The translations under genes were made by a program, and so were the position numbers. Below, one piece after another: positions 1-64,000 of a stretch of 64,000 bases of DNA. Position 1 is the stretch's first letter. Every line of letters starts with the position of its first letter. The DNA comes from Psychrobacter sp. 28M-43. GTDB lineage: Bacteria; Pseudomonadota; Gammaproteobacteria; Pseudomonadales; Moraxellaceae. The notes beneath the pieces are model-generated. The model ran no database searches and was not told the origin of the DNA. It saw only the letters and a list, made by a program, of their open reading frames with translations. The stretch covers positions 2,418,001 to 2,482,000 of the forward strand of contig NZ_CP061739.1 of assembly GCF_014770435.1 (NCBI RefSeq). The letters are read 5' to 3'.

Positions 1-447
1 TACTGCAATACCAAGACCCGTCATAATCAATGCTTCACCGACTGGCCCTGCAACTTGCCCCAATCCTGCCTGACCACTCATACCGATATTGTGCAAGGCG
101 TGGAAAATACCCCATACCGTACCAAACAAGCCAATGAACGGTGCAATCGCTGCCGTCGTACCAAGAATCGGCAGACCGCGCTCACTAGCAAAACGATAGC
201 GACCGATATGCTTGAGCAAAGTCTGCTCAGTCACCAAACGGCGAGTGGCAGCATCAGTACCAGCCAAGTCAGACTGCCTGGCTTGTAATTGCTGGCTCAA
301 ATCATCTGCTACATTGGTCGCCAGTTTACGGCTTTGCAATACGCGGACGATACCTGTCACCCAAGAGAGAATAGATAACGCAAGCAACAAAAAGAACAAC
401 GTTTTTGTCACCATGTCGCTGATCTGCCAGTATTGCATAAAGTCCAT
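1..447 (-). CDS. exbB: ExbB proton-channel subunit, 3' end cut by window edge
   Basis: This is the energising subunit of the TonB-ExbB-ExbD inner-membrane motor, which uses the proton gradient to drive outer-membrane receptors. Reading leftwards from the ATG at 447, the frame stays open to base 1 (149 codons). The N-terminus (MDFMQYWQISDMVTKTLFF) leads into a first membrane segment, then a cytoplasmic stretch with a RYRFASERGLPIL segment. The family hallmark follows: APFIGLFGTVWGIFHAL, typical of the MotA/TolQ/ExbB superfamily. An AAGGAGT ribosome site sits just upstream. It lies 108 bp downstream of tonB on the same strand, so a tonB-exbB(-exbD) operon is likely, with exbD expected outside the window. 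TolQ is the main alternative, but the tonB neighbour and the iron context favour ExbB. Confidence 0.9.
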   Translation of the reverse strand, partial: MDFMQYWQISDMVTKTLFFLLLALSILSWVTGIVRVLQSRKLATNVADDLSQQLQARQSDLAGTDAATRRLVTEQTLLKHIGRYRFASERGLPILGTTAAIAPFIGLFGTVWGIFHALHNIGMSGQAGLGQVAGPVGEALIMTGLGIAV

Positions 448-555
448 GTCAGACTCCTTAATGTGTAATGCCATTACATGATACTGAGGTAAATATCATG
501 TTTAGTTTTATAATGAAAAATGATGAATAAATACGTTTTTATAAAATATGAGCTA

Positions 556-1515
556 TCAAGGAACCGCGTAACTGATCGGTAGGGTCACATCACCTACCAC
601 GGGTACGCCATTCTTAGTAAAGGGTTTGAATTTGCCAGACCGTACTTGACGTCTGGCTTCTTTGTCTACTAGCGGATTACCTGATGATTGAGCAACTCGC
701 ACGTTATCGATGCCGCCTTGCTTGTTGACTCGTAATACCAAGACAACGTTGAGCGTATCACCAGAACGGGCTCTACGTGCAGCGCGCTCAGGGAAACTAA
801 AGTTTGGCGCAGATGCCCAGTTGGCAGAGCTAGCAGTAAAGCTAACAGGCTCATTACTCTGTGCTAAAGCAGCTGCTGCTTCCGCCTCAGCTCTTGCTTG
901 AGCAGCGGCGGTCTCTGCGGCAGCCTTCGCTTGAGCGGCAGCTTTGGCGTCGGCGACTCTTTTGGCTTCTTGCTCTGCCCTAGCTTGCGCCTCTTGCTCA
1001 GCTTTTCTGGCTTGGCGCTCTGATTCAGCTTGGGCAGCTGCTTGACGTTGTGCTTCAGCTGCTGAGTTATCAACCTTTGGTTCCGGTAGCGGCTCTTTTG
1101 GGGCTACTTTTTGACTGGTATCAGGACGAGGCTTTTCTGACGCTATCACAGGCGTCACTTTCGGCTCTACATTTTTTACAACAGGCTCTTTTGGTTTTAC
1201 TGGTGTCTCTGTTGGTTTTCTAACCGGCTCTTTAGGCTTTGGTTCAGGTTGCGGCGCTGGCTGAACTTGTACCTCAGGCTGTACTTCTTTTTTGACTGTG
1301 ACTGTTTGTTTTTCTACTTCAGTTGAGACCGTTTTTGCCGGTAATGACACAAACTTTATCTCAAGTGGTGACATCTCTTTTTTTGGCTCAGGTTTGAGTT
1401 CAGGGGTTTTTATTGCCACTAGTGCAATTGCGGCAAGCACATGGAGTCCTAAGACTGCAACAATAGCTAGCAATAACGACTTAAGTGGTGGCGCGTCTAA
1501 ATCCGTTGAACTCAT
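556..1515 (-). CDS. tonB: Energy transducer TonB
   Basis: TonB spans the periplasm and passes energy from ExbB/ExbD to TonB-dependent receptors. The 319-residue protein has one membrane anchor (about residues 14-36), then a long Pro/Lys/Glu-rich rod (about 40-150) and an Ala/Glu/Arg-rich, probably helical stretch (about 150-215). The last 90 residues form the TonB C-terminal domain (VVLVLRVNKQGGIDNVRV, then GKFKPF and a terminal PISYAVP). At 319 residues it is longer than the E. coli protein (239), with the extra length in the Ala-rich linker. A Fur-box-like sequence lies 48 bp upstream, which fits iron repression. exbB follows on the same strand. The assignment is firm; which receptor it serves is inferred from the receptor at 7869-9956. 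Confidence 0.95.
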   Translation of the reverse strand: MSSTDLDAPPLKSLLLAIVAVLGLHVLAAIALVAIKTPELKPEPKKEMSPLEIKFVSLPAKTVSTEVEKQTVTVKKEVQPEVQVQPAPQPEPKPKEPVRKPTETPVKPKEPVVKNVEPKVTPVIASEKPRPDTSQKVAPKEPLPEPKVDNSAAEAQRQAAAQAESERQARKAEQEAQARAEQEAKRVADAKAAAQAKAAAETAAAQARAEAEAAAALAQSNEPVSFTASSANWASAPNFSFPERAARRARSGDTLNVVLVLRVNKQGGIDNVRVAQSSGNPLVDKEARRQVRSGKFKPFTKNGVPVVGDVTLPISYAVP

Positions 1516-1562
1516 AACAGCCTAATGTTTATTACTCAGAGTAGAATGGCGTAGATAATAAT

Positions 1563-1581
1563 GCAAACGATAATTATTATC
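1563..1581. promoter_or_regulatory. Probable Fur box upstream of tonB
   Basis: The 19-mer GCAAACGATAATTATTATC matches the classical Fur consensus (GATAATGATAATCATTATC) at 15 of 19 positions by my count. It lies 48 bp upstream of the tonB start codon, where a repressor would block transcription. It sits in the 508-bp divergent gap between tonB and the siderophore binding-protein gene (1516-2023). Confidence 0.65.
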
Positions 1582-1765
1582 AATAATAATTTACAATATT
1601 TTCGTTATTTAATACATCTCTGACACGTGATATTGCTTAGTGGTTTTTCCTATCTCAACGCTCATTTCTATGAACGTTACCTACTTTTATACCTCACTAC
1701 TATGAACCTTATTTTTCATCAAATGATACGTTGCGTTTAATATAACAAGTACTGTTAATAAAAAC

Positions 1766-1788
1766 CATTATCATTTATATTGATAATG
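1766..1788. promoter_or_regulatory. Probable Fur-type palindrome in the tonB/siderophore gap
   Basis: A perfect inverted repeat, CATTATCA and TGATAATG, is separated by seven AT bases. The arms carry the Fur half-site motif (GATAAT / ATTATC). It sits about 235 bp upstream of the siderophore-transporter operon and could serve that operon's promoter. The half-site spacing differs from the 19-bp consensus, so this is a weaker call than the site at 1563. Confidence 0.45.
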
Positions 1789-1838
1789 AGTCTCAACTAC
1801 TTTATTATAACGGCTGTGTTGTCTACCCATACTATTTT

Positions 1839-1886
1839 TATAAAAACTATTCGTATAAAAAGTATAAAAACTATTCGTATAAAAAG
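1839..1886. repeat. Perfect 24-bp tandem duplication
   Basis: A 24-base unit beginning TATAAAAACTATTCG occurs twice, head to tail and without mismatch (1839-1862 and 1863-1886). It lies in the noncoding gap, about 140 bp upstream of the siderophore binding-protein gene. Each unit carries TATAAAA/TATAAA-like segments, so it may duplicate promoter-like DNA. Confidence 0.85.
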
Positions 1887-2023
1887 TTATTAATTGGTAC
1901 TAAGTAGACTATTTATTTTATGCTTTTTATCTCAGCATCTTTCAGACTTAATATTTTTAGGATTTTTCATCTGCAATTATTTTAGACAATTGCTTAAACA
2001 TTTTTTGATAGACCGAGTTCATT

Positions 2024-3076
2024 ATGCCGACACCCTTATTATCTAGCAGATCTACCGCCTCTTTTTTTAAACGTCCATTACTGACTGCTGCCATGACAGC
2101 GTTATTAGCTACGGTAGTGGCAGGATGTAGCTCGCCTGAATCTAATGACTCTGAGCCAGCAGACGCCAAAACTGAAAACCCAACGGCTGATGAATCACAG
2201 AACGTTGCCAGTAATGACGCTGTATCTGCTGAGAAAATCATGGTCAATACTGTAAAAGGTGATGTTGAGCTGGCTATGAACCCATCGCCACTTGTCGTTT
2301 ATGACATGACGTTGATGCAAGATTTGGCGGCGCTAGATGTGGCGGTCGATGGTATGCCTGGTGGTCTATTACTAAAGAATCTACACTCAGAAACACAGCC
2401 TGATCCAAAATCGGTAGGTACTGTGTTTGAGCCAGATCTTGAAGCGTTGAATGCAATGCAGCCGCAAGCTATTTTGGTCGGTTCACGCATGGCAGAAAAA
2501 TACGACGAGCTCTCAAGTATCGCGCCGACATTGGACATGAGTATTGATACAGCTAACATTTACGAATCAAGCAAGCAGCGCCTGCATGATCTAGGTGCAC
2601 TGTTTGGTAAAAGCGATCAAGCCGCTAAGCTACAACAGAACATCGATGGACTCATCACTGAGGCCAAAAGTCTAACAAAAGAAAATAAAGGCACTGGCCT
2701 AGTCGTCATGGTCAATGGCAACAAAATGTCAGCCTATGGTGACAAATCTCGCTATGGTTTTATCCACACTGTGTTAGGTGTACCAATGGCAGATGACAAA
2801 ATTGCCGATGCGCCTCATGGTCAGCCCATATCGTTTGAATATATCCAAAAAGCCAATCCAGATTGGTTATTTGTCATCGACCGTAGTGCCGCAATTGGTG
2901 AAGACGGTATTGGTGCTAAGGCCGTATTAGACAATCCATTGGTTGCCCAGAGCAATGCATGGAGTAAGCAGCAAGTGGTTTACTTGAGCCCAGATTCTTA
3001 CTTAGCATTTGGCGGCTACTACCAGTGGATGCAGGATCTAACGACGATCAAAGATGCTTTTACTAACGCTAAATAA
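2024..3076 (+). CDS. Siderophore ABC transporter substrate-binding lipoprotein (FatB/CeuE-like)
   Basis: This is the probable periplasmic binding lipoprotein of the ferric-siderophore importer encoded by the next three genes. The 350 residues begin with a basic, hydrophobic signal sequence ending in a lipobox (VVAGC, Cys35), then an acidic Ser/Glu/Asp linker to about residue 65. The rest is a class III helical-backbone binding fold: a MTLMQDLAALDVAVDGMPGG segment, PDLEALNAMQPQAILVGSR, and the late NPDWLFVIDRSAAIGEDG, all characteristic of the FatB/CeuE/YclQ family. The ATG at 2024 gives a complete lipoprotein signal, although an internal Met24 would also leave one. Fur-like sites lie upstream. 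The exact ligand, catecholate or other, cannot be read from sequence. Confidence 0.88.
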   Translation: MPTPLLSSRSTASFFKRPLLTAAMTALLATVVAGCSSPESNDSEPADAKTENPTADESQNVASNDAVSAEKIMVNTVKGDVELAMNPSPLVVYDMTLMQDLAALDVAVDGMPGGLLLKNLHSETQPDPKSVGTVFEPDLEALNAMQPQAILVGSRMAEKYDELSSIAPTLDMSIDTANIYESSKQRLHDLGALFGKSDQAAKLQQNIDGLITEAKSLTKENKGTGLVVMVNGNKMSAYGDKSRYGFIHTVLGVPMADDKIADAPHGQPISFEYIQKANPDWLFVIDRSAAIGEDGIGAKAVLDNPLVAQSNAWSKQQVVYLSPDSYLAFGGYYQWMQDLTTIKDAFTNAK

Positions 3077-3157
3077 TGTCGTTTTCTAGACAAACGACTG
3101 TTGCACAAGTAAGTATTATTACCGTTAACCCTGCTCATTTTTAAGCCAGTAGAGATT

Positions 3158-4243
3158 ATGTCGTTATTTTCACCCCGTACTCATGCTAGGCTCAAATCCA
3201 GTACTGCTCCATCAGTATCAAGTTGGCAGAGCGGTACTGGCAATGTGTTACATCGACGTACTGTCATACCACCGTGGTTCATCAATACAGCAAGCCTCAT
3301 TCTTATGGGGCTTTTGGTGTTATTGAGCTTATCTATCGGGGTGGCTGACTTTTCCTGGTCAGGTATCTTGCAGAGCCTGCTGACGCAGAGTGCTAATTCT
3401 GATAGCTCGCTGCTATTGGTTAGCCGCATACCGCGCACCATTGCCATTATCTTGACTGGTATTGCAATGGCTGTGGCTGGGATGATTATCCAAGTGGTGC
3501 TAAAAAACCGCTTTGTAGAGCCATCCATGGTCGGTGCAACTCAGAGCGCTGCACTTGGTTTGCTAGTGGTCAGTTTACTGTTCCCTGCCAGTGCGCTCAT
3601 TGTCAAAATGGGCGTGGCAACCATCGCTGCCGTTTTTGGCATGATGCTATTTATGCTGCTCATTCACCGTATTCCGCCCACTGATTTTTTGATGATTCCA
3701 CTGATTGGCATTGTCTTTGGTGGCATTATTGAAGCAGTCACTACCTTTATCGCCTATCAAACCGAGTCGCTACAGATGCTGAGTGTTTGGCAGTTTGGTG
3801 ATTTTTCGGGCGTATTGGCAGGGCGCTATGAGCTGTTGTGGCTCACGGGTGGACTGTGTGTGCTGGCTTATATTATTGCCGACAAGCTGACCATCGTCGG
3901 TTTGGGTGACAATATCGCTTTGAACTTAGGCATTAGTAAGCGTCAAGTCACTTGGATTGGCGTGGGTATGGTAGCCATGATGAGCGCTGTCGTGGTCGTG
4001 ACTGTGGGCATGATTCCTTTTATTGGGCTGGTCGTACCAAACATTGTGAGCCGTCTAATGGGAGATAAGTTACGTCGTAGCTTGCCAGCAGTTGCCCTAC
4101 TTGGTGCTTCAGCAGTGTTGCTATGCGATATTATCGGACGCTCTATTCGCTATCCATTTGAAGTGCCGGTCGCCACTATTTTTGGTGTGGTTGGTACAGT
4201 GCTATTTTTATGGCTGTTATTACGTGCACCAGCTGAGCAGTAG
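3158..4243 (+). CDS. Iron-siderophore ABC transporter permease (FecCD family, FatD/CeuB-like)
   Basis: This is one of two membrane subunits of the siderophore importer. The 361-residue protein has a hydrophilic N-terminal tail of about 40 residues and then eight to ten hydrophobic segments. It carries FecCD landmarks: SRIPRTIAIILTGIAMAVAG (first cytoplasmic loop), VGATQSAALGLL, and the late GMIPFIGLVVPNIVSRLMG segment that contacts the ATPase. It lies 81 bp after the binding-protein gene on the same strand. It is followed 96 bp later by a second, different FecCD permease, so the pair probably forms a heterodimer as in FatCD or CeuBC. Confidence 0.9.
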   Translation: MSLFSPRTHARLKSSTAPSVSSWQSGTGNVLHRRTVIPPWFINTASLILMGLLVLLSLSIGVADFSWSGILQSLLTQSANSDSSLLLVSRIPRTIAIILTGIAMAVAGMIIQVVLKNRFVEPSMVGATQSAALGLLVVSLLFPASALIVKMGVATIAAVFGMMLFMLLIHRIPPTDFLMIPLIGIVFGGIIEAVTTFIAYQTESLQMLSVWQFGDFSGVLAGRYELLWLTGGLCVLAYIIADKLTIVGLGDNIALNLGISKRQVTWIGVGMVAMMSAVVVVTVGMIPFIGLVVPNIVSRLMGDKLRRSLPAVALLGASAVLLCDIIGRSIRYPFEVPVATIFGVVGTVLFLWLLLRAPAEQ

Positions 4244-4339
4244 CACTATGTTCACTAACTGTGTATTAATTTTCAACACTCACTTACCGTCGTTCATTTT
4301 TTGCCTTATTAGATAAGCTTGGCACCATAGGATTTTTGT

Positions 4340-5425
4340 ATGTTCTCATCAACTAAGCTTACTTCCACCAAGACTGGTACTACAAACACTAGCACAGCGG
4401 TAGATAACTCATCTTCAACAGATGATCAGTATTCAGCCGCTGCACAAGGTCAGTTGGCAAAGCTTTGGGCATGGATAGCTGAGCATCCAAAATCCATAGC
4501 AGCTATTGTTCTACTTATCTCGATGACCTTGTTTATGACACTCAATGTCAATGGCTATTGGGACTTTGCGCTACCATTACGCGGCAAAAAACTGCTGGCA
4601 CTGATGGTGGTTGGCTATGCGATTGGCGTGTCGACGTTACTGTTTCAGACGTTGACTCACAATCCAATTCTAACGCCCTCCCTACTTGGCTTTGATTCAC
4701 TCTATGTTCTGTTGCAGAGCTTACTGGTTTTCTTTTTAGGTGCGATTAGCTTTACCAGTATCGACCCCCTTGCCAAATTCACACTTGAAATTGTCCTGAT
4801 GTTTGGGGCATCTTTATTATTGTTTAAGTTATTATTTTCTAAAAGCAGTCAGGATCTGACGCGGCTAATATTGGTGGGCGTTATCTTTGGTGTGTTGTTT
4901 CGCAGCTTATCAGCACTTATTGCACGGCTGATTAATCCTGATGATTTTGTGGTTGTACAGTCTGCTAGCTACGCGCAGTTCAACACAGTCAACCCTCAGC
5001 TACTAGGTATCAGCTTATTTATCTGTGTCATCACCGCGATATTTGTATGGCGCTGGCGTTACCAGTGCGATGTGTTGATGCTCGGACAAGCGCAGGCCGT
5101 CAACCTTGGTATCAACTATCAACGTTTAGCATTTGGTCTATTAACTGTCATCGCTGTATTGGTTGCCACGGCTACCGCCCTGGTCGGTCCAGTGACTTTC
5201 TTTGGTCTATTGGTTTGCGCATTGACCAATCGTATCGCTCGACATATGTATCACACCGAGCGGCTGATATTAGTCAGTTTGGTCGCTATGATTTGCTTGG
5301 TGCTGGGTCAAACTATCTTTGAGCAAGTGCTAGATATGGCAGGCGTATTGTCCGTCGTGATAGAGCTAGCAGGTGGATTGATGTTCTTAGCATTGATATT
5401 TATGTCTCAACGTCGTTCTTTATGA
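4340..5425 (+). CDS. Iron-siderophore ABC transporter permease (FecCD family, FatC/CeuC-like)
   Basis: This is the second membrane subunit of the siderophore importer, also 361 residues. A Ser/Thr-rich soluble N-terminus of about 50 residues precedes the hydrophobic core. Family features include GKKLLALMVVGYAIGVSTLL, the HNPILTPSLLGFDSLYVL region and TALVGPVTFFGLLVCALTNR, the ATPase-coupling loop. It lies between the first permease and the ATPase gene on the same strand. The unusually long hydrophilic N-terminus may mean that translation starts further inside, but no clearly better start with a ribosome site is visible. Confidence 0.9.
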   Translation: MFSSTKLTSTKTGTTNTSTAVDNSSSTDDQYSAAAQGQLAKLWAWIAEHPKSIAAIVLLISMTLFMTLNVNGYWDFALPLRGKKLLALMVVGYAIGVSTLLFQTLTHNPILTPSLLGFDSLYVLLQSLLVFFLGAISFTSIDPLAKFTLEIVLMFGASLLLFKLLFSKSSQDLTRLILVGVIFGVLFRSLSALIARLINPDDFVVVQSASYAQFNTVNPQLLGISLFICVITAIFVWRWRYQCDVLMLGQAQAVNLGINYQRLAFGLLTVIAVLVATATALVGPVTFFGLLVCALTNRIARHMYHTERLILVSLVAMICLVLGQTIFEQVLDMAGVLSVVIELAGGLMFLALIFMSQRRSL

Positions 5426-5502
5426 TTACTTAGCCGACATTGTTTATTTAGCTGATGCTGTTGATAGAGAAAACCCTAAGACTTTTTTAAATAAGACTGA
5501 CT

Positions 5503-6273
5503 ATGATTAAACTGAATAATATCTCTCACCATATTGGCAAACAACAAATCTTGCATGACATTACGTTGTCCCTACCAACGGCGCAGGTGATTGCTTTGAT
5601 TGGTCCTAATGGTGCTGGGAAGTCTACGTTGTTTTCTGTCATGGCTCGCTTGCAGCCGCTACAATCTGGGCAGGTGAGCTTCGCTGTAGATAATGAGGAA
5701 CGTGACATTGTCAGCTGTCAGGCGCGGACGCTGGCCAAGACTGTCGCGATGCTCGGGCAAGACAATCATGTACAAGGACGCCTGCGCGTACATGAGCTAC
5801 TGATGTTTGGTCGTTACCCTTATCATCAAGGGCAACCAACCGCAGACGATCAGCAAAAAGTACAGGAAATCCTCGAACGCTTTGAGCTTGAGCCACTTGC
5901 CGAGCGTTTCTTGTCAACGCTATCAGGTGGACAGCGTCAGCGCGTGCTGATCGCTATGATTGTCTGCCAAGATACACCCTATCTATTGCTCGATGAGCCA
6001 CTGAACAACCTAGATATGTATCATGCTGGTCGGCTGATGCGTGAGCTACGTCAGCTTAGCCACAATCAGCAAAAAACCGTGGTGATTGTCCTGCATGATA
6101 TCAACCAAGCGGCACAGTTTGCCGATACAGTAGTTACGATGAAAGCAGGAGAAGTGACGGCTGTTGGTCGTCCTGCTGATGTTATTACTAAAGAAACGAT
6201 GAAAGATTTATACAACGTCGATGTCACTGTCCTAAGTCATCAAGGACGTCCAGTGATTGTTGATACGGTTTAA
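5503..6273 (+). CDS. Iron-siderophore ABC transporter ATPase (FatE/CeuD-like)
   Basis: This is the cytoplasmic ATPase that powers the siderophore importer. The 256 residues contain Walker A (GPNGAGKST, residues 34-42), the ABC signature (LSGGQRQR, 140-147), Walker B (YLLLDEP, just after) and the switch histidine in VIVLHDINQAAQFAD. The MFGRYPYHQG segment in the helical domain is typical of siderophore/haem importers (FepC/FhuC class). It is the last gene of the four-gene operon, 77 bp after the second permease. A long hairpin at 6306-6347 lies beyond it. Confidence 0.93.
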   Translation: MIKLNNISHHIGKQQILHDITLSLPTAQVIALIGPNGAGKSTLFSVMARLQPLQSGQVSFAVDNEERDIVSCQARTLAKTVAMLGQDNHVQGRLRVHELLMFGRYPYHQGQPTADDQQKVQEILERFELEPLAERFLSTLSGGQRQRVLIAMIVCQDTPYLLLDEPLNNLDMYHAGRLMRELRQLSHNQQKTVVIVLHDINQAAQFADTVVTMKAGEVTAVGRPADVITKETMKDLYNVDVTVLSHQGRPVIVDTV

Positions 6274-6305
6274 TGAGTGGTTAGACTCAAGTACGCAATA
6301 AAAAA

Positions 6306-6347
6306 CTCAATATAGTGCCAGTACATTGGTACCAGCATTATATTGAG
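6306..6347 (-). terminator. Rho-independent terminator of the PepSY gene
   Basis: A long imperfect hairpin has arms CTCAATATAGTGC and GCATTATATTGAG, with pairing continuing inwards. On the minus strand it is followed by a run of six T, so it suits the leftward PepSY gene ending at 6372. It may also slow transcripts from the ATPase gene on the other side. Confidence 0.65.
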
Positions 6348-6371
6348 CACATTAATTTTATCTCTTAATAT

Positions 6372-7706
6372 CTATTTAAGTTTTTGCGCTGCTTTAAGTC
6401 GTTGCTGTCGACCTTTCCACCATAGATAGACGCCCGTAATGGACAACACTGTCACAGCCAAACCTACCAGTGCTAAAAATATTTGATACAGTAAGTGGCC
6501 GATGCCATGGCCAATATGACCCATATGTAAAGTCATCAACCAATTGTTGGTTTTGCTACCAAATGATGAGTTCTGGTAGCCAAAGTTCACCTGTTCAACG
6601 CTACCCATTTTTGCATTGACCGTGATGGATGATGCACCGCCTTTTTTACCAATGTCCTTATCTGTCTTAAAGCGCAGCTGCCATTGACCTTCGTCCTCAA
6701 TCCAACGTATGCCTAAAAACTCTCGTACTATCATACCCTTGCTTTGGGCAGCGATGTTTGCCTGTTCACTTAAATAAGCAATACTATTGGCTTTGTTGAC
6801 CATATCGACAGCCTCGACGTCGACAGCCTCATTGTTTACAGCTTCAACTCTAGTCGCTGTTTCTGTACCAGAAGTCTGCTCTGCTTTTCCATGTGGTTTT
6901 CTTGAGTTCTCCTGTCTCTCACCTCTTTCCTCGAGTCCTACGACAGCGTGCATCACAGGTTGATAGACCTGTCTTAGGTTAAAACCAACACTCGACCACG
7001 CGATGACAAACAGCATGATCCATAACCATAGCCCAAAGGCATGGTGTAGATCATAATTCAATTTAAACATATTACTTTTGGTACGAATTTTCCACGCTGG
7101 TAACCAACGTTTCAAAAAGGAGGCACGTTTTTTAGGCGAGGTTTGATTCTGTGCTTTTTTCTTGATCGCTCTAGGAAACGTTAAGTAAAAGCCAATAAAG
7201 CAATTAATCGTCCACACGAGCGCGACAATCCCTAGTAGCAATTTTCCAATATCACCCAATAATAAATCGCGATGTAACCAAAACACTTTCCACATGGTGT
7301 TGTGCCATGCCCACTCATCTCTATCACGAGTACCAATGATATCGCCAGTATAAGGGTGGACATAAACTTGTTGAAACGGTGCTTTTGGTTGGTTTTGGAT
7401 GGCTTTTCCTCGTGCTCTATCTACCGAAAATACGGCTGACCTCTCTGCTGCTATTGAGGTTGGCATGCTAGAAAAAGCATATTGAGGGTACGCACTAATG
7501 ACCTTATCATGAAGCTCTGCAATAGGCAGATGTGATGCGTTTTGTTTCTCAACCTGAGCCAGTTTATGGTTAAAGATATCGTCTAGCTCGTCATGAAATG
7601 CCAATAATGTGCCAGTAATACCAGTGATAATTAAAAAAGCTGCCATGGCAAGCCCAGTATAACGATGGAGCCATAGGCAAGCTTGACGAGGATTGAATGA
7701 AATCAT
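6372..7706 (-). CDS. PepSY-associated membrane protein (PiuB-like, iron uptake accessory)
   Basis: The 444-residue inner-membrane protein belongs to the PepSY-TM family, found next to TonB-dependent receptors and thought to act in ferric-siderophore reduction. The N-terminal helix carries the family motif LWLHRYTGLAMAAFLIITGITGTLLAFHDE (split here: LHRYTG, then GITGTLLAFHDELD). A PepSY segment (YVHPYTGDIIGTRDRDEW) follows, then a second helix with the HRDLLLGDIGKLLLG motif. A third region has YDLHHAFGLW, and the C-terminal helix has TLHMGHIGHGIGHLLYQIFLALVG. Conserved histidines in these helices could bind haem. A Glu/Val/Ala-rich stretch (about 275-310) looks like a lineage-specific insert. 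It lies downstream of the TonB-dependent receptor on the same strand, with a terminator between them. Confidence 0.85.
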   Translation of the reverse strand: MISFNPRQACLWLHRYTGLAMAAFLIITGITGTLLAFHDELDDIFNHKLAQVEKQNASHLPIAELHDKVISAYPQYAFSSMPTSIAAERSAVFSVDRARGKAIQNQPKAPFQQVYVHPYTGDIIGTRDRDEWAWHNTMWKVFWLHRDLLLGDIGKLLLGIVALVWTINCFIGFYLTFPRAIKKKAQNQTSPKKRASFLKRWLPAWKIRTKSNMFKLNYDLHHAFGLWLWIMLFVIAWSSVGFNLRQVYQPVMHAVVGLEERGERQENSRKPHGKAEQTSGTETATRVEAVNNEAVDVEAVDMVNKANSIAYLSEQANIAAQSKGMIVREFLGIRWIEDEGQWQLRFKTDKDIGKKGGASSITVNAKMGSVEQVNFGYQNSSFGSKTNNWLMTLHMGHIGHGIGHLLYQIFLALVGLAVTVLSITGVYLWWKGRQQRLKAAQKLK

Positions 7707-7799
7707 TAGTGTTGGTTCTTTATCATATATTGTTTTGGTAGATGCTTATCAGTTAATACATCATTACTGTTATAGCCAATGTAAAAGCTAATAGGCAAT

Positions 7800-7834
7800 A
7801 AAAAGCCAGCTCCCGTGTAAGACAGCTGACTTTA
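7800..7834 (-). terminator. Rho-independent terminator of the TonB-dependent receptor gene
   Basis: The arms AAAGCCAGCT and AGCTGACTTT pair with one G-U, around a 12-base loop. On the minus strand the stem runs into TTTTTATT. It lies 35 bp after the receptor stop codon. Confidence 0.75.
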
Positions 7835-7868
7835 TAAGTACGATTAGACTTAAATTCGATAAGCTAGA

Positions 7869-9956
7869 TTAGAACTGATAAGTTAAAGACGTTTTGATAT
7901 TACGTCCCATCTCAAAATCAGTATAGGCATCATCGATAGAGTTACGTGACGCATGGCTTGCATAAGTCTCATCAAAGATGTTGTACACACCTAGTGTGGC
8001 CTTTAAACCTTCGATTTGAGTTGGCGTATAAGTCATAAAGATATCGTGCACGTCATAGCCTGGTTTTTCGTTGTCATCACCAGCGGTATTCGGTGTCACA
8101 TCGGCGACATAAGTACTGCGCCAGCCAAGCTCAGTTGTGTTGGTTGGAGCGTAACCTAGGTTGACCATGTACTTATCGCCAGACTCAGAGCCACTACCAC
8201 TGACAGAAGAGATATTGTAACCCGTATCTTCGCCTTTGCTACGCGCACGAGCATAGCTTAGACCCATGTTGAAGTTATCTGCTCGATAATCAGCTGATAG
8301 CTCTACGCCTTTGATTTTAAAATCTTCATCATTATTAATGACACCTTGGCAGCTACCGTTTAGTTGTCCAGTCGCACAATCTAAACCAACTCTACCATTG
8401 CCTGCACGTACAAACTCAATATAGTTTTCGATATTGGTTTCAAAGTATTTAGCACTTAACTTTAAAGAGTCATCAGCCACTGTCAGACCACGCAGCGTTG
8501 TAGCAATACCGACTTCTGCATTGTCGCCTTCTTCTGCTTTTAAGTCGTCATTGACATATGTACCAACACCATCGGAATTAAAAATCGTTTGGCTAAGATC
8601 TGGACCATTAAATAACTGAGTATAGCTTGCAAATAGTTGGGTGCGCGGTGCAATCTCATAGCTAGCAGCTAGTGCGCCAACGACATTGTCATAAGTCTTG
8701 CCAGCAGATACATATTCTGGAGACTCATAACGGTCATAACGGACGCCTGGCGTTAAGCTAAGCTTACCCATTTGCCACTGGTCTTCTAGATACACTGAAG
8801 TATTGGTTGCTTCATCGGTGCTCGCATTACCAAAGTCGCGTGTCATCTCAGATTCTTTTTTGTAATGCTCAACCCCAGCGATTAACTTATGAACCCCTGG
8901 CACACCGTTAATAATACTGCTATCGATGATACTGGTGTTTTGTACTTTTGCGCCTGTGGTTTGGACTTCTGCATCAAACTCAAACCCAGGTTCGCCATCA
9001 GAGTTACGCAAAATCTGCGTGCTAGTCTGATAGACATTGGCATCTACATTAACCAACTGGTTAGCAGGACTGTAAGCGTAGTCAAGCGCATAGGTATCAC
9101 GTTTGACTTCCTGCGGGATGATTGGGTTCCAGCCCCCAGCAGGAAAATCTGGACGTAATGGGAACTTGCCTTTGTTTTCGGTACGGCTAAAGCTAGCGCC
9201 TACATGATGGTCACTACCGACATAAGCACCGGCTTTTAATAGGATGTTTTCGCCTTCGCTGTCTTCCGTCTGGATTTTACGACCTTTACCGTCTTCACCA
9301 GCGTCTGCATTGCGTTTGCCATAATAAGCCAGTAAATCAACATTTTCTGTTGGCGCACCATATACAGTAGCTGAGGTTAGCAGTTCATCATTGTTGCTAG
9401 CATAACCTGTATGCAGCTTAGCACCTATCTTCTGACCTGGCTTGAGTAAATCTGCCGCGTCGACTGTCTCAAAAGCAACCGCACCGCCGATAGCATCATT
9501 GCCTAGCGTTACTGAGTTATTGCCCACTGATACTTCTGCTTGTTTTAGCAGATCTGGATCAATAGTGACGTCACCCATATGGTAGAACAACGCGCCTTCT
9601 TGACGTGCGCCATCAATCGTTACTTTTAGGTTGGTATCATCAAGACCACGTACACGAATACGTTGGTTGACTGATGAGGTACCGCCCACGCTTACCCCTG
9701 GTACAACGTCCAGAAAATCGCTCAAATGGCTGGCTTGTGCAGCTGGGGTGTAGTCATCTATGTAGACAGAGTCTTCTTGTACAGCGTCACGTACTGAGCT
9801 ATTTGCTGTTACAGTGATAGTCTGCAATGTCGTGTTTGGCATATCTGCTGCCGTTGCGGCACTGGCAGCTTGTGTCCACAATACAGCGGCAACACCGATA
9901 GACAATACTGTCAATTGACTAGATAACTTTACTTCGCGCATAACACATTTACTCAC
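7869..9956 (-). CDS. TonB-dependent outer-membrane receptor (iron/siderophore)
   Basis: This is a 695-residue outer-membrane gated channel for a ferric complex. It has a signal peptide (hydrophobic core about residues 15-33, ending AASAATA) and a TonB box (LQTITVTA, about 45-52). The plug domain contains RIRVRGLDDTNLKVTIDGAR, the QAEVSVGNNSVTLGNDAIGG segment and then a roughly 22-strand barrel. It ends in the outer-membrane signature with terminal Phe (SLTYQF). The plug wording (DAIGGAVAFET) resembles the haemoglobin/haem-receptor branch as well as some siderophore receptors. I do not see a clear FRAP/NPNL haem motif, so the ligand is open. A strong Fur box (10092-10110) lies upstream. Proximity to the siderophore ABC genes suggests the same substrate. 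Confidence 0.9.
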   Translation of the reverse strand: MSKCVMREVKLSSQLTVLSIGVAAVLWTQAASAATAADMPNTTLQTITVTANSSVRDAVQEDSVYIDDYTPAAQASHLSDFLDVVPGVSVGGTSSVNQRIRVRGLDDTNLKVTIDGARQEGALFYHMGDVTIDPDLLKQAEVSVGNNSVTLGNDAIGGAVAFETVDAADLLKPGQKIGAKLHTGYASNNDELLTSATVYGAPTENVDLLAYYGKRNADAGEDGKGRKIQTEDSEGENILLKAGAYVGSDHHVGASFSRTENKGKFPLRPDFPAGGWNPIIPQEVKRDTYALDYAYSPANQLVNVDANVYQTSTQILRNSDGEPGFEFDAEVQTTGAKVQNTSIIDSSIINGVPGVHKLIAGVEHYKKESEMTRDFGNASTDEATNTSVYLEDQWQMGKLSLTPGVRYDRYESPEYVSAGKTYDNVVGALAASYEIAPRTQLFASYTQLFNGPDLSQTIFNSDGVGTYVNDDLKAEEGDNAEVGIATTLRGLTVADDSLKLSAKYFETNIENYIEFVRAGNGRVGLDCATGQLNGSCQGVINNDEDFKIKGVELSADYRADNFNMGLSYARARSKGEDTGYNISSVSGSGSESGDKYMVNLGYAPTNTTELGWRSTYVADVTPNTAGDDNEKPGYDVHDIFMTYTPTQIEGLKATLGVYNIFDETYASHASRNSIDDAYTDFEMGRNIKTSLTYQF

Positions 9957-10091
9957 TTTGTTTACTGTCAGAAATTAGAATGTTTAGAATTATTTTTAAA
10001 AGTTGTCGTCAAACAACCCTTAAAATAGTGCCTACCAGAAGATGGAATATCTTGAAAACACTTAACTCGTTATGCAAATAACATGATTAAT

Positions 10092-10110
10092 GTTAATGAT
10101 AATGATTAGC
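10092..10110. promoter_or_regulatory. Strong Fur box upstream of the TonB-dependent receptor
   Basis: GTTAATGATAATGATTAGC matches the 19-bp Fur consensus at 16 of 19 positions by my count, the best match in the window. It lies 136 bp upstream of the receptor start, in the 487-bp gap (9957-10443) that also holds the trpR promoter. The remaining bases of that gap show nothing else I can name. Confidence 0.75.
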
Positions 10111-10337
10111 GTTTAAATAATGAGAGGCATAATAACGAAGTATTAACACTTTGGCAATAATTAATATAATAAATTCTCAGTTTTAGCTCTGAATATGCTG
10201 AGAGAGTGCGAAAATGCTTCTGTACTAGCCGTAAATATAGCATTCAATATGATTTTGGCTATGTATGAAGGCTATATGTAGTCAGGTGTAGGAACTTATC
10301 ACTTCTACATCAGTCTGCTATTAACTTAGCTCATCAC

Positions 10338-10367
10338 TTGTTTTTATTGTACTACTGTACTAGAATG
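10338..10367 (+). promoter_or_regulatory. trpR promoter with overlapping TrpR operator
   Basis: A sigma-70 promoter is visible: TTGTTT (10338-10343), a 17-base spacer and TAGAAT (10361-10366). Overlapping the spacer and -10 is TGTACTACTGTACTAGAATG (10348-10367). It matches my recollection of the E. coli mtr TrpR operator (TGTACT..TGTACT.G) at 14 of 20 positions and contains the GTACTAG half-site of the trp and aroH operators. The placement is what autogenous repression by tryptophan-loaded TrpR would need. It also supports the downstream trpR start at 10444, since the predicted transcript starts near 10373. Confidence 0.6.
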
Positions 10368-10443
10368 CTGAAACAAGATGGTTCGCAGCGAAAAATTGCT
10401 CAATAACCGACCTATCTATTTTCTTTGGCTAAGATTACCTACT

Positions 10444-10719
10444 ATGACTACCGATCCTTATCAAAGCTTAGTGAAACATTTGACCAACTGTGCTGATAGC
10501 GCAGATATCGAAAAGCTGCTCAGTGCCCTGCTGACCCATAAAGAACAGCATGACATTGCCAATCGTATTCGGATTTTTGACTTGCTAGATCGTGGTAACA
10601 CCCAGCGTGATATCTCTGAGCAACTAGGTGTTGGTATCGCCACTGTCTCTCGCGGTGCCAAGGCCAAGCAAAGCCATGATGTCAGTGCGTTACTGGCTAC
10701 TCATAGAGACCACTCTTAA
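10444..10719 (+). CDS. trpR: Trp operon repressor TrpR
   Basis: TrpR is a small dimeric helix-turn-helix protein that binds operator DNA when loaded with L-tryptophan. From the ATG at 10444 (MTTDPYQSLVKHL) the protein has 91 residues and covers the whole family domain. The helix-turn-helix appears as QRDISEQLGVGIATVSRGAK, matching the E. coli QRELKNELGAGIATITRGS. An in-frame ATG at 10378 would add 22 residues, but it lies only about five bases after the predicted transcription start and has no family match. Neither start has a strong ribosome site. trpE and trpG follow on the same strand, with TrpR-like operator sequence in the promoter. Confidence 0.85.
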   Translation: MTTDPYQSLVKHLTNCADSADIEKLLSALLTHKEQHDIANRIRIFDLLDRGNTQRDISEQLGVGIATVSRGAKAKQSHDVSALLATHRDHS

Positions 10720-10818
10720 CCATTTTAACGATACTATCTAGCTTTTTACTGACGAAACTTATACTTATTAATCGAAACTTATCAATCAACACATATTTGA
10801 ACCATTTCGGACTTTGTT

Positions 10819-12237
10819 ATGACCTCTAGTACTCGCACACAGACCAAACCTGCTCCTATCGATATCCCGAGCAAACCACAACGTATCAAACTGACGCAAG
10901 ATATCGATTTTTTTGCATTATTCAAACGTATCGAAAGCGCGTTTGATACCTGCTATTTACTCGAATCATTAGGTGAAGACAGCCATATCTCGCGCCATCA
11001 TGCGATTGGCTTTGACCCTGTGACAACTATCGCCGCATTAGACCGCAACACGCTTGCCATTACCGATAACAAAACTGCTGAAACAAGTTGCTATCAAACC
11101 GATAACCCTTATCAGCTACTGCGTGATATAACGCCCCAGCATGTTATCGCTCGCGATCAAAGCGGTGGTCTAGTCGGGTATTTGGGTTATGACTGCGTGA
11201 ACTTCTTTGAACCTAGCCTCAATGCAAAGGCCAGTGAAGACTTCGAACCATTTAAGTTTGGCGTGTATCTAGATGGATTGACCCTAGATAAGATGACTGG
11301 AGAAATCTTCTACTTTTATTACCCAACTGCTCAACAAGAAAACCGCATCGAGCAAATCAAAGCCCTACTCGATGAGCCAACGCCTAGCTATGAAGCGCCT
11401 AAAGTTGAATTTTTAGGTGATGGTATGAGCCAAGAAGAGCATGCCAATGTCGTCATGCAAGTCAAAGAAGACATCATCGCTGGGCGTATTTTTCAGTGCG
11501 AGGTTGGGTTTAAATCTAAGTACCGTATTGCCGGTGACAAGATGCCGATTTATGAAAAGCTGCGCGCGGTCAATCCATCACCGCACATGTATTTTATGAA
11601 ATTTGCGCAACAGTGCATCATTGGTGCCTCGCCTGAGCTGCTATTCCGCTTGCGTCAGGGTGAAATGGAAACCTATCCGCTCGCAGGAACGGCTAAACGC
11701 GGCGTCGATGTGATTGAAGACCGTAAGCTTGCCCGCGCCTTGCTCAACGATGACAAAGAAATTGCCGAGCATAATATGTTGGTGGATTTGCATCGCAATG
11801 ATATTGGCCGTGTGGCACGATTTGGTACGGTAAAAGTACGTAGTTTGATGGATATCAAACGCTTCTCTCACGTGCAGCATATCTCTTCTGAAATCGTTGG
11901 GATCTTGCATCCTAACGAAGATATGTTTAGTGCCCTTGCCAGTAACTTCCCTGCTGGTACCTTGTCAGGCGCGCCCAAGGTAGAAGCCATCAAAGTGATT
12001 AATGAGCTAGAGCCAGATGGCCGCGGTGCTTATGGCGGTGCATTAGGCTCGTTCAATTTTAATGGTGATTGTATCTTTGCCATTCCTATTCGCAGTCTGT
12101 TTATCAATGGCGAGTCTGCCTACGCTCAAACTTGCGGCGGTAACGTTTACGACTCCAACCCAGCTGATGAGTACTTAGAGATTCAGCGTAAACTGTCGGC
12201 GATGAAAGTCGTGTTAGACAGCTTTATGCAGTCGTAA
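10819..12237 (+). CDS. trpE: Anthranilate synthase component I (TrpE), divergent type
   Basis: This chorismate-using enzyme makes anthranilate with ammonia supplied by the TrpG partner. The 472 residues show the chorismate-binding domain: IIGASPELLFRLRQG, YPLAGTAKRG, AEHNMLVDLHRNDIGRV, FSHVQHISSEIVG and FPAGTLSGAPKVEA. The residue before GT in PLAGT is Ala, as in anthranilate synthases; aminodeoxychorismate synthase (PabB) normally has Lys there. The N-terminal third and several core segments (GRIFQCEVGFK, CGGNVYDSNPADEY) differ from the usual proteobacterial TrpE and resemble archaeal or short-type enzymes. It lies between trpR and trpG on the same strand. The class is firm; primary tryptophan synthesis versus a second, specialised copy remains open. 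Confidence 0.85.
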   Translation: MTSSTRTQTKPAPIDIPSKPQRIKLTQDIDFFALFKRIESAFDTCYLLESLGEDSHISRHHAIGFDPVTTIAALDRNTLAITDNKTAETSCYQTDNPYQLLRDITPQHVIARDQSGGLVGYLGYDCVNFFEPSLNAKASEDFEPFKFGVYLDGLTLDKMTGEIFYFYYPTAQQENRIEQIKALLDEPTPSYEAPKVEFLGDGMSQEEHANVVMQVKEDIIAGRIFQCEVGFKSKYRIAGDKMPIYEKLRAVNPSPHMYFMKFAQQCIIGASPELLFRLRQGEMETYPLAGTAKRGVDVIEDRKLARALLNDDKEIAEHNMLVDLHRNDIGRVARFGTVKVRSLMDIKRFSHVQHISSEIVGILHPNEDMFSALASNFPAGTLSGAPKVEAIKVINELEPDGRGAYGGALGSFNFNGDCIFAIPIRSLFINGESAYAQTCGGNVYDSNPADEYLEIQRKLSAMKVVLDSFMQS

Positions 12238-12325
12238 TTCGTATCAGCCATAATTCATACTAAACGTACTGCATAAATTGACCATATTTTACCTAGCTAT
12301 ATTTTTATAAAAGAGTTTATGACCC

Positions 12326-12973
12326 ATGAATGTTTTAATTATTGATAACTACGACTCATTTACCTTTAATCTCTACCAGTATGTGGGCGAGATTTTGCAA
12401 ACCTTAGACAGTGATGAAGAAGCCAGCGTCATCGTCAAACGCAATAACGAAATCACCTTAGCAGACGTGGAAGCGATGAATCTTGATAGAATCATTATCT
12501 CACCTGGCCCTGGCTCCCCTGATGATCCCGCATACTTTGGCATCTGTAGCGAGGTCATTGAAACACTAGGCAAAACTGTGCCACTATTAGGTGTCTGCTT
12601 GGGTATGCAAGGCATTGCTCATGTATTTGGCGGTGATGTGGTACGCGCCAGTGTACCGATGCATGGCAAGGTCTCATCAATTCGCCATGATAATTCAGGT
12701 ATTTATCAAGGCTTACCACAAGAGCTTGAGATCATGCGCTATCACTCGCTGGTGGTAAAAGCCGACACCATCCCAAGCTGTCTGACGATTACCTCAGTAG
12801 TCGCCAATGACAGCCGTGCTGAATTGAGCTTTGCTGAGTCAGCATTGACTGGTGATGAGATTATGGGACTGGCGCACAAAGAGTACCCAATCCAAGGCGT
12901 ACAGTTTCATCCTGAGTCGTTTGCCACTGAAGGTGCTAAACGATTGCTGAGTAACTTTTTATTGCAGGTGTGA
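12326..12973 (+). CDS. trpG: Anthranilate synthase component II, glutamine amidotransferase (TrpG)
   Basis: This amidotransferase subunit hydrolyses glutamine and channels ammonia to TrpE. The 215 residues are a class I glutamine amidotransferase domain. It has LIIDNYDSFTFNLYQY at the N-terminus, the oxyanion strand SPGPGSPDD, the nucleophile Cys in GVCLGMQGIAH, and the catalytic His-Glu in GVQFHPESFATEG. It starts 88 bp after trpE. No trpD or trpC follows; a terminator lies 109 bp downstream. The family also includes PabA, and one subunit often serves both partners. Confidence 0.92.
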   Translation: MNVLIIDNYDSFTFNLYQYVGEILQTLDSDEEASVIVKRNNEITLADVEAMNLDRIIISPGPGSPDDPAYFGICSEVIETLGKTVPLLGVCLGMQGIAHVFGGDVVRASVPMHGKVSSIRHDNSGIYQGLPQELEIMRYHSLVVKADTIPSCLTITSVVANDSRAELSFAESALTGDEIMGLAHKEYPIQGVQFHPESFATEGAKRLLSNFLLQV

Positions 12974-13081
12974 GCACTACTATCCAGCCACGCCTTCTAT
13001 TTTAAATGACAGTCGATTAAATTTAGCACACGACCTAGTAGCGGTTTATAATCTTTTAGTGATAGACTCAAAAGAATAAAC

Positions 13082-13115
13082 AAAAGACAGCCTTTAATCA
13101 GGTTGTCTTTTCTTA
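13082..13115 (+). terminator. Rho-independent terminator after trpG
   Basis: The arms AAAAGACAGCC and GGTTGTCTTTT pair with one G-U, around an 8-base loop, and are followed by T-rich DNA. It separates the trpR-trpE-trpG unit from the exporter gene. Confidence 0.75.
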
Positions 13116-13195
13116 TTTCAGTATTGCTTGGAGAGATTGTATCAATAGCAATTTTACAACATCTTGTGTCACTTAGATCGTAAGAAGAAAACAGT

Positions 13196-14149
13196 ATGGC
13201 AAACATCGACAACGGAATGACGACCCATTCGCATCAATCATGGCTAGGCACCATCCAAATCATCACGGCTGCTATTTGCTGGGGCACCTTGGGTATATTC
13301 TCGACTTACCTAAACCAAATTGGCTTTAGTGGGTGGCAAGTAACCATATTACGCATTGTCACAGCGGCCTTTATCATTTTAGCCATGCTACCAACACTAT
13401 GGCCACACCTTATCAAATTACAGCCAAAACAGTGGCTTGGTTTGGCGATGCAGTCGTTAATAGGTGTCCTTGGCATGTCGGTCTGCTATTTTTTTGCGGT
13501 AAGCTACGTTGGCGCTGGCCCTGCCGTTGCCTTACTCTATACCGCGCCTGTATTTAGTTTATTGTTTTCAAAGTTCTTACTGAGTGAGTCCATCACTCGT
13601 AAATCAGTGCTGCTAGCACTCATGGCAGTGTTTGGCGTTGGATTGACGATGCTAGGTGAGCAAGCAAAAATTAACTGGGGGATTTTACTCGGCCTATCAG
13701 CAGGGATGTGTTATTCGTTATATGGCGTATTGGGTAAACGTGCGATGCATTATGCTCACCCTGCCCCTTTGGTATTTTTCACTTCCATTATCATTAGTGC
13801 TGGCGTACTACTGCTCTTGCCTGAGACCTATAACACTTATAATCAGCTATTAGATCTCCCCTTAATGACTTGGGGCTATGTTTTGGGATTATCCTTATTG
13901 GGAACCGTCGTGCCATTTGGGCTATATATGAAGGCATTGGAAAAGCTGCCCGCCACTCGCGCATCGGTATTTACGATTTTCGAGCCATTGACTGCTATTG
14001 CGCTCGCGATGCTATTACTGCATCAATCTTTGTCTTGGATTCAGTATTTGGGCGTGGCGCTTATTTTGCTAGCAGCTTTATTAAATGCTGTATTAAATGG
14101 TACTGCTACTCGCGTACCTCGCTGGTTAAAACAACGACAAAAAGTATAG
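13196..14149 (+). CDS. EamA (DMT superfamily) membrane transporter
   Basis: The 317-residue inner-membrane protein has ten predicted hydrophobic helices arranged as two EamA repeats. The first repeat begins IQIITAAICWGTLGIFSTYL and the second NWGILLGLSAGMCYSLYGV. Family features include GPAVALLYTAPVFSLLFSK and the late EPLTAIALAMLLLHQSL. An AAGAAG ribosome site precedes the ATG. The family mostly exports amino acids and other metabolites, and YddG, an aromatic amino-acid exporter, belongs to it. Its position behind trpREG hints at an aromatic compound, but a terminator separates it from trpG, so substrate and co-regulation are only guesses. Confidence 0.85.
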   Translation: MANIDNGMTTHSHQSWLGTIQIITAAICWGTLGIFSTYLNQIGFSGWQVTILRIVTAAFIILAMLPTLWPHLIKLQPKQWLGLAMQSLIGVLGMSVCYFFAVSYVGAGPAVALLYTAPVFSLLFSKFLLSESITRKSVLLALMAVFGVGLTMLGEQAKINWGILLGLSAGMCYSLYGVLGKRAMHYAHPAPLVFFTSIIISAGVLLLLPETYNTYNQLLDLPLMTWGYVLGLSLLGTVVPFGLYMKALEKLPATRASVFTIFEPLTAIALAMLLLHQSLSWIQYLGVALILLAALLNAVLNGTATRVPRWLKQRQKV

Positions 14150-14186
14150 TTTACTGTCTATTTATTTGAAATACGTCCTATTTATT

Positions 14187-14238
14187 GCGATAAAAAAAGC
14201 CCCAACCATTACATCATGATTGGGGCTTTTTTTATCGC
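14187..14238. terminator. Bidirectional rho-independent terminator
   Basis: A perfect 19-bp inverted repeat (GCGATAAAAAAAGCCCCAA and its complement) surrounds a 14-base loop. It has A7 on one side and T7 on the other, so it can end transcripts from both directions. It lies between the convergent EamA exporter and the cystine ATPase gene. Confidence 0.9.
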
Positions 14239-14258
14239 TTACGCAAAAACAAACGTTT

Positions 14259-15002
14259 TTACTGCTCAATACGTTGCAGAAATGCCTGTGTACGAGGATG
14301 CTTTGAGTCTTCAAAGAGCTGTTTGGCACTGCCTTCTTCGACCACATGACCGTCTTCAATCAGTACAACATGATCGGCAACGTCACGAGCAAAGTTGATT
14401 TCGTGAGTCACTACGACCATCGTCCAACCTTCAGAGGCGAGCTGCTTCATTGTCTCTAGCACATCCTGTACCAACTCTGGATCAAGTGCAGAGGTTGGCT
14501 CATCAAACAGTAATAATGACGGCTCAATAGCAAGCGCACGGGCAATACCAATACGCTGCTGCTGACCACCAGATAACTGGAACGGATAGAGATCCGCTTT
14601 GTCCGACAGTCCAACTTTCTCAAGTAGTACCAATGCCTGCTCACGGGCTTGCGCTTTGCTTTGCCCCTGTACTACCGTAGGCCCAAGCATCAAGTTTTCA
14701 ATGGCTGTCTTATGTGGAAACAAGTTATAAGACTGAAATACCATACCTGATTTACGCTGTAAGGCTAGTAGCGTTTTTTTGCTTGGCTTAGTCGCAAAGT
14801 CGACGCTCAAGCTATCGTCATCAAAAGCAATCACACCTTGATCAGGAATCTCTAGCGCATTTAAACAACGCAAAAAGGTGGTTTTACCCGATCCTGAAGG
14901 TCCTAATATTACGACCACTTTGCCTTTATTGATAGTCAAGTCGATGCCTTTTAGCACCTGATTGCCACCAAAGGCTTTATGAATATTAGTGACTTTGATC
15001 AT
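14259..15002 (-). CDS. L-cystine/amino-acid ABC transporter ATPase (TcyN/GlnQ-like)
   Basis: This is the ATPase of a polar amino-acid importer. The 247 residues contain Walker A (GPSGSGKTT), the Q-loop (MVFQSYNLFPHKTAIENL), the signature (LSGGQQQRIGIARAL), Walker B (LLLFDEPTSALDPE) and the H-loop (VVVTHEINFARDVAD). All are typical of the GlnQ/HisP/TcyN class. It is the distal gene of a three-gene unit; its start is 124 bp after the permease stop. The cystine assignment comes from the binding protein at 15885-16721 and from E. coli TcyN being of this class. The ATPase alone would only say polar amino acid. Confidence 0.9.
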   Translation of the reverse strand: MIKVTNIHKAFGGNQVLKGIDLTINKGKVVVILGPSGSGKTTFLRCLNALEIPDQGVIAFDDDSLSVDFATKPSKKTLLALQRKSGMVFQSYNLFPHKTAIENLMLGPTVVQGQSKAQAREQALVLLEKVGLSDKADLYPFQLSGGQQQRIGIARALAIEPSLLLFDEPTSALDPELVQDVLETMKQLASEGWTMVVVTHEINFARDVADHVVLIEDGHVVEEGSAKQLFEDSKHPRTQAFLQRIEQ

Positions 15003-15126
15003 AAAAATTCCTGTTGTACTGGTCTTTATTTGCGACTGTTTATTCTTGCGTGCTTGTTCTTAAGCGCTTGTATGACTAATGGCTACGGAGCTAATAAAAT
15101 CTGGGTAATAATTATCCAACCATCAA

Positions 15127-15885
15127 TTATTTTGCCACATAGCGATCTAACCTAGTTTCAAGCTTGCCTTGGATAAAGGTCAAGAACAGACAGATACCCC
15201 AATAAATAATTGCCGCTTCTGTATAGACCAGCATAAACTCATAGTTACGAGCTGTGATGATCTGCGCTTGTTTGAATAGCTCGGTGACTAGCACCAGTGA
15301 AGCAAGTGAGGTATCTTTTACCAGACTGATAAAGGTATTAGACAACGGCGGCACCGACACTCGAAGTGCCTGCGGTAAAATCACATGGCGAAAAGTCTGT
15401 AGATACGTCAAACCAACCGTCGAGCCTGCTTCCCACTGTCCTTTTGGTATCGACAAAATCGAAGCACGCACTGTCTCCGATGCATAAGCACCGATGTTCA
15501 GTGAGAATGCAATAATCGCTGAGGGAAAGGGATCAAGCTTCACCCCAACACTTGGCAGACCATAGAAAATAATAAACAGCTGAACCAGCATCGGTGTACC
15601 GCGAATGGCGGACACATAGACACGAGCGAGCCGATAGATGATTTCATGGAACCAAGTGGCACGCGGAATGATACGAATCAATGCCACTGTCAGTGCAATG
15701 GCCATACCAATCGCAAATGAGATCAATGCCAGCGGTATCGAATAATAGATACCGCCTTTGAGCATTGGCCAAAACGACGAGATGACAATCTGCGCTCGAT
15801 CAGGACTCATAAATGGCAATACTGCCAATAAGTCCGCGAACCATGATGTAGACATTACAGAAGCTGACATGATAGAAACTGACAT
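15127..15885 (-). CDS. L-cystine/amino-acid ABC transporter permease (TcyL-like)
   Basis: This is the membrane subunit of the importer. The 252 residues contain about five hydrophobic helices and the HisM/GlnP-family coupling loop [24 protein letters not shown], seen here as [18 protein letters not shown]. Other family features are [20 protein letters not shown] and [19 protein letters not shown] wording ([17 protein letters not shown]). The ATG shares its A with the stop codon of the upstream binding-protein gene (TAATG), indicating translational coupling. Several Met codons lie near the N-terminus, so the true start could be a few codons later. The homodimer-forming type fits the lack of a second permease gene. 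Confidence 0.9.
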
Positions 15886-16721
15886 TATTTTTGTTGACTT
15901 ATATCAGCACCAAAGAACTGTTCGCTAAGCTTAGTTAGCGTGCCTTCAGCCGCCAATTCAGCCATCGCGTCATTTAGTTTTGCTACGACTTCATCATCAC
16001 CTTTGATAAGCACTAGGCCTGAACCTGTTTGTTCACTTGCAGGTGCAGTTAGCTTAATCTCAAGATTAGAATCTGGAAATTTTTTGAGATAATCCAATAC
16101 CGCTAGATTGTCATTCATCGTAAAGTCAGCACGGTCTTGCTTCACTAATTGAATCGCTTGCGCCATACCGTCGACAGGGACAATTTCTGCGCCGTATTTT
16201 TCTGCCAGCTCGCCGTAGTTACTGCTAAGTGATTGCGCCGTACGTAGACCTTTTAGACCTTCCCACGAGCTATAACGGTTATCATCAGTAGGTGCCAATA
16301 CAACCGCACCTGACCAGCTATAAGCCATTGCTTTGTCATACTTTGCTTTACGCTCAGGCGTGGTCAAACTAACTTGGTTAGCCACCATATCAAAACGTTT
16401 TGAATCCAAACCAGCCAGCATCGCATCCCATTGAGTTTCTTTAAACTCAACGTCTACACCTAGTTTATCCGCGACTGCACGCGTTACTTCAACATCATAA
16501 CCCGTTAGTTTGCCGCTCTCATCATGATACGTGAACGGAGGATAAGTACCCTCTGTACCGACGTTGATAGTGCCGCCGTCGTTGATACGTTGTAGCAAAT
16601 CAGAACCGCCTGTTGCAGCGCTGTCAGTTGCACTGGTATCGGCTTCGTTGGTAGTAGATTGACCACAAGCGGCAAGGAACATGGTGCTGGCGGCAAGGGC
16701 TAAAAGAGTACGACGTTTCAT
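15885..16721 (-). CDS. L-cystine-binding lipoprotein of ABC transporter (TcyJ/FliY-like)
   Basis: This is the solute-binding component that captures the amino acid in the periplasm. The 278-residue protein has a lipoprotein signal with lipobox LAAC (Cys19). The mature part closely follows E. coli cystine-binding TcyJ (FliY): [40 protein letters not shown], and a C-terminus [11 protein letters not shown]. This family resemblance is the reason for choosing cystine over other polar amino acids. It is the first gene of the unit. The 447-bp upstream gap (16722-17168) holds phased CTAATAA repeats, an orphan plus-strand hairpin and a ~105-bp inverted-repeat element. Confidence 0.88.
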
Positions 16722-16766
16722 AAGACGTCCTTATAAGAGTGAATGAATAAAGTAAAAACACATAAT

Positions 16767-16810
16767 GCTAATAAGACACACAGCACTAATAAAATATACG
16801 GTGCTAATAA
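16767..16810. repeat. Three CTAATAA boxes phased every 18 bp
   Basis: GCTAATAA (16767), ACTAATAA (16785) and GCTAATAA (16803) start exactly 18 bp apart. They lie 46-90 bp upstream of the cystine-binding-protein gene, in its expected promoter region. The regular spacing suggests binding sites for a regulator, or a decayed 18-bp tandem repeat. Confidence 0.6.
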
Positions 16811-16869
16811 ATAGGACAAGCCGACACAGAAGAACAATATAAGCTCATCTATGGTATTCGGCTTTGGTT

Positions 16870-16899
16870 GCCCGATTTGAGGTTATTCGGGCTATTTTT
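16870..16899 (+). terminator. Orphan plus-strand hairpin with T-tract
   Basis: GCCCGA and TCGGGC pair around an 11-base loop and are followed directly by TATTTTT on the plus strand. No plus-strand gene ends here; the neighbours on both sides are minus-strand. It may end an unannotated small transcript. Confidence 0.4.
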
Positions 16900-17058
16900 C
16901 AATACTGTTTCTATATTATATTTTAATTTTTAACGATTGTTCAAATATTCTGGCGACTTTAATTAACGCCAATTGCTATCTCATTAAATAGCAGCTTATG
17001 GATATAGTATCTCACTTTAGACAGAAAAACGTACACAATCAGTGAGCATACGTAAGCT

Positions 17059-17163
17059 ATAGTCAGTTCAATATAATTTCGATACAAGCAAACCGAATGC
17101 AAGTTATACATGAGTATGCTTAGCGAGGATGACGATGTAGCGGATTTATATAGGCTTGACTAT
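17059..17163. repeat. MITE-like ~105-bp dispersed repeat, copy A1
   Basis: The element starts ATAGTCAGTTCAATATAA and ends TTATATAGGCTTGACTAT, so its ends form imperfect terminal inverted repeats. The same element occurs inverted at 28556-28660; 27 internal bases (17115-17141) are identical between the two. A more diverged copy is at 26447-26552. It has no coding capacity and lies just after the hutC stop codon. Confidence 0.8.
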
Positions 17164-17168
17164 ATCTG

Positions 17169-17942
17169 CTACAACTCGCCTGAGAACTGATAGCGAGCAC
17201 CCGCATGCCACATTTTGACAAAGGTAACGACTTGGCCGGCCGAATAGGTCTGTCGACGCAGCACAAGCGTTGGTGACTGCGGCGCAATTTGCAAAAACTC
17301 AGCTATTTCATCAGGGGCTGCCAATGCTCGGATGGTATAGCTACCACTCTCTAGAGGGCTTTTGGCAATCAAGTAATCACTGGTATTGACCACACTAAAA
17401 TCCTGATCGATAAACTTCGGCACTTTTTTAGCATCAACCCAACGTTCTTCAAACTGTATAGGCTGACCATCAGCAAAGTGAATGATTTTTACTTCATACA
17501 GGACAGCTTTATCACTAGCATCTGTCTGAGCAATCGCGTTTACAGACGTAGCCCCTTCATCAATCACAACCCCTTCATTAATACCAAACTTACGACGCAG
17601 CTCATTATCGAGCATATCAGCCGTAATAGCACGCTTACTCACGACCTGTGCCTCATAGTCGCGATTGGCTGACTTTAAATCCTCAGCGATGTTGCGTACC
17701 TCAACAAACGTATGATTGAACTGCTGCTGCGCGACAAACGTGCCCGACCCTTGTCGACGCTCTAGTACCCGCTCCTCGCTCAGCTCTTTTAGCGCACGGT
17801 TGACCGTCATTCGTGACACACCGAACTCTTCAGCCAATGCCATTTCTGTCGAAATCGCGTTGCCTGCTTGCCACTTACCAGAATGAATATTGTCTAGTAT
17901 GGCGTTTTTTATGCGTTGATACGCCGGAATTGTCTTTGTCAT
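17169..17942 (-). CDS. hutC: Histidine utilisation repressor HutC (GntR/UTRA)
   Basis: This GntR-family repressor of the hut genes is normally released by urocanate. The 257 residues have an N-terminal winged helix (AYQRIKNAILDNIHSG, then STEMALAEEFGVSRMTVNRA and RRQGSGTFV) and a C-terminal UTRA ligand domain (FEERWVDAKKVPKFIDQDF, then LVLRRQTYSAGQVVTFVKMWH). The closing wording matches HutC proteins closely. It is transcribed away from hutU. A perfect palindrome in the divergent gap (18151-18166) is the likely operator. Confidence 0.93.
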   Translation of the reverse strand: MTKTIPAYQRIKNAILDNIHSGKWQAGNAISTEMALAEEFGVSRMTVNRALKELSEERVLERRQGSGTFVAQQQFNHTFVEVRNIAEDLKSANRDYEAQVVSKRAITADMLDNELRRKFGINEGVVIDEGATSVNAIAQTDASDKAVLYEVKIIHFADGQPIQFEERWVDAKKVPKFIDQDFSVVNTSDYLIAKSPLESGSYTIRALAAPDEIAEFLQIAPQSPTLVLRRQTYSAGQVVTFVKMWHAGARYQFSGEL

Positions 17943-18125
17943 ATCCGCCTTTGACCGTCAGTTTTGCTAATAGGAATGACCACATAATATCACGAGACCA
18001 CCGTGCAAGCCTTAGTCAAAATGTCTGAGCATTCAGTATTAACTAGGACGCTTTTCAACTCACTCGATAGTTATCTAAATCGGCTGAGTTAATAACAAAA
18101 ATAATCAGTTCATGAAAAAAAATCC

Positions 18126-18166
18126 TTGCATGAAAAAAGCATCTTTGATAATTTGTATATACAAAT
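18126..18166 (+). promoter_or_regulatory. hutU promoter with HutC operator palindrome
   Basis: ATTTGTATATACAAAT at 18151-18166 is a perfect 16-bp palindrome of the TTGTATATACAA type that I recall for HutC/GntR sites. A plausible -35 (TTGCAT, 18126-18131) and -10 (GATAAT or TAATTT, about 18147-18154) touch the palindrome, so repressor binding would cover the -10. It lies about 165 bp upstream of hutU. The rest of the 387-bp gap shows nothing else distinct. Confidence 0.65.
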
Positions 18167-18329
18167 ATACAGCAGTGCTAGAAAATTTGTTTTATCGATT
18201 CGATATTTCTATGAATTTAGATGAACGCTTAGTAGTAGATAAATACTTAGTAGATGAATACCTAGGCTGACTGTAAGACACTTACTTTAATGACTTTATC
18301 GCCCTATTTGCTATCACAAGGATATGATC

Positions 18330-20048
18330 ATGACTACTGACAATGGAACCAACAAAGAGACTAAGCTGACTCGCCGTGATGAGAGCCGTAATATTGCTGC
18401 GCCTACTGGTAGCACGCTACATTGCAAAAGCTGGCTGACCGAAGCCCCTTATCGCATGTTGCAAAACAATCTGCATCCTGATGTGGCAGAAAACCCAAAA
18501 AGCCTGGTCGTCTACGGTGGTATCGGACGCGCAGCCCGTAATTGGGAAAGCTATGATCAAATCTTAGAGTCATTAAAAGAGTTAGAAGATGATGAGACGT
18601 TGCTGGTACAGTCTGGTAAGCCAGTCGGCGTGTTTCAAACACACGAAAACGCACCACGCGTATTGATTGCCAACTCCAACCTTGTACCGCGCTGGGCAAC
18701 ATGGGAACACTTCAATGAGCTGGATCGCAAAGACCTGTTTATGTACGGTCAGATGACTGCGGGTAGCTGGATTTATATCGGTACGCAAGGCATCGTCCAA
18801 GGGACGTATGAGACTTTTGTGGAAGCGGGTCGTCAGCATTATGATGGTAGCTGGGCGGGTCGTTGGATTTTGACCGCTGGTCTTGGTGGTATGGGCGGTG
18901 CGCAGCCACTAGCTGCTACCTTTGCAGGTGCGACTTCGTTAAACATCGAATGTCAGCAGTCTAGTATCGATTTCCGTTTGCGCACGGGTTATGTCGATAA
19001 ACAAGCGGACAATCTTGACCACGCTTATGAGTTAATCAAACAACATACGGACGCTGGTGAAGCCGTCTCTATCGCCCTACTTGGCAATGCCGCAGACATC
19101 TTGCCTGAGATGGTCAAGCGTGCTAATGCGGGTGGCATGAAGCCTGATCTGGTCACCGATCAAACCTCGGCGCATGACTTGATCAATGGCTATCTACCAA
19201 GCGGTTGGACGGTTGATGAATGGAAAGCTGCCCAAGAAGATCCAGAGCAACATGCAGCATTGACCAAAGTCGCTGCTCAGTCTTGCGCCGTACACGTACA
19301 AGCGATTTTAGACTTGCAAGCGATGGACATTCCAGCGACTGATTACGGTAATAACATCCGTCAAGTGGCGTTTGATGAAGGGGTCAAAGATGCCTTCAAC
19401 TTCCCAGGTTTTGTCCCTGCTTATATTCGTCCGCTATTTTGCCAAGGTAAAGGCCCTTTCCGCTGGGTAGCGCTCTCAGGTGATCCAGAAGATATCTATA
19501 AGACTGATCAAAAAATCAAAGAGCTGTTCCCTGAAAACCAACATATCCATCGCTGGTTAGATATGGCAAAAGAGCGTATTCAATTCCAAGGCTTGCCTGC
19601 TCGTATCTGCTGGTTAGGGCTTGGTGAGCGTGACAAAGCAGGCTTAGCATTTAATGAAATGGTCAAAAACGGCGAGCTAAAGGGCCCAATCGTCATTGGT
19701 CGTGATCATTTGGATACGGGCTCTGTCGCCAGTCCAAACCGCGAAACAGAAAGCATGAAAGATGGTTCAGACGCCGTATCTGATTGGGCACTATTGAACG
19801 GTATGCTGAACGTGGCTGGCGGCGCGACGTGGGTATCACTACATCATGGCGGCGGTGTCGGCATGGGCTACTCGCAGCACTCAGGTATGGTCATCGTCGC
19901 GGATGGTACTGACGCCGCAGCCAAAAGATTGTCACGCGTGCTTGTAAATGATTGCGGCTCAGGCGTCATGCGCCATGCAGATGCAGGTTATGAGCTGGCC
20001 ATTAAAACAGCGAAAGATTATGGTCTAAATCTGCCAATGATCAAATAG
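18330..20048 (+). CDS. hutU: Urocanate hydratase HutU
   Basis: HutU catalyses the second step of histidine breakdown, converting urocanate to imidazolonepropionate with tightly bound NAD. The protein spans essentially the full family length (572 residues; family about 555). It shows [16 protein letters not shown], the Rossmann-like [35 protein letters not shown] and the active-site region [16 protein letters not shown]. An ATG at 18324 is also in frame, but AAGGA at 18318-18322 would then be one base away. The ATG at 18330 gives a seven-base spacing and is preferred. It is the first gene of the hut operon, divergent from hutC. Confidence 0.95.
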
Positions 20049-20118
20049 TTTGTCCCTTGTTCTTATACGCTGTAGCTGGGTATAAGGACATAATCGGCGT
20101 CTTATCAAGGAGGATAAT

Positions 20119-21483
20119 ATGATTGAACAAAATACAGCATCTGATCTGAACGATGAAAATGCAACGACATCGTCAAAAAAACTGCTATCAACCACTATTG
20201 CATTAATACAGCTGATTGTATTCAGTGCGATCGGTTTGGTCATGTTTTTCGTACCATTTACCATTGGTGAAAAAAGCACGATTTTGTTCGATCATGGCGC
20301 AACCTATCTGGTGACTCAGCAGCATACCTTGTCCGTGACGCTATTATTTTTACTCATGCTCTATGGAGTGAGTAAACCATTTATCGATGGCTCATGGCGC
20401 AAAAATATCACCCATATGATTATGACTACTTTCAAGATCATCGGTCTGATACTGGCAGTGATGTATGTGGCTGACGTAGCGCCTACCTTTATGATGGAAA
20501 AGGACATGCTGCCTTTTCTGTTTGAAAAACTGGCCTTACCAGTCGGCATGATTGTACCGCTTGGAGCGTTGATACTGGCATTCTTGGTTGGTTTTGGCTT
20601 ACTAGAAATGGTTGGTGTGCTCATGCAGCCGATTATGAAACCTATTTGGAAAACCCCAGGTTCATCAGCGATTGATGCTGTTGCTTCCTTTGTCGGCAGC
20701 TACTCCATTGGCTTACTCATCACCAATCGTGTGTACTTGCAAAAGCAATATTCAGCACGTGAAGCCATTATCATTGCGACTGGGTTTTCGACTGTATCAG
20801 CGGCGTTTATGGTTATTGTTGCCAAAACGCTTGGTCTGATGGAGTTCTGGAATATGTTCTTCTGGTCTACGCTAGTAATTACCTTTATTGTTACTGCGAT
20901 TACTGCTCGTATTCCGCCTATCAGTCTCTTTGATGATCATGTCGAACGTCCCACTTTAGATCATAAAGGTCGTACACGGCTAGCTGCAGCATTTGACTTG
21001 GGATTATCCACTTCGCGCCGTGCCACTGACCTCAAACAAATCTTGTGGTCTAACTTTCGTGATGGCCTGACGATGGCAGCCGCCATTGTACCATCTATCA
21101 TCGCAGTCGGCTTAACAGGATTACTATTAGCAAAATATACGCCCGTATTCGATGCCTTGGGCCTGCTTCTTTATCCCTTTACATGGCTTGGCGGCCTACC
21201 GGAACCGCTAGTCGCTGCCAAAGGCATGTCAGCGGGATTGGCTGAGATGTTCTTGCCAGCATTACTACTAAGTGAGGCAGATATTCTGACACGCTATGTG
21301 GCAGGGGTCATTTCCATTAGCAGTGTGCTGTTCTTTTCAGCCATGATTCCATGCGTGCTTGCCACTGAAATTCCTATCTCTGTTGGCAAAATGGTCATCA
21401 TTTGGTTCGAGCGCGTTGTACTTAGTATTTTATTGGCTGCGGCATTCGGACATCTGGCTATGTATTTCAACTGGATTGGCTAA
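20119..21483 (+). CDS. YjiH-like membrane protein in the hut operon
   Basis: The 454-residue inner-membrane protein has about ten hydrophobic segments. It resembles the YjiH family, which carries nucleoside-recognition (Gate) domains: SIGLLITNRVYLQKQYSAREA, IIATGFSTVSAAFMVIVAKTLG and LLLSEADILTRYVAG. A strong AGGAGG-type ribosome site precedes the ATG. It sits between hutU and hutH on the same strand, which suggests transport of histidine, urocanate or a breakdown product, since no other hut permease (HutT) is present in the cluster. That role is inference only; the family is poorly characterised. Confidence 0.8.
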   Translation: MIEQNTASDLNDENATTSSKKLLSTTIALIQLIVFSAIGLVMFFVPFTIGEKSTILFDHGATYLVTQQHTLSVTLLFLLMLYGVSKPFIDGSWRKNITHMIMTTFKIIGLILAVMYVADVAPTFMMEKDMLPFLFEKLALPVGMIVPLGALILAFLVGFGLLEMVGVLMQPIMKPIWKTPGSSAIDAVASFVGSYSIGLLITNRVYLQKQYSAREAIIIATGFSTVSAAFMVIVAKTLGLMEFWNMFFWSTLVITFIVTAITARIPPISLFDDHVERPTLDHKGRTRLAAAFDLGLSTSRRATDLKQILWSNFRDGLTMAAAIVPSIIAVGLTGLLLAKYTPVFDALGLLLYPFTWLGGLPEPLVAAKGMSAGLAEMFLPALLLSEADILTRYVAGVISISSVLFFSAMIPCVLATEIPISVGKMVIIWFERVVLSILLAAAFGHLAMYFNWIG

Positions 21484-21556
21484 AAAATTCAAACCCAATA
21501 ATAAGTATTTCGTTGATTAAAATCCTTTTAACAACTTCATTTTAATAAAGATACTA

Positions 21557-21726
21557 GGGCGTGTCCTCAATTCAAACGAGTGTCCTCTAAATGGGCTAAA
21601 AACAGCTAAATTTTGCCAAACATCGTCAAATAGTTGGTCAATATCTCGATATTATCTGCACTATTTTCCTTGTTTGACGGCAATTTATCTCATTTTTATT
21701 ACCATTTTTAAAATGAGGACACGCCC
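21557..21726. mobile_element. 170-bp MITE with 13-bp terminal inverted repeats and TA flanks
   Basis: GGGCGTGTCCTCA at 21557 is perfectly mirrored by TGAGGACACGCCC ending at 21726, and both outer edges are flanked by TA. The interior has no open frame. A TA target duplication is typical of IS630/Tc-mariner and of IS427-type IS5 elements, so this is probably a non-autonomous derivative of one of those. It fills most of the 293-bp gap between the YjiH-like gene and hutH. Confidence 0.85.
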
Positions 21727-21776
21727 TAAACAAAAATAATATAACCCATACGGCTTACAACACTAGGATTACCCCT

Positions 21777-23339
21777 ATGAACGACATCAAACAACTAACC
21801 CTACACCCTCGCCAGCTTAGCTTTAAAATGCTACGTGATATCTATGAGCAGCCTGTCATATTGACACTGCCCGAGAGCGCTTATGCCGCAATAGATGCCT
21901 CACACGAAGATGTGCGCACCATCATTGCACGAGACAAAAGCGCTTATGGTATCAATACGGGTTTTGGCCTATTGGCAAAGACACGTATCAGTGACGACCA
22001 ACTTGAGCTACTTCAGCGCAACCTGATCGTTTCTCACTCAGTGGGTACTGGTGACGCGCTACCAGATGGCGTGGTACGACTGATTATGGTGATGAAAGTT
22101 GCCAGTCTGGCGCAAGGTGTCTCTGGTGTACGCCGCGAGGTAGTTGATAGCTTACTTGGCTTAATCAATAATCAAATCACACCCAATATCCCAGCCAAAG
22201 GTTCAGTTGGTGCATCTGGTGACTTAGCGCCATTATCACATATGACGCTTGCGATGATGGGTGAAGGTGATGTGTTTGTCGCTGACAAAAAAGTACCTGC
22301 TGCTGACGCTCTAGCACAGCATGGACTTGAGCCTATTACTCTTGCAGCTAAAGAAGGCCTCGCGCTTATCAATGGCACGCAAGTATCAACTGCTCTAGCA
22401 TTACGGGGTTATTTCTTAGCGCGTGATTTGCTTGAGACCGCCACTATTGTTGGCTCGATGTCGATTGATGCTGCCAAAGGCTCGGACTCACCATTTGATG
22501 CCCGTATTCATGAAGTACGTGGCCATCATGGTCAAATCGAAATCGCCAAAGCACACCGTCAGCTAATCAAAGGCAGTGCTATTCGTGCCTCACATGACGG
22601 TGAGCAAGACGATAGAGTACAAGACCCTTACTGCTTACGCTGCCAGCCGCAGGTCATGGGTGCTTGCCTTGATATCATCAACCAAGCAGGGAAAACGCTA
22701 CTTATCGAATCCAATGCAGTAACTGACAATCCACTTATCTTTAATAACGAAGATGGTCCAGTTGCTATATCAGGTGGTAACTTCCATGCTGAGCCAGTCG
22801 CTTTTGCCGCTGATATCTTGGCCTTGGCAATCGCTGAGATTGGCTCTATGTCTGAGCGCCGTGTCGCTTTGCTAATCGATGCGACGCTATCAGGTGGCTT
22901 ACCGCCATTCTTGGTTGATAACGCTGGCGTCAACTCAGGCTTTATGATTGCTCATGTGACTGCCGCAGCGCTAGCTTCAGAAAACAAATCTATCGCCCAT
23001 CCTGGTAGCGTCGATAGTATCCCGACTTCTGCCAACCAAGAAGACCATGTGTCTATGGCCACCTATTGCGCACGACGCCTATACGAAATGGCTCAAAACA
23101 CTGCCACCATTATTGGTATTGAACTTCTGGCTGCTGGTCAAGGCATTGACTTCCATCGCGGACTAGATACGTCAGAGCCGCTGACTGTGGCACATCAGAA
23201 ACTACGTGAAAAAGTGACTTTCTATGACAAAGATCGCTACCTAGCCCCTGATATTGAAGCCGCCAAGCAATTAGTATTAGACGGTACGCTTGCTGAACAT
23301 TGGCAGTCACTACGCAGCGATTGGTACGACTCTAAATAA
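21777..23339 (+). CDS. hutH: Histidine ammonia-lyase HutH
   Basis: HutH is the first step of histidine degradation, deaminating L-histidine to urocanate. The 520 residues contain the Ala-Ser-Gly triad that cyclises to the MIO electrophile (A146-S147-G148, in [14 protein letters not shown]). They also contain YGINTGFG near the N-terminus, SLINGTQ-like ALINGTQVS, and QDRYSLRC-like [15 protein letters not shown]. Length is usual for the family (about 510). The 170-bp MITE lies just upstream, so hutH may now depend on read-through or on its own promoter. hutG and hutI follow closely. Confidence 0.95.
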
Positions 23340-23362
23340 AGATCAATAAGCGGAGAGCAGCG

Positions 23363-24418
23363 ATGACAATAGCGAGAACAGCAATGACTACCACACCCAT
23401 TAGCCATACACCTGCTGATATGAGCCAGTGGACAGGACGTGCAGAGCCATTTGAGACTGCGCGTGCCCGCTATTGGTATCAGCTTGCTCAGCCCTATGAG
23501 AAACAACATATCGGACTAATTGGCTTTGCCTGTGATCAAGGCGTCAGACGCAATCAAGGGCGCGTGGGTGCTAGAGCAGCCCCGCCATTGATTCGTCGAG
23601 CTTTTGCTACGCTGCCAGTCATCGCTGAATTGCAACAACGCTTTGATGGTCAGTTATCAACCTTGTTAGGTGATGCTGGCGACATTCATTGTGATGATAA
23701 TGATGGCCTTGCCGAGAGCACTCTTGAGCAAGCTCAGATCAAATATGCCGATGCAGTGAGCACTATCATCAAGCAAGGCGGATTACCCGTCGGACTTGGT
23801 GGTGGTCATGCCATCGCTTATGGTAGCTTTTTGGGATTATGGCAGGCCTTAGAAAATACTAGCGAAGCAACTATCAGCACAAACACAGCGCCTACTATCG
23901 GGATCATTAATTTTGACGCGCATTTGGATATTCGTCAGTCTGATGTGGCGACTTCTGGGACACCTTTTCGTCAAATTGCTGAGCACCTTGATGCACACGA
24001 TCAGCCCTTTCATTATTGCTGTATAGGCGTCAGTCGCTTTTCTAACACGGCGGCGCTCTTTGATCGTGCCGAGCAATTGGGCGTACAGGTCATTAGTGAT
24101 GAAGACTGTCATTATCAGCCTTGGGATACACTTGCTGAGCGGGTCAAAAGCTTTGTAGATCAGGTCGATATCATATATTTAACCGTCGATATGGACTGCT
24201 TGCCATCTAGTGTTGTGCCCGGTGTGAGTGCCCCAGCTGCTTACGGCATTGAGCTGGGTTTCGTTGAGCGTATGGTCAAAACCATTATGGCATCAGGCAA
24301 AGTAAAAATCGCAGATATTGCTGAAATCAATCCTACCTTTGATATTGACAGTCGTAGCTGCAAAGTTGCTGCTCGACTGCTAGCTACTATTGTAGAGCAG
24401 TATTTAATTGTCACCTAA
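23363..24418 (+). CDS. hutG: Formimidoylglutamase HutG
   Basis: HutG hydrolyses N-formimidoyl-L-glutamate to glutamate and formamide, the last step of this version of the hut pathway. The 351-residue protein belongs to the arginase/agmatinase superfamily with two manganese ions. Metal-ligand motifs are visible as GGGHAIAYG, INFDAHLDIR and VDMDCLPSSVVPGVSAP. The N-terminal part includes FACDQGVRRNQGRVGARAAP, typical of HutG. The start at 23363 is 23 bp after hutH; an internal Met (TTTPISH segment) is an alternative. Having HutG rather than HutF plus a deformylase means the four-enzyme route. Confidence 0.93.
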   Translation: MTIARTAMTTTPISHTPADMSQWTGRAEPFETARARYWYQLAQPYEKQHIGLIGFACDQGVRRNQGRVGARAAPPLIRRAFATLPVIAELQQRFDGQLSTLLGDAGDIHCDDNDGLAESTLEQAQIKYADAVSTIIKQGGLPVGLGGGHAIAYGSFLGLWQALENTSEATISTNTAPTIGIINFDAHLDIRQSDVATSGTPFRQIAEHLDAHDQPFHYCCIGVSRFSNTAALFDRAEQLGVQVISDEDCHYQPWDTLAERVKSFVDQVDIIYLTVDMDCLPSSVVPGVSAPAAYGIELGFVERMVKTIMASGKVKIADIAEINPTFDIDSRSCKVAARLLATIVEQYLIVT

Positions 24419-24452
24419 ACACATTAGCCTCCCAATAATTTAGGAGCATATT

Positions 24453-25793
24453 ATGAATGCATCAAAGAACTCCGTATTGAAAAATTCTACAAAACAGACG
24501 CTAGACGAGTCTACTATGACATCATTTGACCACATCATTATTAACGCCAATATTGCGACCTTTTCAGCGCAGCATGGTTTTGGCATTGATACAGGTGTAG
24601 ATGCAAATAAGAACGCTGATAGCATTCCATACGGTCAGCTACTTCACGCGGCTATCGGTATCAAAAACGGCAAAATCGCTTGGATTGGAACACAGAATCA
24701 AATCACTGCTCATTTGCCTAAATATCAAGCTAACCAAATCACAGATGTGGATGGCAAATGGATAACTCCAGGGCTTATCGATTGTCATACGCATATCGTT
24801 TATGGTGGCAATCGTAGCAATGAGTTCGAATCTCGTTTACAAGGCGCTAGCTATCAAGACATCGCTGCACAAGGCGGCGGTATTGTCGCGACGGTTAGTG
24901 CTACACGCGCCGCCAGTATTGAATCGCTATTTGCACAAAGTGAAAAACGCTTAGTCGCACTTATGAAAGAAGGCGTCACCAGTATCGAAATCAAATCTGG
25001 CTACGGCTTGGACTTGGACACTGAGCGAAAAATGCTCACGGTCGCGCGCCAACTGGGTGAAAAATACGACATCCATGTAAGTACCACTTACCTAGCAGCG
25101 CATGCCCTACCCACTGAGTACAAAGACCATGCGGACGACTATATTGAGCAAGTTTGCGAATGGCTACCAATCTTGCATGCAGAAGGCTTAGTCGATGCGG
25201 TCGACGGTTTCTGTGAAAACATCGCCTTTAGCACAGAGCAAATCAGACGAGTGTTTGAAGTAGCTCGCTCATTGGATCTACCAGTCAAACTGCACTCTGA
25301 GCAACTGTCTGATATAGGTGGTAGTGCCTTAGTTGCTGAATATAAAGGGCTATCGAGCGACCATCTAGAGCACTTATCAGAAGAAGACATCAAAAAAATG
25401 GCGGCTAGCAATACCGTTGCCGTGATATTGCCAGGGGCGTTTTATACGCTACGTGACACCAAGTTGCCACCGATTGAGGCATTACGTAAGCACCAAGTTC
25501 CTATGGCGATTTCAACTGACTGTAATCCTGGCACCTCACCGTTGACGTCGCTGTTATTGACGATGAATATGGGCTGTACGCTATTTTACCTCACGCCTGA
25601 AGAAGTATTGGCAGGCTCAACCGTTTATGCAGCACAGGCGTTAGGGCTACCTAATAAAGGAAAAATCGAAGTAGGCTGTGATGCTGATTTAGTACTGTGG
25701 GATATCGCCCGTCCTGCTGACTTGGCCTATCAGATGGGGTTGAACCCTATCCAGGGTATCATGGTTCAAGGAAAATGGCGCGAGACACTGTAA
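24453..25793 (+). CDS. hutI: Imidazolonepropionase HutI
   Basis: HutI opens the ring of imidazolone-5-propionate to give formimidoylglutamate. The 446-residue metal-dependent amidohydrolase has the first metal motif in [18 protein letters not shown]. It also shows [17 protein letters not shown], the [13 protein letters not shown] [26 protein letters not shown] and [24 protein letters not shown] ribosome site favours the ATG at 24453, which gives about 22 extra N-terminal residues relative to the core ([11 protein letters not shown]). It is the last hut gene, and a terminator follows within 30 bp. Confidence 0.95.
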
Positions 25794-25821
25794 TCAACCT
25801 ACCTTTATTTATCGTCATTAG

Positions 25822-25856
25822 AAAAGCCCCAATCATTGAGTGGTTGGGGCTTTTTT
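25822..25856 (+). terminator. Rho-independent terminator of the hut operon
   Basis: The arms AAAAGCCCCAATCA and TGGTTGGGGCTTTT pair at 13 of 14 positions around a 5-base loop and end in T6. It lies just after hutI. The remaining gap to 26037 is AT-rich and presumably holds the promoter of the next gene. Confidence 0.9.
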
Positions 25857-26037
25857 AATAACAATGTTGCAAATTTTATGGAATTGAAGAAAAAAACCTT
25901 CATAACCTTACTTTAAATAGGGATTTACTATATCAATATTATTAGTAAGGATTTATAATACCCTTTTTTAAACAGGGTTATTTTTGGCTAACTATAGTTC
26001 ATAAATAAAAATCAACAAACAGTATAGAGAAAGCGAT

Positions 26038-26400
26038 ATGCGTACAGATTCATTTCAGCAGATATTGGAAGACTTAAACAGTTCATCAGCAGATGTTGAA
26101 GCATCTGCCCTAATCTCTAACGATGGTCTTATGATTGCTTCAGCTCTACCAACCGGCGTGGATGAAGATCGCGTGGGTGCTATGTCAGCAGCATTATTAT
26201 CATTGGGTGATCGTGCAGGACGCGAGTTGGCACGCGGTGGTATTGATCGCATCATGATTCAAGGCGAAAAAGGCTATGTGATCATGACCTCATCAGGCGA
26301 TGAAGCGGTACTTACCATCATGGCAAAACCCAACGCCAAGCTTGGCTTGATATTCCTAGATATTAAGCGTGCTTCAGAAGCGTTGGCAAAGCTCATTTGA
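26038..26400 (+). CDS. Roadblock/LC7 domain protein (MglB-like)
   Basis: The 120-residue soluble protein is a single roadblock/LC7 domain. It shows the typical order: helix, then EASALISNDGLMIASALP, the long helix DRVGAMSAALLSLGDRAGREL, the strands RIMIQGEKGYVIMTSS and DEAVLTIMAKP, and a final helix. Such proteins dimerise and often act as partners or activators of small Ras-like GTPases (MglA/MglB). No GTPase gene lies nearby. It is the first of five same-strand genes, followed by PAS, PhnD-like and two unknown proteins. A ~106-bp repeat element now lies between it and the PAS gene. Cellular role unknown. Confidence 0.85.
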   Translation: MRTDSFQQILEDLNSSSADVEASALISNDGLMIASALPTGVDEDRVGAMSAALLSLGDRAGRELARGGIDRIMIQGEKGYVIMTSSGDEAVLTIMAKPNAKLGLIFLDIKRASEALAKLI

Positions 26401-26446
26401 TTGGCGACTGCTTATCGAATTTATTAGCTTTTTAATCACTATAAAC

Positions 26447-26552
26447 ATAGTCGGTTCAATATAGTTTGAATACAAGGAAGCCGAGTGAGAGTACTACAAG
26501 TAGTAGGCTAAGCAAGGCTGACACTGTATCCAATTTATAGAGGGTTGACGAT
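26447..26552. repeat. MITE-like dispersed repeat, copy A2 (diverged)
   Basis: It begins ATAGTCGGTTCAATATAG and ends with TTATAGAGGGTTGACGAT, the same inverted ends and order as copy A1 at 17059. Shared internal blocks include GAATACAAGGAAGCCGAG against GATACAAGCAAACCGAA. It fills the gap between the roadblock and PAS genes and ends 25 bp before the PAS start. Confidence 0.7.
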
Positions 26553-26577
26553 ATAACGATCAACGAAGGAGATGACC

Positions 26578-27072
26578 ATGGGTTCTCCAATCCCTGATGC
26601 ACACAAACCCGATATGCCTGCTGAGCAAATCACAATGACTTATTATGATGGCACGTCACGGACTGTCTATGATACTGGTATAGAGCGCCCCTACCCAGAC
26701 GGTAAGCTGATTGTCTCGCGTACCAATCTCGACGGTATCATCACTCACGTCAACGACGCCTTTGTCGAAATCAGTGGCTATCATGTAGATGAATTGATTG
26801 GCCAACAGCACTATATTTTGCGTCATCCTGATATGCCAAAAGCTGCCTATAAAGACTTATGGAGTACTGCTGAGTCTGGACAAAAATGGCATGGCTATGT
26901 CAAAAACTTATGCAAAGACGGCAGTCATTATTGGGTCTATGCCACTGTGGTGCCTAACGTGCGTCGCGGCGAAACCGTCGGCTACACCTCGGTACGACGC
27001 AAACCATCACGCAGCAAAATTGAAGCAGCGATGACTCAATATGCCCAAATGAAACAAGATGAGGAAGGCTAA
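26578..27072 (+). CDS. Small PAS-domain sensory protein (Aer-type PAS)
   Basis: The 164-residue soluble protein consists almost entirely of one PAS domain. It shows LIVSRTNLDGIITHVNDAF, VEISGYHVDELIGQQH, ILRHPDMPKAAYKDLW, GQKWHGYVKNLCKDGSHYWV and a final strand. The wording resembles the FAD-binding PAS of Aer energy sensors, so redox or oxygen sensing is plausible. There is no output domain, so it must signal through a partner. AAGGAG directly abuts an ATG at 26572; the ATG at 26578, with six-base spacing, is the better start. It ends three bases before the PhnD-like gene, implying co-translation. Confidence 0.82.
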   Translation: MGSPIPDAHKPDMPAEQITMTYYDGTSRTVYDTGIERPYPDGKLIVSRTNLDGIITHVNDAFVEISGYHVDELIGQQHYILRHPDMPKAAYKDLWSTAESGQKWHGYVKNLCKDGSHYWVYATVVPNVRRGETVGYTSVRRKPSRSKIEAAMTQYAQMKQDEEG

Positions 27073-27075
27073 GTC

Positions 27076-27825
27076 ATGACGACACACCATATGTTAATCG
27101 CCCCTGATTTTTCGCCTGATCGCTTTGCAGGCTGGCACATGTTCAATACTTTGATTCAAAAACGTGCCAACTTAAACATGCATCTAAATATCCCTGCCTC
27201 TCACGCTGAGCAAGAGCAGGTCATTGATGCTGGTGACATTCAAATCATTTATGCCAACCCTTTTGATGCAGCCACTCTCATCCGAGAGCAAGGCTATCGA
27301 GCCATTGCCCGACCTATCGGCAAGTCTGATGAGATGGTCATTGCAGCCGCAGCTAATAGCGCTATTAGCCGTTTGGAAGATATTCAAGCAGAGGCTACTG
27401 TCGCGATGGCTGACAACCGAGATGTCAAACTGATTGGCTTGCGCTTGCTAGAAGCCGTCGATATAGAAGCATCTGATCTCAACTGGGATGTGACCGAGAC
27501 CTATCAAGCGGCTGCCCGCAAAGTCATCAAAGGTGAAGCCCAAGTCGCGTTCTTTTTGGCAGAGATTTTTCATAGCTTTTCACGCTTGACCAAGACTCAG
27601 CTATCGGTACTTATCGAAAGTGACTTGGCTGATATCAGTCATGTACTCCTTGTTAAAGAAGACTTTCCCGATGCGCAAATCTTCCTAGAGGCCATCCTCA
27701 ATTTGCATAACGATGCAGATGGTAAAGAAGCATTGTCTGAGCTTGGCATGCCTCAAGGATTTGAGCCAATGAGCGAAGAAGATGCCGAATTTATGATTGA
27801 TTTGATGCAGACACTATTGGATTAG
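27076..27825 (+). CDS. Cytoplasmic PhnD-like binding-fold protein
   Basis: The 249 residues look like the PhnD/SsuA periplasmic-binding fold used for phosphonate, phosphite or similar anions: IIYANPFDAATLIREQGYRAIARP, EATVAMADNRDVKLIG, TYQAAARKVIKGEAQVAFFLAE and ADGKEALSELGM. There is no signal peptide or lipobox and no transporter gene beside it. It is therefore predicted to stay in the cytoplasm, probably as a ligand sensor rather than an uptake protein. It follows the PAS gene by three bases. The ligand is unknown. The C-terminal tail is very acidic. Confidence 0.72.
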   Translation: MTTHHMLIAPDFSPDRFAGWHMFNTLIQKRANLNMHLNIPASHAEQEQVIDAGDIQIIYANPFDAATLIREQGYRAIARPIGKSDEMVIAAAANSAISRLEDIQAEATVAMADNRDVKLIGLRLLEAVDIEASDLNWDVTETYQAAARKVIKGEAQVAFFLAEIFHSFSRLTKTQLSVLIESDLADISHVLLVKEDFPDAQIFLEAILNLHNDADGKEALSELGMPQGFEPMSEEDAEFMIDLMQTLLD

Positions 27826-27949
27826 TCGCTCAATCATTATATTGATATCAAGCGCTATTTCTCTGGATTACATCATCGCTTGTCGTATGACATCATTATC
27901 ATTGAAGCAAGCACCGTCGTCATAATAGCGATGACAGGAGGGTATTATT

Positions 27950-28573
27950 ATGTCTGATTCAGACCTGATCAAAGAAAATGAAAGAGTCGCACACCGAGTA
28001 TTTCGGTTTTACTCTCGTAAAGTATTTTTGGCTCCTAACAACCGTCATTTTCATGAGCAGCGCATCAATGCAGCGTTACTGTTGACGGAGAAAGAACCGC
28101 TACAGGGTGCAGTGGCTGACTTTTTTTATGGGTGCTGGTTTGATATCCCATATGATGTAAACAATCTATTTACTCGTATCAAAGATCGTTTGTATCCTCA
28201 TGTCCAGCAAGGCTTTCGCGAGTGCATTGATAAAAAAAGATACATCCAGCGCAATAGTATGTTGGCCACTCGTTGGAGTGTGCTGATATCCCCTTCTCTC
28301 AATGAGCAAAAGCAACGGCTGCGTATCAGCAGCGACGATGCCCGAGAAATCGCTAAAGACATCACCACTGAGCTGATGCAAGCGCGTGAGGACGAAGACT
28401 GGGGTACGATCGAGCAAATCGAAAATGAGTTTTTTGCCCATTGTACTGCGCGCAATGATCGTCTCGCATTTTCGTTGGTATGGTTTCGCTTGGGTAGAAG
28501 TGATTGGCAGTTCGATGCACGTTGGGACAACTGCCAACAACATCTCGATCAAACTATAGTCAAATCCATATAA
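27950..28573 (+). CDS. Unknown protein of the roadblock/PAS cluster
   Basis: I do not recognise the family of this 207-residue soluble protein. It has a strong AGGAGG ribosome site. It is mostly helical with many aromatic residues (RVFRFYSRKVF, DFFYGCWFDIPYDVNNLF) and a charged central helix. Conserved-looking Trp residues occur near the end (LVWFRLGRSDWQFDARW). No signal peptide or membrane segment is present. The last five codons and the stop (28556-28573) belong to the inserted repeat copy A3, so its C-terminus has been rewritten by that element. It lies 124 bp after the PhnD-like gene. Confidence 0.75.
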   Translation: MSDSDLIKENERVAHRVFRFYSRKVFLAPNNRHFHEQRINAALLLTEKEPLQGAVADFFYGCWFDIPYDVNNLFTRIKDRLYPHVQQGFRECIDKKRYIQRNSMLATRWSVLISPSLNEQKQRLRISSDDAREIAKDITTELMQAREDEDWGTIEQIENEFFAHCTARNDRLAFSLVWFRLGRSDWQFDARWDNCQQHLDQTIVKSI

Positions 28574-28660
28574 AGCTGCTACATCGTCATCCTCGCTAAG
28601 CATAATAATGTATAACTTACGCTCGGTTTCCTTGTATCGAAATTATTTGAACTCAACAAT
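28556..28660. repeat. MITE-like dispersed repeat, copy A3 (inverted relative to A1)
   Basis: The reverse complement matches copy A1 at 17059-17163 along nearly its whole length. It includes an identical 27-base block (28578-28604) and shared AATTTCGATACAAG and GTTATACAT blocks. It starts within the coding end of the preceding gene and provides its stop codon. It occupies most of the gap before the next gene. Confidence 0.8.
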
Positions 28661-28701
28661 ATGAAAGCTTAATTTGTCACTTATTAATCACTTTTATCAT
28701 A

Positions 28702-29328
28702 ATGGTAGTTACTATGTCCTCTTACTTAAATGCTGATAAAACCTATCTTACCCTGACGCCAGCTGGTATTTTTGAGGCGTTTTCACAGAACGAACCGACT
28801 GATGAGCAGCTGGCATTACAGGATTTGCTATCTTATGATCAGACACTGCTCGCTGCTGACTGGCTTCAGCGCTATTCTGAACAATGGCTACAGAGCTTTA
28901 TAGAACAAGGTTGGATTGAAAAGCTGTCGCTACTTTTACCAGCACCTAACTTACCATTGGACCAGTTCTTGCCTTATGTCGTGGCGAGCTTATCTGGTAA
29001 ACGCCGTGCCGCGATCGGCTCTGATGAAGGATTTTGTTTGGCGCGAGTGAGCTATAGTCAAGAAGAAGCAGATATGCTCAGTGTCGCCGCCGCTGATTTT
29101 TCAGGCTTTATGCTTCGCCAAAAGCAACGTGGATGGGCGGTAGAAAGCCAAGCAATCTCGTTTTTTCAGCAGGTCGACCTACTCATTCCTGAGACCAGCT
29201 TTGTGTTTTTATGGATAGACAATGCAGGCTACGTTCTCATCATCGATGGCGAACCTCTGACCAACAGTCGCGCCTTTGTAGAGCTGGTATGGGCACTTAA
29301 AACGTCTGGATTGAGATTTCTTAATTAA
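28702..29328 (+). CDS. Unknown protein with possible divergent roadblock fold
   Basis: The 208-residue soluble protein belongs to no family I recognise by name. The C-terminal half (about residues 95-208) reads like a roadblock/LC7 fold: strands RRAAIGSDEGFCLARVSYS, a long helix EEADMLSVAAADFSGFMLRQ, strands SFVFLWIDNAGYVLIIDGE, then helix SRAFVELVWALKTSGLRFL. These segments line up in order with those of the roadblock protein at 26038-26400. The N-terminal third is helical and Gln/Leu-rich. An in-frame ATG at 28714 (MSSYLNADK) is an alternative start; neither has a good ribosome site. It is the last gene of the cluster. Confidence 0.7.
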   Translation: MVVTMSSYLNADKTYLTLTPAGIFEAFSQNEPTDEQLALQDLLSYDQTLLAADWLQRYSEQWLQSFIEQGWIEKLSLLLPAPNLPLDQFLPYVVASLSGKRRAAIGSDEGFCLARVSYSQEEADMLSVAAADFSGFMLRQKQRGWAVESQAISFFQQVDLLIPETSFVFLWIDNAGYVLIIDGEPLTNSRAFVELVWALKTSGLRFLN

Positions 29329-29747
29329 AGAGGTTTCTTAACTGATTTAACTCGCTTAATTCATTTCATTGCATCTTTTGATTTAAGGCTCAAGCTCTAT
29401 CTTTTACGCAAGAATAAGCAGTGCGATTAGCTCAAATTAAGCGCACTGTTTATTCTTATATAAGTCTTTTTCGTACCATTCTTACCTATATCACTCTCTA
29501 GTAACGGCTAACTCTACGCAGCAATAACAATACTCTCAGAATTAACAATAACTTGTCAGAATTTAGGTCATACTCTCATCACACATTTAAGTATTTTCTT
29601 GCCAAGACTTAAGTTGCCACAAACCTCTAACTGTTCAAACATCTATACCGCTTCCAATATTTTAACCATCTTTTCCAATGTTGTACCCTACCGAAATCGG
29701 CAACCCCTGCCAAACCTTGCATTCTTGCTTATTTTTTAGGACAGTTT
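29329..29747. other. 419-bp gene-free gap with one strong hairpin
   Basis: The only structure seen is the hairpin at 29410-29457. The rest is AT-rich without a convincing frame. A TTAGGA ribosome site for the following methyltransferase lies at the right end. Confidence 0.6.
29410..29457. terminator. Strong 16-bp hairpin after the cluster, possible terminator
   Basis: The arms AAGAATAAGCAGTGCG and CGCACTGTTTATTCTT pair at 15 of 16 positions around a 16-base loop. The T-rich half of the stem followed by TATATAAG is only a weak T-tract. It may end the upstream five-gene unit or stabilise its mRNA. Confidence 0.5.
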
Positions 29748-30419
29748 ATGACTTCGCTGACCACTGTGCGCGTGCGTTATCAAACGATTGAAATTGGCAA
29801 CACCGACATTCATATTTGTACTTTGCGTGACAATCAACAATTTAGCGACCCTGATGACGAAGCGTTAAATTTGGGTATATGCTCCGCTTCTTGGCCGATG
29901 TTTGGGGTGATATGGCCGTCAAGCTTGGTGCTAGCCAATCATATGCTCGATTACGATATCGTAGGCAAACGTATCTTGGAAGTTGGCTGCGGTATGGCGC
30001 TCTCTAGTCTGCTACTGAATCATAGGCATGCGGACATCACAGCGACTGACTATCATCCAACGGTTGAGTATTTCCTTGATAGGAATACCACGCTGAATAA
30101 TAACAAAGAGATTAATTTTGAGCGTTTAGATTGGGCAGAGGACAATAGCCATCTTGGTAAGTTTGATATGATTATCGGTAGTGACCTACTCTATGAAGAC
30201 CAACACATTGACATATTAGCTGAGTTCATTGACCGTCATGCTATGCCGACTTGCGAGGTCATCGTGGTCGATCCTGGTCGCGGTCGCAAGAACAAACTAA
30301 CCAACAAGATGACTGAATTCGGCTTTAGTAGTAAGCATGTAAAACCTGAAAATACGACTTATCTAGACTTACCATTTAAAGGGCATATTCTGACGTTTTC
30401 GCGTGATAATAGTAGCTAA
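29748..30419 (+). CDS. Class I SAM-dependent methyltransferase (METTL21/Nnt1-like)
   Basis: The 223-residue protein has the Rossmann methyltransferase core. Motif I is RILEVGCGMALSSLLLN, the acidic loop is ITATDYHPTVEYFLDRNT, then the motif FDMIIGSDLLYED and the late VIVVDPGRGRKNKL. The GSDLLYE wording resembles the protein-lysine methyltransferase branch (METTL21/Nnt1). Its substrate is not readable from sequence. A TTAGGA ribosome site precedes the ATG. It stands alone between the sensory cluster and the minus-strand genes that follow. Confidence 0.82.
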   Translation: MTSLTTVRVRYQTIEIGNTDIHICTLRDNQQFSDPDDEALNLGICSASWPMFGVIWPSSLVLANHMLDYDIVGKRILEVGCGMALSSLLLNHRHADITATDYHPTVEYFLDRNTTLNNNKEINFERLDWAEDNSHLGKFDMIIGSDLLYEDQHIDILAEFIDRHAMPTCEVIVVDPGRGRKNKLTNKMTEFGFSSKHVKPENTTYLDLPFKGHILTFSRDNSS

Positions 30420-30447
30420 ACAGAGTAAAAGACAACCGTCAATGTAG

Positions 30448-31023
30448 CTAAGTTAGCACAGTATCCTGCCATTGCTGCCGCGTAATTTTGTACAGCACAT
30501 GCTCAGCGAGCCGATGATTAGGATCAAGCATAGGGTGATAGAAGTTTTCTTGTGTATTGGTCATACCAAGGCGCTCCATAACCAATTGTGAGCGCTTATT
30601 AATGACTGCTGTAAATGAAACTACTTCCTCAATCCCTAACTCAACAAAGGCAAAATTCAGAGATGCTCGGGCAGCTTCAGTCGCATACCCTAATCCCCAA
30701 TAGTCATTATCTAAGCGCCAAGCAATCTCGACAGCAGGAGAAAACGGCATATCGGCATTCGCGTTATTTAATCCAACCATACCGATAAAAGTATCTGTTT
30801 CTTTTAGACTGACCGCCCAAAAACCCCACCCATTATCATCAATCAGCGACTGGCATTTTTTGGCGATAGTATTACTCATGGAAGTAGTTAATAATTTAGG
30901 AAAGTATGCCATTACTTCAGGGTTAGCATTCATCTCAGCGAATGGCGCAAAGTCGCTCGCTTGCCATTGTCTAAGGTACAGTCGTTCGGTTTCTATCGTA
31001 TTTATAATTTTATTCTCTCGCAT
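30448..31023 (-). CDS. GNAT-family N-acetyltransferase (RimJ/RimL-like)
   Basis: This is a 191-residue single GNAT domain. It shows ETERLYLRQWQASDFAPFAEMN at the N-terminus, the acetyl-CoA binding region EIAWRLDNDYWGLGYATEAARA (Q/RxxGxG/A-like GLGYAT), and a final SQLVMERLGM motif, as in the RimJ/RimL subfamily. These enzymes acetylate N-termini or small amines; the substrate here is unknown. It lies downstream of the MocA-like gene on the same strand with a 48-bp gap, so it could be co-transcribed, although its role would be unrelated. Confidence 0.85.
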   Translation of the reverse strand: MRENKIINTIETERLYLRQWQASDFAPFAEMNANPEVMAYFPKLLTTSMSNTIAKKCQSLIDDNGWGFWAVSLKETDTFIGMVGLNNANADMPFSPAVEIAWRLDNDYWGLGYATEAARASLNFAFVELGIEEVVSFTAVINKRSQLVMERLGMTNTQENFYHPMLDPNHRLAEHVLYKITRQQWQDTVLT

Positions 31024-31071
31024 TTTATTGTTCAGAAGGAATACTGTTCAAAATCAATTAAATTAATCATG

Positions 31072-31794
31072 CTAGCTATCAAGCCAACCCTGCCTTCTAG
31101 CAAATGCTAGCTGCTCGGGCGTATCCATATCGTAGCTAAGTTGGTCATTATCTATCTCGCCTATTTGATCAGTGGGCAATTCTCTAATGAGGTAACGAAG
31201 CCCTTTATCTCCTGTCAATTCTGACTGCCACTGTCTCAGCAGTTTATAGTTAATTGCCAAAGGCAGACCAATGATATCAGATACCGTTTTATCTTTATTT
31301 AGATGTTTTTCTAAACATTGCCAACTGTGATAACGACTGGCTACTACCGTCTGTTTGCCCACTAGCAAAGCTGTTAAATGTGGATCATCTAACAATACTT
31401 GATCGACTCCCATGATAAGCACTCGTTCGATTAAAGTCGATTCAAAAGCAACAATTGTCTCAATACCCAAACGTAAACTATGTGCCATACCAGTATCAGC
31501 TTGTGAGTTCACCACTATTTGAACCGTTGGATATTGATTAGCCAACTCTGTCATCGTACTAGCAATCAAACGATGGTTATCAGGAATGACAATGACAATA
31601 ACTTGCGGATTGGTAGTTGTTGCCAGTCGAGTCATATAAGTAATTAACGGTTCGCCATTCTTAATGAGTAGCTGCTTGGGTTCACCGAGACGCTGACTGA
31701 GGCCGCTTGCTAAGATAATAACCGCATGGTTTGGGCTCTGCTGTTCAGTACTTTCTGTATGTTCAGCACCTTCTGTAAATGCACGCTTACTCAT
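31072..31794 (-). CDS. MocA-like molybdenum-cofactor cytidylyltransferase
   Basis: The probable role is transfer of CMP to molybdopterin to form the cytosine-dinucleotide cofactor used by aldehyde oxidases of the xanthine-oxidase family. The 240 residues contain the nucleotidyltransferase signature (VIILASGLSQRLGEPKQLL), a MGVDQVLLDDPHLTALL segment and the late DMDTPEQLAFAR. Its ATG overlaps the stop codon of the XdhC-like gene by four bases, indicating translational coupling. The oxidase genes lie upstream. A general MobA/CTP-transferase role is the alternative, but the operon context favours MocA. Confidence 0.82.
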   Translation of the reverse strand: MSKRAFTEGAEHTESTEQQSPNHAVIILASGLSQRLGEPKQLLIKNGEPLITYMTRLATTTNPQVIVIVIPDNHRLIASTMTELANQYPTVQIVVNSQADTGMAHSLRLGIETIVAFESTLIERVLIMGVDQVLLDDPHLTALLVGKQTVVASRYHSWQCLEKHLNKDKTVSDIIGLPLAINYKLLRQWQSELTGDKGLRYLIRELPTDQIGEIDNDQLSYDMDTPEQLAFARRQGWLDS

Positions 31795-33128
31795 ACGCCA
31801 CTCTGGACAGTATTGGCATCCGTATCACTACTCACCGCTGAGATATTTGAGAAATCGTTATGCGAGTCACTTACTGGAGCGTTTTGATCGTGCATGACCG
31901 CATTAATCTCTGCCATGATACCGAGCGCGAGTGCCTCAGGGCCATCTCCACCCAGCTTGTAACCAATCGGATAATGCAATTTATGAATACCAGCTTCTAA
32001 CATAGTAGGATTGCTAAGGTTCACTCTAATCTCATTAATCAGGCGTTCGGTACGATAGCGCGGCCCTAATTGTCCTAAGTATCTATAATTGTCTGGATGC
32101 TTGAGTAGTATTGCTAGGCGAGCACGATCTTGACTCAAGCTGTGTGACATCAGAGCGACTGCTGCGTTATTACTAAGCTCAAGCAAAGTCTCACTGTCGT
32201 CTAAAGATAGCAACATCACAACGTCTGCTTGAGGAAACCGCATACGCGTCGCATATTGCGCGCGACTATCTATAACTGTCACATGCCAATCTTGCAGCTT
32301 GGCCATGGTCACCAGTGGCATCACATCATTACCTGCGCCGCAAATCAATAGACGCACTTGTGGTTGCAAATGTTGCACAAGCCACTCTGTATTTACGTCG
32401 TCATTTTCCACCATCACATATTCGGCGTTTTTATCAGATAGCTTATATTGTGCTAACTCTTCTACAGTATTGGCAAGTATGCTTGAAAGAGCTGTTTTCC
32501 CTTGTGCAAAAACGCTTCCCAACCTGCGATGTTCATCTAAATTAATACGCATTCCAGTTTGCAAATTATCACTGTTTTGCGATATGGAATCTTGATGCTG
32601 ATAGTCGTCAGCACGAATCAAAGTCGCTACAGTAATCGGCTGCTGAGTATGTCGAACATTACGGATGGTCTCTAACAATGACGTTGCTGTCGTTAGTCGC
32701 TCAAACAATACATGCACTCGCCCATTACAGCCCAATCCAAAATTTAGCTCATCAAAGTCCGCGTCATCTAAACCGCCATTTAAGCCGCTATCTAAACCTT
32801 TATCCGACTCATCATATATATCAGAGTTAGTTCGCTTCACACCTGCTTGCGCTTGGCCATCGTCAGCATATTGAATGTCATCACCCGTCTGATAGACTTG
32901 CACATTGGCACCGTTACGAGTAAGCCAAAAGGCACGTTTGATAATATGCGGCTCCAAGCAACCACCACTAATCATCCCAACTGAGCGACCATCCTCACAG
33001 ATGAGCATCATCGCGCCAGCACGGCGATATGCTGAGCCTTCAGTACGTACGACCGTTGCCAATACAGCATCAATACCTTGTTGCTTAGCTTTGATTGCCA
33101 GCTTAAGAATGTCAGCGACCTGATTCAT
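31791..33128 (-). CDS. XdhC/CoxI-family molybdenum-enzyme maturation factor
   Basis: The probable role is a chaperone that sulfurates and inserts the molybdenum cofactor into the neighbouring oxidase (PaoD/XdhC function). The 445 residues show an N-terminal XdhC/CoxI domain (AVLATVVRTEGSAYRRAGAMML, VGMISGGCLEPHI, and later LNFGLGCNGRVHVL). A Rossmann domain follows (LLICGAGNDVMPLVTMAKLQDWHVTVID, YRYLGQLGPRYRTE). Between HCLEP and GLGCNG lies an acidic, Gly/Asp-rich insert of about 40 residues, and the Ser-rich tail is long. The protein is therefore longer than usual for the family. An AAGAGG ribosome site precedes the ATG. Confidence 0.88.
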   Translation of the reverse strand: MNQVADILKLAIKAKQQGIDAVLATVVRTEGSAYRRAGAMMLICEDGRSVGMISGGCLEPHIIKRAFWLTRNGANVQVYQTGDDIQYADDGQAQAGVKRTNSDIYDESDKGLDSGLNGGLDDADFDELNFGLGCNGRVHVLFERLTTATSLLETIRNVRHTQQPITVATLIRADDYQHQDSISQNSDNLQTGMRINLDEHRRLGSVFAQGKTALSSILANTVEELAQYKLSDKNAEYVMVENDDVNTEWLVQHLQPQVRLLICGAGNDVMPLVTMAKLQDWHVTVIDSRAQYATRMRFPQADVVMLLSLDDSETLLELSNNAAVALMSHSLSQDRARLAILLKHPDNYRYLGQLGPRYRTERLINEIRVNLSNPTMLEAGIHKLHYPIGYKLGGDGPEALALGIMAEINAVMHDQNAPVSDSHNDFSNISAVSSDTDANTVQSGV

Positions 33129-33187
33129 AACGCCTCTTATTTGGTAGTTATTTTCTTGATAATGACGAAATATACTGCTGATTGAGT

Positions 33188-33214
33188 TATAAAAACCCGC
33201 TCATTAAGCGGGTT
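33188..33214 (-). terminator. Rho-independent terminator of the aldehyde-oxidase genes
   Basis: On the minus strand AACCCGCT-TAATG-AGCGGGTT is followed by TTT and AT-rich DNA. It lies 26 bp after the large-subunit stop codon, so the XdhC/MocA genes beyond it probably rely on partial read-through or their own promoter. Confidence 0.8.
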
Positions 33215-33239
33215 CCTGTCGTACATATGGCTTAAAAAA

Positions 33240-35678
33240 TTACTCTGGCATCTCGTAAAGCAGCTTATCGAGAGTAATCGGAAAATCATAAACACGTACG
33301 CCGACGGCATTGTAGACAGCGTTAGCAATCGCAGCGGCAGCACCGGCAATAGCCGTCTCACCAATACCTTTGATATGCATCGGGTTGGTATAAGGATCAT
33401 CCTCTTCGACCAATATCACATCTAACTGCGGTACATCGGCATTAACTGGCACATGATACTCAGCGAGGTCATGGTTACATAGGCGACCGTCACGTTTATC
33501 ATGGATGACCTCTTCCATCAACGCTGAACCAATACCAAACACCATGCCGCCATAGCATTGCGAAGTCGCTGTCTTGTGGTTAAGAATACGACCTGCGGCA
33601 AATGCGCCTGTCATGCGTTTTACTCGAATCTCACCCGTGACCTTATGCACGGCCACTTCAGCGAAGTTTGCACCAAAAGAAGACTGACGATACTTCTTAC
33701 CATTTTTACCTGGCTTTATCTGCCCTTTGGCACTGACCTTTTGCTCATCATATCCTGCGACCACGTCAGCAAGCGCATATGATTCTATATTGTCAAAATC
33801 ATATTTTTCTGATTCTGACTGTTCTTCTAATACATTCTCTGAAAACGAAACTCCTGTATTTTCAGATATTTTATCAATAGTGCTATCAGCAAACGCTTGA
33901 CCGTTCTCTTTGGCTGCCTCTACTGCAGTCAGATCGTGCTTACCTACTTGCTTAATTTGACCATTATCCAGCTGAATCGTATCAGGATATAGGCCGACTT
34001 TTGCTGCTAACATTTCACGCAGCTGCTCACAAGCGAGGTAGACACCACTACCTGCACTCGCTGCGCCCCAACTACCACCAGAACCAGATGCAGGTGGTAA
34101 GGCACTATCGCCTAACTTCATCTCGATATGGTCAATAGGTAGTCCTAATAAATCTGCAGCTACCTGAGAAAATACGGTATAAGACCCTGTACCAATATCT
34201 GTCATATCTGTCTCAATAACCGCTTTGACACCGAGCGCTTTTGACTTATCGATTTGCAAAGTTGCGCGCGCTTCAGAAGACTGTAACTGATTACCACGTG
34301 CGGCCGCAGCCATGCCTGTGCCTATCCACCAGTCGCCTTCTAATTGACTGGCAGGTTTTGTGTTGCGCTGACTCCAACCAAAATGCTCAGCACCTTGCTC
34401 CATACAAGCAATCAGCTGGCGCGTCGAAAATGGAATGTCTTTACTAGGGTCTTTTTCGGGTTCATTACGGCGGCGCAGCTCTAGAGGATCAAGGTCTAAC
34501 TGCGCAGCCAATTCATCCATTGCACATTCAACGGCAATCATACCGACCGCTTCACCAGGCGCACGCATCGAACCTGATAGCACTTGGTTCATGTCGACCA
34601 TTTCATAATTTACACGGCGGTTTTTACCACTGTATAGATAGTGCGTAGACAAGGCAGTTGGCTCAAAGAACGCCTCGTCTGGCAAATTACTAGAAATGGT
34701 ATCGTGAATTAACGTATCGATAACGCCATTTTTATCGCAGCCAATTGCAATGCGCTGACGAGTATTTGAGCGTCTAACTGTGGCTTCCATCACTTGTGGA
34801 CGGGTCATGGTAATCAATACTGGTCGACCAAGCTCTTTTGACGCAATAGCAGCGGCAATAGATTCAGGGGCGATACCGAGCTTGCTACCAAACCCACCAC
34901 CGACATAGTGTGCAATTAATTGAACTTGATCTTTATTTAAGTCTAGCGCATCCATCACTTGCTGCTTGCAAGACGCGAGCATTTGATTTGCCGTATAAAG
35001 AACGAGCTTATCCCCTTCCCAATGTGCCAATGTCGCATGTGGCTCCATCGCCGAGCTGTTTTGACTTGGCGTATGATAGAAGCGATCTAGTGTTACTTCA
35101 GCATCAGCTAGACCTTGCTCAGGATCTCCCTGGACATAATTTTTGTCAGAGCCTTTTTTTTCATCGACTGCATGGGCGTTAGACAACTCTTTGGTAAAAT
35201 TCAATGCTGCTTGGTCAGTCTCATCTTTATAAGTGACTTTAAGTGCATTCGCTCCTTCCGTTGCTGCCTCAAAGGTTTCAGCGATGACCACCGCAATAGG
35301 CTGACCATGATAAAAAATCTCAGTCGCTCCCTGCTTTGGCGCTTTTTTTAATCCACCTTGCTGAGAGTTACGCAAGAAGTGCTTAGGGTCTGTCACGACC
35401 TTGATAATATTAGGAATGCCGTCTAAAGAACTGCTATCGATATTTTCGACTTGTCCTTTGGCAATGGTCGCACCGACTAAAACACCGTACGCTTTATTGT
35501 CTAAGTGAATTTCGGCACTGTAAGACGCTTGACCACTAACCTTCAGCGAGCCGTCAACACGGTTAATTGGCTTACCGACCAGTTTGCTCGCTGTTGTGCT
35601 AAACAAAGACTCAACAGGCTCATCCATTGTCATTTTTTTGGTCGGTTCTGATTGATTGATTGATTCAAATAATGACAT
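33240..35678 (-). CDS. Aldehyde oxidase molybdopterin-binding subunit (PaoC-like)
   Basis: This is the catalytic large subunit of a xanthine-oxidase-family aldehyde dehydrogenase. The 812 residues contain AHYVGGGFGSK, LSGSMRAPGEAVG, the ASGSGGSWGAASAG segment and the catalytic Glu in IKGIGETAIAGAAAAIANAV. Oxidised substrates are probably aromatic aldehydes by analogy with PaoABC. It exceeds PaoC (732 residues) by about 80; much of this is an acidic, Ser/Glu-rich insert near residues 590-640 that looks low-complexity. It starts two bases after the FAD-subunit stop. No Tat signal is present on any subunit. Confidence 0.9.
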   Translation of the reverse strand: MSLFESINQSEPTKKMTMDEPVESLFSTTASKLVGKPINRVDGSLKVSGQASYSAEIHLDNKAYGVLVGATIAKGQVENIDSSSLDGIPNIIKVVTDPKHFLRNSQQGGLKKAPKQGATEIFYHGQPIAVVIAETFEAATEGANALKVTYKDETDQAALNFTKELSNAHAVDEKKGSDKNYVQGDPEQGLADAEVTLDRFYHTPSQNSSAMEPHATLAHWEGDKLVLYTANQMLASCKQQVMDALDLNKDQVQLIAHYVGGGFGSKLGIAPESIAAAIASKELGRPVLITMTRPQVMEATVRRSNTRQRIAIGCDKNGVIDTLIHDTISSNLPDEAFFEPTALSTHYLYSGKNRRVNYEMVDMNQVLSGSMRAPGEAVGMIAVECAMDELAAQLDLDPLELRRRNEPEKDPSKDIPFSTRQLIACMEQGAEHFGWSQRNTKPASQLEGDWWIGTGMAAAARGNQLQSSEARATLQIDKSKALGVKAVIETDMTDIGTGSYTVFSQVAADLLGLPIDHIEMKLGDSALPPASGSGGSWGAASAGSGVYLACEQLREMLAAKVGLYPDTIQLDNGQIKQVGKHDLTAVEAAKENGQAFADSTIDKISENTGVSFSENVLEEQSESEKYDFDNIESYALADVVAGYDEQKVSAKGQIKPGKNGKKYRQSSFGANFAEVAVHKVTGEIRVKRMTGAFAAGRILNHKTATSQCYGGMVFGIGSALMEEVIHDKRDGRLCNHDLAEYHVPVNADVPQLDVILVEEDDPYTNPMHIKGIGETAIAGAAAAIANAVYNAVGVRVYDFPITLDKLLYEMPE

Positions 35679-35680
35679 GA

Positions 35681-36673
35681 TTATGCTCCCTCGCCCGCTA
35701 GTGCGCGCTGAATGACTTGTTTTAGTAGGCGACGCGTCAACGGTATCTTAAAGTCGTTTTGACCATTACCTTTGGCATCATTCAATAACAGATCGGCAGC
35801 TTGCGCGATAACGTCATTATTGCCATCAGTATCCGTCAACAGTGCCTCCACCGCTTCGTTACGCCATGGCTCAGTACCGATACCACCAAATGCCAATCGC
35901 ACCGTTTTCAGATTGCCGTTATTATCAGCGTCTATCACTGCGGCACAGGATACGAGTGCAAATGCATAAGAGGCGCGATCTCGCACTTTGTCATAAGTAT
36001 GCATACCTTTGATAGGCGCAGGTAATACAACGTGAGTAATTAACTCGCCTGCTTCTAATACGTTTTCGATATGCGGCGTGTCTTTTGGTAAGCAATAAAA
36101 GTCTTTCACATCAATAGAACGAGTAGACCCGTCCGCCTTCACTGTCTCGATAGTGGCATCCAGCAAGCACATGGCCACTGCCATATCAGATGGATGCTGA
36201 GCAATACAGGCATCGCTCGTGCCTAAAATAGCCAGCGTACGGTTCTCGCCATTGATAGCTGGACAACCTGTTCCCGGTTCACGCTTGTTGCAGGCGCTGT
36301 CTGTCTGATAAAAATAATAACAACGGGTGCGCTGTAAGAAATTACCGCCAGTCGTTGCTTTATTACGCAGCTGTCCAGTCGCCCCTGCCAAAATCGCTCT
36401 GGACAATACTGGGTAATTGGCAATAACTTCAGGATGTGCTGCCAAATCACTATTGGTCACAAGCGTACCGATGCGCAAACCACCATCAGCAGTGGTTTCG
36501 ACCTTTTCTAACTCTAAACGGGTAATATCGACCAATTTAATTGGCGTCTCAATCTCTAACTTCATCAAGTCTAGTAAGTTGGTACCACCTGCGATAAAAG
36601 ACGCATCTTCAGTACTGGCAGATATTGCCGCTTGCTCTGGTGCATCAGCACGATTATATTCAAAGCGTTTCAT
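35681..36673 (-). CDS. Aldehyde oxidase FAD-binding subunit (PaoB-like)
   Basis: This is the medium subunit, carrying FAD and, by analogy with PaoB, a [4Fe-4S] cluster. The 330 residues show the FAD motif FIAGGTNLLDLMKLEIE, ATTGGNFLQRTRCYYFY and the CO-dehydrogenase flavoprotein C-terminal domain. The four-Cys region (RTRCYYFY, then DSACNKREPGTGCP) matches the PaoB-type insertion, which ordinary xanthine dehydrogenases lack. The ATG overlaps the stop of the small-subunit gene (ATGA), so the three subunits are translationally coupled. Confidence 0.92.
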   Translation of the reverse strand: MKRFEYNRADAPEQAAISASTEDASFIAGGTNLLDLMKLEIETPIKLVDITRLELEKVETTADGGLRIGTLVTNSDLAAHPEVIANYPVLSRAILAGATGQLRNKATTGGNFLQRTRCYYFYQTDSACNKREPGTGCPAINGENRTLAILGTSDACIAQHPSDMAVAMCLLDATIETVKADGSTRSIDVKDFYCLPKDTPHIENVLEAGELITHVVLPAPIKGMHTYDKVRDRASYAFALVSCAAVIDADNNGNLKTVRLAFGGIGTEPWRNEAVEALLTDTDGNNDVIAQAADLLLNDAKGNGQNDFKIPLTRRLLKQVIQRALAGEGA

Positions 36674-37341
36674 GAGCGGCCTCCTGTTGTAGCAGCTGCT
36701 GTCTTGTTATTCGCTGAGGTCCTACCAAGTTGTGCCTCGCTCGGTGGCGGTGACCAGATACCTGTCACGCTTGAGTTTTGCACTGCGTTGTCTGTTGTTT
36801 GAGCACTAGACTCTGATACTTGACTATCTGATACCTGGCTTTCAAGCACTTGTGAAATGGCTTTAATGATATTTGGATAAGCTGAGCAGCGACAGATGTT
36901 ACCGCTCATGCGCTCAGCAACTTCTTGTACAAGGCGACCATCAGGATTTTGCAAATCTGTGCTGACATGGCTTGGCCAATTTTGCTTTACTTCTTCTATC
37001 AAAGCGGTGGCTGAACAAATCTGACCAGGCGTACAATACCCGCACTGAAAGGCATCATTGTCTTTAAACGCTTGCTGCAATGCCGATAGTGATTCTGGCA
37101 TCCCAATGCCTTCGATCGTTGTAATCTCATCACCATCATGCATAACGGCGAGTGTCAGACAGGAATTAACCCGTCGTCCATTAATGAGCATGGTACAAGC
37201 CCCGCATTGACCGTGATCGCAGCCTTTTTTGGGCCCAGTAATTTGTAGGTGCTGACGACAGACGTCGAGCAGTGTCGTACGGGCGTCAAGATTTTCAAGC
37301 TGATAATCTTGCTTATTAATTGTTAAGGTCAAAGTAGACAT
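36670..37341 (-). CDS. Aldehyde oxidase [2Fe-2S] subunit (PaoA-like), cytoplasmic form
   Basis: This is the small iron-sulfur subunit. The first 165 or so residues are a [2Fe-2S] plant-ferredoxin fold (GCDHGQCGACTMLINGRRVNSC) and a second [2Fe-2S] helical domain (FQCGYCTPGQICSATAL, then GNICRCSAYPNII). E. coli PaoA begins with a Tat signal; this protein begins directly with the ferredoxin domain (MSTLTLTINKQDY), and no longer frame is open upstream, so the enzyme should be cytoplasmic. The last 55 residues are a Ser/Thr/Asn/Gly-rich tail with SQVSDSQVSES repeats and no family match. It is the first gene of the unit. Confidence 0.9.
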   Translation of the reverse strand: MSTLTLTINKQDYQLENLDARTTLLDVCRQHLQITGPKKGCDHGQCGACTMLINGRRVNSCLTLAVMHDGDEITTIEGIGMPESLSALQQAFKDNDAFQCGYCTPGQICSATALIEEVKQNWPSHVSTDLQNPDGRLVQEVAERMSGNICRCSAYPNIIKAISQVLESQVSDSQVSESSAQTTDNAVQNSSVTGIWSPPPSEAQLGRTSANNKTAAATTGGRS

Positions 37342-37566
37342 GCTGGCTTCTCGCTGGCAGATGAATATAATGGAATGGTGAAATACGCTTCAAAACAACA
37401 GCGTCAATAAATTTATTATGACGTATGAAAAAAGTTGTTTTGTTTTTACTTTGTAGGGATTCCAGTGTAGTTTCTAATCTATGAGAGTATCGAAATGTTA
37501 GCGCTACTAATAGGTGGTATATTGTTTATCATCAGTTTTTAACGTTGTTTCAAAGGAAATCTTGCT

Positions 37567-37606
37567 AAAAAAAGCCCCATAAACAGTCAGTTTATGAGGC
37601 TTTTAA
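37567..37606 (-). terminator. Rho-independent terminator of the nitroreductase gene
   Basis: The arms AAAAGCCCCATAAAC and GTTTATGAGGCTTTT pair at 14 of 15 positions around a 5-base loop, and on the minus strand end in a T7 run. It lies about 70 bp after the nfsB-like stop. The gap above it (37342-37566) should contain the aldehyde-oxidase promoter, but I cannot point to it. Confidence 0.8.
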
Positions 37607-37676
37607 ATAGACTTTTTACGTATAATATTTAGTAGAGATGTCTATTAAATCCGTTCTTTGCTTAGCTAATAACTGG

Positions 37677-38333
37677 CTAGGCTTTCGTGATAATCGTTTC
37701 TTCATCAAAACGTGATTTTGACAGCTCAGCGTTAAAGTCATCTTTACTACGATAACCAAGCGACACGACCGCCACAGCGGTGTAGCCTTTACTACGTAAA
37801 TCAAACTCTTCATCAAGTGCTTTCAAATCCGCCCCTTCCATCGGCACCGCATCAATACCTAAGGTTGCTGCTCCTAGTAGCAAAGCGCCCATATTAAGAT
37901 ACAATTGCTCTATCAACCAATGTGGCTCGTCCTTTTGCTCATAACGACGAATGTCTAAAAACATTTTACGCGTTTGATGCATTTGTTCTTTAAATTTTGG
38001 CTCTGCGAAACGACCATCTGCATCTTCTTTTTCTAAGATGTCATCCAAAAACTCATCATCAGCATAGACACGGCTACAGAATACAATAACGTGCGAGGCA
38101 CCTTTTACTTTGGCATCGTTGAACTCATACATGCCCTCAGTGCCTTTTGCGATTCGGGCTTTACCTGCTTCATCATCAGCAATGACAAAATGCCACGGCT
38201 GAATGTTGGTACTCGAAGGACTAAGGCGCAAAATATCCTTTAGACTTTGGAAATCTTCTGCTGAGATTTTCTTATTGGTATCAAATTCTTTTGTGCTGTA
38301 GCGCCAGTTCATTGCTTCAGTAATATTTTTCAT
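37677..38333 (-). CDS. nfsB: Oxygen-insensitive NAD(P)H nitroreductase (NfsB-like)
   Basis: This flavin (FMN) enzyme reduces nitro groups or quinones using NAD(P)H. The 218 residues follow E. coli NfsB closely: MNWRYSTKEFDTNKKIS, LRLSPSSTNIQPWHFVIA, HVIVFCSRVYADDEFL, KEDADGRFAEPKF, ATLGIDAVPMEG and a final LSKSRFDEETI. The FMN-binding SSTN and the C-terminal Lys-Ser-Arg are conserved. It is single and flanked by its own terminator. The symbol is given for closest resemblance; physiological substrate unknown. Confidence 0.9.
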   Translation of the reverse strand: MKNITEAMNWRYSTKEFDTNKKISAEDFQSLKDILRLSPSSTNIQPWHFVIADDEAGKARIAKGTEGMYEFNDAKVKGASHVIVFCSRVYADDEFLDDILEKEDADGRFAEPKFKEQMHQTRKMFLDIRRYEQKDEPHWLIEQLYLNMGALLLGAATLGIDAVPMEGADLKALDEEFDLRSKGYTAVAVVSLGYRSKDDFNAELSKSRFDEETIITKA

Positions 38334-38716
38334 CTATGACTCCGTTATTGATATTTGTTCTTCTTAGAATTCTTCTTCTTTGATTGCTATTTAACGAAGC
38401 CACTTTAAATAAAAAGCTATTTTATGACCATGCTTGCTTGGTTAAGTATTCGTAGGTTTTGTTATGACTGAGTCAGCGTATTGCAAAAACGCCTACTTTC
38501 TTATTAGTAATGGTTACAATTACGCTACCGAATTGGCGACGCCGACTGCGCAGACTACATTGTAATCACTTAGTCATTCTCTTAGTATGAACTGACTTGA
38601 TACATGGTAACTAGTTATAGTTGTCTGATAACTAGGTATATCTGCTTGATTCCAACTGATATGCCTCTATCTATACATCTCAAATAAAACATACATAATA
38701 ATACCCGCGAGGAAAT
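38334..38716. other. 383-bp divergent gap between nitroreductase and DsbA-like genes
   Basis: It must hold promoters for both divergent genes. The only clear structure is the 8-bp inverted repeat at 38611-38635. No open frame or hairpin with a T-tract is evident. Confidence 0.5.
38611..38635. promoter_or_regulatory. Inverted repeat, candidate operator upstream of the DsbA-like gene
   Basis: CTAGTTAT and ATAACTAG are perfect inverted arms with a 9-base spacer, a size typical of dimeric repressor sites. It lies about 80 bp upstream of the DsbA-like start. No regulator gene sits beside it, so the binding protein is unknown. Confidence 0.4.
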
Positions 38717-39370
38717 ATGAGCACATCAGAAAAACCACTCCGAATAGATATCGTCTCAGACGTCGTCTGCCCTTGGTGCGTTATCGGCTATCGTCAATTG
38801 GCAGCAGCACTTGAGAAAACCAATACCGCTCACACTATTCACTGGCACCCGTTTGAGCTAAACCCAAACATGCCAAGCGAAGGTCAAAATCTACGTGAGC
38901 ACATTATCGAGAAGTACGGCTCTACTAAACAAGAGTCAGATGCTAGCCGAGTCAGAATGACTGAAGCTGGACAGGAAGTTGGCTTTGAATTTAACTTCAA
39001 TGATGACACACGTATGCACAACACCTTTAATTTGCATCAGCTGCTACATTTCGCTGATCAACAAGGCCGCATGCATGAATTAAAGCAAGCTTTGTTTGCC
39101 GCGCATTTCACTAACAATAGAGATATCTCAGATATCAATGTGCTTGCCGATATTGCAGCAGAGACTGGGCTTGATCGTAGTGAATCATTGGCAGTGTTGG
39201 AAGGTCAATTCTTTGCGAAAGAAGTACGAGCAGAAGAACAGCATTGGCAACAGCAAGGCATCCAAAGTGTACCAGCGATTATCTTTAAGGAGCGTCATCT
39301 GGTCAGCGGTGCTCAAGGGGTCGAAAACTACATCAGTATATTAGAGCAATTGGCCAACATGACTGAGTAA
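38717..39370 (+). CDS. DsbA-family (FrnE-like) thioredoxin-fold oxidoreductase
   Basis: The 217-residue cytoplasmic protein of the DSBA-like/FrnE family has a CPWC redox pair (SDVVCPWCVIGYRQL) near the N-terminus. The inserted helical domain includes RMHNTFNLHQLLHFA, and a cis-Pro loop (GIQSVPAIIF) follows. There is no signal peptide, unlike periplasmic DsbA. These proteins act in thiol isomerisation or polyketide and glutathione chemistry; the function here is not specified. A GAGGAAAT ribosome site precedes the ATG. A haloacid-dehalogenase gene follows 44 bp later on the same strand. Confidence 0.87.
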   Translation: MSTSEKPLRIDIVSDVVCPWCVIGYRQLAAALEKTNTAHTIHWHPFELNPNMPSEGQNLREHIIEKYGSTKQESDASRVRMTEAGQEVGFEFNFNDDTRMHNTFNLHQLLHFADQQGRMHELKQALFAAHFTNNRDISDINVLADIAAETGLDRSESLAVLEGQFFAKEVRAEEQHWQQQGIQSVPAIIFKERHLVSGAQGVENYISILEQLANMTE

Positions 39371-39414
39371 GCCACCTGACGCTATAAAAATGTCATTCTA
39401 TAAAAGGATACTTT

Positions 39415-40110
39415 ATGTCTTCTGAACGCTTTCCCTCGATTATTGTGTTCGACGTCAACGAAACATTGCTCGATATCGACACGCTAACGCCTTTATTCAC
39501 CCGCGTCTTTGGCAAGCAAAGAGTACTGCGAGAATGGTTCGCTCAGCTGGTACTGTACTCGCAAACTATGACGTTATCCGGCCTCTATACGCCTTTCGGT
39601 GAGCTCGGCGTTGGTGCATTGCAAATGGTTGCTGATATCAGACAAGTGACTTTGACAGACGCCGATATCAATGAGTTCAAAGAAAGAATGAATGCGTTAC
39701 CTGCGCATCCTGATGCAGCGCCAGCACTGACTCGTTTGCGTGATGCAGGGTTTCGCCTGGTCACGCTGACCAATTCAGCAAGCAGTGCGTCCCCAACGCC
39801 ATTAGAAAAAGCTGGTCTCAGTCAATTCTTTGAGCAGCACTTTAGCATTGAGACTGTTGGCAAGTTCAAGCCAGCACCTGATACTTACCAATTGGTAGCT
39901 GATACGCTAGCCGTTGATACGTCAGATTTATGCCTTGTCGCCTGTCACCTTTGGGATACCATAGGTGCACAAGCGGCAGGTTGTCGCGGTGCATTTTTGA
40001 CCCGTCCTTATAATGCGATGCTAAACGCGCCAAATGTACCAGTTCCAGATTTGACCTCATCAGACTTATCGACATTAGCGGATCAAATCATTAGCAAAAA
40101 AAGTGCTTGA
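39415..40110 (+). CDS. Haloacid dehalogenase, type II (HAD superfamily)
   Basis: The 231-residue HAD enzyme of the (S)-2-haloacid dehalogenase type has nucleophile Asp in VFDVNETLLDID. Motif II is RLVTLTNSASSASPTPLE, motif III lysine lies in VGKFKPAPDTYQ, and motif IV is CLVACHLWDTIGAQAAG. The Asn in LLD-type and the SNA/NSAS substrate-loop wording fit the family, but some members are general phosphatases. The true substrate may not be a halogenated acid. It has an AAGGATA ribosome site and is probably co-transcribed with the DsbA-like gene. Confidence 0.85.
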   Translation: MSSERFPSIIVFDVNETLLDIDTLTPLFTRVFGKQRVLREWFAQLVLYSQTMTLSGLYTPFGELGVGALQMVADIRQVTLTDADINEFKERMNALPAHPDAAPALTRLRDAGFRLVTLTNSASSASPTPLEKAGLSQFFEQHFSIETVGKFKPAPDTYQLVADTLAVDTSDLCLVACHLWDTIGAQAAGCRGAFLTRPYNAMLNAPNVPVPDLTSSDLSTLADQIISKKSA

Positions 40111-40149
40111 TACATTTAACCACTAAGCTATGTGTGGAAATAATATTAC

Positions 40150-40184
40150 AAAAAGGCTGCCTCAATATCGAAGCAGCCTTTTTA
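40150..40184. terminator. Bidirectional terminator between dehalogenase and frmA
   Basis: The arms AAAAAGGCTGC and GCAGCCTTTTT are perfect over 11 bp around a 12-base loop, with A and T runs outside. It sits between two convergent genes. Confidence 0.85.
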
Positions 40185-40234
40185 TTTTTAATAAAGTATT
40201 TCTAAGACAATAACGTCGTTGCTGTCTTTGTTGA

Positions 40235-41449
<1,215 letters not shown>

Positions 41450-41621
41450 CTAGCGCATCTTATGGATTTTAGCGGTCACTATATCTACAGTTAAAACAAA
41501 TAAAGATAGACTGAGCTTATCTTGCCTGCCCTCTATAGGCAAGCATCGATGACAGTAAAACACCATCTGTTTACATTGATACTAACCATTATATTTATTT
41601 CTGAGCGGATAACAATATGCT

Positions 41622-41635
41622 ATATTTGCAAATAT
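41622..41635. promoter_or_regulatory. 14-bp palindrome upstream of the LysR gene
   Basis: ATATTTGCAAATAT is a perfect palindrome in the frmA-lysR divergent gap, 22 bp upstream of the LysR start. Its size fits the T-N11-A core of a LysR site, so it may be an autoregulatory operator. Confidence 0.35.
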
Positions 41636-41657
41636 CTTTTACATATTGGTAATAATC

Positions 41658-42578
41658 ATGCGTTGGGAAGGGATTAGTGAGTTTGTCTATGTCGCAGAAT
41701 ATGAGAGCTTTACGCGTGGTGCCAAAGAGCTGGGTATCTCAACCGCACAAGTCAGCCGTCAGATCAGCGCGTTAGAAAAACGCTTAAATATAAAGCTGCT
41801 ATATCGAACCACTCGCAAGGTCTCATTAACCGAAGAAGGCCGCGTATTCTATCAGCATTGCCGCAGTGTACTCGATGGCTTGGATGCCGCTGAGCAAGCC
41901 GTAAGCAACTTACAATCAAAGCCCCAAGGCAGGATAAAACTAACAGCGCCCGTTACTTATGGTGAGCAGCAATTATTACCACTTATCAATGATTTTATGA
42001 TGCAGTATCACGATATCGAAGTGACTGCCTTTTTGAGTAATCAGAAAATTGATTTGATTGAAGGGGGTTATGATTTGGCCATTCGTATCGGCAAATTGCA
42101 TGACTCGACGATGATGGCAAAAAAACTTAGCTTGCGCACTAACTTTGTCTGCGCTGCGCCCTCTTATCTAAAAAAACATGGTATACCGCACCATTTAAGT
42201 GATCTAAGTCAACATAACTGCCTACTAGGTACTCGTGACTACTGGCATTTTATAGATACCACTAAAGCAAAAGAGAACAGTAATACTCATGGTAAGACGG
42301 ACAACCAACAAACGAGCGTAGAAAGGAATCTGCGTGTCTCTGGTACGGTGCAATACAATAGCGGCTATAGTCTGGTCGATGCTGCGCTAAAAGGGCTAGG
42401 TATCGTACAGCTGCCTGATTACTATGTGCAAAAGTACTTAGCGTCTGGCGAGTTAGTCAGTTTACTCGATGACTATAGAGAACCCGAAGAAAGCATTTGG
42501 GCTATTTATCCGCATAACCGTCATTTATCACCAAAAATTAGGCTGCTCGTAGATTATTTGGCAGAACATTTGGTTTAA
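41658..42578 (+). CDS. LysR-family transcriptional regulator
   Basis: The 306-residue LysR regulator has a winged helix-turn-helix (SFTRGAKELGISTAQVSRQI, then TTRKVSLTEEG) and a C-terminal effector domain (KLTAPVTYGEQQLLPLI). The hydrophobic signature of the CrgA/DsdC-like group is LDLIEGGYDLAIRIGKL-like (IDLIEGGYDLAIRIGKL). An upstream in-frame TTG at 41646 is possible, but the ATG at 41658 gives the usual N-terminus (MRWEGISEF). It is divergent from frmA and may control it. The effector cannot be told from sequence. Confidence 0.9.
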   Translation: MRWEGISEFVYVAEYESFTRGAKELGISTAQVSRQISALEKRLNIKLLYRTTRKVSLTEEGRVFYQHCRSVLDGLDAAEQAVSNLQSKPQGRIKLTAPVTYGEQQLLPLINDFMMQYHDIEVTAFLSNQKIDLIEGGYDLAIRIGKLHDSTMMAKKLSLRTNFVCAAPSYLKKHGIPHHLSDLSQHNCLLGTRDYWHFIDTTKAKENSNTHGKTDNQQTSVERNLRVSGTVQYNSGYSLVDAALKGLGIVQLPDYYVQKYLASGELVSLLDDYREPEESIWAIYPHNRHLSPKIRLLVDYLAEHLV

Positions 42579-42689
42579 CGTTCTGTTAAGACGTATTGCA
42601 ATCACAAACCTGATTACGCACAATGAATATTCGATGTTGCTCATTATAGTTAGGACTGACCGTACTACAGATAACTTAAAGGTGTCATT

Positions 42690-43208
42690 ATGATTAAAAT
42701 CGTCTCTATAGCTGCGCTAGCAGTGGCCGTTTCCTCTTGTGCCAGTATCGATACGCTATTGGATAAAACCAATAGCACTGGTGCTATGACAGACACAACA
42801 ACCTCTATCAATGCTGAAAAAGGCTTGGTAACTTTACAAAGCAATCACTCCGTACAAGATACCGCAGAAAAACTGGTCTCAGTTATCGAAAGTAAGGGTA
42901 TGAAAGTATTTGCACGAGTCGATCATCAGAAAAATGCACAAAGTGTCGACTTATCATTGAGACCAACGCAAGTCGTTATGTTTGGTAACCCTAAAGCAGG
43001 TACGCCATTAATGAACTGTGAGCAAACTGTTGCCATTGATTTGCCGCAAAAAATCTTAATTAGCGAAGATGCCGATAAAAAAGTATGGCTGTCATACAAC
43101 AACCCTGACTACCTCAAGACACGCCACAATATAAAAGGTTGCGATACTGAGATTGCTAATATCTCAAAAGCACTTAACGCTATCAGTACTGCAGCAATAG
43201 CAAAATAA
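42690..43208 (+). CDS. DUF302-domain lipoprotein
   Basis: The 172-residue protein has a lipobox signal (VAVSSC, Cys17), so it should be membrane-anchored in the periplasm. The mature part carries a DUF302 fold: GLVTLQSNHSVQDTAEKLVSV, KGMKVFARVDHQKNA and MFGNPKAGTPLMNCEQTVAIDLPQ, which is the family signature. Function of DUF302 is unknown. An AAAGGTG ribosome site precedes the ATG. It stands alone after the LysR gene. Confidence 0.85.
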   Translation: MIKIVSIAALAVAVSSCASIDTLLDKTNSTGAMTDTTTSINAEKGLVTLQSNHSVQDTAEKLVSVIESKGMKVFARVDHQKNAQSVDLSLRPTQVVMFGNPKAGTPLMNCEQTVAIDLPQKILISEDADKKVWLSYNNPDYLKTRHNIKGCDTEIANISKALNAISTAAIAK

Positions 43209-43283
43209 TTTGTTTGGTATAGTTGAGTAAATAAGTGAAATGTGGAGCGGAAGTGTTACTTATTTACTTGAAAATCCCTCATA

Positions 43284-43571
43284 TCAAGAATGACTAGATT
43301 GCTCTATCTGGTCATTCAACTCTACTTTTAATTTTTTTGCGCACTCGATAATCTTTTTTCTATCGGCAGGAATAGCACCTTGTGCAATAGCGATTTCACG
43401 CATTTGAACCGTGATATCATAGTGAGGATAACTGGCATCACGATGAAATAGTCGCTCATCTAATTCAATGAACGCCGCAAAGTCATGCAGCTCTTGCAAG
43501 CTATCCGCCAACATATGACACCACTTATGGCCTTTAAATTTTATCTGTACAAAATCTACGTATATCGCCAT
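43284..43571 (-). CDS. DUF4031 small protein
   Basis: The 95-residue protein matches DUF4031 wording: MAIYVDFVQIKFKGHKWCHM, a LADSLQELHDFA segment and a HYDITVQMREIAIAQGAIP motif. The Trp-Cys-His and His residues suggest metal or ligand binding. Function unknown. An AGAGGTGG ribosome site precedes the ATG. It is on the same strand as, and downstream of, the transglutaminase gene. Confidence 0.75.
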   Translation of the reverse strand: MAIYVDFVQIKFKGHKWCHMLADSLQELHDFAAFIELDERLFHRDASYPHYDITVQMREIAIAQGAIPADRKKIIECAKKLKVELNDQIEQSSHS

Positions 43572-43666
43572 ATAACCACCTCTCTACTTATTCACTGATT
43601 CGCTTATTTAACTTATCGTCAGCTCGAAATACCTTAGCAACTTAATAACACTGTCATCAAAAACCT

Positions 43667-45931
43667 TTATAACAATGCGCGCACATCTTTTTTAAGTTGT
43701 TTGAGTCGTTCTTGATACTCGCTATGACTGCTATCAAATGTACTCAGTCGTCCATAGCGTAACTGACGGTAGTTTTGTCTAATTTCAATAAGCTTTGTCT
43801 GAATAACGATTGGGTCGCTACTATCTGTTAGTTGACTCGTAGCAGAGTCGGCATTGTCACCCTGACGGCTATCAATAGCCGATGCCAAACGTTCCAACCA
43901 AGCTAGCTGCCCTTCATTATCATTGCGGGCTAATAATTTATCATGCTTGGCAACACGTTTTGAGAGCTTAGCAAGAGGCAAGTCTGCTGGATGCCAGCGT
44001 TTACGGCGGCGATACCAAATGACAAAAACTAAGATAGCCATAACGGAAACCGCACTGGTGGCTAACCAAATGATTTGCTGCATGATTGAGCTGATATTGA
44101 ACCACCTGAATAGCGAGTCGGCCTGTTTGTCTTGGTCATAACCGACTACGTCTTTTTGCCAGTAGTAGCTTGCTTGGTCTGATAGTCGGCGTAGCGTTTG
44201 TAGCATCTGATACTGCTGATAGCTGATTTGTGCACTGGCACCATTGCCAAATATAGCTGCCCCTTGCTGCTCGGTCATCGTATTCATGCCTTGCTCTACT
44301 CGCTCAGGCGCTACAAAGGCTGTCGGATCTACACGTACCCAGCCTTGGCCCTCAAGCCAAACCTCAGTCCATGCATGCGCATCCATTTGCCGCACTTCCC
44401 ATACGTTACCATTACGACTCGGCTCACCGCCTTGATAGCCCGCTACTACTCGTGCAGGAATACCAGCGGCGCGTAGCATAAAGGTAAAGCTTGACGAATA
44501 ATGCTCACAGAACCCTGCTTTGGTTTCAAATAGAAATTCGTCAATACGATTGGTATTGAGCCGTGGTGGCGACAGCGTATAGCGAAACTCTGTTCGATTG
44601 ATCCATTGCTCGATAGCCGCTATGTAGCGCACAGGGTCTGAACCTGACTGCTCAAATAACTGCTTAGCAAGCGCGCGTGCTTGTGGATTACCTTCGTTAG
44701 GCAAAGCAAGGTTCTCACGTCTTGATGCCTCTGTTAAAACTGGATCAATACGCATCTGTGCAAACTGCAACACATCATAGCGAAGCTGCTGCGTAACAGG
44801 TTGATCCTTTGATAAGGTAAATTCAGAGGTAGTATTGATATCTGGCTGCTGGGAGAACGGATAATCAAGACCAAATAGCCAGTTTTGCTGAGTGGGTTCT
44901 AAGATAACCTTGTAATTGACAGGTGCCGCCCTTGATTCATCAGGTACAGTAGCAAAGGCATTCTGAATCCATGCAGGTGCTTGCAATCTCGACGACCATT
45001 GATCCTTTTGAGAGGCCGGACGCCATGTAACCCCATCGAAATCACTAAATACCAAACCGCGCCAATACAACTGCTGTTGTGGTGGGCGCTCATCAGCAAA
45101 CTCTACGCGAAAGGCTAGCTCAGTTGACTGCCCTAAATTGGCAAAATCACCAGGAGACATGCTATCAGAGACACCTGTAACGGCTTGCTGACCGGAGAGC
45201 TGTACGGACCACAGCGGTGGCAGTCTCGGAAAAAACAAAAATAGCACCACCAATAATGGCAGTGCACCAACCCCTAACACGCCCAATGTACGCAAGCGTC
45301 CATCACCGTTAGCATTGCTATCATCATTAAGCGCAATAAATGCTAGCAATACAATGACTGCGCCAACGATCACTTCTAAAGTAGTCAGTAAACCTTGGTC
45401 CATCAAAAATAATGCCGCAAGCACGAACAATGATAAATTCAAAACCACATAGGCATCGCGGCGCTTATATAGCTCCCATAGCTTACTAACTAGGCATAGC
45501 ACCAAAAATGCCACACCCATATCGAGCCCAAATGCTGTATTGTAGGTTAGCCACAGACCTAATAGCCCCAGCAAAAATCCTAGCATTTGTACACTTTGAT
45601 AAATACGCTTTAGGTGCGATAGTTTTTTGAATTTAGCCTTGATATAAGGCAATTGAGCGGCGATACTGACGGCGGCAAATCCTATCAGCCATAATGGTAA
45701 ATGTGCGGCATGCGGTAACACAACGACGACTTGAGCAATTAATACCCAATAATAAGCTGGCAGTGCAAATAACTTACGATACCATTTATCGTAAGTTCGC
45801 TCAGGTCGAATTGAGACTTTTTGACCTAAAGCTAACTGCTCAAAGCTGGCCGTTTTTGTAGCATCGACCGCAGAATACTCTGTGGACAGTGTATCAACAT
45901 CAGCAGAAGATAAGCGTTTAGAATTGGTCAT
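43667..45931 (-). CDS. TgpA-like membrane transglutaminase (DUF3488)
   Basis: The 754-residue protein has six or seven N-terminal membrane helices (DUF3488), a large periplasmic region and one further membrane helix near residue 640. The periplasmic transglutaminase core has the Cys-His-Asp triad: GFCEHYSSSFTFMLRAAGIPARVVAGYQ, then MDAHAWTEVWLEG and VRVDPTAF. The family (TgpA of P. aeruginosa) is poorly understood but associated with envelope function. The ATG at 45931 overlaps the TGA of the DUF58 gene (ATGA), which I prefer to an upstream start at 45958. The MoxR-DUF58-TgpA arrangement is conserved in gamma-proteobacteria. Confidence 0.9.
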   Translation of the reverse strand: MTNSKRLSSADVDTLSTEYSAVDATKTASFEQLALGQKVSIRPERTYDKWYRKLFALPAYYWVLIAQVVVVLPHAAHLPLWLIGFAAVSIAAQLPYIKAKFKKLSHLKRIYQSVQMLGFLLGLLGLWLTYNTAFGLDMGVAFLVLCLVSKLWELYKRRDAYVVLNLSLFVLAALFLMDQGLLTTLEVIVGAVIVLLAFIALNDDSNANGDGRLRTLGVLGVGALPLLVVLFLFFPRLPPLWSVQLSGQQAVTGVSDSMSPGDFANLGQSTELAFRVEFADERPPQQQLYWRGLVFSDFDGVTWRPASQKDQWSSRLQAPAWIQNAFATVPDESRAAPVNYKVILEPTQQNWLFGLDYPFSQQPDINTTSEFTLSKDQPVTQQLRYDVLQFAQMRIDPVLTEASRRENLALPNEGNPQARALAKQLFEQSGSDPVRYIAAIEQWINRTEFRYTLSPPRLNTNRIDEFLFETKAGFCEHYSSSFTFMLRAAGIPARVVAGYQGGEPSRNGNVWEVRQMDAHAWTEVWLEGQGWVRVDPTAFVAPERVEQGMNTMTEQQGAAIFGNGASAQISYQQYQMLQTLRRLSDQASYYWQKDVVGYDQDKQADSLFRWFNISSIMQQIIWLATSAVSVMAILVFVIWYRRRKRWHPADLPLAKLSKRVAKHDKLLARNDNEGQLAWLERLASAIDSRQGDNADSATSQLTDSSDPIVIQTKLIEIRQNYRQLRYGRLSTFDSSHSEYQERLKQLKKDVRALL

Positions 45932-46944
45932 GGTGCTTTCGCAAGCCTTAGCAAGCATGCTTGCGCAAAGGATTCCCCGTTACCCATCTCCGCAGTAGCA
46001 GGAGCATCACTAGGTAAACGCATTTGAAACGGCACGCCTAGCTGACCCAGCTTCAATACCCCATAAGCCAATTGTGCAAGTTTTTGCTCGTGATGTGCAG
46101 CTGGCATATCTGCATAATCAAGCGTTTGCTCATGACCGACCGGATCAGCGAAGTGCTTGGTCAGCATACCTTGTCCCCGCGCTACATGCCCCCAAGAGAC
46201 TCGGGCCAATGACTCACCCTCGACATAGTTATCTAGTCGCTCAAAGTCGTCCTGACCCTGTCTATACTGTCCACCTGTTGGTAAATCCTCTAAGCTTGCG
46301 ATTGCATATTTTGCTTGCCAGTCAAAAACTTCAGGTTTTGGATATACCCAAGCCGTACGCGCAAAGTATACGTAAGACCATGCACGCATGATACCTAGAG
46401 GATAAACTGTTTTTATTTTTAACCGCGGAAGTTTAAGCTGACCACGGTTGTAAGTCTGGACAGGAAGTCGAATGACTTGCTCGCCTTGTAGCCGTGTGAT
46501 AAGCACTGAGCTTTGCGCGTTTATGCCATTTTTGGTTTTCTTATTGGTTATCTGCTCAAATTCAAATAGCAACTGGCGCCGTGGTTGGCGACTATCACTA
46601 TTCAACTGTAGCGTAACCCAAACAGGCGAGCCTGCTTCTGTCATAGCGACTTCTAGTAAACGCACTTGCAGACCAGATATATGAGCAAAAGTAACATGAA
46701 AACTAATTAGCCAAACACTGACCAGATAAAAGCACAAACCAAGCACCAAGTTGTTGCCATAGTTAATACCCGCGATAAAGGTAATTACTAACAATACGGC
46801 GAATAGCATTCCTTCACGACTAAAGAAAATATAGACATTACGCAAATTAAGCGTAGCACTATCACTCTTAGGTGCGCGCGCGGCAAACCAGCGGCTCAGA
46901 GCTGATTTTATTGGTGCGGTTAAGGCCTTTGGTAACAAGCTCAT
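45928..46944 (-). CDS. DUF58 membrane protein
   Basis: The 338-residue protein has two N-terminal membrane helices (MLFAVLLVITFIAGINYG and LVLGLCFYLVSVWLISF), a beta-rich region and a C-terminal DUF58 segment. The latter contains YRQGQDDFERLDNYVEGES, LARVSWGHVARGQGMLTKHF and YADMPAAHHEQKLAQLA. DUF58 proteins partner with MoxR ATPases and contain a von-Willebrand-like fold. It lies between moxR and the transglutaminase gene, with a four-base stop/start overlap with the latter. Its precise job is unknown. Confidence 0.85.
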   Translation of the reverse strand: MSLLPKALTAPIKSALSRWFAARAPKSDSATLNLRNVYIFFSREGMLFAVLLVITFIAGINYGNNLVLGLCFYLVSVWLISFHVTFAHISGLQVRLLEVAMTEAGSPVWVTLQLNSDSRQPRRQLLFEFEQITNKKTKNGINAQSSVLITRLQGEQVIRLPVQTYNRGQLKLPRLKIKTVYPLGIMRAWSYVYFARTAWVYPKPEVFDWQAKYAIASLEDLPTGGQYRQGQDDFERLDNYVEGESLARVSWGHVARGQGMLTKHFADPVGHEQTLDYADMPAAHHEQKLAQLAYGVLKLGQLGVPFQMRLPSDAPATAEMGNGESFAQACLLRLAKAP

Positions 46945-47034
46945 GACTACCCTATTATTACCATCTGATTGACAATGTTGTCAGTATTTGTATTTATATC
47001 TGACTGACAAGCAAACTCACGAATAGAACGATAT

Positions 47035-47130
47035 AATTGATTAAGGACAATTCGAATACAAGAAAAGCGGGCGAAAATACCGTAAATAGTGAACTGAGTG
47101 ACTTTGATATTTTTTTAAGTTATATAGATT
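47035..47130. repeat. Possible distant copy of the dispersed repeat (A4)
   Basis: Shared blocks with copy A2 include CGAATACAAGAAAAGCG-like sequence against GAATACAAGGAAGCCGAG, and a TAGTGAACTGAG segment against TAGTAGGCTAAG. It fills part of the gap between the MoxR and DUF58 genes. Similarity is patchy, so this is only a candidate. Confidence 0.35.
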
Positions 47131-47196
47131 TAACTACGTGTAGAACTATATTTCAGCGATGCAGTTAATCAATACGGTCAAACAGCATATCAGCTG

Positions 47197-48222
47197 CTAA
47201 GCGACGACTGACACTTCTGCTAGGATACGTTGGGCGATGGTTTTTGTCGCTTGTCCACCGGTCACATGCGCGGGTACGAAACGCTGACCGAGGCGATGAT
47301 CAGTGACCGCAGCAAACACCGCTTGGATATCTTCAGGGGTCACTTCCATATATCCCGATACATAGGCATGCGCTTGGGCAGCACGTTGTAGTGACAATAC
47401 GCCGCGAGGCGATAAGCCATGATACTCTTGGCTTGCACGAGTTTTTGCAACCAACCTTTGCAAATAATCCAATACTGTATCTGCCACATAAACCTGCCTG
47501 ACACCCTGCTGAGCCAATAGTACAGCTTCAGTATCAAGCACCGTATCCAAATCTTTGAGCAGCTCGCGACGATCTTTACCCTTTAGCAGCTCACGCTCTG
47601 CGGCAGGCGATGGATAACCCAATGACAAACATAACAAGAATCTGTCTAACTGCGACTCTGGGAGCGGATAGACACCTGCCTGTTGCAATGGATTTTGAGT
47701 AGCAATGACAAAGAACGGTTGCGGCAAAGGATAAGTCTGGCCATCTTGCGTGACTTGTCGCTCTTCCATCGCTTCAAGTAGCGCACTCTGCGTTTTGGGA
47801 CTGGAACGGTTGATTTCATCAGCAAGTAATAACTGTGTAAAGATAGCGCCCGGACGAAACTCAAATTGCTGTTTACTTTGGTCGTAGATGCTCATACCTA
47901 AAATATCAGCAGGCAACATATCATTGGTAAATTGCACTCGACTGAAGCTCAAACCTAATAACTGTGCCAAACCCTGAGCCAAAGTCGTCTTACCCATACC
48001 AGGCAAGTCCTGCAATAACAAATGACCGCCCGCTAATATACAACTGAGCGCTAGCCTAACTGCTTGCGGCTTGTCCAATACAATCTGATTTAATTGCGCT
48101 AACAGCTGTGCAATTTGCTGCTGATTGTGTTGAAAATCAGCCGTACTAGTTATGGACTGGCTAAGCGGATTCGCTGTTCTCTGAGAGGTAGATAATGATC
48201 TATCGTTAGCTGCATGGGTCAT
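47197..48222 (-). CDS. MoxR-family AAA+ ATPase
   Basis: The 341-residue cytoplasmic AAA+ protein is thought to act as a chaperone for metal or complex assembly. It shows Walker A in LLLQDLPGMGKTTLAQGLA, Walker B in LLLADEINRSSPKTQSALLEAM, the sensor ATQNPLQQAGVYPLPESQLDRF and the arginine region GLSPRGVLSLQRAAQA. It is the promoter-proximal gene of the MoxR-DUF58-TgpA set, with a 252-bp gap to the DUF58 gene. The N-terminal 25 residues are Ser/Thr-rich and variable. Confidence 0.92.
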   Translation of the reverse strand: MTHAANDRSLSTSQRTANPLSQSITSTADFQHNQQQIAQLLAQLNQIVLDKPQAVRLALSCILAGGHLLLQDLPGMGKTTLAQGLAQLLGLSFSRVQFTNDMLPADILGMSIYDQSKQQFEFRPGAIFTQLLLADEINRSSPKTQSALLEAMEERQVTQDGQTYPLPQPFFVIATQNPLQQAGVYPLPESQLDRFLLCLSLGYPSPAAERELLKGKDRRELLKDLDTVLDTEAVLLAQQGVRQVYVADTVLDYLQRLVAKTRASQEYHGLSPRGVLSLQRAAQAHAYVSGYMEVTPEDIQAVFAAVTDHRLGQRFVPAHVTGGQATKTIAQRILAEVSVVA

Positions 48223-48264
48223 AGTAGGTTATTGGCTCATTTTTTAGGTCATAACGATGATAAG

Positions 48265-48723
48265 TCAGTTCACATCATCTGTAACGGTTGGTGCAGCGGC
48301 ACGGAGCGTAGATAAATAAGCTATGATATCGGCACGCTCTTTCGCATCTGGCATCGGGTCTGACAGCATTTTGGAGTCTGGCATGGCTTTTTGGGCATCT
48401 GCAATATATGGATCGAGTGTCTCTGCATCCCATACCCAACCTGAATCTTCTAGCCCTTTGCTGTAGGTATAGTCTTTTAACTCGGCAGCCGGCGCACCAT
48501 ATATATTCATTAATTGTGGGCCTTTTTTATTCAAACCTGCATTACGTTGATGGCATTGACCGCAAGCATCTTTATAAATTATCGAGCCGTTGTCCGCATC
48601 GCCGTCAGTATATAAGGGCAGAGTCACAGGAGCACGGTGGTCAGGTGGTGTTTTCTCACAAGCTGTGAGCAACAGAACAGCAGCCAAAAGGCTGCTCATT
48701 TGATATCTACTGATAAGGGACAT
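48265..48723 (-). CDS. Class I c-type cytochrome lipoprotein
   Basis: This is a membrane-anchored cytochrome c, probably an electron carrier in the periplasm. It has a signal peptide with lipobox LLTAC, a haem-binding CGQCH motif near the start of the domain, and a class I cytochrome c fold. The latter shows KKGPQLMNIYG, YTYSKGLEDSGWVWDAETLD, and a Met-containing SKMLSDPMPDAKERADIIAYL that could supply the sixth ligand. The wording resembles mitochondrial-type or c2 cytochromes. The start at 48723 (MSLISRYQ) gives a neat lipoprotein signal; an ATG at 48759 is in frame but adds a non-signal tail. Redox partners are unknown. Confidence 0.85.
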   Translation of the reverse strand: MSLISRYQMSSLLAAVLLLTACEKTPPDHRAPVTLPLYTDGDADNGSIIYKDACGQCHQRNAGLNKKGPQLMNIYGAPAAELKDYTYSKGLEDSGWVWDAETLDPYIADAQKAMPDSKMLSDPMPDAKERADIIAYLSTLRAAAPTVTDDVN

Positions 48724-48787
48724 TTTTAGCAATCTTTGGTTGAGGAATATTATCGCCATGACATAAACGATATGATGTACTGGCCTT

Positions 48788-50875
48788 TTAACTCGCTACC
48801 TTTATTGTGCTACTAGGCTCTTCTAAATAATACCCTTGCAAATAGCGCGCGCCCACACTCCAAGCGACTGACATCGTTGCTGCATCTTCGATATAAGGCA
48901 TGAGCACATCGACTTTGATATCATTAGTACGCGCAATAAGAGACTTAACCGTTTCTAGATTTTCTGCTGCACCAATATCTTGGATATAACTGCGCGCCAA
49001 GCGTACCATATCAGGCTGGACGAAATTAGCAATTTCAATAGATTTGACAGAAGAGCCAAAATTGTTAATACCGATTTGACAGTTAACATCGTTAAGTGCA
49101 GAAAATTGAGATTTGGCGACGGTTAAGTGATCAGAGATATCTATTTCATTGAACTGTAGTGTTAATACACCAGCTGCGCCGCCTACCGCTTTTATCAATT
49201 GACTAGCAACAATCGGCAGTTTCTTATCAACCAGTGAAGCATTGGTTAATTGTACTAATAATTTGGCTTCAGGATGAACTTTACGGACGTCATTGATTTT
49301 CTTACAGGCATTGATAAGCACCCATCGGTCAATCTTTTCTAACAGTTGATGTTTTTTAGCCACCGCCATAAATTGATCAGGGGTTAATACCGTATTGTCA
49401 GCATCTGACAGCGGTAACCGTAGATAAACTTCAAAGAAGTCACTACGATCGTTATTGATGTCGTATATTGGCTGAAATGATAGATCAAAACGGTTATTAG
49501 TAATGGCATCCACTAATGACTCAGCAAGTGCGTGATCATCGCTATTGGCATGTTCGCTTGGGTCATATATACGATAGGATCCACCACTATTAGAAGTCTC
49601 TACCATGATTTGGCTGATAGCATCCATGGCGCGTTCTAATATGATGACAGGCTCTACAGGATTTTTTTCAATCTTGACAACAGCAATGCTAACTGTTGTA
49701 TTGGTTGTACGCTTATCAACTTCAATAAACATACCTTTTATAGACGAACCGATATGCTTAGCAATCTCTTCAAGATCACTCGTCGTCTTATTTTTCACCA
49801 ATATCGTAAATGCGGTATCACTGAAACGGCTTACATGCCCATCAGGTACTAGCTCACTTAACGTGTGGGCAACTTGTTTGACCGTTGCATCTATTCCTTG
49901 TAGACCCAAACTACTTCTTATTTTTCCTACATTATCAAGCTGTACATACAGCAGGGCTGCGGTTATCAGTCCTTGGGACGCCTGCTGATGTATTGCTATC
50001 ATTTGCTCTTCAAAACCGCGACGATTATCTAGGCCAGTTAAATTATCTTTACGTTCAGCTTCCGCTAAACGCTTGGCAACCTCTGCACTATTGTTACTAT
50101 TCTGCTGAATAATAATCTGAATGACTGGCTCGCCCTCTAACGTGGCTGATGCTAGTTGTAGCTTTGCTTCAAAAGTACTACCATCTGTCCGTACACTTTC
50201 AAAATTAAACTCAACGTCTTGGCGACTACCTTTGTCAAACTGACGTAAAAATTGTTTAAACCCTTGAACATTATCTCCACCTGAAATCAGGTCAATAATA
50301 GGCACGCCTACTACTTCATTCATCGATTTAAAGCCGAATAGCTGAAGATAGGGATCATTAGCAAATATATGAATACCCTCGTCTATATAAGCAACTGCGC
50401 TCTTAGAGTTCTTAATCAATACATTGGCACGTTGTTCTGCTTCAGAAAGCACTTGACGTAAGGTTTTTAGCTCACGGCGACTGCGCAAACTACTATGCTG
50501 CAGACAAATAGCCATTACCACTGGCATTTCTTGATCCATTTCAAGCGCTTTGACCATCGTGCCACTAATCACAGTCGGTAGCTCATACTCATTGTAGGCA
50601 GTCGACGCTATCTCTTCATTCGTTAAACAGATCATTGGCAGATCGATATTTTGCTCTTGTACGAGGCTTACCACGTCTGTAAAGCTCATATTATAAGCTT
50701 TGCCAAATACCAGTACATCCCACGGTTGGCGCAGGAGTTTTAATAACTCTTCTTTATCGTCCAAAAACCCCAAATTCACACTATCATAATAAGGACTCAA
50801 TAACTGCACAAGACGTTCAGCATAGAGCTGATCATCATTGATCACTAATAAATTTAAAAGAGATTGAGAGCGCAT
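48788..50875 (-). CDS. FimX-like degenerate GGDEF/EAL protein (REC-PAS-GGDEF-EAL)
   Basis: The 695-residue, four-domain protein has the same order and size as P. aeruginosa FimX (691), a c-di-GMP receptor that promotes type IV pilus assembly. The N-terminal REC lacks the phospho-acceptor Asp (DVLVFGKAYN). A PAS domain follows (IDEGIHIFANDPYLQLFGF). The GGDEF site is degraded to RFSDTAF, and the EAL motif to EVY (SDFFEVYLRL), with QPI retained (FQPIYDI). So it should bind c-di-GMP rather than make or cleave it. The closing segment (ARYLQGYYLEEPS) is the usual EAL end. FimX orthology is inferred from architecture, not from an alignment. Confidence 0.85.
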   Translation of the reverse strand: MRSQSLLNLLVINDDQLYAERLVQLLSPYYDSVNLGFLDDKEELLKLLRQPWDVLVFGKAYNMSFTDVVSLVQEQNIDLPMICLTNEEIASTAYNEYELPTVISGTMVKALEMDQEMPVVMAICLQHSSLRSRRELKTLRQVLSEAEQRANVLIKNSKSAVAYIDEGIHIFANDPYLQLFGFKSMNEVVGVPIIDLISGGDNVQGFKQFLRQFDKGSRQDVEFNFESVRTDGSTFEAKLQLASATLEGEPVIQIIIQQNSNNSAEVAKRLAEAERKDNLTGLDNRRGFEEQMIAIHQQASQGLITAALLYVQLDNVGKIRSSLGLQGIDATVKQVAHTLSELVPDGHVSRFSDTAFTILVKNKTTSDLEEIAKHIGSSIKGMFIEVDKRTTNTTVSIAVVKIEKNPVEPVIILERAMDAISQIMVETSNSGGSYRIYDPSEHANSDDHALAESLVDAITNNRFDLSFQPIYDINNDRSDFFEVYLRLPLSDADNTVLTPDQFMAVAKKHQLLEKIDRWVLINACKKINDVRKVHPEAKLLVQLTNASLVDKKLPIVASQLIKAVGGAAGVLTLQFNEIDISDHLTVAKSQFSALNDVNCQIGINNFGSSVKSIEIANFVQPDMVRLARSYIQDIGAAENLETVKSLIARTNDIKVDVLMPYIEDAATMSVAWSVGARYLQGYYLEEPSSTIKVAS

Positions 50876-51192
50876 AAGAAGCCTTTTAATCGTACGTATT
50901 GTTATCTTTTATTTTGTTACTTCACATCTTTATTTAAAGCTAACCTAGCATAAGCATATAAAAAACATTAGCGTTAAAGTTCCATGAATATTATCAGTGT
51001 GGACTGTAATGATTGTTTTATTACCAGAAATACAATAAAAATCAGAGTAACAATATTTATCATTATAGACAATAATTTTGCTAATTGCAGATTAACTTCC
51101 AACCCTTACCCGCTACTATATTACTGTAAAAACTCTTATAGTTTTTCCCTAATGGCCCGAAGATACATATCATCTATAAACGCGCCTAAACC
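50876..51192. other. 317-bp gap between the FimX-like gene and the unknown large gene
   Basis: It presumably holds the promoter of the FimX-like gene. The only structure is a short hairpin at 51128-51146 (AAAAACT-CTTAT-AGTTTTT), a weak terminator candidate for the upstream unknown gene. A small open frame in it looks random. Confidence 0.45.
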
Positions 51193-52950
51193 CTATAACT
51201 GCGCTACCTCATATTGACTAAACTCCTCAGTCATCATCAGCCTACGTCCCAATCGTAAGGAGGTTTGTTTATTGCCAATACGCATGACGACTCTATCATC
51301 AGTTTGAAAGTAAGAAGGTGGCACTATCAACGTGCCAGTAGTGTTCAGCTTTTCATCTTTTCCAAGGATAAATGCTGGTACAAAATGTCGACTTCGTTTT
51401 TGATTACCTTCCAAACGTAGTCCACATGCCACAATTTTATGCCCAAGTACTTGCCATTCTACTTCTGGATTTTTGGTATCTAGATTGAGCCAACGCACGA
51501 CCCCTATTAACCAATTAGGCTGTTCTGTATTTTCAGATCCATAGACCAGAATCAGACTCATGATATGTAAAGGCTGAAGTGCTGTCATAGAAAAGTCAGG
51601 GTCAGTTTTTTCTATACTAGGTCCTTCTTGATTGAGAATATTCTTGTCGACAACATTCTTATTGAACTCATCATTTTTTGGTAACAAATGCAGTGTGCGA
51701 TATGCTGAAGAACTGTCATGGTCATCAAATATCTCAATAGTTATGATGCTACTGCGGCCATGCTCGTTATCAAATGTATCGTATAAAGGCCTATCTTCTT
51801 CTCGTAGATGTTTGATAGCGATTAGATTGGCGAAAGTTTTTAAATGGCCTACATGGTAGTGTATATCATTAAAATTGGTGATTAACTTTGCCTGATGTTT
51901 GCTACTATATTTGGTTGGCAAGGTAATTGGCGGCTGCAAATAGCGGTAGCTGATGGTCATCGAAATAGTATTAAGCAAACTATATTCTGCTGTGCTACCT
52001 TCCTCGATAAAGTCTTTTTTACGTGACTCAAAATATTCAACTATCGGTGTCAGTTCTATAAATAGACAATCATGACGATCTTCATATGGGTTGATATGAG
52101 AGTTGACTGTTAGATAGCTTGGTGGATTACTACTATGAAGATCAACAAAAACCTTTGTCTCGGTGGCAGGCTTCATTGTCGCGACCATGTGTTTAGCCCA
52201 TTCAGGCAATAGGCGCTGTACGAGTAAGATATTCGGGCGCCTCATAGCACGCAAATTTAACAAGTGATGCAAACAAATTTGGCAATATAGCTGATGGATA
52301 CTGTTTGTTTGATTCGTGACAGTATGTAGACTTAAATCCATATCAGCTACTTTTCTCTGATGAGCCAGATAATATAACCGATTGACTTTAGACCACAGGT
52401 AATCTGATGGCTTTCGATAGCACAGTGTTTCTTCTGCTAATAGTTTTTGGTATCTTAATAGTGATTGATAAATCGCAATAGCAAGCGTGCTATCGGGTTT
52501 AGTCTCAGCACCAAAAAAACGCTGCCAACCTTTAACAGAAGATTGGTTTAAGGAGGCTTCTGACAACTGCGTCTCACGACGTATGACTTTGTCGTAAACC
52601 ATGATAATTAAATAATGTAGCGATTGCATTTGAGCGATATAAGACATCTGAGCCTGACTAAGCGCGCCTGTCTCATAGATATAGTGCTGCCTAAAAGCTG
52701 CAATCAGTCGGTCTGAGGCATCAATGACTGTTGCCATTAATTTAAGACGCTGTTGTTCATCCATATTGGATTCACGTAATACTGTCAGTAGACTCTCTAA
52801 ATGCTCTGTTTGCTGCTCTTGGGTAAGCGTAGGTAGCGTTGCCAACATTTTTAACAAGTAACGCTCTTGACCATTTACTGAGCGATTAGATAGCGGAGGT
52901 AGTGGCTCTGTAGAATCTAAATGCTCTTGAAACATTGATAACGTTATCAT
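51193..52950 (-). CDS. Large unknown protein beside the FimX-like gene
   Basis: I do not recognise the family of this 585-residue soluble protein. The N-terminal half is helical with many aromatic residues (YIAQMQSLHYLIIMVYDKVIR). A middle part contains long beta-like stretches, and a C-terminal segment of about 90 residues (EVEWQVLGHKIVACGLRL, then TGTLIVPPSYFQTDDRVVM) could be a PilZ-like beta barrel. I do not see the RxxxR and D/NxSxxG c-di-GMP motifs in full. It is upstream of, and on the same strand as, the FimX-like gene, suggesting a role in the same c-di-GMP or pilus pathway. That is inference from position. Confidence 0.7.
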   Translation of the reverse strand: MITLSMFQEHLDSTEPLPPLSNRSVNGQERYLLKMLATLPTLTQEQQTEHLESLLTVLRESNMDEQQRLKLMATVIDASDRLIAAFRQHYIYETGALSQAQMSYIAQMQSLHYLIIMVYDKVIRRETQLSEASLNQSSVKGWQRFFGAETKPDSTLAIAIYQSLLRYQKLLAEETLCYRKPSDYLWSKVNRLYYLAHQRKVADMDLSLHTVTNQTNSIHQLYCQICLHHLLNLRAMRRPNILLVQRLLPEWAKHMVATMKPATETKVFVDLHSSNPPSYLTVNSHINPYEDRHDCLFIELTPIVEYFESRKKDFIEEGSTAEYSLLNTISMTISYRYLQPPITLPTKYSSKHQAKLITNFNDIHYHVGHLKTFANLIAIKHLREEDRPLYDTFDNEHGRSSIITIEIFDDHDSSSAYRTLHLLPKNDEFNKNVVDKNILNQEGPSIEKTDPDFSMTALQPLHIMSLILVYGSENTEQPNWLIGVVRWLNLDTKNPEVEWQVLGHKIVACGLRLEGNQKRSRHFVPAFILGKDEKLNTTGTLIVPPSYFQTDDRVVMRIGNKQTSLRLGRRLMMTEEFSQYEVAQL

Positions 52951-53318
52951 CAGTATCTTTACTCTCTATTATTCACTCTGAAGCAATCAGTAATATGCAG
53001 CAGTACAAATACATGTATGGCATAAAAAATGTTTGTTAAGCTCGACTATAGAAAAGTGATGAGATCTATTTATTGTGAGCCTAAATCTAGCAGTACGCTC
53101 TGACAATACCTACATACTGTCAAAATCTTATATCTAAAGTTGTATACTTTTTAATTAGCTTACATACTGACAGTCTATATTCTGTTCCAATCATATATCT
53201 ATTTATACTTATAAAAAAGCATAAATCCTAGATTTTAGTTTCTAAAGATACTATCCGCATCTTTTTTAAGAGCCGCTCTTTGTTTACTAATTTTCCTAAA
53301 TTGATATAGTGCCCTACA
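52951..53318. other. 368-bp gap between the unknown large gene and epmB
   Basis: It must contain the promoter for the minus-strand large gene. I see AT-rich DNA with short repeats (TACATACTG twice, near 53110 and 53163) and a near-palindrome AAGAGCCGCTCTT at about 53268-53280, nothing stronger. Confidence 0.45.
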
Positions 53319-54326
53319 TTAGCTATTGCTGTAAATATCAATCGGCACTTTAAAAGGTCTATTCGGCAACTCTCTGACCAACTTAGGGACGAGATAGCCT
53401 GGCAATGATGCTAATAACGCCCAATAAAGCTCAATCGCTGCTTGCTCACTACTATCGAAATGTGCCGCGCCAGCCACCTTATCCAACACATGTAAATAAT
53501 ATGGTAGCACGCCAGAAGCAAACAAACGCTGACTAAGCTGTACTTGCGCGTTAAGAGTATCGTTGACACCTTTTAACAACACGGCTTGGTTTAATAGCGT
53601 AACTCCAGCTGCTCTCGCACGTTGCAAGTATTCAGCGGTTAGTGCGTCTATCTCATTGGCATGATTACAGTGAATGACCATGACAATATGACAGCGACTT
53701 TGAGACAGCCTTTCTAACAATGCAGCGTCCAAGCGTGCGGGTATCACCAATGGCAAACGCGTATGCAGTCGAATGGTAGTAATCTGCGGAAGAGACTCCA
53801 AAGTATCTAACCATGCAAACAATCGTCTATTGGTCACATTTAGTGGGTCACCACCACTCAAAATTACCTCATTGACCTCAGGATTTGCATTAATATAATT
53901 AATGATATTTTCTTTAGCATCAGCAGTCGGCATGTTGGCACTATAGTCAAAATGCTGGCGAAAGCAGTAACGGCAGTGAATAGCGCACGCACCCGTAATC
54001 GTTAACAACACTCTCGACTGATATTTATGGAGCAAGCCTTTTACAGGGTTTTGAGTGTTTTCGCTTAGCGGATCTGCCACGTAGCCTGTGACATTGATTT
54101 GCTCTTGTTGGTCTGGCAACACTTGTTTAAGCAGGGGATCATTACGGTCGCCAATAGCCATTTTTGCCACAAAGCCACGCGGCACACGCAGTTCGAAATG
54201 CTTAGGTACGTAAACTTCTGCACGCATTGATTCAAGCTGTAGGATACTCAATAGCTCATCAACAGATGTAATAGCTTCCGATAATTGCGTTTGCCAGTTT
54301 TTTTGTGTGATTAAATGGTTTATCAT
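53319..54326 (-). CDS. epmB: EF-P beta-lysylation protein EpmB (lysine 2,3-aminomutase family)
   Basis: This radical-SAM, PLP-dependent enzyme converts alpha-lysine to beta-lysine for modification of elongation factor P. The 335 residues carry the [4Fe-4S] motif CAIHCRYCFRQHF (Cx3Cx2C). The aminomutase segment EVILSGGDPLNVTNRRLFAWLD and the PLP region PYYLHVLDKVAGAAHFD are also visible. It is divergent from efp, with 160 bp between the starts. The epmA ligase gene is not in the window. EF-P retains the target Lys34, which fits. Confidence 0.93.
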   Translation of the reverse strand: MINHLITQKNWQTQLSEAITSVDELLSILQLESMRAEVYVPKHFELRVPRGFVAKMAIGDRNDPLLKQVLPDQQEQINVTGYVADPLSENTQNPVKGLLHKYQSRVLLTITGACAIHCRYCFRQHFDYSANMPTADAKENIINYINANPEVNEVILSGGDPLNVTNRRLFAWLDTLESLPQITTIRLHTRLPLVIPARLDAALLERLSQSRCHIVMVIHCNHANEIDALTAEYLQRARAAGVTLLNQAVLLKGVNDTLNAQVQLSQRLFASGVLPYYLHVLDKVAGAAHFDSSEQAAIELYWALLASLPGYLVPKLVRELPNRPFKVPIDIYSNS

Positions 54327-54486
54327 GACAGCCTATTACCTGTGCCCAAAATCCGATATTATACGCCCTTAGTGTCTAGCCTATCAAAGTATCCTCGTTA
54401 ATCCGTAAATACTTGGCATAACAGAAAATTTTGGTACAGTCAGCCCTATGTCTTACTATTATATTTACAACCCCTAGGAGTTTCTT

Positions 54487-55059
54487 GTGGCAAGTTTTTC
54501 TACTAATGAATTTAAAGCTGGTCTAAAAGTGATGCTTGATGGCAACCCTTGTGCCATTCTTGAAAACGAGTTTGTCAAGCCTGGTAAAGGTCAAGCCTTT
54601 AACCGTGTTAAGTTGCGCAATCTTCGTAGTGGTAAAGTGCTGGAACAAACGTTCAAATCAGGTGACAGCCTAGAAGCTGCTGATGTGATGGATACTGAAA
54701 TGAACTATCTATACAACGATGGCGAGTTTTGGCACTTTATGCATCCTGAGAGCTTTGAGCAGATCCAAGCGGACAAAAACGCAATGAGTGACTCAATCAA
54801 GTGGTTAAAAGAAAACAGCAATGCTCTATGTACCATTACGTTATTTAACGGTGCTCCTCTGTCAGTCACGCCGCCTAACTTCGTTGAGTTAGAAATCACA
54901 GAAACAGATCCTGGCGTACGCGGCGATACTTCAGGCGGTGGTGGCAAACCTGCTAAATTAGAGACAGGTGCCGTTGTACGTGTTCCATTATTTGTGCAAC
55001 AAGGTGAAGTGGTACGTGTCGATACGCGTACTGGCGACTACCAAACTCGCGTGAACTAA
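54487..55059 (+). CDS. efp: Elongation factor P
   Basis: EF-P relieves ribosome stalling at polyproline stretches. The 190 residues have the three-domain fold with the modified loop [17 protein letters not shown], target Lys34. They also have [15 protein letters not shown] and the C-terminal signature [21 protein letters not shown]. The start is GTG (54487), supported by a CTAGGAG ribosome site and the invariant N-terminus [12 protein letters not shown]. It is divergent from epmB. A strong terminator follows. Confidence 0.96.
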
Positions 55060-55113
55060 TATCGCTCTAAACATGACTGGTAGTTGATATTTATTTATAC
55101 CTCTATCATCAAT

Positions 55114-55153
55114 AAAAAAGCTTAACCACTATATAGGCGGTTAAGCTTTTTTT
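55114..55153. terminator. Bidirectional terminator between efp and the hybrid kinase gene
   Basis: The arms AAAAAAGCTTAACC and GGTTAAGCTTTTTT form a perfect 14-bp stem around an 11-base loop, with T7 after the stem on the plus strand. The two genes converge on it. Confidence 0.9.
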
Positions 55154-55216
55154 ATATTTATCGAGCATGGTTAGTCGAAATACTAATCAAGGGCGCTAAT
55201 ACTAATAACTAGTAAG

Positions 55217-57031
55217 TTACTCTTCCTCCAATGATTGCTTCTGTATCAGCCAATACTGTACTAAAGCATTTAGCTGCTCTTGCTTAAAAGGTTTGGTGCA
55301 ATAGTCCTGCATACCAACTTTTAGATATTTCTCACGCTCGCCGTCCATTGCATTGGCAGTTAGAGCGATAATGGGCGGCAATACTTGAGGATCATATAAT
55401 TTATGCAGCTTAATAGTAGCCTGTACCCCATCCAAAATCGGCATGTGATGATCCATTAATATCACATCATAACGCTCAGGAAATAGAGCAAAAGCCTCAA
55501 TTGCTTGCTGACCATCAGTCACATGAGTGACGGTATGACCACTGTTGGTTAGTGCTTTTTTGGCAATAATCGCATTAACAGTATCATCTTCAACCAACAA
55601 TATATGACCAGCTCGCTCGTGACTAGGTTCGATCATCGTCATATCGTTAGAGTCTTGCCATACCTCATATTTGTCTTCTGCAATAGTAGGTAGCGGCAAC
55701 AATACGCTAAAAGTAGTACCAACTCCTACCTCACTGCTCACATGAATGTGACCACCCATTAAGTCGACTAGAGATTTGCAAACAGACAGTCCAAGTCCAG
55801 TACCACCATAAAGACGATGGGTAAATTTGTTTGCTTGATCATAAGCATCAAATATAGCTTCTAACGATTCTGGCTTAATGCCGACCCCTGTATCTTTAAC
55901 TTCTATACACAAAGTCATATTTTGACTAGTTTTATCGCCTTCTGTTTTGTTTGCTTCTTTCTCTTGGCTCGTACTAACGAATTTTTCATCAATGTTATCT
56001 GGGCAGTAGCAATTGTCCATATGTTTGACATCGATACTTACTTGACCACCTTCACGAGTAAACTTAATCGCGTTATTCACTAAATTTGCGATAATCTGTT
56101 TAAGCCGTACAGAATCCCCTTTAACATAGGGCGATAATGTTTCAGTATAATGATAATCTAAAGTCAAGCCTCTTTGGCGCGCCTTTATAGCAAACAAACT
56201 GACGACTTCATTACATAAGCTAGATAAATTTAATGGAATAGAATCTATCGTCATTTTTCCAGACTCGACTTTCGATAAGTCCAAAATACCATTAATGATG
56301 ACCATCAAATGTTCATTAGAAACCTTAATATTATCAACGTATTCTCGCTGTTCATCACTAAGATCGGTATCACCTAACATATCTACCATACCGATAATTC
56401 CATTCATCGGTGTACGAATCTCATGACTCATATTAGCCAAAAAGCTCGATTTCATTTCATTAGCGTGCTTTGCATCACGTTGCTTATCCTGCAACTGCAA
56501 AGCATCAGCTGCCATTTTTGCAAACTCTACTAATATCGCTGATTGCTGCTCACTAAAATTGTGATTAGGCTTCGTATCCATAAGACATAAAGTCCCTAGG
56601 CGGTAATTCTTATTGTCTTCATATAAGATAATAGGTGCCCCAATGTAGGATCGTAAATATGGGAAACCTGTGACCATAGGGTTCTGGCTAAAACGACTGT
56701 CGTTCCATGTATCTGGTACTATCAATACTTCATTAGACAATATTGTATAATTACAGAAAGCCGTATCACGTGGTCCTTTGGTTATACTCTCAGGCGCATC
56801 TTCAAATGTGCAAGCTGGTTTTAGATATTGGGTGTCCTCATCCATAAAGGTAATCGTAACTACTGGTACATCAAAGAACAGCTTTGCCAGCGCGACTAGC
56901 CGATCGAATGCAGGCTCATCATCTTCGTTGAGTACCTGATACTTTTTCAGCTTGTTAATACGCTCTGATTCATCTACTGCTACAGGGTAGCTTTGCTTTG
57001 GCGAGTTAGATATAGACAAGGTAAACTCCAT
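55217..57031 (-). CDS. Hybrid histidine kinase (GAF-HisKA-HATPase-REC)
   Basis: This is a 604-residue soluble hybrid sensor kinase. An N-terminal GAF domain (residues about 25-180) includes [11 protein letters not shown] and [10 protein letters not shown], typical of GAF kinases of this class. HisKA follows with the phospho-His in [19 protein letters not shown]. The ATPase domain has [16 protein letters not shown] and [11 protein letters not shown], and a C-terminal receiver has [18 protein letters not shown] and the acceptor Asp in [13 protein letters not shown]. No separate response regulator or HPt is next to it, so phosphotransfer goes elsewhere. No membrane segments. The start is 19 bp after the tcdA stop. 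Confidence 0.9.
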
Positions 57032-57049
57032 TAAATAATATCAGACGCA

Positions 57050-57910
57050 TTAGTTACGACTCGTCTGTCTTATTAATAATTGTAATGCTTCACTCACCAT
57101 AATCATCGCCACTACTGACGTAACGACCACTGCTGAGCCATAACCACCGCACTGTAGGCCACCTGTCTGACAGCTCTTATCTACAATTGGCGGCTCTGTC
57201 GAATAGACACATTTGATACCAAATTTTTCTTTTAAAGCACTGTTAATGCCTTTCTCGTGGCGTAACTTGTTGCGTAACTTGGCAAGTAGTGGATCTTGAT
57301 AACAGTCACGCAAATCACTTACTCTGATTTGACTTGGATCTATCTTACCACCTGCACCGCCCGCACAGACCAACTTTAGTTTATTAAAACGACAGTGTAA
57401 AGCGATTGCCAATTTAGCATTCATATCGTCTACACAATCTAAAATAACAATCGGTCTCCCTTGAGCATTGGCAGATTTAACTGCTTCACGACTTGGTAGA
57501 AGTGTGGCGACATTATCTACTGTCAAAAAGTCATCGACTAAATTTAACGTTACTGTGGGATTAATTTCTCTAATACGAGTTGCCATTGCTTCAATTTTAC
57601 TTTGACCAAATGTGCTGTCCAATGCAGGCAGTTGGCGATTGACATTAGACGCAACCAATACATCCAAATCAATCAGCGTAATCGTTCCCACTGCTGTCCG
57701 AGCTAGTGCCTCTGCTGCCCAAGAGCCAACCCCTCCTACACCAATAATGTAGACATGAGCTGCCGAAAAAGTATCAACCGCAGAGGTACCATAGAGTGTC
57801 CGTGTACCTTGAAAACGACGATCGTACTGCTCATCTTGTTGGCGCGATTCGTCTTGTGCAAGACTGTGTTCGACGGATTCTAGTTGTTCAAATTGTCGCG
57901 TGTCACTCAT
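57050..57910 (-). CDS. tcdA: tRNA threonylcarbamoyladenosine dehydratase TcdA (CsdL)
   Basis: This enzyme cyclises t6A37 in tRNA to ct6A in an ATP-dependent reaction. The 286 residues are an E1-like/ThiF fold: nucleotide-binding IIGVGGVGSWAAEALARTAVG, TLIDLDVLVASNVNRQLPAL, and the C-terminal CQTGGLQCGGYGSAVVVTS. A 35-residue Gln/Glu/Asp-rich N-terminal extension precedes the domain. It lies between the TatD and kinase genes on the same strand. Confidence 0.92.
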   Translation of the reverse strand: MSDTRQFEQLESVEHSLAQDESRQQDEQYDRRFQGTRTLYGTSAVDTFSAAHVYIIGVGGVGSWAAEALARTAVGTITLIDLDVLVASNVNRQLPALDSTFGQSKIEAMATRIREINPTVTLNLVDDFLTVDNVATLLPSREAVKSANAQGRPIVILDCVDDMNAKLAIALHCRFNKLKLVCAGGAGGKIDPSQIRVSDLRDCYQDPLLAKLRNKLRHEKGINSALKEKFGIKCVYSTEPPIVDKSCQTGGLQCGGYGSAVVVTSVVAMIMVSEALQLLIRQTSRN

Positions 57911-58010
57911 AACAGATCAAATTCTCTTTTCAAATATTTTGGTTGTCATTTATACGGCTCATACTTTTTAGCTTCTAGTTACAACGATGCTTTTCTTATA
58001 AGTAGCACAG

Positions 58011-58970
58011 TTACATTGAATAAGCCCAGTCCACTTTTAGAGCATCACAGCTATTTTGCCACAATTGATTAGCAAGTTTATCATGTGGTATTTCTAATAG
58101 CTCACTTAAGCTTGCCAATACCCATGACAGATTGGCTGGTAAATTCCTATTATATGAATCAGTATCATCCGTTGTCTGACACATAATAGGTGTCATATCT
58201 GGACAATCCGTCTCAATGACCAAGCATTCGATGCCATGACTCTCAACTGCTACTTGAATAGCACGGCGCAGTTTTTTGGCATTCGGATTGGTAATCTGAC
58301 CCGTAACACCAAGCTTAAACCCTAATTTTACAAAAGCCTTCGCCTCTTGTTCGCCACCGCTAAAGCTGTGGGCAATACCGCCTAATGTATGCGCATCGTA
58401 TTTATGCGCTTTTAATATTGCGAGTGCTTCAGCATGCGCTTTACGAATATGTAGCATCACTGGCAGATTGTGAGCCACTGCTATATCCAACTGCGCCGCA
58501 AAGAACCTTTTTTGTTTAGCAAACACATCAGGCTGCTTCATTGCATCGGTAAAGGTGTCTAATCCAATCTCACCAATAGCTAATGGACGACGCTCTATCA
58601 CTATTTGCTCAAGTTGTATTAGATGATCATCAGTATGCTGCTCAATATAAAATGGGTGTAAACCGAGCGCAATATACGCTGCAACTTCGCACTTATCTTG
58701 ATGATTCTCCTTTGTCGCAGACGATTGTGACAGTTCATTGATGAAACCTTGAGTATCGTACATTCGATCAAAATACTGATATAAATAACCTACTAGCACT
58801 AAGTGACGGATACCTTGACTATAAGCTTGATCCACCTGTTGTCTTCGGTCAGGATCAAATACTGGAGCATCAAAATGTGTATGCGTATCTATAAGAGGAT
58901 AGACATTTTTTAAAACTTCTCTAGCATTTGTTCTCTCAGCAATGGTCGCTGATTCGTTGCCACACATCAA
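58011..58970 (-). CDS. TatD-family metal-dependent hydrolase
   Basis: The 319-residue TIM-barrel hydrolase belongs to the TatD deoxyribonuclease family. The metal ligands lie in LIDTHTHFDAPVFDPDRR, AIGEIGLDTF, a VMLHIRKAHAEAL segment, GGIAHSFSGG and IETDCPDMTP. The N-terminus carries about 25 extra residues (MMCGNESATIAERTNAREVL) relative to other TatD proteins, so translation may start later. It is upstream of tcdA on the same strand. The family's nuclease activity is known, but this protein's exact target is not. Confidence 0.88.
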   Translation of the reverse strand: MMCGNESATIAERTNAREVLKNVYPLIDTHTHFDAPVFDPDRRQQVDQAYSQGIRHLVLVGYLYQYFDRMYDTQGFINELSQSSATKENHQDKCEVAAYIALGLHPFYIEQHTDDHLIQLEQIVIERRPLAIGEIGLDTFTDAMKQPDVFAKQKRFFAAQLDIAVAHNLPVMLHIRKAHAEALAILKAHKYDAHTLGGIAHSFSGGEQEAKAFVKLGFKLGVTGQITNPNAKKLRRAIQVAVESHGIECLVIETDCPDMTPIMCQTTDDTDSYNRNLPANLSWVLASLSELLEIPHDKLANQLWQNSCDALKVDWAYSM

Positions 58971-59040
58971 TAGACTCCAAAACTAACTTTTAAACACATA
59001 GAATTAAATGATAAATTGCTATAGACGCATTATTGATCTT

Positions 59041-59238
59041 CTATTTTTTAATTACTAGCTTCTGTTTACTAGCTGCATTTTCATGAGCATCGTCAAGATC
59101 ACTACCCTCAGATACGGTATCATGGTTATTTACTATCTTCGTATTGTCCTTTCGACTACTGCGTCTAGGGATGAGCAATAGCGCAGTTGCAGCCACACTT
59201 AGTAAAAGCCATTTTTTTGTATTCTTATAATCTGTCAT
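59041..59238 (-). CDS. Small single-pass membrane protein, unknown
   Basis: This possible 65-residue protein has one hydrophobic segment (WLLLSVAATALLLIP), a following basic stretch (RRSSRK) and an acidic, hydrophilic tail. No family recognised. The ribosome site is weak. It lies just upstream of the tatD-like gene on the same strand. Confidence 0.5.
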   Translation of the reverse strand: MTDYKNTKKWLLLSVAATALLLIPRRSSRKDNTKIVNNHDTVSEGSDLDDAHENAASKQKLVIKK

Positions 59239-59354
59239 TTTAGTTTCTGATTTACTATAGTGAAAAACATGATACGTAACTCATTATTTTATTAGTAACC
59301 AATATACCCAAATATAAAAGCGGCTATGTTTATCTGTGTTATGAATACGCAAGC

Positions 59355-59394
59355 TAATGTACGATGCAACTATTATCTATCACATCGTACATTA
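59355..59394. terminator. Perfect 12-bp hairpin after gspD, possible terminator
   Basis: TAATGTACGATG and CATCGTACATTA are perfect inverted arms around a 16-base loop. It lies 49 bp after the gspD stop codon. A T-tract is missing, so it may be a transcript-stabilising or weak terminating structure. Confidence 0.45.
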
Positions 59395-59442
59395 ATTTAT
59401 GTTAGTTAAATCATATTAACCGTTATATATAGAGCTAATATT

Positions 59443-61686
59443 TTAACGATTAAGAGGATAGGTCGTGATACCGCTATTAGGACTATCTACTCTCGTAAAA
59501 CCTTGCGAAGTAGATTTTGGCGCTTGATCACGTTTAGGGATAAGGGGATTTAGCGGCATGAGCTCGTAATCTGCACTGACGTTACCATTCCAACCTTCAG
59601 TGCCGCTCAGTGGTAATTGCTTGATCGTACCATTTTTATCAATGACCAACTGCAACACTCGCATTTGATTGAATTTGCGTTCAGTCACACTCGCTACCGC
59701 GCCGCCATCACGTAAAATAGTCGGCTGTAAAAAGATAATCAAATTGCTCTTTTGGGTGCTGTCATTGTCAGAACGAAAGAGTCTACCGATAACAGGGACG
59801 TTACCCAGTCCAGGAACCTTCTGTTGACGTGTAGTAGTGTTGTCACGCATCAGGCCGCCCAAGGCAATCGTCTGCTGATCATCCGCTAGAATGGTCGTAT
59901 TAATAAGGCTTTTATTGGTAATCAATCCACTGGCATTACCCGTACTACCTGGTACGACTGACGATACTTCTTGCGACACTTCTAATCGTACCGTGCCATT
60001 GTCACCAATATGAGGAATGACATTCAGATTAATACCAATGTCTTGGCGATCAATCGTCTGAAATGGGTTGTTTGAATTGTTGCCACTGGTGGTAAAAGAA
60101 CCTGTGACAAAAGGTACGTTTTGACCAACCAAGATACTGGCTTTTTCGTTATCGAGTGTCAAAATCGATGGCATGGACAATAGATTAGCACTGGTAGATG
60201 AGTCAAGCGCCTGTAAAATAGCGCCATAAAACTCTGTATTGCCCTGACTGTCTTTGCGACTGTCTCCAATGCCTATCAATGCACCTGCGATAGAGCTAGC
60301 AGCAGCGCTAATACCTGCCGTACTCGTCCCTGCTAAAGCCGCCGCCGCAAGCGTCGTCGCGCTGGCTCCCACATTATTAAAATTGACCACTCCATAGCCA
60401 CTATTGGCGTTACCTAGCGCCCATTGAACACCTAGCTGGGTGGCATCATCGCCTGACACTTCAACAATAGCGGCTTGAATCAATACTTGTGCGCGGCGAC
60501 TGTCTAATTGGTTGACTGCATCTTCAATCTCGAACATTAGCTCAGGTGCGGCGTTGACAATAACGGCATTTTGAGTCTCATCAGCGATAATACTAAACGG
60601 ACGACCGCCCACTCCTGTGCTTGTTCCACTTGTGCTGCTAGTCGAGACAGCGGCCGCACTGCTACCAAGGCTATCGCTAGCTGCATTATTAATTGCAGCG
60701 CCTGTGCTACTTACATCATTTAGCGAAGCTGATTCTAATGTCGAGGTCGCGCCAGCACTGTTGATAGATTGATTAGCAAGTAAACCGCGTAACATATCGG
60801 CGATATGACCAGCACTAGCATACTTTAAACGAAAGACACGTAAACCACTTAAACGTCTGGTCGGCGTAGTATCCAATTGATTGACCATTTCTTGGACTTT
60901 GGCAATCATTTCAGGACTGCCCTTGACTAGCAGTCTATCGCTCGACGTATCAGCAATCACCTTTAGCTGATTGTTGCCACCTTGAGCTTGTCCACTACCC
61001 GCACTTGAGACTAAGGCGCTAATCAACTCCATCATACGTTCGGCATCGACGTGGCGTAGCGGTATCACTTGCAAGCTGTCATTCACATTGCTGTCTAAAT
61101 CACGGATAAGGGCCGTCAGTTGATTAAGGCTGTCTGCTCGATCGGACAAAACCAGCGCATTGACACCAGGTACAGCGGCCGCGTGAGCCGACTGCGGCAT
61201 TAATGGGCGAATAACCCCTAACACTTCTGCAGCTTGGGTGTTGGTCAAATAAATAACTCGAGTGGCGAGCGATTCGCCAACACTATCACCGCGTAAATCA
61301 ACCGCCACACCAGATTGCTTAGCGATATTATCTGGTACCAGTTTTGTCGTCGTTCCCGATTCAATCGCGGCGATACCATTCACTTGCATCACGCTCAGAA
61401 ATAGCTGATATATCTCATCACGGGACAGGGCTTTGTTGGAGATGACCGTGACGTTGCCATTGATACGCGGATCAAGTACAAAGTTTTGATCCGTGATGGT
61501 CGCGACCTCATTGATAAAGGCTTTGATATCAGCGTCTTGCAAATTGACTTTCCAGCTCTCAGCATTGGCAAGACCAACACCAGCAGCCCATAATGGCACT
61601 GCCAGACAAAGTGAACGACACAGGCGCATCAAACCCTGCAGGCTACGGTACAAAGGCGTGGCTGAAAAATTCTGAAAACTTACCAT
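59443..61686 (-). CDS. gspD: Type II secretion secretin GspD
   Basis: This is the outer-membrane pore of the type II secretion system. The 747 residues have a signal peptide (hydrophobic core about 20-42, ending ANA) and an N0 domain (WKVNLQDADIKAFINEVATI). N1-N3 follow with a Ser/Gly/Ala-rich insert near 300-360, then the secretin core (SILVGQNVPFVTGSF, then DIGINLNVIPHIG, LRLEVSQEVS-like VRLEVSQEVSSVVPG and GGLMRDNTT). The C-terminal part ends TYPLNR, without a clear pilotin-binding S-domain. It is downstream of gspC and gspN on the same strand. The remaining gsp genes are elsewhere. Confidence 0.95.
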   Translation of the reverse strand: MVSFQNFSATPLYRSLQGLMRLCRSLCLAVPLWAAGVGLANAESWKVNLQDADIKAFINEVATITDQNFVLDPRINGNVTVISNKALSRDEIYQLFLSVMQVNGIAAIESGTTTKLVPDNIAKQSGVAVDLRGDSVGESLATRVIYLTNTQAAEVLGVIRPLMPQSAHAAAVPGVNALVLSDRADSLNQLTALIRDLDSNVNDSLQVIPLRHVDAERMMELISALVSSAGSGQAQGGNNQLKVIADTSSDRLLVKGSPEMIAKVQEMVNQLDTTPTRRLSGLRVFRLKYASAGHIADMLRGLLANQSINSAGATSTLESASLNDVSSTGAAINNAASDSLGSSAAAVSTSSTSGTSTGVGGRPFSIIADETQNAVIVNAAPELMFEIEDAVNQLDSRRAQVLIQAAIVEVSGDDATQLGVQWALGNANSGYGVVNFNNVGASATTLAAAALAGTSTAGISAAASSIAGALIGIGDSRKDSQGNTEFYGAILQALDSSTSANLLSMPSILTLDNEKASILVGQNVPFVTGSFTTSGNNSNNPFQTIDRQDIGINLNVIPHIGDNGTVRLEVSQEVSSVVPGSTGNASGLITNKSLINTTILADDQQTIALGGLMRDNTTTRQQKVPGLGNVPVIGRLFRSDNDSTQKSNLIIFLQPTILRDGGAVASVTERKFNQMRVLQLVIDKNGTIKQLPLSGTEGWNGNVSADYELMPLNPLIPKRDQAPKSTSQGFTRVDSPNSGITTYPLNR

Positions 61687-61764
61687 ATTGATGATTACCT
61701 ACAGTGATATTGCTTACTATGTGCTGAGTTTTTTAAGGAGCAATTTTGCTAAAAACCTACCTTG

Positions 61765-62670
61765 CTAGAACTGCTGGCGAATCGTAATAACTTGCTCACC
61801 ACGTTGAACCTCTATCTGCGCTTCACCTGCTTGCTGTACTTGCTGAAGTACACCAGCATCTTGCGCAGGGTTATTACCCACGCTCTGTCCGTTGACAGTT
61901 AGTACTTTATCGCCTGGCTCTAGCCCTAAACGATTACGTAGGCCAGCAGGCATCGCCGCTGTGACTTGATAGCTTTCACCTGATGCCATCACCCCCATCC
62001 TACTTAGATAACTGGCAGGGTTTTCTTGCAAGGCCGTAACCGCTTCTTCGATAGCTGATTGTGGATTACTTGAAGTGTCTGCGCCAGTTGTCCCCTCTGC
62101 CTCAGGAACAGCGTTTTGTACTGGCTGGGGCGCTGTAGGCAACATGCTATTATTTGGCAAACGCTGATTACTTATTCCGCTTGCTAGCATATCACTTTGG
62201 TCTAATGGCATCGCCTCTGGCATTTTAATAACGGTTTCTTTATCGTTAGCATCAGCGATAATGACTGAATTCCAATCAACAGCCACGAGCGTATAATCGC
62301 TGTCTTTTAGCCCATCACCGATGCGGTAATTTTTGACTTCGCCATTGACATTCAATAAGGCGGAAGACATGCTCTCAGGCATGGCTAGCAGTACGCCTTT
62401 GAGCTCAATGTTGGGAGGTGGTTGCACGGCTGCAGTGATAGGATCGGGATCAGCAAAGATTGCAAATAAGCCACTATAATCGTTGGTAGATTTGGCACTA
62501 TTTTGTAGAGTTGCTAAAGGCAATGCAGGTGCTAAAGGCGCTGCTAGCAATAGCCATAAAAGGCGGGCCGCTGTCCAGCATAACCAAGCAATGGCTAACA
62601 ATAATAGCCAACCTGAAAAGCGATTAAGAGTATTGATAATAGGTTTTAGGCTTGCGGCGATATTAAGCAT
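61765..62670 (-). CDS. gspC: Type II secretion protein GspC
   Basis: This inner-membrane protein links the assembly platform to the secretin. The 301 residues have an N-terminal membrane helix (LLLLAIAWLCWTAARLLWLLL), the HR domain (IELKGVLLAMPESMSSALLNVNGEV, DGLKDSDYTLVAVDWNSVII), a Pro/Gln-rich linker and a C-terminal PDZ-like domain (AGLRNRLGLEPGDKVLTVNGQSV). The stop of gspN directly abuts its ATG (TAAATG), so the two are co-translated. Confidence 0.92.
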   Translation of the reverse strand: MLNIAASLKPIINTLNRFSGWLLLLAIAWLCWTAARLLWLLLAAPLAPALPLATLQNSAKSTNDYSGLFAIFADPDPITAAVQPPPNIELKGVLLAMPESMSSALLNVNGEVKNYRIGDGLKDSDYTLVAVDWNSVIIADANDKETVIKMPEAMPLDQSDMLASGISNQRLPNNSMLPTAPQPVQNAVPEAEGTTGADTSSNPQSAIEEAVTALQENPASYLSRMGVMASGESYQVTAAMPAGLRNRLGLEPGDKVLTVNGQSVGNNPAQDAGVLQQVQQAGEAQIEVQRGEQVITIRQQF

Positions 62671-63498
62671 TTAGTTCGCCCCCAAACCAGCTAACAATGG
62701 CTGGCGCACACTGACAACTGGCGTATCTTGAGGGGCTTGTCCTTTATACTCAGGCATGTTCTCTAGCAAGCGCTGCGTCAGACTGACATCGAGCATATTA
62801 TCGCTGTCGAGATACAGATCTCCCAAACGCTTATCTTGATTATTCAATAAATTGATATGCAGCAAATCTCTATTGTCTTTTTGCTCTGTACTAAGCTCAG
62901 CTCTTAGAGCAGGCATCGTAATATAAAAAACTTTGCCACCACTAGGATAGCCTACCTCACCACCAATCCAAGTCAATTGACCATCCGCTGCACTAAATCC
63001 GCCAACATCTTTAGCAGGCTCACTATTAGATGCGTCATTTTTATCAGACTGGCGCGTTAACGATACATTGTTTACTTGAATAGGGGTATTTGGCAGCTGC
63101 CAGTTGACCATACTCGCTAGCGTCTCAGGTGCAATTTTCCCACTCATGTTGTCAACTTGCCATGAGTTCAAACCAAGTTTAACTTGCCCATTCAGACGTG
63201 TCTGTGCTGAGTGGATATTAACATCCGCACCTAGCTTACCTATGAGTAACTGCCAAGGCTGCCATGACCATTCTGCCATACCTGTAAGCGACGTCGATGA
63301 CATAGGCAATTGCCAAATGGCAGCACCTTGCCATACGTTGCCAGATACATGCTGGACATAAGGCGTATCTGGCGCGTATTTCTCAAGTAACCATGCTGCT
63401 GGCATTTGCAAAACAGCAAATAGCGCAAACAACACAAACCCCACTAGCCACCAGAGCTTACGGGGACGTTTATGAGAAAACTCAGATACTTGGGCCAC
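62671..63498 (-). CDS. gspN: Type II secretion protein GspN
   Basis: GspN is an inner-membrane, accessory T2SS component of uncertain role. It has one N-terminal membrane helix (LWWLVGFVLFALFAVLQMPAAW), then a periplasmic beta-rich domain (YVQHVSGNVWQGAAIWQLP, GMAEWSWQPWQLLIGKLGADV, INSAQTRLNG-like IHSAQTRLNGQVKLGLN). The frame is open to an ATG at 63591, but that ATG lies inside a terminator hairpin. I therefore prefer the in-frame GTG at 63498 with AAGAG upstream (275 residues). Start uncertain; family assignment good. Confidence 0.82.
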   Translation of the reverse strand: MAQVSEFSHKRPRKLWWLVGFVLFALFAVLQMPAAWLLEKYAPDTPYVQHVSGNVWQGAAIWQLPMSSTSLTGMAEWSWQPWQLLIGKLGADVNIHSAQTRLNGQVKLGLNSWQVDNMSGKIAPETLASMVNWQLPNTPIQVNNVSLTRQSDKNDASNSEPAKDVGGFSAADGQLTWIGGEVGYPSGGKVFYITMPALRAELSTEQKDNRDLLHINLLNNQDKRLGDLYLDSDNMLDVSLTQRLLENMPEYKGQAPQDTPVVSVRQPLLAGLGAN

Positions 63499-63568
63499 AG
63501 TCGTACAACTCTTATATAAGACAAAAACGTCATTATCATAACAAACAATGGCATATAGATGACAGAAA

Positions 63569-63619
63569 AAAAGCCAGTATCTTTTTGCCAAAATACTGGC
63601 AGTAAAGATACTGGCTTTT
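63569..63619 (-). terminator. Rho-independent terminator of the H-NS family gene, nested hairpin
   Basis: AAAAGCCAGTATCTTT pairs perfectly with AAAGATACTGGCTTTT over 16 bp. Inside the loop a second small hairpin forms (TGCCA-AAATAC-TGGCA). On the minus strand the stem is followed by TTTTTTTCTG. It lies about 110 bp after the H-NS family stop and overlaps the 5' extension of the gspN frame. Confidence 0.9.
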
Positions 63620-63727
63620 ATTTTCTCGAAAGCAGCTCTATCTATCGCTAAATGATTGTAAATAAACCATTATCAATAGCAATTTCAAGCTGGCTCACAG
63701 AAAGGTATTTTATAAGAAAACAGCTAA

Positions 63728-64000
63728 TTAAATAGCAAAATCTTCGATATCACGACCTGCTGCTAGCGCTTCAACCAACCACGTTGGCTTACGGCCACGT
63801 CCAGTCCAAGTTTCACTATGATCATCAGTATTGCGATATTTAATACTGCGTTTTTTCTCTAACTTTTCACCAGCTTTCAGTATCTCTTCGATCGTTGCAT
63901 TGCTATCTTCTGCAATCTGCTCGAACTGCATATAGGCATCATACAAACGTTGATGTTGTTTTTTAGCGATAAGTTGTTGAGCGTTTTCAGTGATAGCACG
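63728..64000 (-). CDS. H-NS family nucleoid protein, 5' end cut by window edge
   Basis: The frame is open from the right edge (base 64000) to the stop at 63728, so 90 codons are seen and the start lies outside. The visible part has a coiled-coil-like helix (AQQLIAKKQHQRLYDAYMQF) and the C-terminal DNA-binding loop KYRNTDDHSETWTGRGRKPTWL, the H-NS signature (TWTGRGRxP). H-NS binds curved AT-rich DNA and silences genes. A TTG at 63946 is only an internal codon. A strong terminator follows. Confidence 0.88.
   Translation of the reverse strand, partial: RAITENAQQLIAKKQHQRLYDAYMQFEQIAEDSNATIEEILKAGEKLEKKRSIKYRNTDDHSETWTGRGRKPTWLVEALAAGRDIEDFAI

Follow-up and report, generated by a model that had tools for sequence, protein, structure and literature searches.

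A conserved roadblock, PAS and PhnD-like gene cluster of Psychrobacter, a likely GTPase-free relative of Group 3 MglA-type operons

Results

The window that we analysed, a 64,000-nt stretch of the Psychrobacter sp. 28M-43 genome, carries five consecutive ORFs between positions 26038 and 29328, all on the + strand (Table 1). The intergenic distances from the first gene to the fifth are 171, 3, 124 and 128 bases, and a strong terminator sets the cluster apart from the upstream hut genes. The mean hydropathy over 19 residues reaches a maximum of 1.25 across all five proteins, no signal peptide was seen by eye at their N-termini, and the products appear by sequence to be cytoplasmic. No GTPase gene was found at the locus. 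An earlier sequence-only reading of this DNA had described the five same-strand genes, the three bases between the PAS and PhnD-like genes, the cytoplasmic-looking products and the missing GTPase gene, and in all of these respects it is upheld.

Table 1. Genes and other features of the cluster and its upstream boundary
Feature	Coordinates	Strand	Description
Intrinsic terminator	25817..25859	+	3' of upstream hut genes; 20-pair hairpin, T run, -27.1 kcal/mol, z -8.9
Gene 1, Robl	26038..26400	+	Roadblock/LC7 (MglB-type) protein, 120 aa
Gene 2, PAS	26572..27072	+	Stand-alone Aer-type PAS, 166 aa
Gene 3, PhnD-like binding protein	27076..27825	+	249 aa
Gene 4, U4	27950..28573	+	Helical protein (predicted), 207 aa
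Gap between U4 and U5	28574..28701	+	128 bases; X and Ras-like GTPase occupy this site in relatives
Gene 5, U5	28702..29328	+	Predicted divergent second roadblock and small helical N-terminal part, 208 aa

The roadblock, Aer-type PAS and PhnD domains named in that reading were all recovered. In the Pfam scan gene 1 matches Robl_LC7 (PF03259; E 1.2e-18, 67.1 bits against a cut-off of 23), and Robl orthologues, 85-100% identical, occur in 47 of 149 genomes of the family, with an additional broken copy in genome G033. Asp29-Gly30 is invariant in 92 of 92 loci, as are 16 of the 26 residues at positions 42-67. According to the main text of the study by Wuichet and Sogaard-Andersen (PMC4316618), the MglB proteins of Groups 2-5 carry an Asp-Gly pair, and we read Asp29-Gly30 as probably the pair meant there.

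Genes 4 and 5 had been left as encoding unknown proteins, which for gene 5 needs correcting. Gene 5 matched no Pfam family; the C-terminal part of its product (about 28945-29322) is predicted by a structure model to have a roadblock fold, and the distant matches of that model to solved structures include MglB. U5 is probably a second, divergent roadblock protein. No relationship between U5 and Robl was shown by sequence profiles, and the assignment rests on a predicted structure whose best Foldseek E is no lower than 2e-3, which we count against the explanation preferred below. For U4, the single Pfam match lies far below the cut-off, and the model (pLDDT 84) is helical almost throughout. Among nine U4 relatives scanned, TPR_14 rose above its cut-off solely in the one from locus L295; U4 is predicted to be a helical protein, TPR-like in some relatives.

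Gene 2 matches PAS_3 (PF08447, E 1.3e-17), and the nearest solved structure is the PAS domain of the aerotaxis receptor (8dik, E 3.8e-36), which we take to be that of E. coli. Every residue of its RHPDMP segment, which in Aer-like PAS domains presumably has a role in flavin binding, is kept in at least 95% of the 92 loci. Translation probably begins at 26578, on the second ATG, as it does in several relatives. Gene 3 matches Phosphonate-bd (PF12974, E 5e-34), and each residue of the sequence EFMIDL near its C-terminus is likewise kept in at least 95% of the 92 loci. This match, the naming of relatives as transport proteins in databases, and a gene named PstS-like by eye no more than 10 kb away in 2 of 29 representative loci would all suit a protein for phosphate, phosphonate or phosphite uptake whose neighbours are incidental. 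However, the PhnD-like protein has neither a hydrophobic N-terminus nor a signal peptide visible by eye, the seven widely shared neighbour families include no transporter gene that could act as its partner, and every genome with PhnD, 47 in the family and 19 in the class, also has Robl. We consider the uptake explanation barely credible.

The expectation that the unit travels together stood up to a co-occurrence check. Orthologous Robl and PhnD-like genes are present in an identical set of family genomes (47/149), and U4 was found in 49 of the 149, i.e. those 47 plus two decaying loci. The five genes share one order in 19 of the 20 family loci fetched, the window locus included. In 11 of these 20 loci, two extra genes, encoding a protein X of about 420 aa and a Ras-like GTPase, lie between U4 and U5, making the fullest form of the operon U4-X-GTPase-U5-Robl-PAS-PhnD, of which the window holds five members out of seven. 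This module recurs across Gammaproteobacteria, being found also in other Pseudomonadales families, Methylococcales and Thiotrichaceae, as well as in Burkholderiales, and its order is kept in nearly all the loci listed (L210 being an exception); Methylotuvimicrobium buryatense 5G (L221/L302) has the row of seven in full. Protein X, for which there was no confident Pfam match, is in the matching position in 83 of 92 related loci, and in 11 related loci the GTPase has the motif GTPGQ and a threonine replacing the G2 arginine. Judged from gene order and co-occurrence, the five genes are a conserved unit, beyond chance neighbours.

The unit has nonetheless separable parts. Across the class, the PhnD-like gene is present in 19 of 369 genomes, with Robl in all 19 and adjacent in 16. 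Robl itself is present in 47, and 28 of these have no PhnD; Robl loci without PhnD nearby show U4-X-GTPase-U5-Robl in 12 of 15 cases. Conversely, a separate Robl is absent from 14 of 80 PAS-PhnD loci within the stretch covered. The roadblock and PAS-PhnD arms can thus occur apart. The unit is also dispensable, since 10 of 41 genomes of the genus have neither Robl nor PhnD and two further loci are decaying: in G033, Robl is broken and PAS and PhnD are gone, and in G023 a shortened U4 and U5 are all that is kept. Both the separable arms and the dispensability weigh against the explanation preferred below.

The suggestion that a Ras-like GTPase is involved holds for the wider family, where such a gene lies within the operon, but the distant MglA-like GTPase imagined for this genome was not found. 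A search of the window's genome for a single-domain Ras-like GTPase gave no match at 1e-3 to the GTPase of the relatives; the best match has E 0.28 and lies inside a 684-aa frame. It could be argued that Robl and U5 still regulate a GTPase encoded elsewhere, either a second MglA-like gene where one is present or a housekeeping GTPase, for instance one as large as MnmE, Der or Era. Some GTPase match of this class does occur in 14 of the 31 module-bearing genomes of the genus (in G138 at the locus itself), the GTPase of locus L157 adjoins a roadblock-like gene of its own, and Robl residues 42-66 are equally conserved with and without the GTPase. On the other hand, 17 of the 31, the window's genome among them, show no match, PF00025 matches in the window's genome (G000) are limited to frames of 320-488 aa, and the roadblock-like partners of L157 and L156 are only distant relatives of Robl. 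On balance, this explanation seems unlikely to us.

The tree requires at least three changes in the presence of the GTPase at the locus. By itself it fits loss or gain; we read the changes as probable losses of the GTPase. Comparison of the loci indicates that, in the window, X and the GTPase were probably both lost from between U4 and U5. The decaying loci and the genus genomes without Robl and PhnD could suggest that the five genes are remnants, on their way out, of a system whose GTPase has gone. But the 30 GTPase-less loci retain the genes (U5 was seen in 29 of them) with dN/dS values of 0.012 for Robl, the most constrained of the five, 0.053 for PAS, 0.047 for PhnD, 0.042 for U4 and 0.036 for U5, and 45 rows of a clade of Oceanospirillaceae keep the module with no GTPase at the locus. 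Such values mean strong purifying selection on the genes that remain, and we hold decay to be very unlikely. The missing GTPase together with this selection argues for a GTPase-free variant, which is probably a working sensory scaffold.

Discussion

We think it likely that the five genes are related to Group 3 MglA-type operons but GTPase-free, having lost the GTPase and X, and that their products form a sensory scaffold. The products would assemble as a cytoplasmic complex, the scaffold being made up of a homodimer of Robl and the roadblock portion of U5. The PAS protein may report redox or energy state, assuming from its Aer-like sequence that it binds a flavin, and the PhnD-like protein may sense a small cytosolic ligand. 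Where a relative has the GTPase, the complex would modulate its nucleotide cycle, and X, if receiver-like and winged-helix-like as the conserved protein in the main text of PMC4316618, would serve as an output. For Psychrobacter and the GTPase-less Oceanospirillaceae clade, the input might instead pass via the roadblock scaffold to another partner, for which U4, as a possible TPR-like adaptor, is a candidate. We infer both the GTPase-independent signalling and what the cluster controls; type IV pili or transcription as the final output is a guess by analogy. The sequence-only reading had also proposed that redox and ligand inputs may converge on roadblock dimers, with motility or division as possible outputs. 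More tentatively, it can be hypothesized that a Ras-type switch operon shed its GTPase in several lineages, leaving two roadblocks as a hub that signals independently of the GTPase and takes direct input from a flavin PAS and a PhnD-type sensor of cytosolic ligand.

Bacterial roadblock proteins are understood chiefly as regulators of GTPases. According to the main text of PMC4316618, no orphan MglB had been characterised as of its publication. Here, a widely spread conserved row has a GTPase that appears evolutionarily optional, a Robl that is the most constrained member and two sensor-like proteins alongside. The purpose of orphan roadblocks becomes testable, since sister lineages with and without the GTPase can serve as controls, and PAS-PhnD becomes a candidate input arm for Group 3 MglA systems. 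If true, the repeated losses, with GTPase-bearing sister lineages next to them, would be a natural experiment on the roles of roadblocks beyond GTPases.

The sequence-only reading knew of no described system with this composition. That claim needs correcting, since the X-GTPase-U5-Robl core of the relatives fits, as far as sequence comparison goes, the published Group 3 MglA systems and gene 5 encodes a probable second roadblock. As set out in the main text of PMC4316618, Group 3 systems belong to beta- and gamma-Proteobacteria, the MglA-type GTPases of Groups 2-5 have GTPGQ in G3 and no G2 arginine, and the Group 3 gene row has one or two MglB (roadblock) homologues and a conserved protein with a receiver-like N-part, a variable linker and a winged-helix-like C-part. 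The relatives of the window have, in one row, X in a conserved position and with a variable middle, a GTPGQ GTPase and two roadblocks; X is likened to the conserved protein by its position and variable middle. The window itself shares what is probably the Asp-Gly pair and, with Robl (PF03259) and the predicted roadblock of U5, the roadblock homologues, but it has neither X nor an MglA-type GTPase. The published neighbourhood description, in the main text, names no U4, PAS or PhnD, and no prior description of the PAS-PhnD arm or of U4 was found in the portions of the Group 3 MglA literature consulted.

Snodgrassella communis likewise has a Group 3 mgl system; its roadblock genes include an 'orphan' located at a distance from mglA, and mutation of the orphan was linked to changed spreading and gut colonisation (PMC11112851). 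That genome does have mglA, however, and PAS or PhnD proteins go unmentioned in the portions of that report drawn on here. The MglA/MglB polarity module of Myxococcus xanthus shares the roadblock fold (MglB 6h5b against Robl, E 3.5e-5), whereas the window is without a GTPase and has added PAS and PhnD proteins. The actinobacterial conservons (CvnA-D) share the idea of an operon with a roadblock and a small GTPase (cvnB5 3leq against Robl, E 3.7e-12), but the Pfam scan found no histidine kinase family (CvnA-like) in the five window proteins, and inspection by eye of the seven neighbour families that are widely shared revealed none. Finally, the aerotaxis receptor Aer resembles gene 2 in its PAS domain and RHPDMP segment, but the PAS of the window stands alone, with the rest of the receptor missing.

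The cluster in the window and in Moraxellaceae

Read directly from the sequence, the five genes lie on the plus strand of a complete 3.1-Mb genome (G000) at 26038-29328, and the sequence-only reading was right that they are consecutive, with PAS and the PhnD-like gene three bases apart; the remaining intergenic gaps are 171, 124 and 128 bases. Upstream stand hut genes, and a hairpin terminator of -27.1 kcal/mol (z -8.9) comes after them. By hydropathy, none of the five proteins has a membrane-strength hydrophobic segment, and the close relatives of gene 5 that bear names are Psychrobacter. An inverted repeat was seen by eye inside the 171-base roadblock-PAS gap; with up to 3 mismatches allowed, the surrounding 31 bases occur just once in the window. 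The solved structure nearest to the roadblock profile is a Thorarchaeota roadblock protein (7f8m, E 4.3e-32), with bacterial MglB much further away, a closeness that perhaps reflects an ancient subfamily, transfer or a mis-binned contig.

Features of the window and of related fetched loci (L)
Feature	Location	Strand	Description
Gene 1 (Robl)	window 26038-26400 (roadblock profile)	+	roadblock/LC7 protein (Pfam)
Gene 2 (PAS)		+	PAS protein (Pfam)
Gene 3 (PhnD)		+	PhnD-fold protein, PF12974 (Pfam)
Gene 4 (U4)		+	no Pfam family above cut-off
Gene 5 (U5)		+	no Pfam family above cut-off
Inverted repeat	within window 26440-26540		TACTAC-AA-GTAGTA
X, Oceanospirillaceae-clade relative	L146:10089-11927		long RLEAE-type repeat run mid-protein
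GTPase-roadblock fusion	L191:2114-3037	opposite to PAS-PhnD	Ras-like GTPase and roadblock domain in one protein, Thiotrichaceae MAG
PhnD-like relative	L286:8906-10143		paired with SCP2-family protein (PF02036, E 6.8e-14), not PAS
PhnD-like relative	L252:7664-8894		with second PhnD-like gene, then 147-aa protein (no Pfam match); adjoins roadblock gene

That reading proposed to check whether the genes co-occur and stay adjacent across Moraxellaceae, and where present they mostly do. An orthologous roadblock gene (at least 85% identity) is present in 47 of 149 family genomes, with a broken copy in G033; the PhnD-like gene occurs in the identical 47, and gene 4 in those 47 plus G033 and G023, these three of the five being the genes counted. 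Weaker roadblock matches alone occur in 12 more genomes, giving any roadblock match in 60/149. Within the genus, 31 of 41 genomes have both roadblock and PhnD-like genes and 10 have neither. The five genes keep one order in 19 of 20 fetched loci, which span 13 to 19.5 kb and include that of the window. PAS is split across two frames in L065, and the flanking genes vary from genus to genus; the exception, L080 from G033, lacks PAS and the PhnD-like gene. Two stages of decay can be seen, one at L155 (G023), where only a shortened U4 and U5 were found, and another at L080, where the roadblock frame is broken and U4 and U5 remain.

Absence of the GTPase and constraint on the remaining genes

Eleven of the 20 loci (L063-L073) carry two extra genes, placed between genes 4 and 5 and encoding X, a poorly conserved protein of ~420 aa, and a Ras-like GTPase of ~180 aa with the motifs GPVGAGKT, TTVAMDYG and YGTPGQ; both are absent from the other 9, the window among them. 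Since G138, counted in the same genus, has the full set (L073), the two genes would have been lost inside the genus or close to it. An MglA-like GTPase, which the sequence-only reading proposed to look for in the same genomes, was not found in G000: the GTPase query had no match at E 1e-3, the profile, at E up to 10, had a sole match (E 0.28) inside a 684-aa frame, and the general Arf family matched no small single-domain protein, only frames of 488, 477 and 320 aa, which agree in size with MnmE, Der and Era. Among the 31 module-bearing genus genomes, 14 have a GTPase match and 17 do not; it is at the locus itself in G138, the other genomes' listed matches being elsewhere. Some genomes of the genus carry a separate GTPase gene that is paired with a roadblock-like one (L157 of G118, L156 of G023). 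In the Oceanospirillaceae clade, a GTPase match lies away from the locus in G396, G319 and G339, G377 has a match at E 0.05, and no match was found in G415, G184, G299 and G220.

A tree was made of 92 loci (87 distinct) with U4, U5 and roadblock genes. The GTPase is near the PhnD-like gene in 38 and not in 54, and its presence changes at least 4 times, or 3 counting well supported branches only; this quick tree has some long branches and does not separate loss from gain. The GTPase-less groups are the Psychrobacter group, G006, the Oceanospirillaceae clade (45 rows, X retained) and one MAG (L242). We read these absences as losses, because the GTPase keeps the same position both among distant groups and where the PhnD-like gene is missing.

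In 30 GTPase-less genus loci, of which 29 have U5 within 1.5 kb of the PhnD-like gene, dN/dS (Nei-Gojobori, pairs with dS 0.1-1.5) is 0.012 for roadblock, 0.053 for PAS, 0.047 for PhnD-like, 0.042 for U4 and 0.036 for U5; in 11 GTPase-bearing loci, a small set in which each gene has 2 to 22 usable pairs, it is 0.059 to 0.148. As the two sets are different clades, the firm result is the strong constraint on the genes without the GTPase. Roadblock residues 42-66, which presumably face the GTPase by analogy to MglB, are equally conserved without it and with it (mean entropy 0.27 and 0.34).

Relatives beyond the family

The gene 5 profile matched in 18 of 293 order genomes, 7 in the family and 11 in other families. 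Ten of 11 fetched other-family loci show the row U5-Robl-PAS-PhnD, preceded by U4 and X, and two of them also hold the GTPase (L145, L153); in the eleventh, L154, PAS and PhnD were not found. A PhnD alignment scan of genome contigs gave 457 related stretches, and the best 80, which were retained, include Oceanospirillaceae (Amphritea, Marinobacterium, Nitrincola, Neptuniibacter), Thiotrichaceae, Methylococcales, Burkholderiales, Halothiobacillus and Chloroflexota MAGs. These 80 loci, several ending at contig ends, hold PAS in 80, roadblock in 66, U5 in 64, U4 in 61 and the GTPase in 26. A separate roadblock gene was not found in 14 of them; 12 were inspected, and some are cut short (L208, L241). 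In one of the inspected loci, L191, the gene next to PAS-PhnD encodes the GTPase-roadblock fusion, which links both halves in a different arrangement. Neighbour clustering of 29 representative loci gave seven prominent families, each in 18 to 26 loci (U4, PhnD, PAS, X, U5, Robl and GTPase), followed by an antisense frame (8) and an 873-aa protein (6).

Among 369 genomes sampled across the class (E 1e-20 or better), PhnD occurs in 19 and roadblock in 47; all 19 PhnD-bearing genomes carry roadblock, at most ~2 kb away in 16. Because 12 of 15 fetched roadblock loci without nearby PhnD show U4-X-GTPase-U5-Robl (U4 cut by the contig end in L292), PAS-PhnD looks, from gene arrangement, like a pair added onto a GTPase-roadblock core. 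L299 has U4-X-U5-Robl with no GTPase, and the arrangement differs in L304 and L305.

Proposed working and likeness to published systems

For a cluster of this composition, conserved and constrained with its GTPase absent, it can be hypothesized that the products form a cytoplasmic complex built on roadblock dimers, into which a flavin PAS, with Aer as its nearest solved relative, and a cytosolic PhnD-like sensor would both feed. The conserved C-terminal segment of the PhnD-like protein is a plausible docking element. From the pairings in L286 and L252, PhnD-like proteins may often team up with small sensors that are exchanged for one another. The complex would once have acted on the operon's GTPase, and would now act on another partner.

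No description of the PAS-PhnD arm was found in the open-licence literature, and as far as that literature shows the arm is undescribed. The core resembles the Group 3 MglA systems of beta- and gamma-Proteobacteria, which have an MglA homologue, one or two MglB homologues and a conserved protein with a receiver-like N-part, a variable linker and a winged-helix-like C-part (PMC4316618). The likeness of X-GTPase-U5-Robl to the systems described there lies in position, size, linker variability, GTPGQ and the roadblock Asp-Gly pair. The window locus lacks two defining features, the GTPase and X, and is therefore a relative of Group 3, not a member. The sole functional hint found for this branch comes from the Group 3 mgl genes of Snodgrassella, where a mutation in an orphan mglB was reported to accompany a change in spreading and improved colonisation of a non-native host (PMC11112851).
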